This document shows, in pieces, positions 1 to 64,000 of a stretch of DNA of 64,000 bases. Source of the DNA: Betaproteobacteria bacterium (GTDB taxonomy: Bacteria > Pseudomonadota > Gammaproteobacteria > Burkholderiales > Casimicrobiaceae); assembly GCA_016861105.1 (NCBI GenBank), contig BOKS01000012.1, forward strand, positions 1 to 64,000, in the 5' to 3' direction. Position 1 is the first letter of the stretch; every line of letters starts with the position of its first letter. The position numbers and the translations under genes are program-made. The notes under the pieces were generated by a model, which made no database searches, was not told the origin of the DNA, and saw only the letters and a program-made list of their open reading frames with translations.

Positions 1-130
1 GTTCAATCCGATGTATCACCCGAACCGGCTAAGCCCTCGCGCAAGTCGAAGGCGGCACGGCACTGACGCAATCATGGTGTGCAATTTTCAACCGCCACAA
101 CTGTGCAGTTTCCGTCCGGCGTTGACAACC

Positions 131-162
131 GGAAACAATCTGGTTCCGATCATCGATCTAAC
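131..162 (+). promoter_or_regulatory. Candidate stress-promoter element, copy A
   Basis: GGAAACAATCTGGTTCC (131-147) is followed, with the same spacing as two better copies, by ATCTAAC (156-162). It matches the GGAAAC..GTTC..GTCTTAT pattern seen at 3730, 7822 (minus) and 7947, and points toward the gene at 243. It is the weakest copy in the downstream block. Whether it is an alternative sigma-factor promoter or an activator site is not known. Confidence 0.4.
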
Positions 163-242
163 GCGCGCAGCCGTTGGCAGCTACCATTGGCCTTGGATTC
201 AGGCGCCCACACGCGTTTCGCGGATACGTTAGAGACTTGCAC

Positions 243-734
243 ATGACCGAGGTCAGTCATCCCGTGGTTGAGGTTTCGAAGGGTCCTGCCCGAATGGCCG
301 ACCCCTTCTCCCCTGTGCCCGTTCCGCGCCAGGCGTGGGTCAAAGGTCCCCTGCCGACGGACAGTGTCGCCAGGCCGCGCACGCCGCCAAGCTCGTCTCC
401 TCAGCTTCAGGGTCGCCATGCGCTCGCCGCCCCTCGGAAGTCGGACGTTGTGCGCTCACCGCGAGCAGCGTTGCCCTCCGCGAGTGGACGTCCGGACTCT
501 CCAGCAGCAGTCCGGCAGGTGGGCACCAAGCCCGACGGCGACGCCCGGGTCACCCTGGCGCTCGCTGGCGTTCTCATGGGCGTCGTCGCTGCCGTTGCGT
601 TCCACGCGAACGTGGATCCGCATGCGGCAGCCGCCGTCGCGCCGTACGCAACGGGATTCCTGGTCGGGGCGCTTGCGGGATGTTGCCTGACAACGCACGT
701 GAACGCGAAGGTGAGCCGTCTCCAGGAGACTTGA
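243..734 (+). CDS. Small putative membrane protein, unknown function
   Basis: A 163-residue protein if translation begins at the ATG at 243; an in-frame ATG at 174 would add 23 residues. I prefer 243 because the candidate promoter element at 131-162 then leaves an 81-bp leader. The first 100 residues are rich in Pro, Ser and Arg and look disordered. The C-terminal third has two hydrophobic stretches (about residues 104-120 and 130-150) separated by a short polar loop, consistent with a two-pass inner-membrane hairpin. No known family is recognised. No strong ribosome binding site precedes 243. It sits next to stress genes, which is the only hint of role. Confidence 0.4.
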   Translation: MTEVSHPVVEVSKGPARMADPFSPVPVPRQAWVKGPLPTDSVARPRTPPSSSPQLQGRHALAAPRKSDVVRSPRAALPSASGRPDSPAAVRQVGTKPDGDARVTLALAGVLMGVVAAVAFHANVDPHAAAAVAPYATGFLVGALAGCCLTTHVNAKVSRLQET

Positions 735-975
735 GGCGCGACACGGGCCGATCGACAGCATCGACGCTTGCTACGGCTCACGGGCGATGGACCCGTCCCC
801 CAACGCTCGTGCGTACGAGTCAGCGTCGATCGTCGTCCCGCGAGCATGGGTCGGCTCCGCCAGGCCGGCCCAGGCATGCGTGTCGGCAAGGTACGGCCAT
901 GGCGATCGAACACGCCGCTCCGGCCAGGTCATCGATGTCGGCGATGCCGATGCGGCTATCGAGTGCTCGTCCGCT

Positions 976-1407
976 TCACTTGACCAGCGTGACCGGTACC
1001 TCGGCATGGCTCACGACCTGCCGGGCGATCGAGCCGAACAACTCGCCGCTGGAGCCCATCCCGTGCGTTCCCATGACGATTGCGGCACAACCCATCTCCT
1101 TCGCGCATCTCGCAATGACCCCAGGCACGTAGCGTCCGCTCTGCCGCAACTCGCTTGCGTACGGGACGCCGGCGCGGTCGAGCAGCGCTCGGGCTGACTG
1201 AAGCGCGGCGCTCCCTGCATCGATGGACGCCTCGGGGTCCTCGCCCGGGACATCGATTCTTCCGCCGGTCAACGGCGCGGGCGGCTCCACGTGAAGCAGG
1301 CGGATCCCGACAGGCGCCAGCCCGTGATACAGCGCGATCACGAACTGAACCGCACGATCGGAACTCCCCGATCCGTCGACAGGCAGCAGGAAAGTCATCA
1401 TCGGCAT
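976..1407 (-). CDS. Universal stress protein, single UspA domain
   Basis: A 143-residue single-domain UspA-family protein, cytoplasmic and presumably dimeric. The N-terminal strand FLLPVDGS and the C-terminal nucleotide-binding signature GTHGMGSSGELFGSIARQV give the ATP-binding pattern G-2x-G-9x-G(S/T) typical of the MJ0577-like subgroup. GGAG lies just upstream of the ATG at 1407. It is the first of three usp genes within 8 kb. It is transcribed alone, with about 570 bp of apparently gene-free or small-ORF DNA separating it from the next recognised plus-strand gene end. Confidence 0.9.
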   Translation of the reverse strand: MPMMTFLLPVDGSGSSDRAVQFVIALYHGLAPVGIRLLHVEPPAPLTGGRIDVPGEDPEASIDAGSAALQSARALLDRAGVPYASELRQSGRYVPGVIARCAKEMGCAAIVMGTHGMGSSGELFGSIARQVVSHAEVPVTLVK

Positions 1408-1626
1408 CCGCTCCTATCCACGAAACGAATCGACAACCGCGGTCGACGTGACGATGATCCGCAGGCACCCGGTCGGGCTGGCCAGGCGCTCACCTCGATG
1501 TGTCCGCCGTACTGCGAGCGTCCGGCTCCGAAGGCCGCGCCGGCGATCCGAGTCTCGTACCGGCAGCTCGCCGCGACAGACCGGATGGCCGGAGTCGCAT
1601 CTGTCCTGTTACCGATCCGGGCAGCG

Positions 1627-2217
1627 TCACCCGCGGCCGTCGCGCTTCGCCTGAGCACGCCGACCCTTGGCGCTCACGTGGCCGCGAATCGCTTTCTGGC
1701 CTGCGGCGTCGAGCTGCATCTTGTGTCGCACCGAGGGTGCGCTTTCGCTGGGCTGCCATCCCTTGCGTGCTGTACCGGGTCGTTTGGCAGGTGCCTTCGA
1801 GCTGACCCGGGCTTGCCTCCCCGCCACAGTGGCGGCATCGGCACGTCGCTTCCTCGCCAACATCAGGTGCGCCTGTACGCGCGCCTTCGCCCGGGCCGCG
1901 CGCGCTTCGGCCGCTTCGACCTGCGCCAGCCGCTTTTCGAAGCGCTGCAGCACGTCCGCGAACAGCTCCGCCTTCTGCTTGGTGCGCTGGTTGGCGGCGC
2001 CGCTCGCGCCCGCCTTGCTCCCGGTTCGCGATCGCGTTGCCAGCCGTTGGCGCTTGAGCAAGTCACGGAACTTGTCGCGCAGAGTGCGAGCACGCCTGAC
2101 CTTCGCGCGCAGGCGCGCTGCCGTGTGTGTCTTCAGCGCGTCGGCACGGCTCGCCGAGAACAGCGCGAATTCGCCGACGTTGAGCAGCTTGCCAGCTTGA
2201 GCGAGTGTATGCGTCAT
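1627..2217 (-). CDS. Basic coiled-coil protein, unknown function
   Basis: A 196-residue protein strongly enriched in Ala, Arg and Lys. The ATG at 2217 was chosen because GAGG precedes it by about 9 bases and because the residues upstream lose coding character. The middle section (about residues 35-130) alternates charged and Ala residues in heptad-like fashion and should form long helices or a coiled coil. The C-terminal 60 residues are very basic and low in complexity, resembling histone-H1-like or nucleoid-associated tails. I do not recognise a named family. DNA or RNA binding is an inference from charge only. It lies between a usp gene and dps, all on the minus strand. Confidence 0.6.
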   Translation of the reverse strand: MTHTLAQAGKLLNVGEFALFSASRADALKTHTAARLRAKVRRARTLRDKFRDLLKRQRLATRSRTGSKAGASGAANQRTKQKAELFADVLQRFEKRLAQVEAAEARAARAKARVQAHLMLARKRRADAATVAGRQARVSSKAPAKRPGTARKGWQPSESAPSVRHKMQLDAAGQKAIRGHVSAKGRRAQAKRDGRG

Positions 2218-2596
2218 GGTGCTCTGCCTCGTTGGTCGCACGATCATTGCCGATACTATACTCACGCCGAAGCCTGCGCCCGGAGGGTGCTGGAAGCACG
2301 TCGCCGCCTCGCATCCGCCGCGATCAACGCACTTGTGATCACGACGCGCTCCACCTACCACATGCCAGGCCCGCGGCCGCGAGTCGTTTCTCGAGCTCCG
2401 CAACGCGCTCGCTCGACACCCCGCACCGACTCGTCTGCGAGGCACCCGAATGGCGCCGTTGCTGGTCGAGGATCGCTTGACGTTCTCGACGCTTGGATTC
2501 TTCCGTGGGCCGGGCTCGGACAACGAAGCTCGCCTGCCAGGCGGCGCTCGGGCCATCCTTCCACAAATGTGAAGGCACCCGAACCGCTGCGCCAGC
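2218..2596. other. Gap between dps and the coiled-coil gene
   Basis: This 379-bp stretch has no convincing gene. On the minus strand 2339-2578 is open for 79 codons and ends in a helical-looking segment (RVAELEKRLAAAGLA) that might be a decayed gene fragment. It has no ribosome binding site and poor codon bias. A sigma70-like -10 (TATAGT, minus strand near 2255-2265) probably serves the gene starting at 2217. Confidence 0.35.
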
Positions 2597-3166
2597 TCAT
2601 CTTAGATGGGCGCGCAACATCCAAGCCGTCTTCTCGTGGGCCTGCATGAGTGCCGTCAGGAAGTCCATCGTGCCTTCGTCGCCGTGCTGGTCCGAGCAGA
2701 TGCGAAGATCCTGGCGCAGGTTCCTGATGAGCGTCTCGTGGTCCGCCAGGAGCGCGGCGATCATTCCCCGCGCGTCGTAGCCCATCGTCGGCTGCTCGTC
2801 CAGGCGCGTCAGCCGTACGTACTCCTCCAAGGATCCGGCAGCGACGCCGTCGAGGCTGCGTGCGCGCTCGGCGACGTCGTCGACGATCTGACCCAACTGC
2901 TCGTACTGCTTCTGGAACAGATCGTGCAGTTCCGAGAAGTCCGGCCCCTGCACGTTCCAGTGGAAGCGCCGGGTCTTGGTGTAGAGCACGAACTCGTCGG
3001 CAAGAACGGTGTTGAGAATGGCAACGACCGCTTGCCGCTGCTTCTCGGCAATACCGATCTCAGGCGCCGCGATGCGCGTAGACGACGCGGGAACCGCGTC
3101 GGCAGCGGACGCTTGTCCGCGAGGTTGTGAATCGACAGCGGTCATGCGATGAAGCGTTGTGTCCAT
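2597..3166 (-). CDS. dps: Dps-family DNA-binding ferritin-like protein
   Basis: A 189-residue Dps protein: a dodecameric cytoplasmic mini-ferritin that oxidises Fe(II) with H2O2 and can bind DNA. Intersubunit ferroxidase residues are recognisable: His69 in FHWNVQGP, His81, Asp96 and Glu100 in DDVAER. The residue four after His81, acidic in many Dps proteins, is Gln85. The N-terminal 35 residues form an extension beyond the four-helix core, rich in Ala, Ser and Pro with few Lys or Arg, so DNA contact through it is uncertain. AGGAAA precedes the ATG. It is flanked by usp genes and a small stress peptide, fitting an oxidative or low-oxygen stress cluster. Confidence 0.95.
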   Translation of the reverse strand: MDTTLHRMTAVDSQPRGQASAADAVPASSTRIAAPEIGIAEKQRQAVVAILNTVLADEFVLYTKTRRFHWNVQGPDFSELHDLFQKQYEQLGQIVDDVAERARSLDGVAAGSLEEYVRLTRLDEQPTMGYDARGMIAALLADHETLIRNLRQDLRICSDQHGDEGTMDFLTALMQAHEKTAWMLRAHLR

Positions 3167-3729
3167 ATCGGTTTCCTATCGGGCAAGTGATCCGGGTGTT
3201 GCGAGCCATCATGGATGGCGCGGTTCCGCAGCGACGAGCCGTGCGATCGAGGCAAAGCTGTCGCCGCGTTTGGCTCGATGCCGGGCCTCGAGCGACAACC
3301 AAACCCTCCGCAGGAGTACCGCGGGTTCACGGCACTCGTCCGCGCGACACGGCGGCAGCAGTGTGACTGGCTCAGCGAGCGAACGGTCGAAATGGCCCGT
3401 GTCGCTGCGGTCGCCGTCGTCGACAGCCGGCCCGCTCGCCCTTGACACGCATGCTGCGCGACGGCGATCAATGGGCCGCACGGAACGTATGCATTCAGTG
3501 CGGGCTGTTGCTCCTGCCAGGCGAGTGCGCGTTGACGAGCGAACCGAAGCTCCGTCGCAACCAGGGACGCTGGATCGGTCCGGGACACGCGCGGACGACG
3601 CCGTGATGCGCCCGCCGAGATCAATGGTAGGCGTCGGAACGCCCCGTGATAAGCCGTTGCATGCGAAAAAGACTGTTTCCCGCCCCACGTCGATCCCTCG
3701 CGACGACAGGGGCGGACTCGCTCCTGTCC
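3167..3729. other. Non-coding region upstream of dps and the 52-aa gene
   Basis: About 560 bp between divergent genes without a convincing ORF. Several frames are open on both strands, but none shows consistent codon bias or a ribosome binding site. A degraded, minus-strand version of the stress element (GGAAACAGTCTTTTTCG, 3680 to 3664; 14 of 17 match to the copy at 7947) lies here, but is too far from dps (about 500 bp) to be its core promoter. Confidence 0.4.
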
Positions 3730-3761
3730 TGAAACGGTGTTGTTCGGCAGCCCCGTCTTAT
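3730..3761 (+). promoter_or_regulatory. Candidate stress-promoter element, copy D
   Basis: TGAAACGGTGTTGTTCG (3730-3746) followed by GTCTTAT (3755-3761), with the same spacing as copy B (minus strand, 7822-7791), including the identical GTCTTATCG block. It ends 49 bp before the ATG at 3810. Confidence 0.5.
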
Positions 3762-3809
3762 CGCGCAGCCGATCGGACCGTATGCTCGGAAGCTGAAAGG
3801 AGGAAGCCA

Positions 3810-3968
3810 ATGACGCTTCAGGACCACATCGAGGAGAAGCTGGATCACGCGCTCGAAATGACCTTTCCCGCCAGCGATCCGTTCACGATCCATCTGACGG
3901 ACGTCGAGCTCGACGACGACGCTGACGCCAGTGCCGACTCGGGATCCGAGCCGGCCGCGGGACGTTGA
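3810..3968 (+). CDS. 52-residue acidic peptide with FPASDPF motif
   Basis: A 52-residue protein too short for most gene callers but well supported. AAGGAGG lies 6 bases before the ATG, and a candidate promoter element lies 49 bp upstream. The N-terminal half has MTLQDHIEEKLDHALEMTFPASDPF; the central Phe-Pro-Ala-Ser-Asp-Pro motif recurs in small stress-associated peptides of proteobacteria, as I recall that family. The C-terminal half is a run of Asp, Glu, Ser and Ala and is probably disordered. Function is unknown. It stands alone between dps and a LysR gene. Confidence 0.75.
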   Translation: MTLQDHIEEKLDHALEMTFPASDPFTIHLTDVELDDDADASADSGSEPAAGR

Positions 3969-4050
3969 GCCGACGAGGCGCGCCTAAGCAGGTCGTGGCC
4001 GGTCTTCGCGCCGAGCACGCAGCGATCCCGGGGCTGCCAGCGCGTGTGCT

Positions 4051-5067
4051 TCACGGCGCCTTGTCCCTGCCTCGGCTCCCGGCTTTGGTCGCCACCGCTG
4101 CTTTGTCCTGTCGCTGCGCCCCTTCACGCGCTTGTCCGGCCGCGCTCGCGCTCAGCGTGCTCCAGCCGCGATCCCAGTACGCTGGCGCCTGGTAGCGCTC
4201 GAGCAGGAAATCGATGAACACGCGAACCTTCGCGGAAAGGTGCCGGTTCGGCAGATACATCGCGTACAGGTTCCGTTCCGACGGCGTGTACTCGGTCAAC
4301 ACCGCGTGGAGGCGGCCCGACTGAAGATCCTTGCCGACGGCGAAGGTCGGAAGGAGCGAGATGCCCAGCCCGCCGAGGACCGCCCGCCAGATCACCTCGT
4401 CGTCGTTCAGCCTCAGGTTCCCTCGTACCAGTACGGCGATATCGCCTTCCGGCGATCTGAAGCGCCACAACGAGTCGGGATTGGCGTGCGTGTAGACGAT
4501 GCAGTTGTGGCGTGCCAGGTCCTGCGGAACGGCCGGAACGCCGTGCTTCTCGAAGTACTCGGGCGTCGCGCACACCACGCGGTTGATCGGCGCCAGCTTG
4601 CGTGCAACGATGTTGGGGGGCAACTCGCGCGCGATCCGGATCGCCAGGTCGAATCCTTCGTCTGCGAGGTCGAAGAAGCGATCGCCGACGGTCATGTCGA
4701 CCTGGACCTCGGGGTATTGCGCGAGGAAGTCGGGAAGCGCGGCCCCGACGTGCAGGGTCGCGAACGCGACCGGAGCCGTGCACTTGAGGACGCCGCGCGG
4801 CTTCGCATGCAGGCGATCGACGAGCAGCGCCGCCTCCTCCGCTTCCTGGACGATGCGCGCGCAGTGATCGTAGAACGCGGCGCCGACCTCGGTCAGGCTG
4901 AGCTGTCGCGTCGTCCGGTTCAGCAGCCGCGCGCCCAGCGACTTCTCCAGCTTCGACACTTCCTTGCTGACCACCGACTTGGAAATGCCCAGCTTGCGTG
5001 CCGCCGCGGAGAAGCCCTTCGCCTCCGCCACACGCGCGAAGATGCCCATTCCCACGAGGTTCATCAT
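4051..5067 (-). CDS. LysR-family transcriptional regulator
   Basis: A 338-residue LTTR. The N-terminal winged HTH (about residues 4-62) has the typical FARVAEAKGFSAAARKLGISKSVVSKEVSKLEKSLGARL pattern broken across helices. Residues 90-300 form the periplasmic-binding-protein-like effector domain (GVLKCTAPVAFATLHV, then DLAIRIAREL). This arrangement resembles the CrgA/DmlR-like subgroup. Two Met codons (5067, 5064) could start translation. The last 40 residues are basic and not part of the family core. No adjacent divergent target gene is obvious, so its regulon is unclear. Confidence 0.92.
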   Translation of the reverse strand: MMNLVGMGIFARVAEAKGFSAAARKLGISKSVVSKEVSKLEKSLGARLLNRTTRQLSLTEVGAAFYDHCARIVQEAEEAALLVDRLHAKPRGVLKCTAPVAFATLHVGAALPDFLAQYPEVQVDMTVGDRFFDLADEGFDLAIRIARELPPNIVARKLAPINRVVCATPEYFEKHGVPAVPQDLARHNCIVYTHANPDSLWRFRSPEGDIAVLVRGNLRLNDDEVIWRAVLGGLGISLLPTFAVGKDLQSGRLHAVLTEYTPSERNLYAMYLPNRHLSAKVRVFIDFLLERYQAPAYWDRGWSTLSASAAGQAREGAQRQDKAAVATKAGSRGRDKAP

Positions 5068-5225
5068 CTCGCTCTTCTCCGTGCTGACCGCCGCGGTCAG
5101 CTCCCGATGCTTTCAAACCGCTACGCGGCCGCAGCGGACTCGCAGACCGCGCCGTCGTACGGTGCAGCAAGGAACTGTACCAAGGACGGCGCAGCATGTG
5201 TCCCGCGCCTCGGGGCCGGATCGCG

Positions 5226-5642
5226 TCAGCTTCGATGGTTCGCTTCGCGCTTGGCGGCGACCCGTGGCCGGCTGTCTGCCTCCGGCTGGTAGACGATTCG
5301 CAGGACGCGCAGGCAGTGGGAGGTACCGTCCGGGAACGGCCACAGGATCGATTGCCCGACCGCCAACCCGAGCAATGCGGTACCCACGGGCGCCAGCACC
5401 GACACGCGCTTCGCGGCCGCATTCGAGTCTTGGGGAAACACGATCGTGACCTCGCGCCGCTTCCCGGTCGTCTCGTCCTCGAACAGCACCGTCGAGTTCA
5501 TGGTGACGACATCGGGCGAGACGGAGGACGGATCGACGACGTCGGCTGCGTTGAGCTCATCCGCGAGCCTTGGATGACCTGCCAGTCGGCGAAGCAGCGA
5601 GTAATCGTGCTCGGTAACGATGATGCGTCGGCTTCTTGGCAT
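5226..5642 (-). CDS. rnk: Rnk-type GreA/GreB C-terminal domain protein
   Basis: A 138-residue protein of the Rnk (regulator of nucleoside diphosphate kinase) family. These bind RNA polymerase near the secondary channel through a Gre-like C-terminal domain but lack the long coiled-coil. A short N-terminal helical part (residues 5-40) is followed by VTMNSTVLFEDETTG and VSVLAPVGTALLGLAVGQ, the FKBP-like Gre core. A basic tail of about 15 residues follows. A second, only moderately similar paralogue is encoded at 8383-8805. Confidence 0.85.
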   Translation of the reverse strand: MPRSRRIIVTEHDYSLLRRLAGHPRLADELNAADVVDPSSVSPDVVTMNSTVLFEDETTGKRREVTIVFPQDSNAAAKRVSVLAPVGTALLGLAVGQSILWPFPDGTSHCLRVLRIVYQPEADSRPRVAAKREANHRS

Positions 5643-5897
5643 GGCGATGGAGCAGTTGTTAGCGACTGGTTGAGCAGGTGAAGGTCATGCCGAGGCGAGG
5701 CGCATGCCACCCCGCGAGCGCGGTCGCCCGTTCCAGGACTGCGCCGGATCCGTCGTCGATGCCGGGCAGGTCTCGCCTGAGACACGGGCTCGCGTCCCCC
5801 TTTGCCGTGGCGTCGCAGGATCGTTTCGCGTCACCCAGCCGCTGAGCAGGCGGCGCCTCCCCGTCGAGAAGGAACGCACTCGCCGGTCGCAGGTGCG

Positions 5898-6809
5898 TCA
5901 TGCGGCCGCCGCGGACGTGGAAGTCGGCGCGGACCTGTCGATGCCGCGACCTCGAGCGGGAACGACGAGAACGTCGCCCGTGCCTTCCTCGAGCAGCCGC
6001 GACGTCACGCCCTGGATCAACCACTCCTCGACGAGCGTCTTCCCGCTCCGCGAGACGACGACGAGGTCCGCGCCGAGCGCACGCTCCTTGGCGAGCACCT
6101 CGACTGCCGCACTTCCATGCACGATGTGCGCGGTCAGTCCAGGAAGCGGGTTCTGCGCCAGCATCAGGCTGGCCATGCGGTCGACCGCCGCCTGGAACGC
6201 CTCGACGCGTTGATCGGCGATCGCGCTCGCGGGTACGCCCGCGTTCTGCAGCTTCCCCTCGAAGGGCACCCGGTAGACGTGCAGGACGTCGAGGCTTGCC
6301 CGCGGTGCGACGACACGGGCGCTCGCGAGCGCCTCCGCTGGCGACGTCACGAGGTCGACCGCGACAACGACGCGGCGGTAGGGGAACATCGGGCGTTGCC
6401 GGACCACGAGCACCGGCCGGCGGATTCTGCGAAGCAGTCGATGAACGGTCGAAGCCGACACGAGGTTGGATAGCGATCGCCCGGGCGCACCGACCACAAC
6501 CAGCTTGGCCTCTTTCGCGGCGTCCGCGAGGCTTTCGATGAGCTTGCCCGAAACGAGCCGCCCTTCGACGGCGACGGGGGATCCCGCCCGCAGGGCGGGC
6601 AACAGCCTTTCCATCTGCAAGCGGGCATGCTCGAACCTCGCGGTCGCTTGCGCGGACGGCCCAAGCCATCGCCCCCCGCGGCCAAGCGCAGGCAGCACGT
6701 GCAGCAGCTCGACGCAACCCGATCCACTCGCGCGCGCCAGCAGCGCGGCGCGATGCGATGCGTGGTTCGCGGCTCGCGAGAAGTTCGTTGCAGCGAGTAT
6801 CGGCTTCAT
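5898..6809 (-). CDS. Universal stress protein, tandem UspA domains
   Basis: A 303-residue protein with two UspA domains. Domain 1 (about residues 1-145) starts MKPILAATNFS and ends with a VVGAPGRSLSNLVSASTVHRLL segment. Domain 2 (about 150-290) ends with VVSRSGKTLVEEWLIQGVTSRLL. The start at 6809 is fixed by an ATGA overlap with the stop of the small membrane gene upstream, implying translational coupling. It is third in a minus-strand operon (7730 to 5898). A tandem Usp can form the dimer-like fold within one chain. Confidence 0.88.
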   Translation of the reverse strand: MKPILAATNFSRAANHASHRAALLARASGSGCVELLHVLPALGRGGRWLGPSAQATARFEHARLQMERLLPALRAGSPVAVEGRLVSGKLIESLADAAKEAKLVVVGAPGRSLSNLVSASTVHRLLRRIRRPVLVVRQRPMFPYRRVVVAVDLVTSPAEALASARVVAPRASLDVLHVYRVPFEGKLQNAGVPASAIADQRVEAFQAAVDRMASLMLAQNPLPGLTAHIVHGSAAVEVLAKERALGADLVVVSRSGKTLVEEWLIQGVTSRLLEEGTGDVLVVPARGRGIDRSAPTSTSAAAA

Positions 6810-7042
6810 CGCGACGACCCGCGTTGTCCCTGCGAAAGCGGCCGGCGTTCCCTGGTGCCCCGACACGCGCGCAGCCAACGGCCGGCTCGCATCGCGACGG
6901 TCGCGGGAAGCGGGGTCGCCGCAGCGATGAACAGCAAGAAGCCCGCAACGACCGTGCCTTGCACGGCCGCCCCGATCGCGACGGCAAGCGTCAGTACCAT
7001 CGTTCCGAGTGCGATACGCGCGTCGATGTCGTGGCTTGCCAT
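6806..7042 (-). CDS. Small two-helix membrane protein in usp operon
   Basis: A 78-residue protein. GGGAGG precedes the ATG at 7042, 13 bp after the preceding usp gene, and its TGA overlaps the next usp start (ATGA). Two hydrophobic segments (about residues 8-28 and 30-50) separated by a tight turn suggest a membrane hairpin with a basic C-terminus. The last 18 codons (about 6806-6860) resemble a copy of the REP-like GC palindrome seen between hutU and hutH, so the original 3' end may have been altered. No family is recognised. Its position suggests a membrane partner of the stress proteins. Confidence 0.6.
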   Translation of the reverse strand: MASHDIDARIALGTMVLTLAVAIGAAVQGTVVAGFLLFIAAATPLPATVAMRAGRWLRACRGTRERRPLSQGQRGSSR

Positions 7043-7055
7043 GCCCGCCTCCCGA

Positions 7056-7730
7056 TCAGTCCGCTGCAGCGGAGAGCTCCTCGCTACGTGCGGTGCCGAC
7101 GTGTGTCGACTCCTCGATCCGAGCGGGTCGCGCAACCATCGCCGCGCGCTCACCCGGGCTCCGCGAGCGCTTCAGCTCGCCGCGTGCGGCCAGAGCGGCC
7201 GCGCGCCGGTTGACGATCGTCACCGGAACGCCGGCAAGCTGCAGCACTCGCGCCGCCACCGATCCGCCGATCAGGTCGTGCAGCTCGAAGCCGTCCCTGG
7301 CAATGACGATGCCGGTGCAGCCTCGCGCCTCGGCGATCCGGCATATCGTCTCGGCGGGTGCGCCGAACGCGACTTCGCCCGTCACCGGGAACACGCTGTC
7401 CGAAAGCGCTTCGCGCGCGAGCGCGAGGATCCGCCGGCCGGCTGCCTGGCGCGACTCGCTGACCATCTGCGCGGTCGCGAGCACGCCGACGTCGCCACTC
7501 ATCACGGGTCGCTGCACATTGACGATGTGAATGCCGGATACGCGGTCGCCCAGGTGCTCGACGATGTAGCGCAGCGCGTCGACCGCACGCAGCCGTTCGT
7601 CGACCGGCACGAGCAACCGATGCATTCCCCGGTTTGCCTGTGCGATCGTCCAGTCGGCCGCTCGACGCGGGATCGCGACGAGCACTTGTTCTCGCGGTGG
7701 TCGGATGGGTGCAAGCGCGTGACGTGCCAT
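7056..7730 (-). CDS. Universal stress protein with extended termini
   Basis: A 224-residue protein with one UspA domain (about residues 36-180: MHRLLVPVDERLRA at its start; IVIARDGFELHDLIGGSVAARVLQ as the nucleotide-loop region). There are about 35 extra residues at the N-terminus and a basic 40-residue C-terminal tail. The usual G-2x-G loop is altered (GFELHD), so ATP binding is uncertain. It is first in a three-gene operon with the small membrane protein and the tandem Usp. A candidate stress-promoter element lies 61-92 bp upstream on the same strand. Confidence 0.85.
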   Translation of the reverse strand: MARHALAPIRPPREQVLVAIPRRAADWTIAQANRGMHRLLVPVDERLRAVDALRYIVEHLGDRVSGIHIVNVQRPVMSGDVGVLATAQMVSESRQAAGRRILALAREALSDSVFPVTGEVAFGAPAETICRIAEARGCTGIVIARDGFELHDLIGGSVAARVLQLAGVPVTIVNRRAAALAARGELKRSRSPGERAAMVARPARIEESTHVGTARSEELSAAAD

Positions 7731-7790
7731 GTTCTCCTCCCGGCGGTAACGGTGCGTAAGCGGCGACTGTAGTGGGCGGAACGCAGCTCG

Positions 7791-7822
7791 ATAAGACCGC
7801 GCCGGGGAACATCACTGTTTCC
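7791..7822 (-). promoter_or_regulatory. Candidate stress-promoter element, copy B
   Basis: On the minus strand GGAAACAGTGATGTTCC (7822 to 7806) is followed by GTCTTAT (7797 to 7791), the same spacing as copy D. It lies 61 bp before the start of the usp operon at 7730. The dyad GGAA-N9-TTCC is visible within the upstream block. Confidence 0.5.
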
Positions 7823-7946
7823 GCGGAACGAGCTCTCTCGGATCCCGTTGTGGCGAGGCCCGTGCGGTGTCGGCATCGGTCCTCGCCCCTCAGTGGTCGT
7901 CCACTGGCACCTGTCGCTCGTCGCGGCGTGCCGATCGTCCGCGAAG

Positions 7947-7977
7947 GGAAACAGTGTTGTTCCCGACGGCGTCTTCC
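7947..7977 (+). promoter_or_regulatory. Candidate stress-promoter element, copy C
   Basis: GGAAACAGTGTTGTTCC (7947-7963) matches copy B at 16 of 17 positions in opposite orientation. It is followed by GTCTTCC (7971-7977), one base closer than in B and D. It lies 70 bp before the ATG at 8047. Copies B and C thus form a divergent pair in the 316-bp interval between the usp operon and the next plus-strand gene; nothing else was found in that interval. Confidence 0.5.
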
Positions 7978-8046
7978 ACACGGTTCAGGGGTCCCGATAT
8001 ACAGCACGAAGCGCGCTTCGCGTTGCATCGGGACGAGAGCCAGGGA

Positions 8047-8271
8047 ATGGAGTCGCTCAATGCTGCCGAACTGCCGAGCAGGCGGTCGTGGCTCGAGGAG
8101 ACCGAGAGCGATCTCGCGCACCGGATAGAGCGACGCATCGCGGCGCTCGACAGCGACTGGTACGTGAGCGACCCGCTCTACCAGCGCTTGTGGGGAGCGC
8201 TGGCGCGCGTCAGGCGGGAGTTGTCGCAGTCCGGGACCGCGTCCGACCCGCGGCTGCAACGCCGCGGCTAG
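8047..8271 (+). CDS. Small hypothetical protein, 74 residues
   Basis: A 74-residue, mostly helical, charged protein (MESLNAAELPSRRSWLEETE at the start, then HRIERRIAALDSDWYVSDP). The start at 8047 is chosen from coding character and the promoter-like element 70 bp upstream; the ribosome binding site (CAGGGA) is weak. No family is recognised. It precedes an Rnk-like gene by 111 bp on the same strand. Confidence 0.5.
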   Translation: MESLNAAELPSRRSWLEETESDLAHRIERRIAALDSDWYVSDPLYQRLWGALARVRRELSQSGTASDPRLQRRG

Positions 8272-8382
8272 GCGGCTGCACGCCGCCCAGCGACGAATCG
8301 CCGGCGCCGCGACAGGCGTCGATGGCCTAGTGGGGACGCTGGCGCGATGCGCGCCTCGTTCCGCAGTTCATTGGAGAACGCA

Positions 8383-8805
8383 ATGCGCACCGGCACGGCA
8401 ATCTGGCTGACCGACCAGGACTACACCCGACTCAAGCGCGTGCTCGACGCGCGCAAGCGCGAATCGCGCAGCATCGAGCAGGAGCTCGAAACGCTCGAGG
8501 AGCTTCTCGAGCTTGCCCGCGTCGTGCGACCGGAGCGCGTGCCCGAGAACGTCGTGACGATGAACTCGCGGGTCCTGTTCCGCGACGTTCGCACCGACGA
8601 CGAGGGCACGGTGACCATCGCCTATCCGTCGGAGGCGGATCCGTCGTCCGGTCGGATCTCCGTGCTGTCCCCGGTGGGTGCGGTCCTGATCGGCTCGGCC
8701 GAGGGCGACGAGCTCGAGCTGCCGCTGCCGCACGGCCAGACGCGCTGCATCCGCATCGAGAGCGTCCTCTATCAGCCGGAGGCCCAGGGCGATTTCGCGC
8801 TCTAG
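8383..8805 (+). CDS. Rnk/GreAB-like RNA polymerase-binding protein
   Basis: A 140-residue second Rnk-family paralogue. GGAG lies 7 bases before the ATG at 8383. Residues 1-50 form a helical N-terminal segment, longer and more clearly coiled than in the 5226-5642 copy (ARKRESRSIEQELETLEELL). The Gre C-terminal domain follows: VTMNSRVLFRDV, then ISVLSPVGAVLIGSAEGDEL. Rnk proteins compete with Gre factors and DksA for RNA polymerase in other proteobacteria. Two copies in one stress cluster suggest specialised roles. It is convergent with hutH (59-bp gap). Confidence 0.85.
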   Translation: MRTGTAIWLTDQDYTRLKRVLDARKRESRSIEQELETLEELLELARVVRPERVPENVVTMNSRVLFRDVRTDDEGTVTIAYPSEADPSSGRISVLSPVGAVLIGSAEGDELELPLPHGQTRCIRIESVLYQPEAQGDFAL

Positions 8806-8864
8806 ATTGCATGGAGGTAGCGCGCAAGCGCCCGCCGGTGTGCCCCGGGGGGACGATTTCGCCA

Positions 8865-10403
8865 TCAGTCCGGGAAGACGTCGAGCCCCGCCGCCTCGCG
8901 GACGACCGCCGCCAGCCGCCCCTCCTCGACCAGCGCCGTCGCCCGCTCGATCTCCGGCGCGAGCAGCCGGTCGGTGTCCATCGACGGGCAGAGCTCGCGC
9001 AGCAGCGCGTGCACGCCCTCGAGCGGCGCGGAGCTCGCGAGCGGCCGCAGGAATTCGATCCCCTGCGCGGCGGCGAGCAGCTCGATGCCGACGATGTGGG
9101 CCGTGTTGTCGAGCATCGGCCCGAGGCGGCGTGCCGCGAAGGTGGCCATGCTGACGTGGTCCTCCTGGTTGGCCGACGTCGGCAGGCTGTCCACGCTCGC
9201 CGGGTGCGCCAGCGACTTGTTCTCGGAGGCGAGCGCGGCGGCGGTCACGTGCGCGATCATGAACCCCGAGTTGAGGCCGGCGTCCGCGGTGAGGAACGGC
9301 GGCAGCCGCGAGACCGTGGTGTCGATCAGCATGGCGATGCGGCGCTCGGCGATCGCGCCGACCTCGGCGATCGCGACCGCGAGCGCGTCGGCCGCCAGCG
9401 CGACCGGCTCGGCGTGGAAGTTGCCGCCGGAGAGCATCGTGCCGCCGTCGCCGTCGGCGAACACGAGCGGGTTGTCGGTGACCGCGTTCGCCTCGCGCAG
9501 CAGCACCTGCGCGACGTGGCGCGCGTGGTCGAGGCACGCGCCCATCACCTGCGGCTGGCAGCGCAGGCAGTAGGGATCCTGCACGCGGTCGTCGCCAGTG
9601 AGGTGCGAGCGGCGGATCTCGCTCCCGGCGAGCAGCCGCCGGTAGGCGCGCGCCGCTTCGATCTGACCCGGGTGGCCGCGCACCGCGTGGATGCGCTCGT
9701 CGAACGGCCCGTCGCTGCCGCGCGCGGCGTCCAGCGTGAGCGCGCCCGCGACGACGGCCGAGCAGAAGACCTGCTCGAAGCGCAGCAAGGCGTCGATCGC
9801 CAGCGCCGTCGACACCTGCGTGCCGTTGATCAGCGCGAGGCCTTCCTTCGGCCCCAGCGCCAGCGGCGCCAGCCCCGCGCGCGCGAGCGCCGGGGAGGCG
9901 GGAACGCGCGCGCCGTCGACGACGAACTCGCCCTCGCCCATCAGCGCCGCGGTGAGATGCGCGAGCGGGGCGAGGTCGCCCGAGGCGCCGACCGAGCCCT
10001 GCGCGGGAATGCACGGCGTCAGGCCTGCCTCCAGCAGCCGCAGCAGCGCGTCGACCACCTCCTCGCGCACGCCCGAGTGTCCGCGCGCGAGGCTCGCGGC
10101 CTTGAGCGCGACGACGAGGCGCGTGACCCGCGCGGACAGCGGCGCTCCCACGCCCACGCAGTGCGAGCGGATCAGGTTCTGCTGCAGCGTGGCGAGGTCG
10201 CGCTCCGGGATGTGCGTGTTCGCCAGCTTGCCGAACCCGGTGTTGACCCCGTAGACCGGCGCGTCGCCGCGCGCGGCGCGCGCGACGATCGCCGCGCTGG
10301 CGCGCAGCGCCGCCCGCGCAACGTCTGGCAGGACGGGCACCGCCTCGCCGGCGCGAATCGTCGCGAGGTCGGCGAGCGTCAGCGCGCCGGGGCGAAGCTG
10401 CAT
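8865..10403 (-). CDS. hutH: Histidine ammonia-lyase
   Basis: A 512-residue enzyme deaminating L-histidine to trans-urocanate, the first step of histidine use. The Ala140-Ser141-Gly142 triad in [14 protein letters not shown] forms the MIO electrophile. [10 protein letters not shown] (51-60) carries the catalytic Tyr. The start at 10403 gives the family's normal length; upstream residues come from REP-like repeat DNA. It is the distal gene of the minus-strand arm, separated from hutU by 378 bp of repeats, which may attenuate its expression or give it its own mRNA 3' or 5' end. Confidence 0.97.
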
Positions 10404-10407
10404 CGTT

Positions 10408-10705
10408 GCTCCGTCGTCGTCCCACCGAGCGCGGGACCCCAGCGTGTCTTCGGGGCACCTGCATCGACCAACGACACTGGGCCCCCGCCTTCGCGGGGGC
10501 GACGACGCGATGGGCGCGGCTCTGCCGTCGTCGTCCCGGCGAACGCGGAACGCCAATGTGCCTTCGTGGAACCTGCATCGCCCGACCACGCTGGCCCCCG
10601 GCCTTCGCGGGGGCGACGACGCGATGGGCGCTGCTCTCCTGCCACGCCGGGCCCGTGTTTCCCTCGTCGTCCCCGCGAAGGCGGGGACCCAGCGTCTTTC
10701 GCGGC
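10408..10705. repeat. REP/BIME-like palindromic repeats, about 115-bp period
   Basis: The 378-bp gap between hutU and hutH is mostly alternating GC palindromes of the type GTCGTCCC..GCGAAGGCGGGGACC and its inverse CCCCCGCCTTCGCGGGGGCG. At least five units lie near 10411, 10480, 10530, 10592 and 10665. The block GACGACGCGATGGGCGC recurs at 10501 and 10615, showing an imperfect tandem duplication of about 115 bp. Such elements form RNA stem-loops between operon genes. No gene is seen here. Confidence 0.8.
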
Positions 10706-10781
10706 GATCACATCCGTTCCCCTGCGCATGCACGGACCGGACGTACCGCGAAGCCGCGAGCGTCGTGCCGTTCGCGGGCGT

Positions 10782-12497
<1,716 letters not shown>

Positions 12498-12561
12498 CGC
12501 TACCTCCTTTCGTCGTCTCGTCGCGGCTGCGCCGCACCTGCGTTCGCGCCGCGCATCCCAC

Positions 12562-13140
12562 TCACGTCGCGCACGGGGGCTCGTGCCACCTCCGCACGAG
12601 CGCATTGTCGATGCCGAACAGGTCGAGCGCGCGCCCAACCGAGTGATCGACGACGTCGTCGATCGTCGCCGGCTTGCTGTAGAACGCCGGCACCGGCGGC
12701 ATCACGATCGCGCCCATCTCGGTGGCCTGCGTCATGCTGCGTAGGTGGCCCAGGTGCAGCGGCGTCTCGCGCACCATCAGCACGAGCCGCCGCCGCTCCT
12801 TCAGCACCACGTCCGCAGCGCGCGTCAGCAGGCTCGACGTGACGCCGGTCGCGATCTCGGACAGGCTGCGGATCGAGCACGGGGCGACAACCATGCCGAC
12901 CGTCGGGAACGACCCGCTGGAGATCGACGCGCCGATGTCCTCGTTGCGGTGGACGACGTCCGCCAGCGCGTGCACGTCCGCGACCTTCAGCGGCAGCTCG
13001 TAGCCCAGCGTGACCTGCGCCGAACGCGTCATCACCAGGTGCGTCTCCACGCCGCTGCCTCGCAGCGCCTCCAGCATGCGCACGCCGTACACGATGCCGG
13101 AGGCCCCGCTGATGCCGACGACGATCCTGCGCGGGCGCAC
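12562..13140 (-). CDS. ubiX: UbiX-family flavin prenyltransferase
   Basis: A 192-residue UbiX/Pad1 protein. This family prenylates FMN with dimethylallyl phosphate to make prenylated FMN, the cofactor of UbiD-type decarboxylases. Seen are the N-terminal flavin-binding [31 protein letters not shown] in the middle, and [21 protein letters not shown] is the start, 3 bp after the stop of the binding-protein gene, so it is translated in the operon. Its presence with ubiD in one operon supports a dedicated rather than ubiquinone-pathway role, though it could also serve ubiquinone synthesis. Confidence 0.93.
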
Positions 13141-13143
13141 GGT

Positions 13144-14160
13144 CTACTTCTTCGGCAGGAACTCGTTGGTGTAAAGCACCGACACGTCGTCGACCTTCTT
13201 CGAGAGCCCGCCGAACTGCAGCATCAGCTCCTGCGCCGCCTGCCACTTCTCCTTGCTCGAGTAGCCCACGCCGTGCTGCTTGGTGTCGGCCGATTCGAGC
13301 AGCGGTCCGGTCGCCTTCAGCTTCGCGACCTCGACGTCGGGCTTGAGCGTGGGCGCCACTTTCATCAGCGACTGGATCGACTCCTCCGGATGCTCGATCG
13401 CGTGGCGGTAGGCGCGAAGCGTGGCGCGCACGAAGCCGGCGACGAGCTTCGGGTTGGTCCTGATCGTGTCGGAGTGCGCGACGACGCCGTCGCCCATCGT
13501 GTCGATGCCGAAGTCCGAGTACGGAAACACGGCGAGCGGCTCGTTCACCGTCGCCCTGAGGCTCAGGTACGAGTCGTTGGTGAACCCGGTGATGGCCTCC
13601 GCGCGCTTGGCGAGGAACGTCTGGTTGCGCGTGCCGCCGTCGGAGGCGACGATCCGCACCTTGCCCGCGTCGATGCCGTTCCGTGCGAGCAGCGCGTAGA
13701 GCATCGTCGTCGTCGTGTCGCCCTGCAGCGTGGCCACGGTCTTGCCCACCAGGTCGGCGGGCTTGCTGATGTTGGCGGACGCCCAGCTCGTGACGGCGTT
13801 CGGGCTGCGCTGGTAGAGCTGGACGACGGTGCGGAGCGGCATGCCCTGGGCGACGCCGAGCATCAGCGACGGCGGGTCGACGATGGCGAACGTGTCCTGC
13901 TTGCTCGCGACGAGCTGCATCGACGAGGTGACGCCCTTGCCCTCGAGGACCTGCACGTCGAGGCCCTCCTCGGCATAGAAGCCCTTGTCCTTGCCCAGCA
14001 GGTATGGCGAGCGGTGTCCATTGTAGTTGAACGCGAGCCGCACGGTGACGGGCGTGAGCTGCTGGGCGGACGCCGACGAGGGAAGCCCCTCGGTCGAGCC
14101 GCCGAAGGCGAACGCCGCGATCGCGGCGGCCGCTGCACGAAGCACGTAACGACGTTCCAT
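13144..14160 (-). CDS. NitT/TauT-type ABC substrate-binding protein (NMT1-like)
   Basis: A 338-residue periplasmic protein of the NMT1/THI5-like family. The signal peptide (residues 1-32: MERRYVLRAAAAA..ASAQ) is Tat-like only in having an early Arg pair; Sec export is more likely. The mature domain starts VTVRLAFNYNGHRSPYLLGKD, and SKQDTFAIVDPPSLM fits the ligand cleft. Relatives bind sulfonates, nitrate, thiamine pyrimidine precursors or phthalate. Here the operon context (ubiD, DUF4392, racemase, aminotransferase) suggests a small organic acid that is then decarboxylated. The ligand is not predictable. Confidence 0.9.
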   Translation of the reverse strand: MERRYVLRAAAAAIAAFAFGGSTEGLPSSASAQQLTPVTVRLAFNYNGHRSPYLLGKDKGFYAEEGLDVQVLEGKGVTSSMQLVASKQDTFAIVDPPSLMLGVAQGMPLRTVVQLYQRSPNAVTSWASANISKPADLVGKTVATLQGDTTTTMLYALLARNGIDAGKVRIVASDGGTRNQTFLAKRAEAITGFTNDSYLSLRATVNEPLAVFPYSDFGIDTMGDGVVAHSDTIRTNPKLVAGFVRATLRAYRHAIEHPEESIQSLMKVAPTLKPDVEVAKLKATGPLLESADTKQHGVGYSSKEKWQAAQELMLQFGGLSKKVDDVSVLYTNEFLPKK

Positions 14161-14171
14161 CTCGGTCTCCT

Positions 14172-14960
14172 TCAGGCAGTGTGCCGGTCCCCCTGCAGGA
14201 TCCCGGCCTGGACGAACAGGTTGCGCACGTGCGCCACCAGCGCGAGGAAGGCGTGCGACTCGCGCATCTCCACCTTGCGCGGACGGGGCAGGTCCACGTC
14301 GACGATCTCGGCGATGCGCCCCGGGCGGGGCGTCATCACCAGGACCCTGTCGGCGAGGAAGATCGCCTCGCCGATGTCGTGCGTCACGAACATCACGCTC
14401 TTGCGCGTCTCGTTCCACACGCGGTGCAGCTCCATCACCATCTGCTCGCGCGTGATCGCGTCGAGCGCACCGAACGGCTCGTCCATCAGGAGCAGCGGCG
14501 GGTCGTGGACGAGCGCGCGGCAGATCGACGCCCGCTGGCGCATGCCGCCGGACAGCTCGTAGGGCCGCTTGTCCTCGAAGCCGGCGAGCCCGACGGCGCG
14601 CAGCAGGTCGCGCGCGCGGCGCCCGTAGCGCGCCGCGTCGAGCTCGCGCATCTCGACCTGCAGCATGACGTTGCCCAGCACCGTGCGCCAGTCGAGCAGG
14701 ACGTCGGTCTGGAAGACGATGCCCACGTCGGTGACCGGCCGGTCGACGCGGCGGCCGGCGACCTCGACGCGGCCCTCGCTCGGCAGGTCGAGCCCCGTGG
14801 CGAGCGCTAGCAGCGTGCTCTTGCCGCAACCGCTCGGCCCCAGCACCGACAGGAACTCGCCCTGCTTCACGTCGACGGTGATGCCCTCCAGCGCGCGCAC
14901 CGTCCCCGTGGGCGTGTCGTAGAGCTTCCCGACGCCGGCGAAGCGCAGCGCCACGCTCAT
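14172..14960 (-). CDS. NitT/TauT-type ABC transporter ATPase
   Basis: A 262-residue ATP-binding subunit of the SsuB/TauB class. Walker A GPSGCGKST (about residues 40-48), Q-loop GIVFQTDVLLDW, signature LSGGMRQR, and Walker B LLLMDEPFGALD are intact. It lies 16 bp after the permease stop and 11 bp before the binding protein. The three genes form a complete importer with the order permease-ATPase-binding protein. Confidence 0.95.
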   Translation of the reverse strand: MSVALRFAGVGKLYDTPTGTVRALEGITVDVKQGEFLSVLGPSGCGKSTLLALATGLDLPSEGRVEVAGRRVDRPVTDVGIVFQTDVLLDWRTVLGNVMLQVEMRELDAARYGRRARDLLRAVGLAGFEDKRPYELSGGMRQRASICRALVHDPPLLLMDEPFGALDAITREQMVMELHRVWNETRKSVMFVTHDIGEAIFLADRVLVMTPRPGRIAEIVDVDLPRPRKVEMRESHAFLALVAHVRNLFVQAGILQGDRHTA

Positions 14961-14976
14961 CGCCGTGGCCCCGACG

Positions 14977-15822
14977 TCACGCCGTGCCCTCGGCCGGCCC
15001 GTGCACGCCGGCCCCGACGCGCTGCGAGACGTGCCACGGCAGCGCCGCGCGCTCCAGCAGGTCGAGGAGCGCGTGCAGCACCACGCCGAGCACGCTGAGC
15101 ACGATCAGCAGGGCGAAGGAGAGCTGCACGTCCATCACGCCGTTGGCGACGATCAGCTGGTAGCCCAGCCCGCGGTCGGCGGCCACGAACTCGCCGACGA
15201 CCGCGCCCACGACGGCGAGCGTGCTCGCGACCTTGAGGCCGGCGAAGATGTTCGGCAGCGCCGCGGGGATGGAGATCTTGCGGAACGTCTTCCACTGCGA
15301 AGCGCCCATCGACCGCGACAGCCACAGCACCTCCCGCGGCACCGACCGGAACCCGATCAGCGCGTCGACGACGATCGGGAAGAAGCAGATCAGGAACACG
15401 ATCAGGACCTTGGGCAGCACGCCGAAGCCGAACCACACGACGAGCAGCGGCGCGATCGCCACCTTGGGCACGGTCTGCGACGCGACGAGCAGCGGGTAGA
15501 GCGCGTTCTCCAGCGGGCGGAAGCGCGCGAGCAGCGCTGCGAGCGGGATGCTGACGACGACGGCGAGCACGTACCCGGCGAGGATCTCGCCGGTCGTCAC
15601 CCACGTGTGCCCGGCGAGCATCCTCCAGTCGGCGAAGATCCGCTGGACGATGGACGACGGCGGCGGCAGCAGGTACGCCGGGACGCCGCCGGCGCGAACG
15701 CCGAACTCCCACAGGCCCAGCACGCCGAGCACCACGAGGATCGGGCTCGCCCGGTCGAGCCACCGCCTCCCGCCGCTCCGGCGGCGCGCGGGCGTCGGGC
15801 TCCCGGTGCCTCCCTCGCTCAC
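14977..15822 (-). CDS. NitT/TauT-type ABC transporter permease
   Basis: A 281-residue BPD-type inner-membrane permease with about six membrane spans. The EAA-like coupling loop is seen in SRSMGASQWKTFRKISIPAALPNIFAG split across two helices. The GTG start at 15822 is set by AGGAGG just upstream and by a GTGA overlap with the aminotransferase stop. It belongs with the ATPase and binding protein downstream. The tail after residue 265 is hydrophilic and variable. Confidence 0.93.
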   Translation of the reverse strand: MSEGGTGSPTPARRRSGGRRWLDRASPILVVLGVLGLWEFGVRAGGVPAYLLPPPSSIVQRIFADWRMLAGHTWVTTGEILAGYVLAVVVSIPLAALLARFRPLENALYPLLVASQTVPKVAIAPLLVVWFGFGVLPKVLIVFLICFFPIVVDALIGFRSVPREVLWLSRSMGASQWKTFRKISIPAALPNIFAGLKVASTLAVVGAVVGEFVAADRGLGYQLIVANGVMDVQLSFALLIVLSVLGVVLHALLDLLERAALPWHVSQRVGAGVHGPAEGTA

Positions 15823-16913
15823 GCCGCCTCCTCCAGCGCCGACAGCAGCCGGTCGTTCGATGCCCGGTCGCGCAGCGACACTCGGAAGGCCGAGCACGCG
15901 TCCAGCCCGCCGAAACAGGCGGCGTCGGCGACGACGATGCCCCGCGCCGCGAGCGCGTCCTGCAGCGGCGCGAGCCGCCGCCCCGGCGTTTCGATCAGCA
16001 GCATGTTCGCGTGCCTGCCACGCAGCGCGAACGCGGGCAGCGACGCGAGCCGGCGCTCGACGTGGTCCGCCTCCTCGTGAAAGCGGACATGGCACTCGCG
16101 CAGGAACGAGGCGTCGGAGAGGGCGGCGAGGGCAGCCTCCGCGGAGGCCAGCGCCACGTTGAACGGCGGGCGGCCAAGCTCGGCGATCGCGACCAGCCGC
16201 TCCGGCCCGACCGCATAGCCGACGCGGAAGCCGGCGAGACCGAACGCCTTGGAGAAGGTCCGCAGGACGACGACGTTCGGCGCGCCGCGCACGTGCTCGA
16301 TCACCCCCGGCTCCAGCGGGTTCAGCAGCGCCTCGTCGACGACGAGGATCGTCGAAGGCGCCGCGCGGGCGAGGCGGGCGACGACCTCCCCGTCGAGCCT
16401 CTCGCCGGTGGGGTTGTTCGGCGTGCACAGGAAGGCGAGGGCGACGCGCCGCGCCGCGAGCGCAGCCTCGATGCCCGCGACGTCGATCGTCCACGGCGGG
16501 TCGCCGGCGACGGCGACGACCGCGCAGCCGTGCAGGCGCGCCTCGAGCTCGTAGCGCGGAAACGTCGGCAGGTGCACGAGCACCGCGTCGCCCTCCGTGG
16601 TCCAGGCGTGCACCAGCAGCTTGATGACGTCGTCGAGCCCCGCCCCGAAGAACAGTTGCGCGGGCGCGACGTCGTGGCGGCGGGCGACCGCCGCCCGCAG
16701 CGCGTCGAGCCGCACGTCGGGATACCGGTGGCTGCGGCCGAGCGCGGCCGCGGCCGCAGCCACCGCGCCCGCCGGCGGCCCGAAGGGGTTCACGTTCAGC
16801 GAGAAATCCGCGACGTGCTCGGGATCGAAGCCGTGCTGCGCGGCGACCGCCGCGACGGACGACTCCGACTCGTAGAGCCGGACCGGCAGTCCCGCGGCGT
16901 AGTGGCGGTTCAC
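15819..16913 (-). CDS. PLP-dependent aminotransferase, HisC/CobC-like
   Basis: A 364-residue class I/II fold-type I PLP enzyme. DFSLNVNPFGPP near residue 37, typical of the HisC/CobC/CobD branch, is followed by FLCTPNNPTGE, the D-x-A/Y strand ILVVDEALLNP, and the Schiff-base Lys in TFSKAFGLAGFRVGY. The GTG start at 16913 overlaps the racemase stop (GTGA). Histidinol-phosphate aminotransferase and threonine-phosphate decarboxylase are the nearest named families. No his or cob genes are nearby, so the real substrate is likely the amino (or keto) compound made by the UbiD operon. Substrate unknown. Confidence 0.85.
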   Translation of the reverse strand: MNRHYAAGLPVRLYESESSVAAVAAQHGFDPEHVADFSLNVNPFGPPAGAVAAAAAALGRSHRYPDVRLDALRAAVARRHDVAPAQLFFGAGLDDVIKLLVHAWTTEGDAVLVHLPTFPRYELEARLHGCAVVAVAGDPPWTIDVAGIEAALAARRVALAFLCTPNNPTGERLDGEVVARLARAAPSTILVVDEALLNPLEPGVIEHVRGAPNVVVLRTFSKAFGLAGFRVGYAVGPERLVAIAELGRPPFNVALASAEAALAALSDASFLRECHVRFHEEADHVERRLASLPAFALRGRHANMLLIETPGRRLAPLQDALAARGIVVADAACFGGLDACSAFRVSLRDRASNDRLLSALEEAA

Positions 16914-17635
16914 GGCGTGCACAACAGCCGGCCGAAGCCACGCACGTCGGGCGCGCGCCCGAGCGCGCGCAGGATCGCCCACAGCGTCGCCTGGTTGCTC
17001 GTCACGACGGGCTTGCGCAGCGCACGCTCGAGGCTCTCGACGACCTCGAGCGCGCGCAGGTCGGTGCAGCTCACGAACAGGCCGTCCGCGGCCGCGACGT
17101 CGGCGCTGCAGGCGAGGTCGTACACGCGTTCCGGGACGACCTCCCGGATCGCGCTGCCCGACAGCCCGAGCCCGCGCACAGACACGACCTCGACGCCCTG
17201 CGCCTCGAGGAACGCGCGCTCCAGGTCGTTCACCGCATCGAGATAGGGCGTCGCGAGCGCCACGCGCCGCACGCCGAGCGTGCGCAGCGCGTCGATCATC
17301 GCCGCCGACGTCGCGACGACCGGGCAGCCGACGCGCGAACGCAGCGCGTCGAGCAGCCGGCGCAGGCCGTCCATCCCTTCGAGAAACGTCCCGCTGGTGC
17401 ACGCATACGCGACGACGTCCGGCGACACGGACGCGATCAGCTCGGCGGCCGCGGCCGCGCCTTCGTTCATCGTCCGCAGGCCGTCCGGCGTGGTCTCGCG
17501 CAGCATCACGCGGACGGCGTGGAACGACAGGCCGGGCGGCGCCATCCACGCGTAATCGGGCTCGATCGTCGCGTTCACCGACGGGACGATCAGGCCGACG
17601 CGCGCGCCGCCGAACCGGGGATTGCTGAGCATCAT
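16910..17635 (-). CDS. Asp/Glu racemase superfamily, maleate isomerase-like
   Basis: A 241-residue protein of the Asp/Glu/hydantoin racemase superfamily, closest in pattern to maleate cis-trans isomerase and arylmalonate decarboxylase. It has two pseudo-symmetric halves with one catalytic Cys each. The first Cys is in VAYACTSGTF (about residue 82), the second in LFVSCTDLRAL (about 196). The N-terminal GLIVPSVNATIEPDY is characteristic of the maleate isomerase branch. The start at 17635 overlaps the DUF4392 stop (ATGA). Both Cys being present favours isomerase or racemase activity rather than one-Cys decarboxylase activity. Confidence 0.85.
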   Translation of the reverse strand: MMLSNPRFGGARVGLIVPSVNATIEPDYAWMAPPGLSFHAVRVMLRETTPDGLRTMNEGAAAAAELIASVSPDVVAYACTSGTFLEGMDGLRRLLDALRSRVGCPVVATSAAMIDALRTLGVRRVALATPYLDAVNDLERAFLEAQGVEVVSVRGLGLSGSAIREVVPERVYDLACSADVAAADGLFVSCTDLRALEVVESLERALRKPVVTSNQATLWAILRALGRAPDVRGFGRLLCTP

Positions 17636-18666
17636 GCCGGTGCCACGCGCCAGGAGCGCTGGTAGTCCGAGATGTTCGCGCCTTCGCGCAAGCTCAGGCC
17701 CACGACCGAGCGCAGCAGGTCGACGAGCGCCGCGTTCGTCCGCGCGTCGGTGCCGTCGACCCAGTGCCGCGCCTGTCCGCCGACGGGATCGATCGCCCCC
17801 GCGCGCACGCACGCGTCGATGAGGCGGAGCTCGAGGTCCCCGTCGTGGAACACGGACTCGTTGCCCAGCAGGGCCGCGAGGCACGCGGCCACCGCGTACG
17901 CGCCCCAGTTCGAGATGTTGGCGATCACGGCGACGTCGGCCGCGAGCTTCGCGGCGATCACGTCGCCGAGCGGGACGTGCGCGCGCACGTCGTCGGCGAT
18001 GACGCCCAGCCCGAGCTCGTTGCCCAGGTCGCCGATCCCGATCGTCGGGATGCCGCGTTCCTGCGCCATCGCGAACAGCACGTCGGTCTTCGCGGTGAAC
18101 GACGAGATGGCGAAGCCGCCGCCGCCGTGGTAGTCGCCGTCGGTGCCCGCGCCGGGACGCTCGACCGCGACCAGCGCGCGCGGCCGCAGGTCGTCGAGGA
18201 GCCGGCGCGCGGCCGGGCCCGCCTGCGCCGCGTCCACCGGAAATCCGGCGAACGCGCAGCGGTTGCGGCCGCTGCCGAGCCCGTCCAGCGGCGCGGGGAT
18301 CAACCCTGCCGCATTGAAGCAGGCCTGCATGCACGGGACCACGGACGGCTCGGACACGCCGACCGGCGTCCCGCCCAGTCCGAGCGCGATCGCGCGCGCG
18401 AGCACCGCGGCGCCGATCGGTCCGTCGGTCTCGGGGAGGGCGTAGTCGCGCATGACGAAGCCGCTGACCATGAGGACGGCGTCGCCCTTCCCCACGTTGT
18501 CGGCCAGCAGCTTCGCCGCCGCGAGCGACAGCGGCGCCCCCGCGTGGCGCCGGGCGGTCGCGTACAGCGTCGCCAGCGGGATCCCCTTGAGGATCGTCCA
18601 GTTCGACATGGGCGCCGTGACGAGGTGATCGATCGCCTCGGCGATGCGCGCGATGTCAACGGCCAT
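17632..18666 (-). CDS. DUF4392 (glutamate cyclase-like) protein
   Basis: A 344-residue DUF4392 protein, the domain found as the C-terminal half of mammalian D-glutamate cyclase, which interconverts D-glutamate and 5-oxo-D-proline. Landmarks are DAVLMVSGFVMRDYALPETDGPIGAA split over the N-terminal third, VAVERPGAGTDGDYHGGGGF, and IGIGDLGNELGLG. The Glu-Arg-Pro-Gly and Asp-Gly-Pro clusters look like a metal or carboxylate site. It overlaps ubiD by 11 bp. Activity on D-glutamate is not established for stand-alone bacterial members; here a cyclic amide or amino-acid-like intermediate is a reasonable guess. Confidence 0.85.
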   Translation of the reverse strand: MAVDIARIAEAIDHLVTAPMSNWTILKGIPLATLYATARRHAGAPLSLAAAKLLADNVGKGDAVLMVSGFVMRDYALPETDGPIGAAVLARAIALGLGGTPVGVSEPSVVPCMQACFNAAGLIPAPLDGLGSGRNRCAFAGFPVDAAQAGPAARRLLDDLRPRALVAVERPGAGTDGDYHGGGGFAISSFTAKTDVLFAMAQERGIPTIGIGDLGNELGLGVIADDVRAHVPLGDVIAAKLAADVAVIANISNWGAYAVAACLAALLGNESVFHDGDLELRLIDACVRAGAIDPVGGQARHWVDGTDARTNAALVDLLRSVVGLSLREGANISDYQRSWRVAPA

Positions 18667-19993
18667 CGAGGTACTCCTCGAGTCGCACGGCGTCCTCGCC
18701 GGGGAAACGGCGGCGCGCGAACAGTGCGCGCTTGTCCAGCGGTACGGTGGCGTCGATGCCCACCTTGCCGCGGTGGATGTCGCGCACGTCCTCGCGAGTG
18801 TAGCTCGGGATCCGCGGCACGACGTAGATGCCGGTCTCCGGCGTGCAGCGCGTCTGGATCGCCCACAGGACGTCGGCGGCGTCGAACGGGTCGACGTCCG
18901 CGTCGACGACGACGACGACCTTGCTCCACGAGTAAGCGGCCATCGCGGCGAGCAGCGCGTTCTTCGGCTGGTCCTCGTTGTCCTTCTCGATGGCGATGAC
19001 GCAGCCGAACACGTAGCCGGGCGTCGCGATGTCGCGGATCCTCGGCACGAACTGCGCGACCTTCTTGTAGATCTCCGTCTGGATCGGCACGCCGACCAGG
19101 TTCAGGTCCTCCGTGCCGCCGGCGAGTATCGCGTGGTAGATCGCATCGCGCCGGCGCGTGATCGCCTTGACCCGGAACACGTGGTTGCGCATCACCGGCA
19201 CGTACGCGTCGGTGAACTCCCCGAACGGGCCCTCCTCCTCGCGCACGCCGCAGACGACCTCGCCTTCGATCACGATCTCGGCGTCCGCCGGCACGTCCAC
19301 CGGGATGGTCCTGCAGCGCACGACGCGCAGCGGCGACTGCTGCCACGCGCCGGCCACCTCGAGCTCGTCCACCTCGTAGGGCACCTTCGACGCCGCGCTC
19401 ATCATCAGTCCCGGCGGTGCGCCGATCACGATCGCGCACGGCAGGTTCTGCCCCAGCGCCTCCGCCTCGGCGTGGTAACGGCCGAGGTGCTGTGGCGGCA
19501 TCATGCGCACCCGCAGCTTGTCGTCGCCGACGAGCTGGCAGCGGTTCCACGACGCGTTGTACACGCCCGTCCTCGGATGCGGGGCGATCAGCACGCCCGC
19601 CGTGATGTAGGCGCCGCCGTCGTGCTCCGCGAACACCACCTGCGGGACGTCGCGCGCGACGTCGACGTCGTCGGTCTTCACCACCTCGTGCACGGGCCCG
19701 GTCGCGACGTGCTCCACGGGCATCCTCCGCCCCTCGAGCGCGACCATCGAGCGCAGCAGGCTCGGCTCGTCGAGACCCAGCGACGCCGCGACGGCGCGCC
19801 GGAACCCGAACAGGTTGGTGGCCACGGGAATGTCCGTGCCCTTCACCTGCTTGAAGAGCAGCCCCTTGTTGGCGCCCGCCTGCATCCGCCGCATGACCGC
19901 CGTCAGCTCGTGGCGCGGGTCGACCGCGCGGGAGACCGTGGCGAGGTCCCCGCGGTTCTCGAGCCACGCGAGCAGGTCCCGGAACGTCCTCAT
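18656..19993 (-). CDS. UbiD-family prenyl-FMN-dependent decarboxylase
   Basis: A 445-residue UbiD-type (de)carboxylase, first gene of the minus-strand operon. Landmarks: RTFRDLLAWLE at the N-terminus, YNASWNRCQLVGDDKLRVRM, AIVIGAPPGLMM, and EEEGPFGEFTDAYVP, which carries the acidic residues of the Glu-Arg-Glu catalytic network. EKDNEDQPKNALLAAM and a C-terminal segment with VVDADVDPFD follow. The protein is shorter than E. coli UbiD and resembles branches that act on aromatic, heteroaromatic or acrylic acids. The substrate cannot be read from sequence. It starts 22 bp from the proximal operator of the IclR control region. Confidence 0.93.
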   Translation of the reverse strand: MRTFRDLLAWLENRGDLATVSRAVDPRHELTAVMRRMQAGANKGLLFKQVKGTDIPVATNLFGFRRAVAASLGLDEPSLLRSMVALEGRRMPVEHVATGPVHEVVKTDDVDVARDVPQVVFAEHDGGAYITAGVLIAPHPRTGVYNASWNRCQLVGDDKLRVRMMPPQHLGRYHAEAEALGQNLPCAIVIGAPPGLMMSAASKVPYEVDELEVAGAWQQSPLRVVRCRTIPVDVPADAEIVIEGEVVCGVREEEGPFGEFTDAYVPVMRNHVFRVKAITRRRDAIYHAILAGGTEDLNLVGVPIQTEIYKKVAQFVPRIRDIATPGYVFGCVIAIEKDNEDQPKNALLAAMAAYSWSKVVVVVDADVDPFDAADVLWAIQTRCTPETGIYVVPRIPSYTREDVRDIHRGKVGIDATVPLDKRALFARRRFPGEDAVRLEEYLDGR

Positions 19994-20014
19994 CGTCGTC
20001 TCCTCCGGAAGGTT

Positions 20015-20031
20015 GTTGCGCGGTACGCAAC
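20015..20031. promoter_or_regulatory. Candidate IclR operator 1
   Basis: GTTGCG-CGGTA-CGCAAC, a perfect 6-bp inverted repeat with 5-bp spacer, just upstream of ubiD. It has the same arms and spacing as operator 2, with centres 65 bp (about six helical turns) apart, inside the 155-bp gap between divergent ubiD and the IclR gene. Confidence 0.65.
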
Positions 20032-20079
20032 GTCAGTCGCCGGCGCTTGAGGTAGTGTTCCACACCGGACGACGCCTTC

Positions 20080-20096
20080 GTTGCGTGTTGCGCAAC
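20080..20096. promoter_or_regulatory. Candidate IclR operator 2
   Basis: GTTGCG-TGTTG-CGCAAC, identical arms and spacer length to operator 1. It lies 53 bp upstream of the IclR start, positioned for autoregulation and for looping or cooperative binding with operator 1. Confidence 0.65.
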
Positions 20097-20148
20097 GTCG
20101 CCGCACGATCGCGGCGCGCGGACCGCGCCGCCCGCACCACGGGAGCGC

Positions 20149-20979
20149 ATGAGCATGCCTACGAGATCCACCGCTGCGGGCGCGGAGGCGGGCGGGCCCG
20201 GAGGAACCGCCGCCCGCGGAACGGTCCACGCCGTCCGCCACGCGCTGCAGCTGCTCCGCTTCCTTTCGGGCGAGGGGCCGCTCGGCGTGAGCGAGCTCGC
20301 GAGCCGCGTCGGACTTCACAAGAGCTCCGTGTCGCGGCTCGTGGCGACCTTGATGGAAGACGACCTCGTCGAGCGGGACGGCGGCTCGCGGCGGCTGCGC
20401 GTGGGTGCCGGCCTGCTGTCGCTGTCGGCTCCGCTGCTCGGCAGGGTGCGCGTCGTCGACGCGGCGCGGCCCCATCTCGCCGAGCTCGCGCAGCTCTGCG
20501 GCGAGACGATCAGCCTCAGCGTGTGGGACGGCGCGGGGGCCGTCAACCTCGAGCAGGCCCTCGGCGCCCGCGCGATCAAGCACTACGCGCCTCCCGGCAG
20601 CCGCAATCCGGCGCACTGCACGGCGTCGGGCAAGGTCCTGCTCGCGCACGCGCCGCCCGCCGCCCTCGACCGCGTCGTCGCGCGCGGACTGACCCGGTAC
20701 ACGCCACGGACCATCGTCGCGCCGGCCGCGCTGCGCGGCGAGATCGCGGCGGTCCGCCGGCGCGGCTACGCCCTGAACCTCGGCGAGTTCTCGCCCGACG
20801 TCGGCGGCGTCGCCGCCCCTGTCCGCAGCCCGCAGGGGGAGGTCGTCGCCGCCGTGACGGCCACCGTTCCGATGTACCGGTTCCCTCCCGCGCGGCGGGC
20901 GCAGCTCGTCGACATGGTGGGGCAGGCCGCGCTTACGATCGGCGAGCGCATGAAGCGCCTCGACGCGCCGCCGGGATGA
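20149..20979 (+). CDS. IclR-family transcriptional regulator
   Basis: A 276-residue IclR regulator (the ATG at 20155 is also possible). The winged HTH (about residues 25-85) has LGVSELASRVGLHKSSVSRLV. The effector GAF-like domain (about 100-270) has NPAHCTASGKVLLAH, the usual ligand-loop signature. It is divergent from ubiD and 63 bp upstream of hutD on the same strand. No HutC-type repressor is present, so this protein is the likely controller of both hut arms and the UbiD module; that is inference from position and operators. Confidence 0.93.
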   Translation: MSMPTRSTAAGAEAGGPGGTAARGTVHAVRHALQLLRFLSGEGPLGVSELASRVGLHKSSVSRLVATLMEDDLVERDGGSRRLRVGAGLLSLSAPLLGRVRVVDAARPHLAELAQLCGETISLSVWDGAGAVNLEQALGARAIKHYAPPGSRNPAHCTASGKVLLAHAPPAALDRVVARGLTRYTPRTIVAPAALRGEIAAVRRRGYALNLGEFSPDVGGVAAPVRSPQGEVVAAVTATVPMYRFPPARRAQLVDMVGQAALTIGERMKRLDAPPG

Positions 20980-21042
20980 GGGGCACTATCATGCATGCCC
21001 GATGGTGACGCGAGGACGCGCGGAGGATCCTTGGAAGCGGCG

Positions 21043-21618
21043 ATGCGCATCGTGCCAGCCGGCAACGTCGTCCCCGCCCGCTGGCGCAACGGCGGCGGCT
21101 GGACGCGCGAACTGTGCGCCTGGCCCGCCCCGGCGGACTGGATCGTGCGCGTGAGCGTGGCCGACGTCGAGGCCGACGGGCCGTTCTCGGCCTTCCCCGG
21201 CGTCGACCGCTGGTTCGCCGTCCTCGACGGCGACGGGGTCGCGCTCGCGCACGACGGCGGTCCCGCCGTCCGCCTGACGCCGCAGGACGCGATCCACCGC
21301 TTCGACGGCGAGGCGCCGACCGACTGCCGGCTGCTCGGCGGTGCGACGCGGGACTTCAACGTGATGGCGCGCCGCGACCGCGCGCGGGCGAGCGTGCGGG
21401 CGATCGACGCCGCGCCGGCCGCGACCGCCGCCGTGCCCGACTGGAGCGCGTGCTTCGCCGTCGCGCCGCTGCGCGTCCGCGCCGTGGGCGACGCGTGGCG
21501 GGCGCTCGCCGCGCGCACGCTCGCGTGGGCGAGCGCGCCTGCGCGCCTCGAGGTCGAGGCCGCTCCGGGAACGCGCGGCTGGCGCATCGACGTCCACGCC
21601 AAGGCGCACCGCCGATGA
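21043..21618 (+). CDS. hutD: HutD family protein
   Basis: A 191-residue bicupin HutD protein, which in Pseudomonas is thought to restrain hut expression by sensing a pathway metabolite. [15 protein letters not shown] near the N-terminus and [10 protein letters not shown] in the middle are diagnostic. Start choice is open: ATG at 21043 (GGAAG 6 bases upstream) or TTG at 21031 (GGAGG 5 bases upstream). Its stop overlaps hutI (ATGA), so the two are translationally coupled. Confidence 0.88.
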
Positions 21619-22829
21619 CGACGCTGTGGCGCCACGCGCGCGTGACCACGATGGACGGGCCGGCGGCGTGGCCCGGCCTCGACGACGGCGCGATCGTCAG
21701 CGAAGGCGCGACGATCCGCTGGGTCGGCGCGCTCGCCGCGCTGCCCGCGTCGGTGCGCGCGGGCGTCACCGACGAGCGCGACCTGGGCGGTGCCTGCGTC
21801 ACGCCGGGGCTCGTCGACTGCCACACCCACCTCGTCTACGGCGGAGAGCGCGCGAACGAGTTCGAGTTGCGGCTGTCCGGGGCCACCTACGAGTCGATCG
21901 CGAAGGCGGGCGGTGGCATCCGCTCGACCGTGGCCGCGACGCGGGCGGCGAGCGACGAGGCCCTGTACGCCGCCGCTGCGCGGCGGGCACGCGAGCTGAT
22001 CGCCGAGGGCGTCACCACGCTGGAGATCAAGTCGGGCTACGGGCTCGCGGCGGAGCACGAGGCGCGCTGCCTGCGCGTGGCGCGCCGCATCGGCGCGACG
22101 CTGCCCGTCGACGTGCGCACCACGTTCCTCGGGGCGCATGCGCTGCCGCCGGAGTTCGAGGGGCGCGCGGACGACTACGTCGACGCCGTCTGCGCGATGC
22201 TGCCCGCGCTGCACGCCGAAGGGCTGGTGGACGCCGTCGACGCGTTCTGCGAGCGCATCGCCTTCGCGGCCGCGCAGACGCGCCGCGTGTTCGAGGCGGC
22301 GCGCGCGCTGGGGCTGCCGGTCAAGCTGCACGCCGAGCAGCTGTCGGACCAGCGGGGCACCGAGCTCGCCTGCGAGTTCGGCGCGCTGTCGTGCGACCAC
22401 CTGGAGCACCTGTCGGCGGAGGGCGTGGCCGCGATGGCGCGCTCCGGCACGGTCGCCGTGCTGCTGCCCGGCGCGTTCTACTTCCTGCGCGAGACGAAGC
22501 TGCCGCCGGTGCAGGCGCTGCGCGACGCCGGCGTCCCCATCGCGGTGGCCACCGACCACAATCCGGGGACCTCGCCGGTGCTCTCGCCGCTCCTGATGCT
22601 GAGCATGGCCTGCACGCTGTTCCGCCTGACGCCGCAGGAGGCGCTCGCCGGCATGACCGCGCACGCGGCGCGCGCGCTCGGCCTCGCCGACCGCGGGGCG
22701 CTCCGCCCCGGGGCCCGCGCCGACTTCGTCGCGTGGGACGTCGCGCACCCGCACGAGCTCGCCTACCGCATCGGCGGCAACCCGCGCCGGCTCACCGTGC
22801 GCGCGGGCGCCGTCGTGGAGGACCCGTGA
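21615..22829 (+). CDS. hutI: Imidazolonepropionase
   Basis: A 404-residue amidohydrolase-superfamily enzyme hydrolysing 4-imidazolone-5-propionate to N-formimino-L-glutamate, third step of the pathway. Metal-binding HTH in [37 protein letters not shown] with a metal His, and [10 protein letters not shown] with the catalytic Asp are all present. The length fits the family. It overlaps hutD (ATGA) and hutG (GTGA). Confidence 0.97.
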
Positions 22830-23623
22830 CCGCCACCTTCACGCTGCATCGCGGTTACGCGCCGCTGCTGGTCAGCGTCCCGCACTGCGGCACCGAGCTG
22901 CCGGACGAGGTGCGCGCGGCGCTGGTGCCGCGCGCGCACGCGACGGAGGACGCCGACTGGCACCTGGACAGGCTCTACGCGTTCGTGTGCGAGCGCGGCG
23001 CGAGCCTGCTCGTGCCGCGCTATGCCCGCTACGCGATCGACCTGAACCGCCCGCCGGACGACACACCGATGTACCCGGGGGCATCGAACACCGGCCTCGC
23101 GCCCACGACGTTCTTCGACGGCACGCCGCTCTACCGCGACGGGCAGGCGCCGTCGGCCGCGGCGATCGCGTCGCGGCGGCAGCGCTGGTGGCAGCCGTAC
23201 CACGACGCGCTCGCCGCCGAGCTCGCGGCCCTGCGCGAGCGGCACGGCTTCGCGGTGCTGCTGGACGGTCACAGCATCCGCAGCCGCATCCCGTGGCTCT
23301 TCGAGGGCAAGCTGCCGGACTTCAACCTCGGCACCGCGGGCGGCGCGAGCTGCGCGCCGTCGCTGCGCGAGGCGGCGACGCGCGCGCTGACCGTCCCCGG
23401 GTACACGCTGGCCGTCGACGGGCGCTTCAAGGGCGGCTACATCACGCGCCGCTACGGCCGGCCGGCCGAGCGCGCCCACGCCGTCCAGCTCGAGATGTGC
23501 CAGTCGACGTACATGGACGAGGCGCCGCCGTTCGCGCTCGACGAGGCGCGCGCGGCGCAGCTCGCCCCGCGGCTGCGCGCGCTGGTCGACGCGCTGCTCG
23601 ACTGGCGGCCGGATGCGCGCTGA
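22826..23623 (+). CDS. hutG: N-formylglutamate deformylase
   Basis: A 265-residue N-formylglutamate amidohydrolase (FGase family) yielding glutamate and formate, final step of the five-step route. [11 protein letters not shown], the metal-site [25 protein letters not shown], and [17 protein letters not shown] are typical. The GTG start at 22826 overlaps the hutI stop (GTGA). It pairs with hutF, which makes its substrate. Confidence 0.95.
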
Positions 23624-25001
23624 CGCGGCCGGCCGGACGTTCTGGGCGCCTGCGGCGTTCGTCGACGGCGCGTGGCGCGAGCGCGTCCTGCTCGCGGCGG
23701 GCACCGACAAGCACTGGTCCGCGATCCGCGCGGACAGCGATCCCGCGCCCGGCGCGCAGCGGCTGGACGGCCCGGTGATCCCGTCGCTGGTCGATGCGCA
23801 CAGCCACGCCTTCCAGCGGGCGATGGCGGGGCTGGCCGAGCGCCGCCACGCGGGCGAGGACGACTTCTGGTCGTGGCGCGACCGCATGTACGGCGTGGCG
23901 CTGCGCATCGGCCCGCGCGAGTTGCAGGCGATCGCCGCGCAGCTGTATGTCGAGCTCCTGCGGGGTGGTTACACGCAGGTGTGCGAGTTCCACTACCTGA
24001 AGCGCGCACCCGACGGGTCGGCGTACGACGATCCGCTCGCGCTCGCGCACGCCCTCGGCGGGGCCGCTGCGGAAGCAGGCATCGGTCTGACGACGCTCCC
24101 GGTGGTCTATCTGCGCGCCGGCTTCGCCCAGCCCGCGCTGCGCGACGACCAGCGGCGCTTCCGGCTCGACGCCGAGGGCGCGTGGAGCGATTGCCGTGCG
24201 CTGAACGCGGCGGCGCGCCCGCTGCAGAACGCCGGCGTCGCAATCCACTCGCTGCGGGCCGCCGCGCGCGAGGACATGGAACGCCTGCTCGGGCTGGTCG
24301 GCGACGCATTCGTGCCCATTCACGTGCACGTGGCCGAGCAGATGGGCGAGGTGGAGGACTGCCTGAAGGCTACCGGCAAGCGGCCGATCGCGTGGCTCGC
24401 CGAGTCTCTGCCGCTCGATGCGCGCTGGCAGCTCGTGCACGCGACGCACGCGCTGCGCGACGAGATCGAGGCGGTCGCCACCCGCGGCGCGGGCGTGGTG
24501 TTCTGCCCGGGCACCGAGGCCAACCTCGGCGACGGCATCCCCGACCTGCCGGGCTGGCTCGGCGCCGGGGTCCGCTGGACGATCGGTTCGGACAGCCAGG
24601 TCACGCGCGCCTGGCCGGAGGAACTGCGCTGGCTCGAGTACGCGCAGCGCCTTCTGCGACGCGCGCGCAACGTCGCCGCGGATCCGGGCGTGGCGCCGTC
24701 CACCGCCATGCGGTTGTTCAACGCGGCATGCTCGGGCGGCGCGGCGGCCGCGGGACTGCCGGCGTGGGGCCTGGTCGAAGGGGCGCGGGCGGACTTCCTG
24801 GTGCTCGACGAGCGCGGCGATGCGCTGCTCGGCGTGCCGCGCGAACGGACGCTGGACGCGCTCGTGTTCTCGTCCCCCGGCCGCGCGATCCGCGACGTCT
24901 ACGTGGCGGGCGAGCGCGTCGTGCGCGACGGCGTCCACCGCGACGCGGCGGCGATCGCGGACGCCTTCGCGGACGCGATGCACCGGCTCGTCGCGCCCTG
25001 A
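23613..25001 (+). CDS. hutF: Formimidoylglutamate deiminase
   Basis: A 462-residue amidohydrolase that deiminates N-formimino-L-glutamate to N-formyl-L-glutamate and ammonia. Metal residues are in SLVDAHSHAFQRAMAG, and in HVHVAEQMGEVEDC. VFCPGTEANLGDGIPD and GSDSQVTRAWPEELR complete the family pattern. It overlaps hutG by 11 bp. HutF plus HutG rather than a formiminoglutamase means the five-step hut pathway is used. Confidence 0.96.
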   Translation: MRADAAGRTFWAPAAFVDGAWRERVLLAAGTDKHWSAIRADSDPAPGAQRLDGPVIPSLVDAHSHAFQRAMAGLAERRHAGEDDFWSWRDRMYGVALRIGPRELQAIAAQLYVELLRGGYTQVCEFHYLKRAPDGSAYDDPLALAHALGGAAAEAGIGLTTLPVVYLRAGFAQPALRDDQRRFRLDAEGAWSDCRALNAAARPLQNAGVAIHSLRAAAREDMERLLGLVGDAFVPIHVHVAEQMGEVEDCLKATGKRPIAWLAESLPLDARWQLVHATHALRDEIEAVATRGAGVVFCPGTEANLGDGIPDLPGWLGAGVRWTIGSDSQVTRAWPEELRWLEYAQRLLRRARNVAADPGVAPSTAMRLFNAACSGGAAAAGLPAWGLVEGARADFLVLDERGDALLGVPRERTLDALVFSSPGRAIRDVYVAGERVVRDGVHRDAAAIADAFADAMHRLVAP

Positions 25002-25019
25002 AGGGCACGAGTCGGTCCC

Positions 25020-25136
25020 TCAGGCATGCCCGCCCCCTGGCGGCAGCGGCGGCTCGCGCGAAGCGGCCACCATCAACCCCATGACGAGCATGGCCAGCGT
25101 GCCGCCCGCGAGACAGCCGAGGAGGAAGGTCGCCAT
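25020..25136 (-). CDS. 38-residue single-pass membrane microprotein
   Basis: A 38-codon ORF between hutF and norZ, starting ATG at 25136 and ending TGA at 25020. It begins MATFLLGCLAGGTLAMLVMG, giving one clear transmembrane helix (about residues 3-24). A short SREPPLPPGGG tail follows. The pattern resembles DUF3789-like one-helix peptides. No good ribosome binding site is visible upstream (CTCGGCGGC), so translation is uncertain. It is antisense to both neighbours. Confidence 0.4.
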   Translation of the reverse strand: MATFLLGCLAGGTLAMLVMGLMVAASREPPLPPGGGHA

Positions 25137-25237
25137 GCCGCCGAGCGTAGGCGTCGTCCGCCGGCGGCCGCCATCGGACATCCGGCCGACCTGCTGTCCG
25201 TGGCGACCGACACGCCGGACGCGGAGCCCGCCGGCCG

Positions 25238-25251
25238 TTGACGCAGGTCAA
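25238..25251. promoter_or_regulatory. FNR/Dnr-type binding site upstream of norZ
   Basis: TTGAC-GCAG-GTCAA, a perfect FNR/CRP-superfamily inverted repeat of the type used by Dnr/Nnr and FNR regulators. It matches the site at 37058 at 13 of 14 positions. It lies about 45 bp upstream of the probable norZ transcription start. Confidence 0.75.
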
Positions 25252-25284
25252 GGGAAGCGCAGCGGGCCGCTGGCGCGGAATTAA

Positions 25285-25305
25285 AGATGCATTCACAATG
25301 CATCT
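25285..25305. promoter_or_regulatory. NsrR binding site upstream of norZ
   Basis: AGATGCAT-TCACA-ATGCATCT, a perfect 8-bp inverted repeat matching the known NsrR consensus (AAGATGCAT..ATGCATCTT). It lies over the probable transcription start and 31 bp before the norZ ATG, as expected for repression relieved by NO. nsrR itself is the next gene downstream of norZ. Confidence 0.9.
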
Positions 25306-25336
25306 ATCAACATTCCACACCGCCTGGGAAGGCACC

Positions 25337-27604
25337 ATGCAACCGACAATCAAGCTGTGGCGATGGCTCGCCGTGGTCTTCGTCCTCTCGTTCGCCGCCC
25401 TGGGATGGCTGGGGCGCGAGATCTACCTCGCCGCGCCGCCGATCCCCGCCGTCGTCAGCGGCGAGCGCACGCTGTTCACGGCCGAGGACGTCGAGGTGGG
25501 GCAGGGCGTCTGGCGCTCCGCCGGCGGCCAGCAGCTCGGCTCGGTCTGGGGCCACGGCGCCTACGTCGCCCCCGACTGGTCGGCCGACTGGCTGCACCGC
25601 GAGGCCGAGGCGCTGCGCGACGAGCTCGCGCTGCGCGACCACCGCAAGCCCTTCCCCGAGCTCACCCCGGCCGAGCGCGCCGCGACGCTCGACGCGGTCA
25701 AGTCGGAGATGCGCCGCAACACCTACGACGCCCTCACGAACACGGTGAGCGTGTCGGCCGAGCGCGCCCGCGCGATCGGCCGCGTCGCCGCGCACTACGC
25801 CGGCGTGTTCGGCGACGACCCCGCCTTCGCGGTCCTGCGCGAGAAGTACGCGATGATGGACGACACGCTGCCGCGCGCGGAGGACAGGCACCGGCTGGCC
25901 GCGTTCTTCTTCTGGTCGTCGTGGGCCGCGAGCACCGACCGGCCCGGCGAGTCGGGGATCTCGTACACGAGCAACTGGCCGCACGAGCCGCTGGTCGGCA
26001 ACACGATGACCTCGTCGGCGGCGATCTGGTCGATCGTGTCCATCGTGCTGCTGATCGCCGGCATCGCCGGCATGGTGTGGCTGCACGGCCGCCAGCCGGA
26101 GGAGGCCGATCCGGTGCCGCCGAAGAGCGACCCGCTGATCGCGGCGAAGGCCACCCCGTCGATGAAGGCGACGCGCAAGTACTTCTTCGCAGTGATCGGG
26201 CTCATCCTGCTGCAGATCGCGATGGGCATCGTCACCGCGCACTACGCGGTCGAGGGCCAGAGCTTCTTCGGCGTGCCGCTCGCCGAAGTGCTGCCCTACG
26301 TCAGCTCGCGCACGATCCACACGCAGGTCGGCATCTTCTGGATCGCCACCGCCTGGCTCGCGACCGGGCTGTACATCGCCCCGCTGCTCTCCGGCCACGA
26401 GCCGAAGCTCCAGCGCCTCGGCGTCGACGTGCTGTTCTGGGCGCTGATCGCGCTCGTCGTCGGCTCGACGGCGACGTCGTGGCTCGGCACGCTGCAGCGC
26501 GCGGGCGTCGACTGGTCGTTCTGGATCGGCAACCAGGGCCTCGAGTTCACCAGCATGGGGCGCGTCTGGCAGATCGTGCTGTTCGTCGGCCTGATGCTGT
26601 GGCTGCTGCTGATGGGCCGCGCGCTGTGGCCCGCGCTCAAGCGTCCCTCCGAGACCCGCGGCCTGATCGCGATGGTGTTCCTCTCCGCGGTGTGCATCGG
26701 CGGCTTCTACGCGACGTCGCTCACCTGGGGCCAGAAGACGCACTACGCGCTCGTCGAGTACTGGCGCTGGTGGCTCGTCCACCTGTGGGTGGAGGGCTTC
26801 TTCGAGGTGTTCGCCACCGCCGTGATCGCGCTGATCTTCACCAACCTCGGGCTCGTGCGCGCGTCGCTCGCCAACCGGGCGATCGTGATCGAGACGATCG
26901 TGTTCCTGTTCGGCGGCATCCTCGGCACGCTGCACCACCTCTACTGGACCGGCACGCCGACGGCCGTCATCGCCGTGGGCTCGGTGTTCTCTGCGCTCGA
27001 GGTCGTCCCGCTCGCGCTGCTCGGCTTCGAGGCCTACCGCACCTACCGCCGCGCGCACGCCGCGCCGTGGGTTGAGGCGTACCGCTGGCCGATCCTGTGC
27101 TTCGTCGCTGTCGCGTTCTGGAACGTGGTCGGCGCCGGCCTGCTCGGCTTCGCGATCAACCCGCCGGCCTCGCTGTACTACGTGCAGGGCCTGAACCTCA
27201 CGCCGGCGCACGGCCACGCGGCGCTGTTCGGCGTCTACGGCATGCTCGGCATCGGGCTGATGCTGTTCTCGCTGCGCGGGCTGTTCGACCGCGGCCTGCA
27301 CGCCGACCGCTGGCTCAAGCCGGCGTACTGGGGCCTGAACCTCGGCCTCGCCGGCATGGTGTTCATGTCGCTGGTGCCGGCCGGCATCTACCAGGCGTGG
27401 GCCAGCTTCACGCAGGGCCTGTGGTTCGCCCGCTCGCCGGAGATCGTGCGCTCGCCGCTGATGGAGGCGCTGGTGTGGCTGCGGGTGCCCGGCGACGTCG
27501 TCTTCGCGGCCGGCGCCGCGTTCCTCGCCGTCTACGCGGTCCTGCTGCTGCGCCGCAGCGGCACGCGCGCGGTCGTCGGCGAGCAGGCGCCGCAACTGTC
27601 GTAA
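25337..27604 (+). CDS. norZ: Quinol-dependent nitric oxide reductase (qNor)
   Basis: A 755-residue single-subunit NO reductase of the heme-copper superfamily, reducing 2 NO to N2O with quinol electrons in the inner membrane. An N-terminal membrane anchor and periplasmic cytochrome-c-like (heme-free) domain (about residues 1-215) is followed by some 13 helices. Active-site His are in RTIHTQVGIFW, HLWVEGFFEVF (with the Glu) and LGTLHHLYW; NLTPAHGHAALFGVYG carries the last His pair. The ATG at 25337 follows GGGAAGG. An FNR-like and an NsrR box lie upstream. It serves denitrification or NO detoxification; no other denitrification genes are in view. Confidence 0.97.
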   Translation: MQPTIKLWRWLAVVFVLSFAALGWLGREIYLAAPPIPAVVSGERTLFTAEDVEVGQGVWRSAGGQQLGSVWGHGAYVAPDWSADWLHREAEALRDELALRDHRKPFPELTPAERAATLDAVKSEMRRNTYDALTNTVSVSAERARAIGRVAAHYAGVFGDDPAFAVLREKYAMMDDTLPRAEDRHRLAAFFFWSSWAASTDRPGESGISYTSNWPHEPLVGNTMTSSAAIWSIVSIVLLIAGIAGMVWLHGRQPEEADPVPPKSDPLIAAKATPSMKATRKYFFAVIGLILLQIAMGIVTAHYAVEGQSFFGVPLAEVLPYVSSRTIHTQVGIFWIATAWLATGLYIAPLLSGHEPKLQRLGVDVLFWALIALVVGSTATSWLGTLQRAGVDWSFWIGNQGLEFTSMGRVWQIVLFVGLMLWLLLMGRALWPALKRPSETRGLIAMVFLSAVCIGGFYATSLTWGQKTHYALVEYWRWWLVHLWVEGFFEVFATAVIALIFTNLGLVRASLANRAIVIETIVFLFGGILGTLHHLYWTGTPTAVIAVGSVFSALEVVPLALLGFEAYRTYRRAHAAPWVEAYRWPILCFVAVAFWNVVGAGLLGFAINPPASLYYVQGLNLTPAHGHAALFGVYGMLGIGLMLFSLRGLFDRGLHADRWLKPAYWGLNLGLAGMVFMSLVPAGIYQAWASFTQGLWFARSPEIVRSPLMEALVWLRVPGDVVFAAGAAFLAVYAVLLLRRSGTRAVVGEQAPQLS

Positions 27605-27661
27605 GATCGTCGTGGACTGCCGCGGGGCGGCGCGCCCGTCCCGCGGACCCCGACGGACGAC

Positions 27662-28102
27662 ATGCGGCTCACCACCTTCACCGACTACGCGCTGCGCGTG
27701 CTGATCTACGTGGCCGCGCACCCGCAGGCGCGCGCCACGATCGCCGAGACCGCGCGGGCCTTCGACATCTCCGAGCACCACCTGACGAAGGTGGTGCAGC
27801 TGCTCGGCCGCGAGGGCTTCCTGACCAACGTCCGCGGGCGCGGCGGCGGCTTCGTGCTCGCCCGCGACCCCTCCCTCATCAACGTCGGCGCGGTCGTGCG
27901 CGCCACCGAGCAGAGCGTGCCGGCCGAGTGCTTCGACGCCGGCTCCAACCGCTGCGTCGTCACGCCGGTCTGCCGCCTGAAGAACGTGCTGGGCGAGGCC
28001 GTCGCGTCGTTCTACGCCACGCTCGACCACTACACGCTCGCCGACCTCGTCGCCAACCGCAGGGCGATCGCGCGGGTGATGTTCGCGGCGCCGCGCGCCT
28101 GA
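27662..28102 (+). CDS. nsrR: NsrR, NO-sensing Rrf2-family repressor
   Basis: A 146-residue Rrf2 protein. The winged HTH spans residues 1-65 (MRLTTFTDYALRVLIYVA; ISEHHLTKVVQLLGREGF). Three Cys (90, 98, 104, in AECFDAGSNRC and TPVCRLKNVL) can ligate the NO-sensitive Fe-S cluster. It lies 57 bp after norZ on the same strand and the NsrR box lies before norZ, forming a self-contained NO-response unit. Confidence 0.95.
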   Translation: MRLTTFTDYALRVLIYVAAHPQARATIAETARAFDISEHHLTKVVQLLGREGFLTNVRGRGGGFVLARDPSLINVGAVVRATEQSVPAECFDAGSNRCVVTPVCRLKNVLGEAVASFYATLDHYTLADLVANRRAIARVMFAAPRA

Positions 28103-28108
28103 CGCAGC

Positions 28109-30466
28109 CTATCCGGCCGCGGGCGCCGCGTCCGCGGCGCGCCCGACGACCTCGACGCGCAGCGGCCGCGAGGCGTCGAGGTGCACGTCGCGCTGCGGGA
28201 ACGCCACGACGATGCCCGCCTCCTCGAAGCGCTTCGCGATCATGAAGCGCAGGTCGCTCGCGACCTGCCCGGCGTGCACGCCGGGCCGCAGCTCGACCCA
28301 GTAGTGGAGCGCGAACGCGAGCGCGTCGGCGCCGAAGTCCTCGAACAGGACGAGCGGCGCCGGGGTGTCGAGCACCACGCCGTGCCGTTTCGCGCACTCC
28401 TCGAGGATGCCTGCCACCTCGCGCAGCGGCGAGCCGTAGGCGACGCCGACGCGCACGACGCGCCGCACCCGCCGGTCCGTTTGCGTCCAGTTGGTGACCT
28501 TGTTCTCGATCAGCACCGAGTTGGGCACCGATGTCTCGACGCCGTCGAAGCCGAGCACGGTCGACGAGCGCAGGTCGACCGACGTGACCGTGCCCGTGAT
28601 GCCGTCGACCTCCACGATGTCGCCGATCTGGATGCGCCGCTCGGCCAGCAGGATCAGCCCGCTGACGAAGTTGCGGATGATCGTCTGCGTGCCGAAGCCC
28701 ACGCCGATCGCGAGCGCGCCGCCGAGGAAGGCGAACACCGTGAGCGGGATGCGCGCGACGTTCAGCGTGAACAGGGCGAGCGCGGCGGCGACGCCGAACA
28801 GCGTCCAGCGCCGGTAGTTGCGCACGCGCCCCGGGTCGAAGCCGCGGGCGACGAAGCCGCGCTCGAGCCGGCGGGCGAGCGCGAAGGCGAGCCAGTAGCC
28901 GAGGACGAAGACGAGGACGGCGCCGATGCTCTTGCCGACGGTCACGCCGCGCGAGGTCCTGACCTCGCGGCCGTCGACGACCGTCGTGTCCTCGACGGCG
29001 AACAGCTCGAAGTTCCAGACCTCGCGGACCCCGCCCTTCAGCGCCGACCAGTGGTCGGCGAGTCGGGCCGCGAGGCTGCGCTCGCCGCGGTCCTTCTCGA
29101 TGTCGGCGGCCCAGCGGTCGAGCGTGCGCGACGTCGCGCGCAGCGTGTCCTGCGCCCGTTCGAACTGCGTCAGCAGGCGGCGCAGCGCGGCCGCGTTGTC
29201 CTGCTCCCAGCGGATCTCGCCCGCCGTCGCATCGCCGCGCACGACGAACGACTCGGCCTCGGCGAGGCGCGCCCGCTGCAATCCGGCGACGTTGTCGAGG
29301 TAGCCCTGCCAGCGGGCGAGGCGCGAGCCCGCCGCCCGGATCCGCTCGGCGGCCGCAAGCCGCTCGTCGGCGTCCTCGGCCAGGAACGCGGCGCGCCGCG
29401 CCTCCCAGATCCGCGCCGTCTCCTCGGCGAGCGTGGCGAGCGCCTCGAGCAGGTCGCGCTCGCTGCGCAGCGCGTCCACCCACGCCTCGCCGGCGCGCGC
29501 CCGGGACGCGGCGGCCTTGAGGTCGTCGGTCGCACCCGGCGAGCGCTCGCGCAGCTGCGCGAGCGCGCGTTGCGCCTCGTCGCGCTCCTTGACGCGCGCG
29601 GGCAGGCGCTCGGCGAGCTGCATCTGCTCGGCCCTGTAGCCCTTGACGAGCGTGGCGAGCCGCTCCCTGGCCTTCGCCAGGTCCGCCTCTCCGAACGTCG
29701 CGCCCTTCGCCGCGATCGCGACCTTGCGTTCGAGGAGGCCGAGATCCGCCATCCGCGTGGCGATCTCCTCGGCCTGGACCTGCTGCAGCAGCTGGGTCGT
29801 CGCTCCGCGTCCGGCGAGCACGCGCAGCCGCAACTGCGCGAGATCACGGCGCCAGGTCGCGCGCAACCGATCGTCCGCGTCGGTCGCCTGCTCCATCGCT
29901 TCCTGCGCGCGGCGCAGCGACTCCTCGCCGCGCCTCGCCTCCGCGACGTAGCGGTCCAACTCGGTGCGCAGATGGGCCTGGGACCGCTCCATCGCGTCGA
30001 TCCGCACGCGCAGGGCATCGGCCGCATCGCGCAGCTCGTCCACCATCAGGATCGAGTACGGCGGCTTGTCGTCGAACCCGCGCCAGTTGCGCGCCGCCGT
30101 CTCCGCCGCCTCGCGCGCGGCCCGCGCCTTGTCGAGCTCCTCCAGCGAGCGGAGCTGGACCTCGGTCACGGTCGCCAGCAGGTTGCGGGCATCCCTGAGG
30201 TCGGACACCTCCGCCGGCGAGATGCCGGGGGGTGGCGGGTCGATCTCGCGGGTGCGCTCGGCGTTCGCGTCGGCAAGCTGCTTCTTCAGCCGCTCGACGA
30301 GCGCGTCCCGCGCCTCGGGAGCGGCCGGCACCTTCCCGGCCGGCGCCGGCAGGGTGGCCACCGACGGCTTCGACGCGGTCCCGAGCGACGGCAGGCCGGG
30401 GATCTGGGCGCCAACCGTCCCCGCCCACAGGCACGCGACGGCCAGCGCGACGCGAATCGGATCCAC
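28109..30466 (-). CDS. MscS-family mechanosensitive channel, MscK-like
   Basis: A 785-residue inner-membrane channel. A signal peptide (residues 1-20) is followed by a long periplasmic helical, coiled-coil domain rich in Arg and Ala (about 45-460). Several membrane helices come next, then the MscS pore and beta domain: AIGVGFGTQTIIRNFVSG, ERRIQIGDIVEVDGITGTV, and NSVLIENKVTNW. It is smaller than E. coli MscK. Its role is turgor release on hypo-osmotic shock. It is convergent with nsrR (6-bp gap) and transcribed alone. Confidence 0.93.
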   Translation of the reverse strand: MDPIRVALAVACLWAGTVGAQIPGLPSLGTASKPSVATLPAPAGKVPAAPEARDALVERLKKQLADANAERTREIDPPPPGISPAEVSDLRDARNLLATVTEVQLRSLEELDKARAAREAAETAARNWRGFDDKPPYSILMVDELRDAADALRVRIDAMERSQAHLRTELDRYVAEARRGEESLRRAQEAMEQATDADDRLRATWRRDLAQLRLRVLAGRGATTQLLQQVQAEEIATRMADLGLLERKVAIAAKGATFGEADLAKARERLATLVKGYRAEQMQLAERLPARVKERDEAQRALAQLRERSPGATDDLKAAASRARAGEAWVDALRSERDLLEALATLAEETARIWEARRAAFLAEDADERLAAAERIRAAGSRLARWQGYLDNVAGLQRARLAEAESFVVRGDATAGEIRWEQDNAAALRRLLTQFERAQDTLRATSRTLDRWAADIEKDRGERSLAARLADHWSALKGGVREVWNFELFAVEDTTVVDGREVRTSRGVTVGKSIGAVLVFVLGYWLAFALARRLERGFVARGFDPGRVRNYRRWTLFGVAAALALFTLNVARIPLTVFAFLGGALAIGVGFGTQTIIRNFVSGLILLAERRIQIGDIVEVDGITGTVTSVDLRSSTVLGFDGVETSVPNSVLIENKVTNWTQTDRRVRRVVRVGVAYGSPLREVAGILEECAKRHGVVLDTPAPLVLFEDFGADALAFALHYWVELRPGVHAGQVASDLRFMIAKRFEEAGIVVAFPQRDVHLDASRPLRVEVVGRAADAAPAAG

Positions 30467-30647
30467 CGGAGAGCCCCTCGAACACCCCGCGGCGGCGGGG
30501 TTCGCACGCGGAGAGTGTAGCCCGCGCGGTCTTGCGCTACGATAGCGCCCCCTTTTTCGGCCGTCACCGGCCGACGCCGCCGTTTCGCGCGCCCGCGGCC
30601 CACCCGGCCGCGGCGGCGCGCGAGCGCCTCCTCGACGGAGATCCCGC

Positions 30648-32598
<1,951 letters not shown>

Positions 32599-32600
<2 letters not shown>

Positions 32601-32792
32601 GGTCAGACTCGCATTTCTCCCGCCGCCGCTTCCCACGCCGGTGAAAAACGAGGGTCAGACTCGCATTTCTCCCCCGGCCGTGAACAACGAGGGTCAGACT
32701 CGCTTTCCTCCCGCCGCCGCATCCGGTGCCCTGCTGCCGGGAATTCGAGTCTGACCCTCGTTTCCGGAGAAATGCGAGTCTGACCCTCGTTG
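32599..32792. repeat. Cluster of five AGGGTCAGACTCG repeats (three direct, two inverted)
   Basis: AGGGTCAGACTCGCATTTCT is at 32599-32618 and 32651-32670, and a variant at 32690-32711. Inverted copies lie at about 32741-32760 and 32766-32790. The direct and inverted copies could fold into long stem-loops and act as a bidirectional terminator between the convergent ABC gene and the ornithine cyclodeaminase-like gene. A further copy lies at 55951-55971. This type of dispersed intergenic repeat is common in betaproteobacteria as I recall, but its carrier is not present here. Confidence 0.85.
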
Positions 32793-32798
32793 CACGAC

Positions 32799-33737
32799 CT
32801 AGCCGCAGCGACGCGCGACGAGGCTGGCGGCGCACAGGTCCTCGAGCGCGGTCCCGACGGACTTGAACAGCGTGACCTCGCGGGCAGATGCGCGCCCCGT
32901 GTGGCGCCCGGCGCACAGGTCGGCGAGTTCCGCCAGCACGTGCTCGCGCGCGATCGTGCCCGCCTCCATCGGTTGCACGAGGTCGCCCGCTTCCTTGAGG
33001 GCGCCGGCGTACGTGTCGACGAAGACGCGCGCGCGGCGCACCAGCGCGTCGTCGGCCTCGCGCATCGCGGGCGTGAACGCGCCGACGAGGTCGACGTGCG
33101 TGCCGGGACGCACGTCGGCGCCGTGCAGCACGGGTGCGGTCGCCGTCGTCGCGCAGGTGACGATGTCGGCCTGCGCGAGCGCCGCGGCGAGGTCGCCGGC
33201 CGCGTGCGCCGGCAGCCCGGCGGACGCGAGGCTGGCGGCGGTGCGCGCGGCCCGTTCGGCCGAGCGCCCCCACACGTCGACGCGCTCGATCGCGCGCACC
33301 GCGCAGTGCGCCTGCGCCATCGCCGGGGCGAGGGCGCCGGTGCCGACGACGAGCAGCCGCTTCGCCTCGGGCCGCGACAGGTAGCGCGACGCGAGCGCCG
33401 AGGCCGCCGCCGTGCGCCGCAACGTCAGCGCCTCGCCGTCGATCAGCGCACGCGGGTGCCCGGTCGCGCCGTCCATCAGCACGTAGAGCGCGGCCACGCT
33501 CGCCAGCCCGCGCTCGCGGTTGCGGGGGAAGACCGTGACGAGCTTCACGCCCAGCGCGCCTCCGCCCCACGCCGGCATCAGCAGAAGGCGGTCGCCGGCC
33601 GGCGTCACCGCGTGGCTCGCGCGCACGGGGGCGGTCGCGCCCTGGACGAAGGCGTCGTGCAACGCGTCCACCAGCGACGGGTAGTCGAGCGCCGCATTCA
33701 CGTCGGACGCGGGGATGTAGGGGATCGGGGAGGACAT
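32799..33737 (-). CDS. Ornithine cyclodeaminase/mu-crystallin family protein
   Basis: A 312-residue NAD(P)-dependent protein of the OCD/mu-crystallin family. The N-terminal substrate domain has MPAWGGGALGVKLVTVFP, and LTLRRTAAASALASRYLS precedes the Rossmann motif LLVVGTGALAPAMA (residues about 125-138). Members act as ornithine cyclodeaminase, alanine dehydrogenase or ketimine reductase (e.g. delta1-pyrroline-2-carboxylate reductase). It is divergent from an FAD amino-acid oxidase-like gene (31 bp between the start codons), suggesting a shared amine or imino acid pathway. The exact substrate is unknown. Confidence 0.88.
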   Translation of the reverse strand: MSSPIPYIPASDVNAALDYPSLVDALHDAFVQGATAPVRASHAVTPAGDRLLLMPAWGGGALGVKLVTVFPRNRERGLASVAALYVLMDGATGHPRALIDGEALTLRRTAAASALASRYLSRPEAKRLLVVGTGALAPAMAQAHCAVRAIERVDVWGRSAERAARTAASLASAGLPAHAAGDLAAALAQADIVTCATTATAPVLHGADVRPGTHVDLVGAFTPAMREADDALVRRARVFVDTYAGALKEAGDLVQPMEAGTIAREHVLAELADLCAGRHTGRASAREVTLFKSVGTALEDLCAASLVARRCG

Positions 33738-33768
33738 GGCTTCGCGGGCGCTAATATCGGGCCCCACT

Positions 33769-34959
33769 ATGCCTCAGGTCGGCACTCCCCGCGTCGTCGT
33801 CGTCGGCGGCGGCGTCATCGGCAGCGCGATCGCGTGCTTCGCCTGCGCCGATCCCGCGTTCCGCGGCAGCGTCACGGTGATCGAGCGCGACCCGACCTAC
33901 GCGCGCGCCTCGTCGGCGCTGTCGGCGAGCTCGATCCGCCAGCAGTTCGCCAGCCCCGTCAACATCGCCATCGGCGGCTTCGGCATCGCGTTCCTGCGCG
34001 AGGCCGCCGAGCACCTCGCCGTCGACGGCGAGCGGCCGGCGCTGGGACTGGTCGAGCGCGGCTATCTCTACCTCGCCGCGACGCGCGACGGCGCGGACAC
34101 GTTGCGCCGCCACCACGCCACGCAGCGCGAGCTCGGTGCACAGATCGTGCTGCTCGACCCCCCGGCGCTGCGCGCACGCTTCCCGTGGCTCGCCGTCGAC
34201 GACCTGACGCTGGGCGCGCTCGGCGAGCGCGGCGAGGGGTGGTTCGACGGCTACAGCCTGCTGCAGGCGTTCCGCCGCAAGGCGCGCGCGCTCGGCGCCC
34301 GCTACGTGGCGGCGGAGGCCACGGGCTTCGCGGTGGAGGGCCCGCGCATCGCGGCCGTGACGCTGGCCGACGGCGCGCGCGTCGACGGGGACGTGTTCGT
34401 CGACGCCGCCGGGCCGTGGGCGGCGGAGGTGGCCCGCTGGGCGGGCGTGGACCTCCCGGTGCGCGCGCGCCGCCGCTGCGTCTTCGTGTTCGCGTGCCCC
34501 ACGCCGCTGCCCGCCTGCCCGCTGGTCATCGATCCTGCGGGACCGTGGTTCCGTCCGGAGGGCGAAGGACGGTTCCTGTGCGGCGTGTCGCCCGGCGAGG
34601 CCGACGATCCCGACGACGCGCCGCTCGTCGTCGACCACGCGCTCTTCGACGAGGCGCTGTGGCCACGGCTCGCCGCCCGCGTGCCCGCCTTCGAGGCGCT
34701 GCGCGTGACCGGCAGCTGGGCCGGCTACTACGAGTACAACACGTTCGACCGCAACGGGATCGTCGGCTTCCACCCCGACGTGCGCAACCTGGCCTTCGCG
34801 AACGGGTTCTCGGGCCACGGCATGCAGCAGGCGCCGGCGGTGGGGCGCGGCGTCGCCGAACTGCTGGTGCACGGCGGCTACCGCACGCTCGACCTCGCCC
34901 CGCTCGCCTTCGACCGCATCGTGACGGGAACGCCGCTCGTCGAAGCCAACGTCATCTGA
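33769..34959 (+). CDS. FAD-dependent oxidoreductase, DAO family
   Basis: A 396-residue D-amino-acid-oxidase-type (DAO) flavoprotein, like sarcosine oxidase beta or FOXRED1. FAD Rossmann motif RVVVVGGGVIGSAIACF at the N-terminus, IRQQFASPVN, DAAGPWAAEV, and a C-terminal FSGHGMQQAPAVGRGVAE. The ATG at 33769 has no ribosome binding site. TAATAT at 33752-33757 would put transcription start within a few bases of the ATG, so a leaderless mRNA is likely; an ATG at 33736 (11 residues longer) is an alternative. It probably cooperates with the divergent OCD-like enzyme in imine/amine metabolism. Confidence 0.88.
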   Translation: MPQVGTPRVVVVGGGVIGSAIACFACADPAFRGSVTVIERDPTYARASSALSASSIRQQFASPVNIAIGGFGIAFLREAAEHLAVDGERPALGLVERGYLYLAATRDGADTLRRHHATQRELGAQIVLLDPPALRARFPWLAVDDLTLGALGERGEGWFDGYSLLQAFRRKARALGARYVAAEATGFAVEGPRIAAVTLADGARVDGDVFVDAAGPWAAEVARWAGVDLPVRARRRCVFVFACPTPLPACPLVIDPAGPWFRPEGEGRFLCGVSPGEADDPDDAPLVVDHALFDEALWPRLAARVPAFEALRVTGSWAGYYEYNTFDRNGIVGFHPDVRNLAFANGFSGHGMQQAPAVGRGVAELLVHGGYRTLDLAPLAFDRIVTGTPLVEANVI

Positions 34960-34978
34960 CCGCCACGACCCGCCTGCC

Positions 34979-37021
34979 ATGCCGCCCCGCATCCTCGCCG
35001 TCGCCTGCACCACTTTCGCGCTCGCGCTCGCGCCCGCTGTCGCCGCCGCGCAGGAAGGCACTCCGCAGGCGCGCGTGATCGTGCAGTTCCGGGCCGATGC
35101 GAAGCTGCTGGAGAAGGCGGCGCTGCCCGGCGCGAACGGCCGAGCGCGAGCGCGGGCCGAGGCGCTGGGCGCGAGCCGCCGGCTCGCGCTCGTCGCCGGA
35201 AGCGAGATCGCCGCGCGCATGCAGGTGGTCAAGGCGCGCGGCATCGGAAGTGCTGCGCTCGCCCGCGCGCTCGCCGCCGACCCCGCCGTCGAGTTCGCCG
35301 TGCCCGACGAGCGGCGCCGCGCGCAGGCGGCGCCGAACGATCCGCTGTACCCGGCCGGCGTCCCGGGCAACGGTCCCGCGTCCGGCCAGTGGTACCTGCG
35401 CGCGCCGGCCGGCGAGGTGGTGTCGTCGATCGACGCCGAGCCCGCGTGGAGCGTCTCCACGGGCTCGCCGTCCGTGGTGGTGGCCGTGCTCGACACCGGC
35501 GTGCGCTTCGAGCACCCGGACCTGCGCTCGGTGGCGAGCGGCGGCAACCTGCTCGACGGCTGGGATTTCGTCTCCGACCTGGACGTCGCGAACGACGGCG
35601 ACGGGCGCGACCCCGACGCTTCCGATCCCGGCGACTGGGTGACCAAGGACGAGGCGGCGGCGGGCGGCATCTGCGAGGGCGAGGAGGCGTCGAGCTCGTG
35701 GCACGGCAGCATGGTGTCGGGACTGATCGGGGCGCTGACCGACAATCGCCTCGGCATGGCGAGCGTCGGCCGCACCGTGCGCGTCCTGCCCGTCCGCGTG
35801 CTCGGCAAGTGCGGCGGCTACGATTCCGACATCATCGCCGGCATGCGCTGGGCGGCGGGCCTGCACGTGCCCGGCGTGCCGGCGAACGTCGCGCCGGCGC
35901 GCGTGCTCAACCTGAGCCTGGGCGGCGAAGGCTCGTGCCTCGCGTCGTACCGCAACGCCGTGGCCGAGGTGCTCGCGACGGGCACGGTGATCGTCGCCTC
36001 GGCCGGCAACGGCGCCGGCCGCACCGTCGGCGTGCCCGGCGCCTGCGACGGCGTGCTCGCGGTGGGCGCGCTGCGCCACGTCGGCACCAAGGTCGGGTTC
36101 AGCAACCTCGGCGCGCAGGTCGCGATCGCCGCGCCGGGCGGCAACTGCGTGAACGTCGCCGCCGGCACGCCGTGCCTGTACCCGATCCTCACGACGACGA
36201 CCGACGGCGCGACGACGCCCGGCACGCCGACCTACACCGACAGCTTCGACATCTCGGTGGGCACGAGCTTCGCCGCACCGCTCGTCGCGGGCACGGCGGC
36301 GCTCATGCTCTCGGTGCGGCCCTCGCTCTCTCCCGCGCAGGTGCGCTCGTTCATGCAGGGCACGACGCGCCCGTTTCCGGCGACCGGCGGCAGCGACTTG
36401 AGCGTCGCGCGCTGCACGGCCCCGCAGTTCGACGGCGCCGGCAAGCCCGTCGACCAGCTCGAGTGCTACTGCACCGCCGCCACCTGCGGCGCCGGCATGC
36501 TCGACGCCGGACGGGCCGTGCAGGCCGCGCAGGCCGGCGTGCAGATCGCGGACGTCGTCGAGTTCTACAACGCCGCCCTCGACCACTACTTCGTCACCTG
36601 GCTGCCCTCGGAGATCGCCGCGCTCGACGCCGGCACGCAGATCCGCGGCTGGGTGCGCACCGGGCTGGGCTTCCGCGCCTACGCCACGCCGGAAGCGGGC
36701 TCCTCGCCGGTCTGCCGCTACTACATCCCGCCCGCGCTCGGCGACTCGCACTTCTTCGGCCGCGGCCACGCGGAGTGCGAGGCGACCGGCCGCGACCAGC
36801 CGCGCCTCGTGCTCGAGGAGGCGCGGTTCATGCACCTGGCGTTGCCGGCGGGCGGTACGTGCCCGGCCGCGACGGTGCCCGTTTACCGCGTGTTCAGCAA
36901 TCGCGCGGACGCGAACCACCGCTACACCACCGATCGCGCGGTGCGCGACCAGATGGCGGCGCGCGGCTGGCTCGCCGAGGGCGACGGTCCGGACCTCGTC
37001 GTCATGTGCGCGCCGCGCTGA
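34979..37021 (+). CDS. Secreted S8 (subtilisin-like) serine peptidase with DUF5648 tail
   Basis: A 680-residue secreted peptidase. Signal peptide (residues 1-24, cleavage after AAA), inhibitor-like propeptide (about 30-110), S8 catalytic domain with Asp162 (AVLDTGVRFEHPD), His232 (SSSWHGSMVSG), oxyanion Asn334 and Ser420 (VGTSFAAPLVAG). A C-terminal domain of about 130 residues starting VVEFYNAALDHYFVTW is the DUF5648 type, seen on many betaproteobacterial secreted proteins. Several Cys pairs suggest disulfides. It lies 19 bp after the DAO gene but is probably functionally unrelated. Confidence 0.93.
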   Translation: MPPRILAVACTTFALALAPAVAAAQEGTPQARVIVQFRADAKLLEKAALPGANGRARARAEALGASRRLALVAGSEIAARMQVVKARGIGSAALARALAADPAVEFAVPDERRRAQAAPNDPLYPAGVPGNGPASGQWYLRAPAGEVVSSIDAEPAWSVSTGSPSVVVAVLDTGVRFEHPDLRSVASGGNLLDGWDFVSDLDVANDGDGRDPDASDPGDWVTKDEAAAGGICEGEEASSSWHGSMVSGLIGALTDNRLGMASVGRTVRVLPVRVLGKCGGYDSDIIAGMRWAAGLHVPGVPANVAPARVLNLSLGGEGSCLASYRNAVAEVLATGTVIVASAGNGAGRTVGVPGACDGVLAVGALRHVGTKVGFSNLGAQVAIAAPGGNCVNVAAGTPCLYPILTTTTDGATTPGTPTYTDSFDISVGTSFAAPLVAGTAALMLSVRPSLSPAQVRSFMQGTTRPFPATGGSDLSVARCTAPQFDGAGKPVDQLECYCTAATCGAGMLDAGRAVQAAQAGVQIADVVEFYNAALDHYFVTWLPSEIAALDAGTQIRGWVRTGLGFRAYATPEAGSSPVCRYYIPPALGDSHFFGRGHAECEATGRDQPRLVLEEARFMHLALPAGGTCPAATVPVYRVFSNRADANHRYTTDRAVRDQMAARGWLAEGDGPDLVVMCAPR

Positions 37022-37057
37022 CGCCGGGCCCCTCGGAGCAAGCGACCCGGCGCCGCT

Positions 37058-37071
37058 TTGACGCGCGTCAA
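37058..37071. promoter_or_regulatory. FNR/Dnr-type binding site upstream of candidate sRNA
   Basis: TTGAC-GCGC-GTCAA, a perfect inverted repeat that differs from the norZ site in one base. TATCCT (37093-37098) would be a -10 placing the start near 37105, so the site is centred at about -41, the classic class II activator position. No protein-coding gene starts downstream within 500 bp. Confidence 0.7.
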
Positions 37072-37104
37072 CGCGATGCGCACGCCGACCGCTATCCTCG
37101 ACAG

Positions 37105-37216
37105 CGTGGTCTCGCGCATCGCGCGGGCACGCAAGCAGTCCCGGCCGTCGTCATCACCTCCTCCTCCGATGGCTGACGGAAGTCTGGGCCCCGCTCCGCG
37201 CGGGGCTCTTTTTTTC
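37105..37216 (+). ncRNA. Candidate anaerobic small RNA with anti-Shine-Dalgarno loop
   Basis: A predicted transcript of about 112 nt from an FNR-type promoter to an intrinsic terminator. Three stem-loops are visible. SL1 (37111-37127) has a 7-bp stem and AUC loop. SL2 (37147-37177) has a 9-bp stem with one bulged U and a 12-nt loop ACCUCCUCCUCC, complementary to GGAGG Shine-Dalgarno sequences. SL3 is the terminator. Loops of this type are known in rhizobial sRNA families with CCUCC motifs; whether this one is related is unknown. No ORF fits. It sits between the S8 peptidase stop and a convergent LuxR-type gene. Confidence 0.6.
37186..37216 (+). terminator. Intrinsic terminator of the candidate sRNA
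   Basis: GCCCCGC-TCCG-CGCGGGGC (37188-37207) followed by a run of eight T after TC. It is 167 bp beyond the S8 peptidase stop, so it might also end that mRNA. Confidence 0.85.
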
Positions 37217-37538
37217 CGCACCGACGGGCGCACGGGATGCCGCGCGTTCAATAGTAGGGCACGCGCCGCTGCGGGCGCTGGGCGTGGCGCCGGGCAGCCC
37301 GCCAGACCCGAAGGAGCAACGGGGCACGGCGCACGGCAGCACGCGCGGGCGTGCCGTCCGCGCCGACGAGCGCGCGACGAAGGAGGGGAAGCGTGGGCAG
37401 CATCGGGATCTCCGGAAGGCGGTGAACGACGGAGACCATTGGAGCGCGCATCGTGGCCGGGCGGCGAGTGACGGCTGTCCCGGCCGGTCCGCCACCCGGG
37501 ACGGTACGCGACGCGACCGGGACTGCCGTCCCGGCGGA
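37217..37538. other. Gap between sRNA terminator and LuxR-type gene
   Basis: 322 bp without a convincing gene. A 67-codon minus-strand frame (37248-37451) is open but has no ribosome binding site and an unremarkable composition. Short inverted repeats around 37470-37530 (GACGGCTGTCCCGGCCGG and CCGGGACTGCCGTCCCGG) may terminate the convergent gene at 37539. Confidence 0.3.
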
Positions 37539-38627
37539 TCAGCGCGGCAACGGCTTCGCGCCGAAGCCCGCCTCGCGCGCGCGGACGATCGCCTGCGCGC
37601 GCGAGGCGACCTCGAGCTTGGCGAACACCGCGGAGACCTTGTTGCGCACCGTCTTCTCGCTGAGGCCGAGGTGGGCCGCGATCTGGAGGTTGTCGAGGCC
37701 GCGCGCGAGCAGATCGAGAAGTTCCCGCTCGCCACGTGTCAGGCCGCCGAACGCCCCGCCAAGCGGCGAGGATGCGTCGTGCTCGTGCAGGAATGCACCG
37801 ATCTCGGCGAAGCACGCGGCGAACGCCGGCTCGTGCTCGAGGAGGATGTGGTTGCGGCTCTCCAGCGGCACGAAGCGCGCGCCGGGGATGCGTCCGGCCA
37901 GGAAACGCCCCTCCTCGAAGGGCACCCGCGCGTCTCCGCGCGCATGCAGCACGAGCGTCGGGCACGCGACACGCCCGGCGAGATCGCTCACGTCGATGTC
38001 GCCGAATGCTTCGATCGTGCGGGCCGCGTGAGCGGCGCTCGTCGACAGGCGCTGCAGCTCGTTGAACCAGCCCACCTGCTCCGGCGTGCCCTCGGGAATG
38101 AACAGCGAGGTGAACACCTGCCGGAACGCCGGCGTGTCGCGCCCCCAGCCCACCTCGATCAGGTCGACCAGCAGCCGGCCTTCGCGCGCCTGCTCGGGCG
38201 TGGGATCGCGGCGCCTCAGGCCGCGCGCGTACCCGCCGAGGAGCACGAGGCAGGACACGCGCTCCGGATGGCGCGCGGCGTAGGCGATCGACACCGCGGC
38301 GCCCTGCGAGCAGCCGAACAGCGCGAAGCGCGGGAGCTTCGCCGCGTCGACGACCGCGGCGAGGTCGTCGACCCAGGTCTCGAGCGCGGGCACCGCGGCC
38401 GTGCGATCGGACAGCCCGCAGCCCCGGCCGTCGTAGCGGAGCAGCGTCCGCCCGCGCGACAGCTCGGCGAGCCACGGCCGCCACACCGGACTCTGCAGGT
38501 CGAATTCCAGATGCGTGAGGAAGTGCGCCGCGCGCACCAGCGGCGGGCCCGCGCCGATCCGCGCGTACGCGATGCGTGCGCCGTCTTGCGTCGCGCAGAA
38601 GCGGATCGTCTGGCGGAGGTCGCCCAT
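37539..38627 (-). CDS. Alpha/beta-hydrolase fused to LuxR-type HTH
   Basis: A 362-residue fusion. Residues 10-280 are an alpha/beta-hydrolase with nucleophile Ser107 in FGCSQGAA, an Asp in LHARGDARVPF, and His in SRNHILLEHE, so the triad looks intact. Residues about 297-357 are a LuxR/GerE HTH (LTRGERELLDLLARGL, IAAHLGLSEKTVRNKVSAV). The hydrolase may act as an enzymatic or purely ligand-binding sensor for an ester or lactone. Start at the ATG 38627 (GGAGG upstream) is preferred over upstream codons. No acyl-homoserine-lactone synthase is nearby. Confidence 0.88.
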   Translation of the reverse strand: MGDLRQTIRFCATQDGARIAYARIGAGPPLVRAAHFLTHLEFDLQSPVWRPWLAELSRGRTLLRYDGRGCGLSDRTAAVPALETWVDDLAAVVDAAKLPRFALFGCSQGAAVSIAYAARHPERVSCLVLLGGYARGLRRRDPTPEQAREGRLLVDLIEVGWGRDTPAFRQVFTSLFIPEGTPEQVGWFNELQRLSTSAAHAARTIEAFGDIDVSDLAGRVACPTLVLHARGDARVPFEEGRFLAGRIPGARFVPLESRNHILLEHEPAFAACFAEIGAFLHEHDASSPLGGAFGGLTRGERELLDLLARGLDNLQIAAHLGLSEKTVRNKVSAVFAKLEVASRAQAIVRAREAGFGAKPLPR

Positions 38628-38722
38628 CGCCGACGATGGTAGCGGATCGATGCCCGCGGCGGCACGGCGGCGGCTCGGGCACGCCGCGCGGCGACCGCGC
38701 CGCACCGACGGGCGGCACGTCG

Positions 38723-38917
38723 TCAGGTTTCGAGACTACGCGTCCACGCCTGGCCGCCCGCGCGGTAGAACGCCAGCAGCCGCTCGTGCGCGACGTCCGC
38801 GGCGACGCCGCGCGCGCACGTGCCATAGTGGCGGGCCACGGCCTGCCGGCCCGTGGCGTCGATGCCGTCCTGAACGTCGTCCGGGCGCCGGAGCAGGCGC
38901 GCGCTGATCATTTCCAT
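38723..38917 (-). CDS. Small hypothetical protein, 64 residues
   Basis: A 64-residue protein with an excellent ribosome binding site (GGAGGACCCC before the ATG at 38917). It starts MEMISARLLRRPDDVQDG and is mixed-charge and helical, with one Cys (ARHYGTCARG). No family is recognised. It is transcribed on its own upstream of the LuxR-type gene (95-bp gap, same strand) and may be co-transcribed with it. Confidence 0.6.
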   Translation of the reverse strand: MEMISARLLRRPDDVQDGIDATGRQAVARHYGTCARGVAADVAHERLLAFYRAGGQAWTRSLET

Positions 38918-39102
38918 GGGGTCCTCCGTCGAAGTCGTCGATCGCGTTTCGCGTCGCCCGGGAACGCCCCTTCGCGACACGGGCCCATGGTGGCGGCAGC
39001 CGGTAACGCGACGCTGTCAGTCGCGCAGCATCGTGTATCGCGCGCGTAACGATTCGTTCGCGCGCGGCCGCGGCCGGCTCGCGCGCCGGCCGCCGGCGGC
39101 GT

Positions 39103-39363
39103 TCAGGGCGCCGTGGCGGCCTCGAGCCGGGTGAGGAACGCGATCGCGTGCTCGCGCGTGTCGCCGCACATCTCGCGCGACGGGCGCAGCCCGGCGCAGA
39201 ATGCGGGCCGCTCCGGCCGTCCCCACAGCGCGCAGCGCGCGTCGGCGGCGAGCTGCACGCAGCGCACGCCGGCCGGCTTTCCGTGCGGCATGCCGGGGAT
39301 CGGGCTGGCGATCGACGGGGCGATGCAGCAGGCGCCGCACCCGGCACGGCAGGCGGTCGGCAC
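39103..39363 (-). CDS. YkgJ-family cysteine cluster protein
   Basis: An 86-residue protein with the YkgJ CxxC-type cluster (CRAGCGACC at residues 5-13) and further Cys in GVRCVQLAADARC, PAFCAGL and EMCGD, suited to bind zinc or an Fe-S cluster. GTG at 39363 is the likely start. Function in the family is unknown. It lies downstream of the BKACE operon with a 150-bp gap. Confidence 0.8.
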   Translation of the reverse strand: MPTACRAGCGACCIAPSIASPIPGMPHGKPAGVRCVQLAADARCALWGRPERPAFCAGLRPSREMCGDTREHAIAFLTRLEAATAP

Positions 39364-39513
39364 GCGTCGCCTCAGCGCGCCTGCGCCTGCACGCGTCCGG
39401 CCGGCGTCACGAGCACGGTGTTCGCAGTCACGACCGGCAGCCGCACGTCGACCTCCACCTGGCGCGCCGTCGCCGCGAACGGCGAGCAATTGCCGGCCCC
39501 GGACGGTGACCCC

Positions 39514-40464
39514 TCAGAACGCGACGTTGTCGCGCCCCTTGAGCTTCAGCATCGCCCGCGCCTCGTCCGGCGTGGCCACCTCGTAGCCCAGCCCCTCGAT
39601 CACCTGCCGCGCGGCGCGCACCTGCTCCGCGTTCGACTTCGCGAGCTGTCCCGGCCCGATCCACAGCGAGTCCTCGAGGCCGACGCGCACGTTGCCGCCC
39701 AGCGCGACCGACTGCGCGGCGATCGGCAGCTGGTTGCGCCCGGCGCCGAGCACGCTCCACAGGTACTGGTCGCCGAAGAGGCGATCGGCGGTTCGCTTCA
39801 TGTGCGCGACGTCCTCGGGGTGCGGCCCGATGCCGCCCAGGATGCCGAACACCGACTGGATGAAGAACGGCGGCTCGACGATGCCGCGGTCGGCGAAGTG
39901 GCGCAGCGTGTACAGGTGCCCGATGTCGTAGCACTCCACCTCGAAGCGCGTGCCGTTCGCGTTGCAGGTGGAGAGGATGAACTCGATGTCGCGGAACGTG
40001 TTCCTGAAGATGCGGTCGGCCGAGCCCTCGAGGTACGGCCGCTCCCAGTCGTGTCGGAACTCGCGGAAGCGCTGCAGCATCGGATAGAGCCCGAAGTTCA
40101 TCGAGCCCATGTTGAGCGAGGCCACCTCGGGCTTGAAGTGGGCGCAGGGCTTGACGCGCTCGTCGACGGTCATCGTGGGTGCGCCGCCGGTCGTGATGTT
40201 CACGACGACGTCGCACGCCTTTCTGATCCGCGCGAGGAACGGCGCGAACGCCTCCGGCCTCTGGTCGGGTCGACCGTCCTTCGGATCGCGCGCGTGCAGG
40301 TGGACGATGGCCGCGCCCGCCTCGTACGCGCCGATCGCGGCGTCGGCGATCTCGTCGGCGGTCACGGGGAGGTAGGGCGACATCGACGGCGTGTGGATCG
40401 CGCCGGTGACCGCGCAGGTGACGATGACCTTGCGGCGGGGCTTCGCGGTGGCGGTGGCGTTCAT
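39514..40464 (-). CDS. BKACE-family beta-keto acid cleavage enzyme
   Basis: A 316-residue DUF849/BKACE enzyme (3-keto-5-aminohexanoate cleavage enzyme-like). These Zn(II) TIM-barrel enzymes split a beta-keto acid with acetyl-CoA into acetoacetate and a CoA ester. The HxH metal motif is in AAIVHLHARDP, with a later metal Glu and NITTGGAP and NMGSMNFGLYP typical of the family. Family members differ by substrate (lysine fermentation, dehydrocarnitine and others). It is 18 bp downstream of a 3-hydroxyacyl-CoA dehydrogenase-type gene, which could supply its beta-keto acid. Confidence 0.92.
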   Translation of the reverse strand: MNATATAKPRRKVIVTCAVTGAIHTPSMSPYLPVTADEIADAAIGAYEAGAAIVHLHARDPKDGRPDQRPEAFAPFLARIRKACDVVVNITTGGAPTMTVDERVKPCAHFKPEVASLNMGSMNFGLYPMLQRFREFRHDWERPYLEGSADRIFRNTFRDIEFILSTCNANGTRFEVECYDIGHLYTLRHFADRGIVEPPFFIQSVFGILGGIGPHPEDVAHMKRTADRLFGDQYLWSVLGAGRNQLPIAAQSVALGGNVRVGLEDSLWIGPGQLAKSNAEQVRAARQVIEGLGYEVATPDEARAMLKLKGRDNVAF

Positions 40465-40482
40465 GCGTCGGTCCCTTCGGGG

Positions 40483-41421
40483 TCAGGCGTCGGACTTCGG
40501 TTGCGCGCGCTTGTGGGCGAGCAGCGCGGCGAGGCGCTCGTCGCGCCACAGGCTCTTGCGGGCCACGCGACCGGCGTCGAGCGCGCGCGGCCACGCTTCG
40601 GCGACCCGCTGCCACGCCGCGTCGTCCCACGTCGAGGCCGGCGCGGGATCGGCGGCATAGCGCCGGAACCACTCGACGTAGCGGCGGCAGTAGTCCGGGA
40701 TACCGCCCGGCGCGTTCATCTCGATGGTCTCGAACGGGCCCATGAACGCCCAGCGCAGCCCGAGCCCGTCGGCGACCGTGCGGTCGAGGTCCTCCGGGTC
40801 CACGACGCCGTCGCGCACGAGCCGGAAGGCCTCGGTGAGCAGCGCCGCCTGCAGCCGGTTGAGGACGAAGCCGTCGACCTCGCGCCTGACGTCGACCGGC
40901 GCCTGCCCGATCGCCAGCATCACCTCGCGCGCCCTCGACCGCGTCCGCGCCGACGTCCACGGCGCGCCGCACAGCTCCACGACGGGCACGAGGTGCGGCG
41001 GATTGACCGGGTGCGCGACGATGCAGCGATCGCGGCCCGCGAGGTCCTCCGTGAAGCGCGACGCGACGATCGCCGACGTCGACGAGGCGAGGACCGTCTC
41101 CGGACGCGCGTGCGCGTCGAGCGCCGCGAACGTCTCGCGCTTCGCCGCGACCGTCTCCGGCCCGCTCTCCTGCACGTAGTCGGCGTCCGCGACGGCCTCG
41201 GCGAGCGAATCGACGATCGCGAGCCGCCGCGCGGCCGCCCGGGGATCGTGCACGAGGCCGTGGCGTGCAAGGTCGTGCAGCGAGCGCTCGACCAGCGCGG
41301 CCGCCTGCGCGCGCTGCGCTGCCAGCGGGTCCCACACGCGCACGTCCCATCCGGCGCGCGCGAACACGTGCGCCCACGATCGCCCGATGAGCCCCGCACC
41401 GACGATCCCGGCTGCCGGCAT
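40483..41421 (-). CDS. 3-hydroxyacyl-CoA dehydrogenase family protein (gulonate/carnitine dehydrogenase-like)
   Basis: A 312-residue NAD-dependent dehydrogenase. The N-terminal Rossmann motif GIVGAGLIGRSWAHVFARAG, QESGPETVAAKRETFA, SSTSAIVAS, and VAHPVNPPHLVPVVELCG with the catalytic His are clear. The C-terminal helical domain includes FVLNRLQAALLTEAFRLV. Short members of this family include lambda-crystallin/L-gulonate 3-dehydrogenase and L-carnitine dehydrogenase. With BKACE next door, oxidation of a free 3-hydroxy acid (carnitine-like) to its 3-keto form is the likely role. GGAGG precedes the ATG at 41421. Confidence 0.9.
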   Translation of the reverse strand: MPAAGIVGAGLIGRSWAHVFARAGWDVRVWDPLAAQRAQAAALVERSLHDLARHGLVHDPRAAARRLAIVDSLAEAVADADYVQESGPETVAAKRETFAALDAHARPETVLASSTSAIVASRFTEDLAGRDRCIVAHPVNPPHLVPVVELCGAPWTSARTRSRAREVMLAIGQAPVDVRREVDGFVLNRLQAALLTEAFRLVRDGVVDPEDLDRTVADGLGLRWAFMGPFETIEMNAPGGIPDYCRRYVEWFRRYAADPAPASTWDDAAWQRVAEAWPRALDAGRVARKSLWRDERLAALLAHKRAQPKSDA

Positions 41422-41562
41422 CGCTTCCTCCCCGTCTGGCAACGTCGCGGCGACGCCGCGCGAGCGCTCGATGCCGCGCCCGGACACGCACGCTTGACCC
41501 GCCGCACCGCGACGATCTACGGTATCGAAAGCGCGTTGTCAACGACGCGATCGGGGGAGCGC

Positions 41563-42339
41563 ATGGACCTCGGCATCACAGGACTCCGCGTGATCGTGAC
41601 GGCGGGTGCCGCGGGCATCGGCCTTGCGATCGCACGCGCCTTCGTGCGCGAGGGCGCGCGCGTCCACGTCGGCGACGTCGACGCGGAAGCGCTGGATCGG
41701 CTGCGCGCGTCCGATCCGTCGATCACCGCGACCCGGTGCGACGTCGCCGCGCGCGACGACGTCGCGCGGCTATTCGCCGACGCCACGCGCGCGCTGGGCG
41801 GGCTCGACTGCCTGGTCAACAACGCCGGCATCGCCGGACCGACCGGGCGCGTCGAGGAGATCGACCCGGACGACTGGGACCGCTGCATCGCGGTCGACCT
41901 GACCGGACAGTTCAACTGCGTGCGGCTCGCCGTGCCCCTGCTGCGCGCCTCGCGCAACCCGAGCATGCTCAACGTCTCCTCGCAGGCGGGGCGCCTCGGC
42001 TTCGCGATGCGCACGCCGTACGCGTCGGCCAAGTGGGGCGTGATCGGCCTGACGCGCTCGCTCGCCGCGGAGCTCGGCAGCGACGGCATCCGCGTGAACG
42101 CGCTGCTGCCCGGCATCGTCGCGGGCGAGCGGCAGAAGCGCGTGCTGGAGGCGAAGGCGAAAGCCCGCGGCATCACGGCCGTCGAGATGGAGACGCTCGC
42201 GTTTTCCTACACGTCGATCAAGGCGTACGTCCAGCCCGAGGAGCTCGCCGCGCTCGCGTGCTACGTCGCGAGCCCGCTCGCGCGCACGATCTCCGGCCAG
42301 CAGCTGTCGGTGTGCGGGGACACGAACATGCTCGGATGA
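41563..42339 (+). CDS. SDR-family oxidoreductase
   Basis: A 258-residue short-chain dehydrogenase. Cofactor motif TAGAAGIGLAIA (residues 12-23), NNAG, and catalytic Ser in NVSSQAGRLG, Tyr-x3-Lys in TPYASAKWG are intact. GGGGGAG precedes the ATG. It is divergent from the 3-hydroxyacyl-CoA dehydrogenase gene with a 141-bp shared promoter region containing GTTGTCA (41535-41541), the same half-site as the GntR palindrome at 42889. Substrate is unknown, possibly in the same hydroxy-acid pathway. Confidence 0.92.
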   Translation: MDLGITGLRVIVTAGAAGIGLAIARAFVREGARVHVGDVDAEALDRLRASDPSITATRCDVAARDDVARLFADATRALGGLDCLVNNAGIAGPTGRVEEIDPDDWDRCIAVDLTGQFNCVRLAVPLLRASRNPSMLNVSSQAGRLGFAMRTPYASAKWGVIGLTRSLAAELGSDGIRVNALLPGIVAGERQKRVLEAKAKARGITAVEMETLAFSYTSIKAYVQPEELAALACYVASPLARTISGQQLSVCGDTNMLG

Positions 42340-42477
42340 GCCGCGCGGCACGGCGCAGGGACGGCCTCCCGCCCGCGTCGCGGCTGCCGCCACCGCGGCG
42401 GCTCGCCGCGCCGCGGTAAGGATGGGACCGGACCGCCGACCCATCGGGGCCGGAGCCATTCCGCAGGAGGAGACCCG

Positions 42478-42699
42478 ATGGATCACGCGACGCTCGTGCA
42501 GTCCCGCGCGGCAGTCCTCGCCGGCGAGCTCGAGAGGCTGCGTGGCATCGGCATCCCCCTCGAGCTCGCCGCCGCGCTGCTGGCGAAGTGCCTCGCGGCC
42601 GACGTGCCCGCGCTGCCGCGCCGCGACGCGCGGACCGCGGGCCCCGATCGCGTCGCGTCCGGCGGCTGGGCGGCGGCAGGCTGCGCGGACGAGGGGTGA
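42478..42699 (+). CDS. Small hypothetical protein, 73 residues
   Basis: A 73-residue protein with AGGAGGAG 7 bases before the ATG. It starts MDHATLVQSRAAVLAGELER; residues 1-45 should form two helices, the remainder is Ala/Gly/Arg-rich and probably disordered. No family is recognised. It lies between the SDR and GntR genes on the same strand. Confidence 0.5.
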   Translation: MDHATLVQSRAAVLAGELERLRGIGIPLELAAALLAKCLAADVPALPRRDARTAGPDRVASGGWAAAGCADEG

Positions 42700-42888
42700 G
42701 ACGCCGCGCGTTCCGCCTATCGTCGCGGTGCTCGCCGGCGCGGCGTCCACCCCGCGGCGCACGCGTGCGGCGACTGCGACCGGTCGCCAGGATTCACGCC
42801 ACCGCGGACGCGGCGCGCGGGACGGCCGGACGGACCCCGCTGTGCCGCGGGGCCACCGGACGTTGACGGCGGTCGCCGGTCGGCCGTA

Positions 42889-42914
42889 CAGTTGTCATGT
42901 CGTCATGACAACTG
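42889..42914. promoter_or_regulatory. 26-bp palindromic operator of the GntR gene
   Basis: CAGTTGTCATG-TCGT-CATGACAACTG, perfect 11-bp arms around a 4-bp centre, immediately before the GntR coding region. The strength of the symmetry and position argue for autoregulation. Confidence 0.75.
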
Positions 42915-42936
42915 GACGGCCCCGCCGGCCGGAGCC

Positions 42937-43749
42937 TTGGCGCCATCGACCCTTCCCAGCCCGCTGCCGCTCTACCGGCAGGTGTCGCAGGCGCTGCTCG
43001 GCACCATCCACGCAGGCGAGCTGGCCGCCGGCGAGGCGCTGCCGACCGAGGAGGCGCTGTGCGCGCGCTTCGGCGTGTCGCGGATCACGGTCCGGCGCGC
43101 GCTCGACGAGCTCGCCGGGCGCAACCTCATCGTGCGGCGCCAGGGCGTGGGCACCTTCGTCGCCACGCCCGCCACCACCGCCCGGTCGGTCACGCTGACC
43201 GGCACCATCGACGACCTGCTGTCCCCCAACCGCCTCGTCGTCGTGCGCGACGCCCACGTCGTGCCGCCGGCCGACCTGCTCGACTTCGCCGGCCTGCCCC
43301 CGGGGACGCGCCTGCGGCTGTTCGAGGGCACCAACCATCTCGCCGGCGGCGAGCCGCTCGTCCACCTGCGCTACTACTACCCGCAGCCCTTCGCGGCGCG
43401 CCTGACCGCCGCGATGCTCTGCGGCCCGACGCCGCCGATCAAGGTGCTGGAGCAGCGCTTCGGCGTCGTCGTCGACCACGCCGAGCAGCGGGTGGAGGCG
43501 CAGGCGTGCGGCGGGCGCACCGCCCGCCGGCTGCGGCTGCGCAGCGGCACGCCGGTCCTGCGCGCGATCCGCGTCTACTACGACGACGCCATGCGCGTCG
43601 TGGAGCTCTTCGACGCCGTCTACCACCCCGTCCACTACCGCTACACGGCGCGGTTGTACCCGAAGCCGCAGCTGCGCACGTCGCGGAGCGCCGTCCCCGC
43701 CGCCGGCCGTCGCCGGCCCTCACGCCATCCACAGGAGCACCCAGCATGA
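42937..43749 (+). CDS. GntR-family regulator with UTRA domain
   Basis: A HutC/FarR-type GntR regulator of about 270 residues. The winged HTH (PLPLYRQVSQALLGTI, then LCARFGVSRITVRRALDEL) occupies residues 8-75. The UTRA effector domain (about 85-250) has TRLRLFEGTNHLAGGEPLVHL and ends VYHPVHYRYTARLY. The start is uncertain: the frame reaches back to a TTG at 42892 inside the palindrome. TTG at 42937 would spare the operator but its ribosome binding site is very close. Its stop overlaps DUF1028 (ATGA), so both proteins are made together. Confidence 0.85.
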   Translation: MAPSTLPSPLPLYRQVSQALLGTIHAGELAAGEALPTEEALCARFGVSRITVRRALDELAGRNLIVRRQGVGTFVATPATTARSVTLTGTIDDLLSPNRLVVVRDAHVVPPADLLDFAGLPPGTRLRLFEGTNHLAGGEPLVHLRYYYPQPFAARLTAAMLCGPTPPIKVLEQRFGVVVDHAEQRVEAQACGGRTARRLRLRSGTPVLRAIRVYYDDAMRVVELFDAVYHPVHYRYTARLYPKPQLRTSRSAVPAAGRRRPSRHPQEHPA

Positions 43750-44495
43750 CATTCACCGTCGTCGCGCGCGACAAGCGCACGGGCCACCTCGGCATCGGCA
43801 TCGCGACGAGTTCGCCCGCCGTCGTCAGCCGCTGCGTCAACGTCAGCCGCGACGGCGCCGTCGCGTTCCAGTCCGTCCCCGATCCGCGCCTCGGCGCGCT
43901 GGGGCTGCGCCTGGTCGACCAGGGGTGGTGGCCGCGCAAGATCGTCGACGAGCTGGTGTCGATGGACAGCTGGCCCGGCAAGCGGCAGATCGGCATCGTG
44001 AACCGCGACGGGCACGCCGCGGCGTTCACGGGCGACGACAACGCGCCGTGGGCGGGGCACATCGTCGGCGCGGACCACGTCGCGATGGGCAACGTCCTGG
44101 CGGGGCCGGAAGTCGCGGCCGCGATTTCCGAGGAGTTCCTGGCCACCGAGGGCCTGGAGATCGAGGAGCGCCTGCTGCGCGCGATCGAGGCCGGCCGCGA
44201 TGCCGGCGGGCAGGAGGAGGGGCAGACGTCCGCGGGCCTGCTCGTGTTCGGGCGCCAGACGTTCTCGCGCTGCGACCTGCGCGTGGACGTCGCCGCGGAG
44301 CCGATCGCAGAGCTGCGCCGCATCTACGACTGGTACAAGCCGCTGATCCCCTACTACGAAGAGCGCGGCGTGAACCCGACGGTGCCCCGCTTCAAGGACT
44401 ACCTCGCGCAGCAGGGCGTCGAGCGCGAGTACGGGCGGCCGGTCCCGGTCACGCGCGGGCCGAAGGCCGCCGCGAAGCCGGCGACCCGCGGATAA
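43746..44495 (+). CDS. DUF1028 family (Ntn-hydrolase-like) protein
   Basis: A 249-residue DUF1028 protein, predicted to have an Ntn-hydrolase-like fold. MTFTVVARDKRTGHLGIGIATSSPAV at the N-terminus (split here in two parts: residues 1-13 and 14-26), SVPDPRLGALGLRL, RQIGIVNRDG and GNVLAGPEV are the family pattern. No enzymatic activity is established. Translational coupling with a GntR-UTRA regulator suggests it acts on the metabolite the regulator senses. Confidence 0.88.
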   Translation: MTFTVVARDKRTGHLGIGIATSSPAVVSRCVNVSRDGAVAFQSVPDPRLGALGLRLVDQGWWPRKIVDELVSMDSWPGKRQIGIVNRDGHAAAFTGDDNAPWAGHIVGADHVAMGNVLAGPEVAAAISEEFLATEGLEIEERLLRAIEAGRDAGGQEEGQTSAGLLVFGRQTFSRCDLRVDVAAEPIAELRRIYDWYKPLIPYYEERGVNPTVPRFKDYLAQQGVEREYGRPVPVTRGPKAAAKPATRG

Positions 44496-44728
44496 TCGCG
44501 AGGGAAGCGGGTCGTCGCGCGACGGACGTGCACGCGCCCGGGTCCGGGATGCGCGTGCGGCCGCCGGCGACGGCGTCCAGGCAGGCGCGCGACGATTCCG
44601 CACCCCGGGGACCCCACAGCTGCCTGCGGCCGGGATACCGCGGCACCAGGCGTCGAGCTGGGGCCGCGTGGACCGCTCCGCGCGGCGTAACGCTCGCGGC
44701 GCACGATCGCCGCCGCCCCGTCGCCGGC

Positions 44729-46567
<1,839 letters not shown>

Positions 46568-46572
46568 CGTCG

Positions 46573-47949
46573 CTACTCCTTCTTCGGCTTCGCCGGCCGC
46601 TTCCAGTGCGGCTTGTGGACCATCGGCGGCCGGGCGAACGTGAGACCGCCGGGCGGGGCGTCCTGCGCGAGCGTCGTGCCGGCGCCCACGGTGGCCCCGG
46701 CGCCGACGGTGACCGGCGCCACGAGCACGCAGTTCGAGCCGATGTGCACGTCGTCGCCGATCACGGTGCGGTGCTTGAACGCGCCGTCGTAGTTCGCCGT
46801 GATCGAGCCGGCGCCGTAGTTGACGTTCGCGCCGACCTCCGCGTCGCCGAGGTAGGCGAGGTGGTTCGCCTTCGCGCCGTGCCCCAGCCGGCTCGCCTTC
46901 ACCTCGACGAAGTTGCCGATGTGCACCTCGTCGGCGAGCTCCGTCCCCGGCCGGAAGCGGGCGAACGGTCCGATGCGGCAGCGCTCGCCGGTGCGCGCGT
47001 CCTCGAGGTGCGAGAACGGGAGCACCTGCGTGCCCGCCCCGATCGCGACGTTCGACAGGACGCAGTGCGGGCCCACGACGACGCCGTCCCCGAGCGTCAC
47101 CTCGCCCTCGAAGACGCAGCCGACGTCGATGCGCACGTCGCGCCCGCAGGTCAGCGTCCCGCGCACGTCGAAGCGGTCGGGGTCCGCGATCCACGTGCCG
47201 GCGCGCAGCAGCGCCTCCGCGCGCTTGCGCTGCAGGATGCGCTCGCACTGCGCGAGCTGCAGGCGGTCGTTGACGCCGCGCACCTCGCGCTCGTCGTCGT
47301 GCAGCAGCGCCTCGACCGGCACGCCGTCGGCCACGGCCATCGCCACCGCGTCGGTCAGGTAGAACTCGCGCTGCGCGTTGTCGTCGCGCAGCGCCGCGAC
47401 CCACTTCGCGAGCCTCGCCGTCGGGGCGGCGATCACCCCGGTGTTGATCTCGTCGATGCGCCGCTGCTCGGGCGACGCGTCGCGCTCCTCGACGATCGCG
47501 CGGACGTGGCCGTACGGGTCGCGGACGACGCGCCCGAGGCCCGAGGGGTCGGCCACGCGCGCCGTCAGCAGCGCGAGGCGCCCGTCCCCGGCCAGCCCGA
47601 CGAGCCGCGCGAGCGCCGCCGGCGGCACGAGCGGCACGTCGGCCAGCGCGACCAGCGTCACGCCGTCGGGCGGCAGTGCGCCAAGGGCCACGCGCACGGC
47701 ATCGCCGGTGCCGCGCGGCGGGTCCTGCAGCACGAACGCGAGGTCCGGCGCGGCGAGCGCATCGCGCACCCGCTCGCCGCCGTGCCCGTACACCACGCAG
47801 ATGGCCCCGGGCGCGAGCGAGCGCGCGGCGTCGAGAACGTGCGCGACGATCGGCCGCCCCGCGAGCGGATGCAGGACCTTCGGCAGCGTCGAGTGCATGC
47901 GCTTGCCCTGCCCGGCGGCGAGGATGACGACGGCGAGGGGGGGCGGCAT
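46573..47949 (-). CDS. glmU: Bifunctional UDP-GlcNAc pyrophosphorylase/GlcN-1-P acetyltransferase
   Basis: A 458-residue GlmU, producing UDP-N-acetylglucosamine from GlcN-1-P. The N-terminal uridyltransferase has [20 protein letters not shown]; the C-terminal left-handed beta-helix acetyltransferase has [20 protein letters not shown] and [13 protein letters not shown]. The ATG at 47949 is chosen because residues upstream lack homology. It forms an operon with glmS and is divergent from phnD. Confidence 0.97.
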
Positions 47950-48123
47950 GCGCAGGCGGTCGACCGGAAGACCGACGATGATACGCGGCGCCGCCGGCGC
48001 GCCGAGGGCGCGCCCGATCGGTGGCACCCGCCCGTCGACGCGGGGTGCGGCGGCGTCGCGGAAATGTTACAGTTTTGCGACGAGCCGCCAGCCCAAGGCG
48101 GCCCCCGACGGAGGAGCTTCCCC

Positions 48124-49161
48124 ATGCAACTCGTGCGTGTCGCCGCGCTCGGCGCGGCCTTCGCCGGCCTCGCCGCGCTGGCGCTGTCCGGTCCGGTCGC
48201 GGCGCAGTCCGCCTGCAAGCACCGCGGCGATCTCGACGCGATGTACTGCGACGACAACAACGACCTCGTCGCCGACGCGCCGAAGGATCCGAAGCGCTGG
48301 AAGAACCCGTCGACGATCGTGTTCACCTACACGCCGGTCGAGGATCCGGCCGTCTACGAGAACATCTTCAAGCCGTTCACCGACCACCTGTCGAAGTGCA
48401 TCGACAAGCGCGTCGTGTTCTACCAGGTGCAGAGCAATGCCGCCGAGATCGAGGCCATGCGCTCGGGGCGCCTGCACGTCGGCGGCTTCTCGACCGGGCC
48501 GACCGCGTTCGCCGTGAACCTCGCCGGCGCCGTGCCCTTCGCGGTGAAGGGCTACGAGAAGGACTTCCAGGGCTACAACCTGATCGTCGTCGTGAAGGCG
48601 AGCTCGCCGTTCCAGAAGCTCGCCGACCTCAAGGGCAAGAAGGTGGCGCACACCTCGCCGTCGTCGAACTCGGGCCACCTCGCGCCGCTCGCGCTGTTCC
48701 CGAAGGAGGGGCTGGTCCCGGACAAGGACTACAAGATCCTGTTCTCCGGCAAGCACGACCAGTCGGTCATGGGCGTGAACTCGGGCGACTACGACGCCGG
48801 CGCCGTGGCCTCCGACGTCTTCCACCGCATGGCGGTGCGCGGCCAGATCAAGGAGGCCGACTTCCGCGTGATCTACCGCAGCCAGAAGTTCCCGACGTCC
48901 TCGTTCGCGTACGCGCACGACCTCGACCCGAAGCTGGTCGACCGGATGCTCGGCTGCTTCTACGACTACCGCTTCCCGCCGGAGATGAAGAAGGCCTTCG
49001 ACGGCGCCGACCGCTTCTTCCCGATCAACTACAAGACGACCTGGGAGGTGGTGCGCAACGTCGCCTCCGGCTCGGGTCAGGCGTTCGACCGGAAGTCCTA
49101 CGAGGCCGAGTCGAAGCGCGAGGCCGAGGCCGCGGCGAAGAAGGCCGCCGGCAAGAAGTAG
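48124..49161 (+). CDS. phnD: Phosphonate/phosphite-type ABC substrate-binding protein
   Basis: A 345-residue PhnD/PtxB-like periplasmic protein. Signal peptide residues 1-27 (cleavage after VAAQ). [40 protein letters not shown], and [19 protein letters not shown], where Ser/His residues bind the phosphonate group. The tail is Lys/Glu/Ala-rich. GGAGGAG precedes the ATG. It heads a four-gene importer operon; no C-P lyase or phosphonatase genes are in the window. Confidence 0.93.
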
Positions 49162-49230
49162 CGGGAGGCCGTCCCGCGAGCCACCCCGGGGGCGTCCGCG
49201 AGGCGCCCCCGTCGCTTCGTCGCCCCTCCG

Positions 49231-49980
49231 ATGCTCACGCTGAAGCAGCTCAACAAGTCGTACGTGCCGGGCAAGCCCGTGCTCGTCGACATCGACCTCG
49301 CGATCGAGGCGCGGGGCATCACCGCGATCATCGGCGCCTCGGGCACCGGCAAGTCGACGCTGATCCGCTGCGTCAACCGGCTCGTCGATCCCACGTCGGG
49401 GCAGATCCTGTTCGACGGCGTCGACCTCGCGCGCCTGTCTGGGCGCGCGCTGCGCCACGCGCGCCGCCACATCGGCATGGTGTTCCAGGAGTACAACCTC
49501 GTCGAGCGGCTCTCGGTCATGGAGAACCTGCTGTGCGGGCGGCTCGGCTTCGTGTCGCCGTGGCGCGCGTGGCGGCGCAGCTTCCCTTCCGACGACGTCC
49601 GCCAGGCGCACGAGCTGCTGGAGGTCGTCGGGCTGGCCGGCTTCGCGCGCCAGCGCGCCGATGCGCTGTCCGGCGGCCAGCGGCAGCGCGTCGGCATCGC
49701 GCGCGCCGTGATGCAGAAGCCGAAGCTGCTGCTCGCCGACGAGCCCACGTCCTCGCTCGATCCCAAGACGTCGGTCGAGATCATGGAGCTGCTCGCGGGT
49801 GTCGGGCGCGAGCGCGGCATCCCCGTGCTCGTCAACATGCATGACGTGGACCTCGCCAAGCGCTTCGCGGACCGCGTGGTCGGCATGGCCGGCGGCCGCA
49901 TCGTGTTCGACGGCCCGCCGGACGGGCTCGACGACGCCGAGCTCACGCGCATCTACGGCGGTCAGGGCTGGCTGCAATGA
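49231..49980 (+). CDS. phnC: Phosphonate-type ABC transporter ATPase
   Basis: A 249-residue PhnC. Walker [10 protein letters not shown] (about residues 32-40), Q-loop [13 protein letters not shown], signature [15 protein letters not shown], Walker [13 protein letters not shown]. Its stop overlaps phnE (ATGA). 69 bp separate it from phnD. Confidence 0.95.
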
Positions 49981-50849
49981 CCGCCTCCGACGCGGCGGCG
50001 CGCGGCGGCGGACGCGACCCCTCGCTCGCCCCGAGCCCCTGGTCGCGCGCGATCGCGCTGGCGCTCGTCGCCTACGTGATCTACGCGAGCGCGCAGATGG
50101 AGCTCTCGTGGGACCGCTTCCTCGTCGGGCTGGACAACGCGCAGCGCTTCTTCGGGCGCCTGTTCCCGCCGAACTTCGAGCGCGCGGAGCTGCTGTGGAA
50201 GGGCCTCAAGGAGAGCCTGGAGATCGCGGTGCTCGCGAGCACGCTCGGCATCCTGCTCGCGCTGCCGGTCGGGCTGTTCGCGGCGCGCAACCTGATGCCG
50301 CCGTGGGTGACGTGGCCCGCGCGCCTCGTCATCGTGCTCGCGCGCTCGTTCCACCCGGTGATCGTCGCGATCCTGTTCGTCAAGGCGGTCGGCTTCGGCG
50401 CGCTCGCCGGCATCCTCGCGCTCACCGTCGCCTCCATCGGCTTCATCGGCAAGCTGCTGACCGAGGCCATCGAGGAGATCTCGGACAAGCAGGTCGAGGC
50501 GATCCGCGCCACCGGGGCGCCCTTCACGTCGGTGCTCGCCTTCGGCGTCGTCCCCCAGGTGTTCGGCCGCTTCATCGGCTTCGCCACCTACCAGCTCGAC
50601 AGCAACCTGCGCAACTCGACGATGGTCGGGATCGTCGGCGCCGGCGGCATCGGCGGCACGCTGTTCGCGGCGTTCCAGCGCTTCGACTACGACTTCGTCT
50701 GCGCGATCCTGATCGCGATCATCGCGCTGATCATGGCCGGCGAGATCCTCGCCACCGCCGTGCGGGCGATCTTCATCGACAACGCGACGCTGCGCGACCT
50801 GTTCCGCCGCGGCGCGCTGCGGCGCGTGCGCCACGCCGAGGATGACTAG
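49977..50849 (+). CDS. phnE: Phosphonate-type ABC transporter permease 1
   Basis: A 290-residue PhnE with about five or six membrane helices. [36 protein letters not shown] (coupling helix) and [20 protein letters not shown] are PhnE hallmarks. ATGA overlap with phnC, 8-bp overlap with the next permease. Confidence 0.94.
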
Positions 50850-51672
50850 CCCGACGTCCGCCCCGGTGCTGCGGCAGGCCCCGGCCGGCGACGGCTGGCA
50901 GCGCTTCTCGCCCGCCCAGCGCCTGACGCGGTTCCTGGTCTACCTCGCGATCGTGGCGGCGATCGTCCAGTCGCTGCGCCACGTCGAGGTCATTCCGGAA
51001 TTCCTCTACGACGCGCCCGAGCAGATGGTCGACCTGGTCACCCGCATGTGGCCGGTCGAGTGGGCGGCGTACGGCGAGCACGTCCACGCGCCGCTGGTGG
51101 AGACGCTGCACATCGCCTCGCTCGGCACGCTGCTCGCGATCGTGCTGGCGCTGCCGGTGGGCGTGCTCGCCGCGCACAACCTCGTGCCGTCGACGCCGCT
51201 CAACCTGTTCGCCAAGCTGATCCTCGTGTCGTCGCGTTCGGTCAACTCGCTGGTGTGGGCCCTGCTGTTCGTCGGCATCTTCGGGCCCGGCGCGCTCGCG
51301 GGGACGCTGGCGATCGCGTTCCGCTCGATCGGCTTCGTCGGCAAGCTGGTCGGCGAGGCGCTGGAGGAGGCGCAGCCCGGGCCGATCGAGGCGCTGAAGG
51401 CCTCCGGCGCGCCGTGGGTGTCGGTGCTCGCCTTTGGCTACTGGCCGCAGGTCAAGCCGGCCTTCTGGTCGATCGCGCTGTTCCGCTGGGACATCAACGT
51501 CCGCGAATCGGCCGTGCTGGGGCTGGTGGGCGCCGGCGGCATCGGCATGGCGCTCGACTCGGCGCTCAACCTGTTCCAGTGGGACCGCGTCGCGCTGATC
51601 CTCGCGGCGATCCTCGCGATCGTGATCGCGGCCGAGCTCGTCGTCACGCAGGTGCGCAAGCGCGTGATCTGA
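50842..51672 (+). CDS. phnE: Phosphonate-type ABC transporter permease 2
   Basis: A 276-residue second PhnE paralogue. LAAHNLVPSTPLNLFAKL, EEAQPGPIEALKASGAPW and VRESAVLGLVGAGGIGMAL mirror permease 1. Two PhnE subunits indicate a heterodimeric membrane domain, as in several phosphonate or phosphite importers. Confidence 0.94.
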   Translation: MTSPTSAPVLRQAPAGDGWQRFSPAQRLTRFLVYLAIVAAIVQSLRHVEVIPEFLYDAPEQMVDLVTRMWPVEWAAYGEHVHAPLVETLHIASLGTLLAIVLALPVGVLAAHNLVPSTPLNLFAKLILVSSRSVNSLVWALLFVGIFGPGALAGTLAIAFRSIGFVGKLVGEALEEAQPGPIEALKASGAPWVSVLAFGYWPQVKPAFWSIALFRWDINVRESAVLGLVGAGGIGMALDSALNLFQWDRVALILAAILAIVIAAELVVTQVRKRVI

Positions 51673-51718
51673 CGCCCGCGCGGCCGGCGGGCCGGCCCGG
51701 AGTTGCTATCCTTCGCGC

Positions 51719-52483
51719 ATGGCGATCATCGCCGTGTTCAACCAGAAGGGCGGCGTCGGCAAGACCACCACGGCGCTCAACCTGCTCGCCGGAATCGCGC
51801 AGCGCGGCGCGCGGCCGCTCGGCATCGACCTCGACCCGCAGGCCCACCTGTCGCACGTGTTCGGCGTGCAGCCGCGGCTCGCCGACGACAGCGTCTACAG
51901 CTTCTTCGTGCGCCAGCGGCCGCTGGCGGACGTCGCGGTGATCACGCGCAGCGGCGTCGCGCTGTGCCCGTCGCACCTCGAGCTCGCCAAGCTCGACTCG
52001 GTGCTCGGCAAGGGCGTGAACGTGGTCACGCGGCTGCGGAGCGCGCTGCGCGGGGCCGAGCGCCCGGACGCCCCGGTCGTCATCGACTGCGGCCCGCTGC
52101 TCAACGTCCTGTCGCTGAACGCCGTGTTCGCGTGCGACCTGCTGCTCGTGCCGGTCTCGGCCGACTACCTCGCCCTGCAGGGCGCGCAGGCGGTCGACCG
52201 GGCGCTGAACGCGCTGGAGCCGGTGTTCAAGCGGCGGCTGCCGCGCCGCTACGTGCTGACGCGCTTCGACGGCCGGCGCCGGATGAGCGGCGAGGTGGCC
52301 GAGCGGATGGCCGCGTCGCTGCAGCCGTCGGAGATCTGCGGGACGCGCATCCGCGAGAGCGTCAAGCTCGCGGAGAGCCCGGCCGTGGCGCTGGACGTGT
52401 TCCGGCACGCCCCGGGCAGCCACGGCGCCCGGGACTACGAAGCGCTCGTTGCGGAGCTAGTGAGTGCTGGCTTTCTGCATTGA
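51719..52483 (+). CDS. Orphan ParA-family ATPase
   Basis: A 254-residue ParA/MinD-type ATPase with deviant Walker A KGGVGKTTT (residues 10-18), LGIDLDPQAHLSHVFGV and a switch motif VVIDCGPLL. No parB or parS is nearby and the protein lacks an N-terminal HTH, so chromosome segregation is unlikely; small ParAs often position other cellular cargo. Its 3' end overlaps by 27 bp a convergent small gene (52457-52705). Confidence 0.85.
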   Translation: MAIIAVFNQKGGVGKTTTALNLLAGIAQRGARPLGIDLDPQAHLSHVFGVQPRLADDSVYSFFVRQRPLADVAVITRSGVALCPSHLELAKLDSVLGKGVNVVTRLRSALRGAERPDAPVVIDCGPLLNVLSLNAVFACDLLLVPVSADYLALQGAQAVDRALNALEPVFKRRLPRRYVLTRFDGRRRMSGEVAERMAASLQPSEICGTRIRESVKLAESPAVALDVFRHAPGSHGARDYEALVAELVSAGFLH

Positions 52484-52705
52484 CGGCAGCGTTGCCGCCG
52501 CACCGCTGATGAGCCCGATCACGCCCTCGACGTCCAGCGTGTCCAGGCGCCGCGGCACGGCCTGCTCGCGGCACTCGAGGATCTCGCAGTTGAGGTACAT
52601 CTGCCGCAGCCGGCGCTCGGCGTCGAACTGCGAGGCGGCGATGATCGAGATGTTGTCGACGCGCTGGCCCGTCTTGGTGCGGATGTGGAAGCCGTAGCGG
52701 ATCAT
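52457..52705 (-). CDS. 82-residue conserved-looking hypothetical protein
   Basis: An 82-residue protein, GGAG before the ATG at 52705. It begins MIRYGFHIRTKTGQRVDNIS and appears as a compact alpha/beta domain (strand-strand-helix: IIAASQFDAERRLRQMY; then NCEILECREQAV), with a C-terminal tail encoded antisense to the ParA 3' end. No family is recognised with certainty. It is divergent from the phosphotransferase gene (118-bp gap). Confidence 0.65.
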   Translation of the reverse strand: MIRYGFHIRTKTGQRVDNISIIAASQFDAERRLRQMYLNCEILECREQAVPRRLDTLDVEGVIGLISGAAATLPSMQKASTH

Positions 52706-52823
52706 CGAAGTCTCCAGCGTGGCGCGGCGCGAACCGTTCGGAATCAGTGGCTTGCGAGGCAGCGTTGAGCAAGGCAGGCAGCTTCGACGTGCAAGGAGCG
52801 TTCCCCGTGGCGGGGCCGAGGCG

Positions 52824-53873
52824 ATGACGCCCGCCGAACGGTCGGCTGCGTCCGTCGATGCGGGGCACCCCCCCGCCTGGATGCACGGCATCCTGCGGCA
52901 ACTGGCCGTAGCGAGTGCTCACACATCGCTGCGTGCCGTGCCCCTCGACGGCGGCGTCTCCTCGGACATCTTCCGCGTCGAAGGTGCGGAAGCGACGTTC
53001 TGCGTCAAGCGCGCCTTACCCAAACTGCGAGTCGCGGCGGACTGGCGGGCGCCGGTCGAGCGCAACCGCTACGAGGTCGACTGGATGCGCCTCGCCGCAA
53101 CCGTCGTGCCCGCCGCCGTTCCGCGCCTGCTGGCGGAGGACCCGGACGCCGGTGCGTTCGCGATGGAGTGGCTGGCGCCGGACCGCTACCCGGTCTGGAA
53201 GGCGCAGCTGCGCGACGGCATCCTCGACCCGGCCACCGCTGCCGCCGTCGGCGACGCGCTCGGCCGCATCCACGCCGCGACCGCCGGCCGCGCCGACGTG
53301 GCCGCACGCTTCCCGACCGATGCGCTGTTCCACGCGATCCGTCTCGAGCCGTACCTCCTCGCGACCGGCCGGCGGCACCCGGACCTCGCGGGCCGGCTGG
53401 AGGCGCTGGCCGCGACGACGGCCTCGACGCGCCTGGCGCTGGTGCACGGCGACTTCAGCCCGAAGAACCTCCTGGTCGGGCCGGACGGGCCGGTGATCCT
53501 CGACGCCGAGTGCGCCTGGTACGGCGACCCTGCGTTCGACCTCGCCTTCGTCCTCAACCACCTGCTGCTGAAGGGCGTCTGGAAGCGGCACTGGCGCAGC
53601 GGCTACCTGCACCTTCTCGACGTGCTGACCGCCGCGTACCGGCGCCACGCGACGTGGGAACCGTGGGAAGCGCTCGACGCGCGGACGGCGGCGCTGCTGC
53701 CGGGGCTGCTGCTGGGCCGCGTCGACGGCAAGTCGCCGGCGGAGTACCTGACCGACGAAGGCGACCGTGACGAGGTCCGGCGCTTCGCGCGCGCGCGGCT
53801 GGCGGACGCGCCGCGGTCGCTGGCGGCCATCGCTGCCGACTGGCGGGCCGCGAGCGTGGGGGGGCCCCCGTGA
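52824..53873 (+). CDS. Aminoglycoside phosphotransferase-family kinase
   Basis: A 349-residue APH/choline-kinase-fold protein. The nucleotide part has GGVSSDIFRVEGAEATFCVKRAL (split by a strand, Lys for ATP), catalytic loop LVHGDFSPKNLLV (Brenner motif) and metal motif ILDAECAWYGDPAFDL. Small-molecule kinase; not assignable to antibiotic resistance. Start ATG 52824 with a GAGG upstream. The 163-bp gap before the enolase-like gene holds nothing recognised. Confidence 0.88.
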   Translation: MTPAERSAASVDAGHPPAWMHGILRQLAVASAHTSLRAVPLDGGVSSDIFRVEGAEATFCVKRALPKLRVAADWRAPVERNRYEVDWMRLAATVVPAAVPRLLAEDPDAGAFAMEWLAPDRYPVWKAQLRDGILDPATAAAVGDALGRIHAATAGRADVAARFPTDALFHAIRLEPYLLATGRRHPDLAGRLEALAATTASTRLALVHGDFSPKNLLVGPDGPVILDAECAWYGDPAFDLAFVLNHLLLKGVWKRHWRSGYLHLLDVLTAAYRRHATWEPWEALDARTAALLPGLLLGRVDGKSPAEYLTDEGDRDEVRRFARARLADAPRSLAAIAADWRAASVGGPP

Positions 53874-54036
53874 GACCGAGGGGCCGTCCAGGGATGCCTG
53901 CACGGGCGGGGCGGCAGCCACGCCCGCCGGGCGCGTCCGCGCGTCCGCGCGGCGGCCGACGTTGCGGCGCCAAGCCGGTCGACCGGTGCCAAAGAGGGCG
54001 CGCACGGGCCCCGCAGCGCGCAGCGCGGGTAGTCCA

Positions 54037-55347
54037 GTGAGCACGACGTCGATCGTGGGGGTCCGCGCGCGGCGGGTGTTCGACTCGCGGGGCCGCCCGA
54101 CCGTGGAGGCCGAAGTCGCGCTCGCCGGCGGCGCGGTCGGCCGGGCGATCGCGCCGGCCGGCGCCTCGCGCGGCTCGCGCGAGGCGATCGACCTGCGCGA
54201 CGGCGGCGCGCGCTTCGGCGGCTTCGACGTCGCCGCGGCGATCGGCAACGTCGCCGGCCCGATCGCCGGCGCGCTCCGCGGCGCGGACGCCCTGGACCAG
54301 GCCGGCTGCGACGCCCGGCTCGTCGCCCTGGACGGGACGGCGACCAAGTCGCGCCTCGGCGGCAACGCCACCGTCGCGGCGTCGATGGCCGTCGCGCACG
54401 CGGCCGCCGCCGCGCGGCGCCTGCCGCTGTGGGAGTCGCTCGCCGGCGGCGCGCCGGTGACGCTGCCGCTGCCCGAGATCCAGATCTTCGGCGGCGGGGC
54501 GCACGCGGGGCGGCGCATCGACGTGCAGGACCTGATGGTGATGCCGGTCGGCGCGACCACGTTCGCCGAGGCGGTGGAGATCGTCACCGACGTCTACCGG
54601 GCCGCGGGCGAGCTGCTCGCGGCGCAGGGACGCCTCGCCGGCGTGGCCGACGAGGGGGGCTGGTGGCCGGCGTTCGACAGCAACGAGCAGGCGCTCGAGG
54701 CTCTGCTGCGGTCGATCGAGCGCTCGGGCCGCCGGCCGGGCGCGGACGTCGCGATCTCGCTCGACGTCGCCGCCTCAGAATTCGGCCGCGACGGCGTCTA
54801 CACGCTGGGCCTGGAACGTCGGCGGCTCGACCGCGACGGGATGTGCGCGATGCTCCTCGACTGGATCGGCCGCTACCCGATCGCCTCGATCGAGGATCCG
54901 CTCGCCGAGGACGACGCGGAAGGCTGGCGGGCCTTCGCCCGTGCCGCGGCGGGCCGCGTGCAGCTGATCGGCGACGACTACCTCGTCACCAGCGCAGCGC
55001 GCGTCGAGGACGCCGCCGCGCAGCGTGCGTGCAACGCGCTGCTGGTCAAGCCGAACCAGGCCGGCACGCTCACCGAGGCGCGCGCCGCGCTCGACGCCGC
55101 GCGCCGGCACGGGTTCGCGACGATCGTCTCCGCGCGTTCCGGCGAGACCGAGGACGTGACGATCGCGCACCTCGCCGTCGGCTGGAACGCGGGCCAGCTC
55201 AAGGTCGGCTCGTTCGCGCGCGGCGAGCGGACCGCCAAGTGGAACGAGGTGCTGCGCATCGAGGAGGCGCTGGGCGCGCGTGCGCGCTTCGCCGGTGCCG
55301 CGGCGCTGCCCGTGCGCTGGCCCCCTCGATCGGGGTCCGAGCCGTAA
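54037..55347 (+). CDS. Divergent enolase-family protein lacking the active-site His
   Basis: A 436-residue enolase homologue, GTG start. Metal ligands Asp243, Glu286 and Asp313, general base Lys338 (LVKPNQ), Lys389, His156 (GGGAHAG) and Glu206 (ADEGGWW) align with classic enolase residues. Differences: the normally invariant His of SHRSGETED is Ala366 (SARSGETED), DSRGNPTVE is DSRGRPTVE, and the mobile loop GASTG is GASRG. It may be a weak or altered-specificity enolase; a housekeeping eno would then exist elsewhere. No operon partner is evident. Confidence 0.85.
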   Translation: MSTTSIVGVRARRVFDSRGRPTVEAEVALAGGAVGRAIAPAGASRGSREAIDLRDGGARFGGFDVAAAIGNVAGPIAGALRGADALDQAGCDARLVALDGTATKSRLGGNATVAASMAVAHAAAAARRLPLWESLAGGAPVTLPLPEIQIFGGGAHAGRRIDVQDLMVMPVGATTFAEAVEIVTDVYRAAGELLAAQGRLAGVADEGGWWPAFDSNEQALEALLRSIERSGRRPGADVAISLDVAASEFGRDGVYTLGLERRRLDRDGMCAMLLDWIGRYPIASIEDPLAEDDAEGWRAFARAAAGRVQLIGDDYLVTSAARVEDAAAQRACNALLVKPNQAGTLTEARAALDAARRHGFATIVSARSGETEDVTIAHLAVGWNAGQLKVGSFARGERTAKWNEVLRIEEALGARARFAGAAALPVRWPPRSGSEP

Positions 55348-55579
55348 TCTTCGTCCGATGGTCAGAGCCGTCATCGTCGTGCGTTGCGGACGGGCCCGAT
55401 ATTCTGGTCGCAACGGACGGTTCCGATCCCGACCGCCCACTTGACGGCTCGGGCCCCGAACGCCTGCCTCGGGAGGTCTCGGGTGCGCCGGGGCTGCAGC
55501 GGCTTGCCACCGCGCAAGGGGCGCGACCTCGTCGCGGTCCACTATGGAACGCCGACGATACCCTCCGCGAGAGTCCGCC

Positions 55580-55891
55580 ATGACCGAGGCTTCCAACCCG
55601 CTGGCCACGATGTACGGCCGGAAGTTCGACGACATCGACCGCGAGCTCGCCGGACTCGCGACCGCGTGCAAGGTCGACCTTCTGGACCGCGCCGTGCTGG
55701 AGCGCGTGCTGCGCGACGACGCGTCGGTGTGCGGCGCCGCCAGCCCCGCGGCGTTCGCGAAGCTGCGCCAGCTGCTGATGATGCACTACGCCGTGCGCAC
55801 GCGGGCGGCGCAGGCGCTGGGCGAGGGCCCGACGCAGGCGCTGATCGACGAAGTCGTCGATCGCCTGCGCGAACGGCTCGCGCCGCGCTGA
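55580..55891 (+). CDS. Small hypothetical protein, 103 residues
   Basis: A 103-residue helical protein, starting MTEASNPLATMYGRKFDDID, with an Ala/Leu/Arg-rich C-terminus (VDRLRERLAPR). The ATG at 55580 follows GCGAGAG, a modest ribosome binding site. No family is recognised. It is convergent with the HAD phosphatase, 77 bp apart, with a dispersed repeat between. Confidence 0.55.
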   Translation: MTEASNPLATMYGRKFDDIDRELAGLATACKVDLLDRAVLERVLRDDASVCGAASPAAFAKLRQLLMMHYAVRTRAAQALGEGPTQALIDEVVDRLRERLAPR

Positions 55892-55950
55892 CGCCGCGGA
55901 AAGCAGCGCCGGACGCCCGTTCCGACGGCGCGACGGGGACGCGCTACCGC

Positions 55951-55971
55951 GGAAATGCGAGTCTGACCCTA
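55951..55971 (-). repeat. Single copy of the AGGGTCAGACTCG repeat at a stop codon
   Basis: On the minus strand TAGGGTCAGACTCGCATTTCC (55971 to 55951). The first three bases are the TAG stop of the HAD phosphatase gene, as in the ABC exporter gene at 32598-32600. Confidence 0.8.
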
Positions 55972-56787
55972 CTTCCGGTGCGGCGCTGACCCCGATGCGA
56001 GGAGGTGGTCGGCGAGCTCGACGAAGCCGTCGCCGCCGCGACGGCTCGCGACGTAGGCGGGAGGCACGGCGATGCGGTCGATGAGGTCGCGGACGTTGGC
56101 CACGCCGACCGAGCGCGGGAAGTAGGCGAACATCGGCGCGTCGTTGGGCGAGTCGCCGGCGAACACGAAGCGCGACGGATCGGCGTCGAGGTCGACGCCG
56201 AAGGCCTCCGCGAGGAAGGTGCGCGTCATCCCGAGCTTGTCGTAGCGGCCGAACCAGCCGTTGACGTGGATGGAGCTCACCTTCGCCGTCATGCCCTCGG
56301 CCTCCATCAGCGCGACGATGCGGTCGATCGCGGCGTCCGGCAGCGGCGGCACGTCCTCGCGGAAGTCGATCGCGACGTCCGCCTCGCGGTAGCGCTGGTC
56401 GGACGCGAGTGCGCAGCCGGGCACCTCGGCGAGGATGCGCTGCGCGATCGCGTCGAGCCGGGCGCGCTGCGCCGCGCGCTCCGCGTCGGGGACCAGGAAG
56501 CGGCGGACGAGCTTGCGCGCCGCCCCGTCGAAGCGCATCCAGAACGCGCCGTTCTCGCCGACGACGCCGGACACCGGCCACATGCGCGCGATGTGGTCGC
56601 ACCATCCCGCGGGCCGGCCGGTGATCGGCACGACGATCAGGCCCGCGTCGTGCAGCCGGCCGAGCGCCGCGTAGGCCTCCGGCGTCAGGCGGCCTTCGGT
56701 CGTGATCGTGTCGTCGATGTCGGCCAGCACGCCGGCCACGCCCTCGCGCGGCATGCGCGCGAGCGGCTGCATGCGCGCGGCGTTCAC
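55969..56787 (-). CDS. HAD-IIB family phosphatase
   Basis: A 272-residue HAD hydrolase of the Cof/sucrose-phosphatase type. Motif I DIDDTITTEG (catalytic Asp pair), motif II ITGRPAGWC, motif IV AGDSPNDAPMF. A cap domain lies between motifs II and III. GTG start at 56787 overlaps the LOG gene stop (GTGA). Mannosyl-3-phosphoglycerate and sucrose-6-phosphate phosphatases are relatives; substrate unknown. Its stop codon is part of a dispersed repeat. Confidence 0.88.
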   Translation of the reverse strand: MNAARMQPLARMPREGVAGVLADIDDTITTEGRLTPEAYAALGRLHDAGLIVVPITGRPAGWCDHIARMWPVSGVVGENGAFWMRFDGAARKLVRRFLVPDAERAAQRARLDAIAQRILAEVPGCALASDQRYREADVAIDFREDVPPLPDAAIDRIVALMEAEGMTAKVSSIHVNGWFGRYDKLGMTRTFLAEAFGVDLDADPSRFVFAGDSPNDAPMFAYFPRSVGVANVRDLIDRIAVPPAYVASRRGGDGFVELADHLLASGSAPHRK

Positions 56788-57383
56788 GGCTGCGGCACCG
56801 GATCGCGGAACCACTTCGGCGCGGGCGGCGGCGGGCTCCAGCGCCGCGCGAGGTCCAGCGCCGTGTCGGCGGACGGCGCCACGCCGAGCATGGCGCGGTT
56901 GGCCGGCGTCAGCAGCCGGTCGGCCACCGCCCGGTCGAGCTGCGCGAGGAAGCCGTCGAAGAAGCCGTCCACGTTGACCAGCACGACCGGCTTCTCGTGG
57001 ATGCCGAGCTGGTCCCACGTCAGCATCTCGCACAGCTCGTCGAACGTGCCGAAGCCGCCGGGCAGTGCGACGAACGCGTCCGCGAGGCTCGCCATCAGCG
57101 CCTTGCGCTCGTGCATCGTCTCGACGACGTGCATCTGCGACAGCCCCGCGTGACCGACCTCGCGCGTCATCAGCTCGCGCGTGATGACGCCGACGACCTC
57201 GCCGCCGAGCGCGAGCGCCGCGTTCGCGGCCTCGTTCATCAGGCCCACGCTGCCGCCGCCGTACACCAGCGCGACGCGCTGCCGGGCGAGCGCCTCGCCC
57301 AGTTCCCGCGCGGCCCGCGCGTAGGCGGCGCGCGTGCCGACGTTCGCGCCGCAGAACAGGCAGACGCGTGCGATCGGCTTCAT
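56784..57383 (-). CDS. LOG-family protein (putative cytokinin riboside phosphoribohydrolase)
   Basis: A 199-residue TIGR00730 protein. FCGANVGTR at the N-terminus, LVYGGGSVGLMNEAA, and LPGGFGTFDELCEML (PGGxGTxxE motif, catalytic Glu and Arg) are present. LOG proteins release bases from nucleoside 5'-monophosphates. It lies 10 bp after glpD and overlaps the HAD gene. Confidence 0.92.
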   Translation of the reverse strand: MKPIARVCLFCGANVGTRAAYARAARELGEALARQRVALVYGGGSVGLMNEAANAALALGGEVVGVITRELMTREVGHAGLSQMHVVETMHERKALMASLADAFVALPGGFGTFDELCEMLTWDQLGIHEKPVVLVNVDGFFDGFLAQLDRAVADRLLTPANRAMLGVAPSADTALDLARRWSPPPPAPKWFRDPVPQP

Positions 57384-57393
57384 CCGCGGCCGG

Positions 57394-58893
57394 CTACCCG
57401 CCGAGATGCGCGGCCAGCGCCGCGCGGTGCGCCTCGTCCATCCCGAGGCCGCACTTGGTGCGACGCCACAGGACGTCGTCCGCCGTCACCGCCCACTCGT
57501 GACGCACGAAGTAGTCGACCTCGCGCTCGGTGAGGCCGGCGCCGAAGTCCCGGCCCAGGTCGGCGGCGGTCTTCGCATCGCCCAGCACCTCGGTCGCGAG
57601 CGCGCCGTGGCGGCGCCCGAGGTCGCGCAGCAGTTCCCCTGGCAGCTTCGGATGGCGGCGGCCGAGCTCGGCGATCCACGCGGCGCGGTCGCGGTTCGGG
57701 AGGTCGCCGCCGGGCAGCGTGTCGCGCTCCGTCCACGCCGGCTTCATCGCGGGGAAGTGCGGGCGGAGCGCCTGCAGCGCCGCCTCCGCGAGCTTGCGGT
57801 AGGTCGTCAGCTTGCCGCCGTAGATCGATAGCACGGGCGCCTGCGCGTCGCGCTCGCCGGCGTCGACCTTGAGCACGTAGTCGCGGGTGATCGACGAGGG
57901 GTCGGACTTGCCGTCGTCGTAGAGCGGGCGCACGCCGGCGTAGCTCCAGACGACGTCGCGGCGCGACAGCGGCCTCTCCAGGTACGCGTTCGCCAGCTCG
58001 ATCAGGTAGTCGGTCTCCTGCTCGGAGATCGCCGGCCGGTCGTAGTCGGTGACCGGGACGTCGGTCGTGCCGATCAGCGAGAAGCGGTCGTGGTACGGGA
58101 TGACGAAGACGATGCGCTTGTCGGCGTTCTGCAGGATGTAGGCGTGCGCCTCGTCGTGCACGCGCGGCACGACGATGTGGCTGCCCTTCACGTGGCGCAC
58201 CGACGCGCCGGTCGGCGCGGCGGGCACGCTCTTCAGCACGTCGGCGACCCACGGTCCGCCGACGTTGACGATCGCCTTCGCGCGCACCTCGCGCTCGCCG
58301 CCCGCATCCGCGAGCGTCGCGCGCCATGCGCCGTCGGCGCGTGCGGCGCGCACGAAGCGCGTCCGCGTGACGACGGTCGCGCCGTGGTTGCGCGCGGCGG
58401 CGGCGGTCGCCACCACGAGCCGCGCGTCGTCCACCCGCGCGTCGGCGTAGACGAAGCCCTTGCGGAAGCGGTGCTTGAGCCCCGCGCCCCAGCGGGTGTG
58501 GTCGAGGTCGACGCCGAACGAGCGCGGCAGGGTCATCCGACCGCCGATGCGGTCGTAGAGGAACAGCCCCGCGCGGATCATCCACGCGGGGCGCAGGTGC
58601 GGCTCGTGCGGCAGCACGAAGGCGAGCGGCTCGATCAGGTGCGGCGCCTGCGCGAGCAGGACCTCGCGCTCGGCCAGCGATTCGCCGACCAGCCGGAACT
58701 CGTAGTGCTCGAGGTAGCGCAGGCCTCCGTGGATGAGCTTGGTGCTCCACTGCGACGTCGCGGCGGCGAGATCGTCGCGCTCGACGAGCAGCGTCGCGAG
58801 CCCGCGTCCGGCGGCGTCGCGCGCGACCCCCACGCCGTTGATGCCGCCCCCCACGACGAGGAGGTCCACCTCCCCGGGAATCGCCTCCGCCAT
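57394..58893 (-). CDS. glpD: Glycerol-3-phosphate dehydrogenase, aerobic type
   Basis: A 499-residue FAD enzyme oxidising glycerol-3-phosphate to DHAP and feeding electrons to quinone at the inner membrane. FAD motif LLVVGGGINGVGVARDAAGRG, SSTKLIHGGLRYLE-like SQWSTKLIHGGLRYLE, FVIPYHDRFSLIGTTD, and a C-terminal HEWAVTADDVLWRRTKCGL are typical. It heads an operon glpD-LOG-HAD. No glpK or glpF is in the window. Confidence 0.97.
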   Translation of the reverse strand: MAEAIPGEVDLLVVGGGINGVGVARDAAGRGLATLLVERDDLAAATSQWSTKLIHGGLRYLEHYEFRLVGESLAEREVLLAQAPHLIEPLAFVLPHEPHLRPAWMIRAGLFLYDRIGGRMTLPRSFGVDLDHTRWGAGLKHRFRKGFVYADARVDDARLVVATAAAARNHGATVVTRTRFVRAARADGAWRATLADAGGEREVRAKAIVNVGGPWVADVLKSVPAAPTGASVRHVKGSHIVVPRVHDEAHAYILQNADKRIVFVIPYHDRFSLIGTTDVPVTDYDRPAISEQETDYLIELANAYLERPLSRRDVVWSYAGVRPLYDDGKSDPSSITRDYVLKVDAGERDAQAPVLSIYGGKLTTYRKLAEAALQALRPHFPAMKPAWTERDTLPGGDLPNRDRAAWIAELGRRHPKLPGELLRDLGRRHGALATEVLGDAKTAADLGRDFGAGLTEREVDYFVRHEWAVTADDVLWRRTKCGLGMDEAHRAALAAHLGG

Positions 58894-59001
58894 GTCCCCT
58901 ACCGAAAGTGCTCGAAACGGCCATTCTACCGTCCGCCCTGCGTACGTTTCCTGATCTGGCTTGGGGTAGCATGCTCGCGGTCCCTTCGTCCGCGCCCGCC
59001 C

Positions 59002-60189
59002 ATGAACCTCGTCCCGGAAGTCCTCGCCGTCGAGCCGAAGATGCGCGACTGGCGCCACCACCTGCACGCCCACCCCGAGACCGCGTTCGAGGAGAGGGCG
59101 ACGGCCGAGTACGTCGCCGAGCGCCTCGCCGCCCTCGGCCTCGAGGTGCACACCGGGCTCGCGAAGACCGGCGTGGTCGGCGTGCTGCGCAACGGCAGCG
59201 GCGGGCGGTCGATCGGCCTGCGGGCCGACCTCGACGCGCTGCACATCGACGAGGCGAGCGGCGTCCCCTACGCCTCGCGGCACAAGGGGCGGATGCACGC
59301 CTGCGGCCACGACGGGCACACCGCGATGCTGCTCGGCGCGGCGCAGGCGCTCGCGCAGCGGCGCGCGTTCGACGGCACGCTGCACTTCGTGTTCCAGCCG
59401 GCCGAGGAGAACGAGGGCGGCGGCCGGGTGATGGTCGAGGAAGGGCTGTTCGACCGCTTCCCGATGGAGGCCGTGTACGGGCTGCACAACTGGCCGCGCA
59501 AGCCGCTCGGCACCTTCGCCACGCGCGTCGGCCCTCTGATGGGCGCCTACGACATCTTCGAGATCGTGGGCACCGGCAAGGGCGGGCACGCCGCGATGCC
59601 CTACGTCACGCGCGACCCGATGCCCTTCGCCGCGCACCTCATCAACGCGCTGCAGACGATCGTCGCGCGCAACCTGCACCCGCAGGACGCGGGCGTGGTC
59701 TCCGTGACGCAGGTGCACGCGGGCGACACGTGGAACGTGATCCCCGAGCAGGTCGTCGTGCGCGGCACCGTGCGCACGTTCGATCGCGCCGTGCAGGACC
59801 TGATCGAGCAGCGCATGCGCGAGATCGTCGCGGGCGTCGCGGCGACCTTCGGCATGCAGGCGAGCGTGCGCTACGAGCGGCGCTACCCGGCCACCGTCAA
59901 CACCGCCGACGAGACCGGCCACGCCGTGCAAGCGGCGCGCGCGGTGGTCGGCGACGAGCACGTCGACACCGACCCGGTGCCCGAGATGGGCAGCGAGGAC
60001 TTCGCGTTCATGCTGCAGGCGAAGCGCGGCTGCTACGTGTGGATGGGCACGGGCACCGGCGCGGACACGATCAACGTGCACAACCCGCGCTACGACTTCA
60101 ACGACGCGGCGCTGGCAATCGGCGCGTCGTACTGGGTGACGCTCGCCGAGCAGCGGCTGCCGGCGGCGTTGTCGCGGCGCGCCGCCTGA
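59002..60189 (+). CDS. M20-family amidohydrolase (hippurate hydrolase-like)
   Basis: A 395-residue M20D metallopeptidase-like amidohydrolase. Metal-site motifs HACGHDGHTAMLLGAA and PAEENEGGGRVM, dimerisation-domain segment GKGGHAAMPYVTRDP, and C-terminal MGSEDFAFML are intact. These enzymes hydrolyse N-acyl amino acids such as hippurate. The ATG at 59002 has no clear ribosome binding site. It is divergent from glpD (108 bp). Confidence 0.93.
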   Translation: MNLVPEVLAVEPKMRDWRHHLHAHPETAFEERATAEYVAERLAALGLEVHTGLAKTGVVGVLRNGSGGRSIGLRADLDALHIDEASGVPYASRHKGRMHACGHDGHTAMLLGAAQALAQRRAFDGTLHFVFQPAEENEGGGRVMVEEGLFDRFPMEAVYGLHNWPRKPLGTFATRVGPLMGAYDIFEIVGTGKGGHAAMPYVTRDPMPFAAHLINALQTIVARNLHPQDAGVVSVTQVHAGDTWNVIPEQVVVRGTVRTFDRAVQDLIEQRMREIVAGVAATFGMQASVRYERRYPATVNTADETGHAVQAARAVVGDEHVDTDPVPEMGSEDFAFMLQAKRGCYVWMGTGTGADTINVHNPRYDFNDAALAIGASYWVTLAEQRLPAALSRRAA

Positions 60190-60212
60190 CGCGCGACCGG
60201 GAGGAGATCCCC

Positions 60213-61334
60213 ATGTCGATGCCGCCGGGACAGCGCGACCTGCCGCGCATCGTGCTCGGCGTGATCACGCTCGCCGCGCTGCTCGGCGGCGTGGCCGTCG
60301 TGCTGCAGCCGTTCCTGCCGGCGCTGCTGTGGGCCACGATGATCGTCGTCGCGACGTGGCCGTGGATGCTGCGCATCCAGGCTGCCGCCGGCGGGCGCCG
60401 CGGCGCGGCGGTCGCCGTGATGGTCGTCGCGCTGCTGGTGGTGGTCGTGGTGCCGCTCGCGTTCGCCGCCACCGCGATCTACGAGCAGGTCGGGCGCCTG
60501 ACCGCGGTCACGGTCGCGGAACTGCGCGTCCCCGCGCCGCCGGCCTGGCTCGACGCCGTCCCCGTCGTCGGACCGCGGATCGTCGTCGAGTGGCGCGCGC
60601 TCGCCGAGTCCACGCCGGACGCGCTGGCCACGCGCGCCACGCCCTACGTCGCGCCCGTCCTGGCGTGGCTCGCTGCGCAGGCGGGCAGCGCCGGCACGTT
60701 CGCCATCCACCTCGTGCTGACGCTGATCCTCTGCGGCATCCTCTACGGCGCGGGGGAGCGCGCCGCGCGCGGCGTGCGCCGCTTCGCGCGCCGGCTGCAC
60801 GGGGAGCAGGGCGACAATGCCGTCGTGCTGGCGGCGGCGGCGATCCGTGCCGTCGCCGTCGGCATCGTCGGCACGGCGCTGGTGCAGACCGCGCTCGGGG
60901 TGATGGGGCTGCTCGTCGCCGGGGTGCCTCACGTGGCGCTGCTCGGCGGGCTGATGTTCGTGCTGTGCATCGCACAGCTCGGTCCGTTCCTGCCGCTGCT
61001 GGCCGGCGCCGCGTGGCTGTGGGCCACGGGCGCGCAGGCCTATGCCGTCGGCCTCCTCGTCTGGGCGGTGGGCGTCGGCATGCTCGACAACGTCCTGCGC
61101 CCGCTCCTCATCCGGCGCGGGGCCGACCTTCCGCTGCTCCTGATCATGGCCGGCGTCATCGGCGGCCTGCTGACGATGGGGCTCGTGGGCCTGTTCGTCG
61201 GCCCGGTCGTGCTCGCGGTGGCCTATCGGCTGATCGGCGCGTGGGTGGCCGAGCAGGACGACCCGGCGCCGGCGAGGGCGGTTCCGGCGGCCGTTGCGGC
61301 GCCCGCCGAGGGGCCGCCGCGCGCCGCCGCGTAG
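60213..61334 (+). CDS. AI-2E family transporter
   Basis: A 373-residue multi-pass inner-membrane protein of the AI-2E (TqsA/PerM/YdiK) family with about eight helices. GGAGGAG precedes the ATG. LPALLWATMIVVATWPW near the N-terminus and GVGMLDNVLRPLLIRRGADLP late are family signatures. Substrate is unknown; some members are Na+/H+ antiporters. It follows the amidohydrolase by 23 bp and precedes the ATP-grasp gene by 7 bp. Confidence 0.92.
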   Translation: MSMPPGQRDLPRIVLGVITLAALLGGVAVVLQPFLPALLWATMIVVATWPWMLRIQAAAGGRRGAAVAVMVVALLVVVVVPLAFAATAIYEQVGRLTAVTVAELRVPAPPAWLDAVPVVGPRIVVEWRALAESTPDALATRATPYVAPVLAWLAAQAGSAGTFAIHLVLTLILCGILYGAGERAARGVRRFARRLHGEQGDNAVVLAAAAIRAVAVGIVGTALVQTALGVMGLLVAGVPHVALLGGLMFVLCIAQLGPFLPLLAGAAWLWATGAQAYAVGLLVWAVGVGMLDNVLRPLLIRRGADLPLLLIMAGVIGGLLTMGLVGLFVGPVVLAVAYRLIGAWVAEQDDPAPARAVPAAVAAPAEGPPRAAA

Positions 61335-61341
61335 CGCGCCG

Positions 61342-62418
61342 ATGCCGCTCGCCCGGCTGCGGCGGACGCTGCGGCGCTACGCCCGCGCCGCGCACACCTG
61401 CGCCGAGGGTCGGCCGTCGCGCTACCCGGGCGTCGTCCTGCGCATGGGCGCGGCGCGCTGGGGCGACGGGCTCGGGCCGCTGCCGTTCTCGCTGTTCCGG
61501 CTGCACCGCAAGCCCAGGGCCGCGTGGCGCGACTACGTGCGCGACACGCCCGGCAACGAGCTCTACGACGCCATCAATCCGCGCGCCGCGCGCGCGCCGC
61601 TGGACGACAAGCTCGCGTTCGCGCGCGCGTGCCGGGATCACGGCCTCGCCACCGTGCCGCTGCTCGCGATCGTCCACGGGCCAGGCAGCGAAGGCGCCGG
61701 CGACGTCCCCGCGCTCGATTCGTCCGCGGGAATTGCGCGGTTGCTCGCCGCGCACCCGCAGGGACTCTTCGTCAAGCCGGTGGCCGGTTCGCACGGCGAA
61801 GGCGCGTTCCGCGTGCTGCCGGCGGCGCACGGCTGCGTGCTCTCGGGCGAAGGTCCGGCACCGCTGTCGCGGGCGTGGGAGCGCTGCGCCGCCGGTGCGC
61901 GCGCCCACGCGCTGCTCGTGCAGCCGCGGCTCGTCAATGCGGCGTCGATGCGCGCCTGGGAATCCACGCCCGGCTTCAGCACGGTGCGCGCGATGACCTG
62001 GCGCGACGGCGCGACGCCGCGCCTGCTCGCCGCGTGCCTGCGGATCGCGACCGGCGACAGCGTCGCCGACAACTTCCTGCAGGGCCGCGCGGGCAACCTG
62101 GTCGCGCCACTGGAGGGCGCGAGCGGCACGATCGGGCCGGTGCGCGGGTCGCGGTCGCGCGACTGGCCGGACATCGTGGAGCTTCCGCAGCACCCGGCGG
62201 GCGGCACGAGGCTTCCGTGGTGGCCCGAGCTCCTCGACCTCGTGCTGCGCGGCCAGCGCGCGTTCGCCGACCTGCGACTGATCGGGTGGGACGTCGGCAT
62301 CACCGACGAGGGCCCGCTGCTGGTCGAGGGCAATGCGGCGCCCGACTGGGACCTGCCGCAGCTCGCGTTCGACCGCGGCTTCCGGCGCGACCTCGCGCTC
62401 GTCCTCGCGGCTGCCTGA
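61342..62418 (+). CDS. ATP-grasp protein, sugar-transfer-associated type
   Basis: A 358-residue protein with an ATP-grasp domain of the type associated with polysaccharide or capsule loci. FVKPVAGSHGEGAFRV (nucleotide-binding Lys and loop, about residues 139-154), GWDVGITDEGPLLVEGNAAPDWD (metal-binding Glu and Asn, two parts) mark it. It probably ligates an amino or carboxylate group using ATP. No glycan genes are nearby; it is tightly linked to the AI-2E gene. Confidence 0.82.
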   Translation: MPLARLRRTLRRYARAAHTCAEGRPSRYPGVVLRMGAARWGDGLGPLPFSLFRLHRKPRAAWRDYVRDTPGNELYDAINPRAARAPLDDKLAFARACRDHGLATVPLLAIVHGPGSEGAGDVPALDSSAGIARLLAAHPQGLFVKPVAGSHGEGAFRVLPAAHGCVLSGEGPAPLSRAWERCAAGARAHALLVQPRLVNAASMRAWESTPGFSTVRAMTWRDGATPRLLAACLRIATGDSVADNFLQGRAGNLVAPLEGASGTIGPVRGSRSRDWPDIVELPQHPAGGTRLPWWPELLDLVLRGQRAFADLRLIGWDVGITDEGPLLVEGNAAPDWDLPQLAFDRGFRRDLALVLAAA

Positions 62419-62466
62419 CCGGCGCCGGACCCGGCGACGGAAGCCGATCCGGGCGACCGCCGCGGC

Positions 62467-63861
62467 CTAGGGCCGCGTCATCGCCGCCGCGTCCACCCAG
62501 CGGTCGAAGTCCTCCCCGCTCACCAGCCCCAGCGCCAGCGCCGCCTCGCGCAGCGTGCTGCCGTCGCGATGCGCCTTCTGCGCGATCTTCGCGGCGTTCT
62601 CGTAGCCGATGTGCGGATTGAGCGCGGTGACGAGCATCAGCGAGGACGCGAGGTGCGCCGCGATGCGCTCGCGCTGCGGCTCGATGCCCTGCGCGCAGCG
62701 CTCGTCGAACGAGCGGCAGGCGTCGGCGAGCAGGCCGATCGACTCCAGCACGTTGTGCAGCATCACCGGCTTCATCACGTTGAGCTGGAAGTGGCCCTGC
62801 GACCCGGCGAAAGCGACGGTCGCGTCGTTGCCGAAGACCTGCGCCGCGACCATCGTGAGGGCCTCGGGCTGCGTCGGGTTCACCTTGCCCGGCATGATCG
62901 ACGAGCCCGGCTCGTTGTCGGGAATCACGATCTCGCCGATGCCCGCGCGCGGCCCGCTCGCGTACAGCCGCACGTCGTTGGCGATTTTCATGAGCGCGCC
63001 GGCGAGCGTGCGCAGCGTCGCGCTGAACGTCACGACGGCATCGTGCGCGGACAGCGCCGCGAACTTGTCGCGCGCCGGCGCGAAAGGCACGCCGGTGGCC
63101 TCCGCCAGCCTTCGCGCGACGGTCGCGCCGAACGCCGGATGCGCGTTGAGCCCCGTGCCCACCGCGGTGCCGCCCAGCGCGAGCTCGTGCAGCGCGCGCT
63201 CGGCCGTGCGGATCGCCGCCAGCGCGTCGTCGAGCTGGCTCGCGTAGCCGCCCAGCACCTGGCCGAGCGTCACCGGGGTGGCGTCCTGCAGGTGGGTGCG
63301 CCCGATCATCACGAGCGCGGCGAACGCCTCCGCCTTGCGCGCGAACGTGCGCTGCAGCGCCTCCACCGCAGGGTAGAGGTCGCGGCGCGCCTCCTCGACG
63401 ATCGCGACGTGCATCACCGCGGGGAACGCGTCGTTGCTCGACTGCCCGCAGTTGACGTCGTCGTTGGGATGGACCGGCGCCTTGCTGCCCACCGCGCCGC
63501 CCGCGAGCTGGATCGCGCGGTTGGCGATCACCTCGTTGGCGTTCATGTTCGTCTGCGTGCCCGAGCCGGTCTGGAACACCACCAGCGGGAACTCGGCGTC
63601 GAGGGTGCCGTCGACGACGTCCTGCGCCGCGCGGACGATCAGAGCCGCCTTGGCCGCGTCCAGCACGCCCAGTTCGGCATTCGCCTGCGCGGCGGCCTGT
63701 TTGACCAGCCCGAGCGCACGGATCACCGGCTGCGTGAAGCGGAAGCGCGCGACGCCGATCGGGAAGTTCGCGATCGAGCGCTGCGTCTGCGCGCCCCACA
63801 GGCGCGCCGCGTCGACCTCCACCTCGCCCATCGCGTCGCGCTCGATGCGTCTTTCCGTCAT
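62467..63861 (-). CDS. fumC: Class II fumarate hydratase
   Basis: A 464-residue FumC, TCA-cycle interconversion of fumarate and malate. [49 protein letters not shown] and the superfamily signature [15 protein letters not shown] with the catalytic Ser are all intact. It is convergent with the ATP-grasp gene. The remaining 139 bp to the window edge hold no gene. Confidence 0.97.
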
Positions 63862-64000
63862 GCCCGCATCCTAGGCGTGCGGGACCGCGCCGTCACCTCG
63901 GGGTCGGAGCCGGTCAGGGCCGGCGCCGACCCCGACCGCGCGGGGTCGGGACGCGGCCCGCGTTGCACGCGCGCAACGCGCGGGTCCAGCCCGCCATGCC

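Follow-up and report, generated by a model that had tools for sequence, protein, structure and literature searches.

Does the DNA between a subtilase gene and a neighbouring hydrolase gene encode a small RNA (sRNA) that responds to oxygen? The window, which is the whole stretch of DNA that we analysed, is 64 kb long. Within it, the subtilase gene (34979-37021, plus strand, with a Peptidase_S8 domain) is the 5' neighbour of the locus, and a gene with an alpha/beta hydrolase domain and a LuxR-type domain (38705-37539, minus strand) is the convergent neighbour on the downstream side. The hydrolase domain and the LuxR-type DNA-binding domain that follows it are in a single polypeptide, and a paralogue that is 55% identical is found elsewhere in the genome (G000:C3:202544). 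We think it likely that the region between these two genes contains a free-standing gene for an FNR-driven sRNA with an anti-Shine-Dalgarno loop. The direct basis for this proposal is the sequence, the predicted fold, the geometry of the promoter, the presence of genes for FNR and Hfq, and sibling families of sRNAs; from these we infer transcription, binding by FNR and by Hfq, processing, and targets. An earlier note had suggested an FNR-activated anti-Shine-Dalgarno sRNA at this locus. What it observed in the sequence holds, with small corrections, and our results partly support its reading.

The putative promoter has an FNR/Dnr-type box, TTGACGCGCGTCAA (37058-37071, plus strand), which is a perfect match to the palindrome (TTGAC-GCGC-GTCAA). 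A -10-like hexamer (TATCCT, 37093-37098, plus strand) starts 21 bases beyond the box. As the earlier note had it, the box is centred about 41 bases ahead of the start that is predicted from this hexamer, near 37105. The locus thus has TTGAYNNNNRTCAA near -41.5 and a -10 downstream, as for FNR class II promoters, and we take the position of the box to be that of a class II activator site. The pattern TTGAYNNNNRTCAA has just 2 matches in the 64-kb window, versus 0.01 expected. A simple scan of 36500-37700 found no sigma70 promoter, and the candidate promoter is without a good -35. The missing -35 is expected at a class II site, but it would also fit the absence of any promoter. Another perfect FNR-type box (25238-25251) is found where a norZ-like gene starts; the product of this gene has a NorB cytochrome-c-like domain and a COX1 domain. 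This box, TTGACGCAGGTCAA, was said to be one base different from the sRNA's box, but two spacer bases differ.

The predicted sRNA is about 112 nt (37105-37216, plus strand; the start is by prediction only). It is predicted to fold into three hairpins, as had been claimed, with a folding energy of -50.4 kcal/mol (z = -2.43; 4 of 200 shuffled sequences folded equally well). The predicted fold has stem-loop 1 at 37106-37132 and stem-loop 2 (SL2) at 37142-37179. SL2 has two near-equal pairings in the predicted ensemble: one has 11 base pairs, a single bulged base, and a loop of 12 nt, and the other has 9 base pairs and a loop of 16 nt. The exposed 12-nt loop of the earlier description stands, but its combination with a 9-bp stem does not. 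The anti-Shine-Dalgarno loop, ACCUCCUCCUCC (37156-37167), is open in both forms (predicted to be 0.99-1.0 unpaired). Across the ensemble, CCUCCUCC has a mean unpaired probability of 0.999, versus a mean of 0.556 for 300 controls in which the flanks were shuffled and the terminator was kept; none of the 300 controls reached 0.999. By itself, CCTCCTCC is not rare in the window (8 matches versus 2.14 expected). The third hairpin is an intrinsic terminator (37186-37215), with the hairpin at 37186-37208 and a run of 7 T at 37209-37215, which is the sole run of six or more T on either strand of the 64 kb. It was correctly described as a strong terminator, but the eight U that had been reported are 7, or 8 if a T ahead of one C is counted.

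Related hairpins are found in other genomes. We searched for CTCCTCCT with T6 lying 28-58 bases further on, and we found this pattern in 47 of the 64 genomes from the family (26 of the 38 good ones). Within the window's genus, it is present in 18 of 22 genomes, including the window's own, and the reversed control matches none of the 22. In the 42 genomes from outside the genus, the pattern is present in 29 and the reversed control in 16, so a single match from these genomes is weak evidence. Two conserved sRNA families, A and B, emerge across the genus and the family, and we read them in full at 39 loci (L319-L357). These loci were chosen by eye from the pattern matches, and of 40 regions, 39 were used (20 from family A and 19 from family B); L358 was left out because it is not a pattern match. 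Other pattern matches were omitted, such as those from genus g2 or those without a hairpin. The loop CTCCTCCT and the T run are invariant by construction, while the stems were free to vary. The 20 aligned members of family A are from 17 of the 22 genomes of the genus and have the stem ATTCC..CCAT[CTCCTCCT]ATGG..GGAAT. The 19 aligned members of family B are from 12 genomes of the genus and 6 others and have the stem CTGTATC..[CTCCTCCT]..GATACAG. At least one double change that keeps the pairing is seen in 12 of the 19 base pairs of family B and in 8 of the 15 of family A.

The two families have their own promoters. A palindromic promoter element, TTGCATTGTGC..GCAATATG, is upstream of 13 of the 20 members of family A (L321 and 12 other loci). 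In 7 of the 19 members of family B (L334, L336, L341, L343, L347, L349, and L353), we found CTTGAA and CCC with sigma32-like spacing; these resemble sigma32 promoters. Up to 160 bases from the loop, we found no strict FNR box in any of the 39 members, and just one of them, L321, has a box with one mismatch, 148 bases before the loop. The locus in the window is without the conserved promoters of either family and has the FNR-type box in their place. The window's own genome has at least one copy of family A (L319, at G000:C10:38712) and two tandem copies of family B (G000:C1:155328 and 155513), and it holds at least four sRNAs with the same hairpin-plus-terminator module if the window sRNA is included. 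The first of the tandem copies (L399) has TTGAAA..CCCCAA upstream.

We compared the window to these families with covariance models R2 (family A) and R3 (family B, built without the window). Across the 64 kb, the best match to R3 is the window's hairpin pair (37141-37212), with 32.5 bits versus 11.6 bits for the next match. In the same 64 kb, R2 matches 37144-37213 with 25.7 bits (E = 4.5e-5), and the next match has 11.4 bits; the genome's own member of family A scores 76.8 bits with R2. When R3 was run against the window's own genome, 150 of the 7473 first-look candidates received a score, and among these the window was third (E = 5.6e-5), below the tandem pair from family B (66.5 and 63.8 bits) and above a match with 23.9 bits (E = 0.011). 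The genome's copy of family A was absent from this list and had 27.0 bits when scored directly. There is one copy of the sRNA at 37105-37216, and neither model has a second match near it. Across 80 subtilase loci (834 kb), R3 had four matches at E up to 1, and the two best (27.7 bits) are from Zoogloea and have a CU-rich hairpin and a terminator. We consider the matches of R2 and R3 to the window to be strong evidence for a shared architecture and weaker evidence for descent, which is not proven because the loop and the terminator carry much of the score. A model of the window sequence alone (R1) matched 42 of the 64 genomes from the family at E up to 1, mostly weakly, and we rejected two of its best matches: L260 is without the anti-Shine-Dalgarno loop and L261 belongs to family B.

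No Rfam family reached its gathering score here. With a loose cut-off, 11 Rfam families match the stretch, and six of these, on the sRNA, are bacterial sRNA families (anti-hemB, 19.9 bits; ar14, 18.6; RF02278, 15.9; ncS54, 15.7; isrJ, 14.6; and SorX, 13.8). None of the six comes close to its gathering score, and the scores of two animal microRNA families are just as high. The gathering score was also reached by none of the 18 loci from families A and B that we scanned; the copy of family A from the window's own genome was nearest to RF02278, with 34.5 of the 50 bits needed.

Is the box likely to be used? The window's own genome (4.49 Mb, 85% complete) has 40 matches to TTGAYNNNNRTCAA, versus 2 for the reversed-pattern control. 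At all 40 sites, we scanned both sides of the box for TANNNT at a distance of 19-25 bases. The hexamer was there in 20 of the 80 direction tests (at 18 of the 40 boxes) versus 1 of 320 shifted tests, so many of these boxes are probably working sites. The sRNA's box is among the positive sites, with a spacing of 21. The genome has seven matches to the HTH_Crp_2 domain, four of them over the cut-off. One match (L369) is in a frame of 323 aa that has ACSNCNLRELC and another cysteine further on, which is the cysteine pattern of FNR. We did not see this pattern in the CRP/FNR-type proteins of L370 and L371, one of which is perhaps Dnr-like. Hfq is also encoded (104.4 bits), and the U-rich 3' end of the sRNA makes it a candidate for binding by Hfq.

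The alternative that fares best is that the window encodes a real anti-Shine-Dalgarno sRNA but that the box is fortuitous or is bound by another CRP-type protein, with no control by oxygen. The use of other promoters by families A and B and the number of HTH_Crp_2 matches would fit with this, but the perfect box with a -10 at the class II distance, and the excess of such boxes in this genome over the reversed control, make it unlikely. It is more doubtful still that the hairpin and T run are the terminator of the subtilase gene, or part of its 3' UTR, with a box and a loop that arose by chance or from the UTR. The subtilase gene is on the same strand, and we found no other terminator after it in 36500-37700. 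However, this terminator starts 165 bases past the stop of the subtilase gene (37021), beyond the box, the -10, and two more hairpins, and the hairpin-loop-terminator unit fits a model from unrelated loci (R3). Finally, it is hardly credible that the motif is the ribosome-binding site of a 20-codon peptide on the minus strand (AGGAGGTG-ATG), even with an ATG right after AGGAGGTG and a frame that is open for 20 codons, as that strand has no promoter or terminator there and folds no better than its own shuffles (z = -0.50 for the opposite strand of 37105-37216), and the AGGAGGTG word does not mark start sites in this genome. Of its 18 other copies, 17 are within long open frames that have coding-type GC and read the word as NAG-GAG-GTG-ATN, and the 18th is within such a frame on the other strand. 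We also asked whether the 10-mer ATCACCTCCT might mimic the tail of the 16S RNA. There are 19 copies of it in the genome, versus 1 of the reversed 10-mer, but the 18 other copies are in coding-type frames, so there is nothing special about the 10-mer by itself.

If the window does encode an FNR-driven sRNA, do its relatives have one? A DNA search with a 186-bp region against 149 genomes, including its own, found its own copy and short partial matches only. The best partial matches from the genus (L002 and L004) were rejected, as they have neither the box nor CCTCCTCC on the strand that was read. A box with CCTCC is found in 38 of the 64 genomes from the family and is absent altogether from 7 of the 21 congeners. 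All 79 of these loci besides the window were read by script. None of the 38 others from the genus (34 from congeners and 4 from the window's own genome) runs into a hairpin with at least four T, where one of the 38 (L181) ends at the edge of its contig. Among the 41 loci from other genera, just one (L132) runs into a hairpin and TTTT, and weakly. A box with CCTCC, a hairpin, and T5 was found at none of the 80 subtilase loci (among 234 loci scanned). Matches to the hydrolase/LuxR gene at E of 1e-30 or better are found in 7 of the 63 other genomes from the family and in 1 of the 21 congeners, and there is no box at the hydrolase/LuxR loci L227-L230 or at the paralogue in the window's own genome (L234). 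The earlier note had staked its reading on conservation in relatives: the loop module is kept in the siblings across the genus, but we did not find the FNR-driven copy in the 21 congeners, several of whose genomes are incomplete.

We also searched 399 genomes from the order, of which 12 are from the family, for a box with CCTCC and T5. There were 19 genomes with this combination, versus 4 for the reversed control. When we read these loci, six were from genus g38, one was the window, and ten look like chance, coding, or leader sequence. All six sampled genomes of g38 (L196-L201) have an FNR box, a CU-rich stretch, and a terminator. The one g38 sRNA that was scanned passes the gathering score of RF02278 (52.8 versus 50), and three that were scored with R3 have 26.0-27.5 bits. 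The g38 sRNA lies between an rplM-like gene and an OsmC-like gene, near the RNase P RNA. We considered whether these sRNAs might be AniS of Neisseria and rejected this: L196 is 47.5% GC and is beside rplM-like and rpsI-like genes. Genome G433 (L204) has a box, a CU-rich stretch, and a terminator, but this unit has no match to R2 or R3 at E up to 10. The unit comes from another family of the order, where it lies between two genes on the reverse strand, near 1501-1656. Genome G171 (L205) has a similar unit (15.1 bits with R3). Coupling to FNR is thus rare, seems to be recent in this lineage, and is seen in at least one other lineage.

We propose that when oxygen is low, FNR or an FNR paralogue would bind the box at about -41.5 and activate transcription as at class II sites. 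The transcript would stop at the strong terminator, and processing might then leave just its last two hairpins. SL2 would hold CCUCCUCCUCC single-stranded, and with Hfq, its loop could pair with GGAGG-type ribosome-binding sites and block the translation of a set of mRNAs. The window sRNA would then be the oxygen-responsive one among the four or more sRNAs in this genome that bear the module. Many mRNAs could be repressed via the loop, as the earlier note proposed. With a crude gene call, at least 4 matching bases precede the start in 17 of the window's 43 genes, and at least 6 in 3 of the 43. The second count weighs against the proposal, and the two together suggest that the targets would be limited in number. 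If the proposal is correct, then oxygen sensing is tied directly to translational control in a betaproteobacterium that has a norZ-type nitric oxide reductase, and AniS would be joined by another sRNA that is driven by FNR, one that has an anti-Shine-Dalgarno loop. A simple rule of design is suggested by the sibling families: the same loop with a different promoter. More speculatively, a single portable module of anti-Shine-Dalgarno hairpin plus terminator might have been placed under differing global promoters (FNR in the window, sigma32-like in part of family B, and palindromic in family A), so that each regulon has its own translation brake, and the FNR form might have arisen independently in at least two lineages of Burkholderiales. 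We hold this idea tentatively.

The class of sRNA to which the window's would belong is already known, and it includes the double-hairpin "toxic" sRNAs, the NmsR siblings, and the cuckoo/ar14 RNAs. Like the Betaproteobacteria toxic sRNAs (RF02278), the window sRNA has a CU-rich unpaired hairpin loop and then a terminator hairpin. It differs in its score (15.9 bits versus a gathering score of 50), its extra third hairpin at the 5' end, and its FNR-type promoter. The members of RF02278 are described as including ncS03, ncS05, ncS27, and ncS62 of Burkholderia cenocepacia, with S17 of Bordetella pertussis being similar in its 5' part (PMC5688073, PMC11722255). The same sources describe a CU-rich unpaired stretch that is complementary to ribosome-binding sites and several copies of these sRNAs per genome, and for ncS27, the pairing step is reported to be supported by overexpression and antisense experiments (PMC5688073). 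As described, NmsRA and NmsRB of Neisseria (NgncR_162/163) share three stem-loops and an anti-Shine-Dalgarno loop in SL2 with the window sRNA (PMC5362039, PMC9973317). In the same descriptions, they repress through that loop, and they are a tandem pair that is strongly expressed in standard growth, whereas the window sRNA is single and has an FNR-type box. For NmsRA and NgncR_162, pairing is reported from mutation of the anti-Shine-Dalgarno sequence or loop, although some targets were independent of the loop, and dnrN rose (PMC5362039, PMC9973317). The ar14/cuckoo RNAs of alphaproteobacteria are described as having anti-Shine-Dalgarno motifs in their loops, as in the window sRNA, and hypervariable stems of their own (PMC7143759), and CcsR, also from alphaproteobacteria, is described as being driven by stress sigma factors (PMC10253847). 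Compared to RF02344 (ar14/cuckoo), the window scores 18.6 bits versus a gathering score of 58.8, and it has one anti-Shine-Dalgarno loop, not three, and an FNR-type promoter.

Control of an sRNA by FNR has precedents as well. FnrS of Escherichia coli is an FNR-activated sRNA of anaerobic repression. AniS of Neisseria meningitidis is described as an FNR-controlled sRNA that is induced without oxygen and is bound by Hfq (PMC4423775, PMC11912907). We take it to belong to another family than the window sRNA. Besides AniS, we recognised no FNR-driven anti-Shine-Dalgarno or double-hairpin sRNA in our literature search, in which most subscription papers were beyond reach. Our best reading is that the window sRNA is probably new as an FNR-driven member of a class that is itself known.
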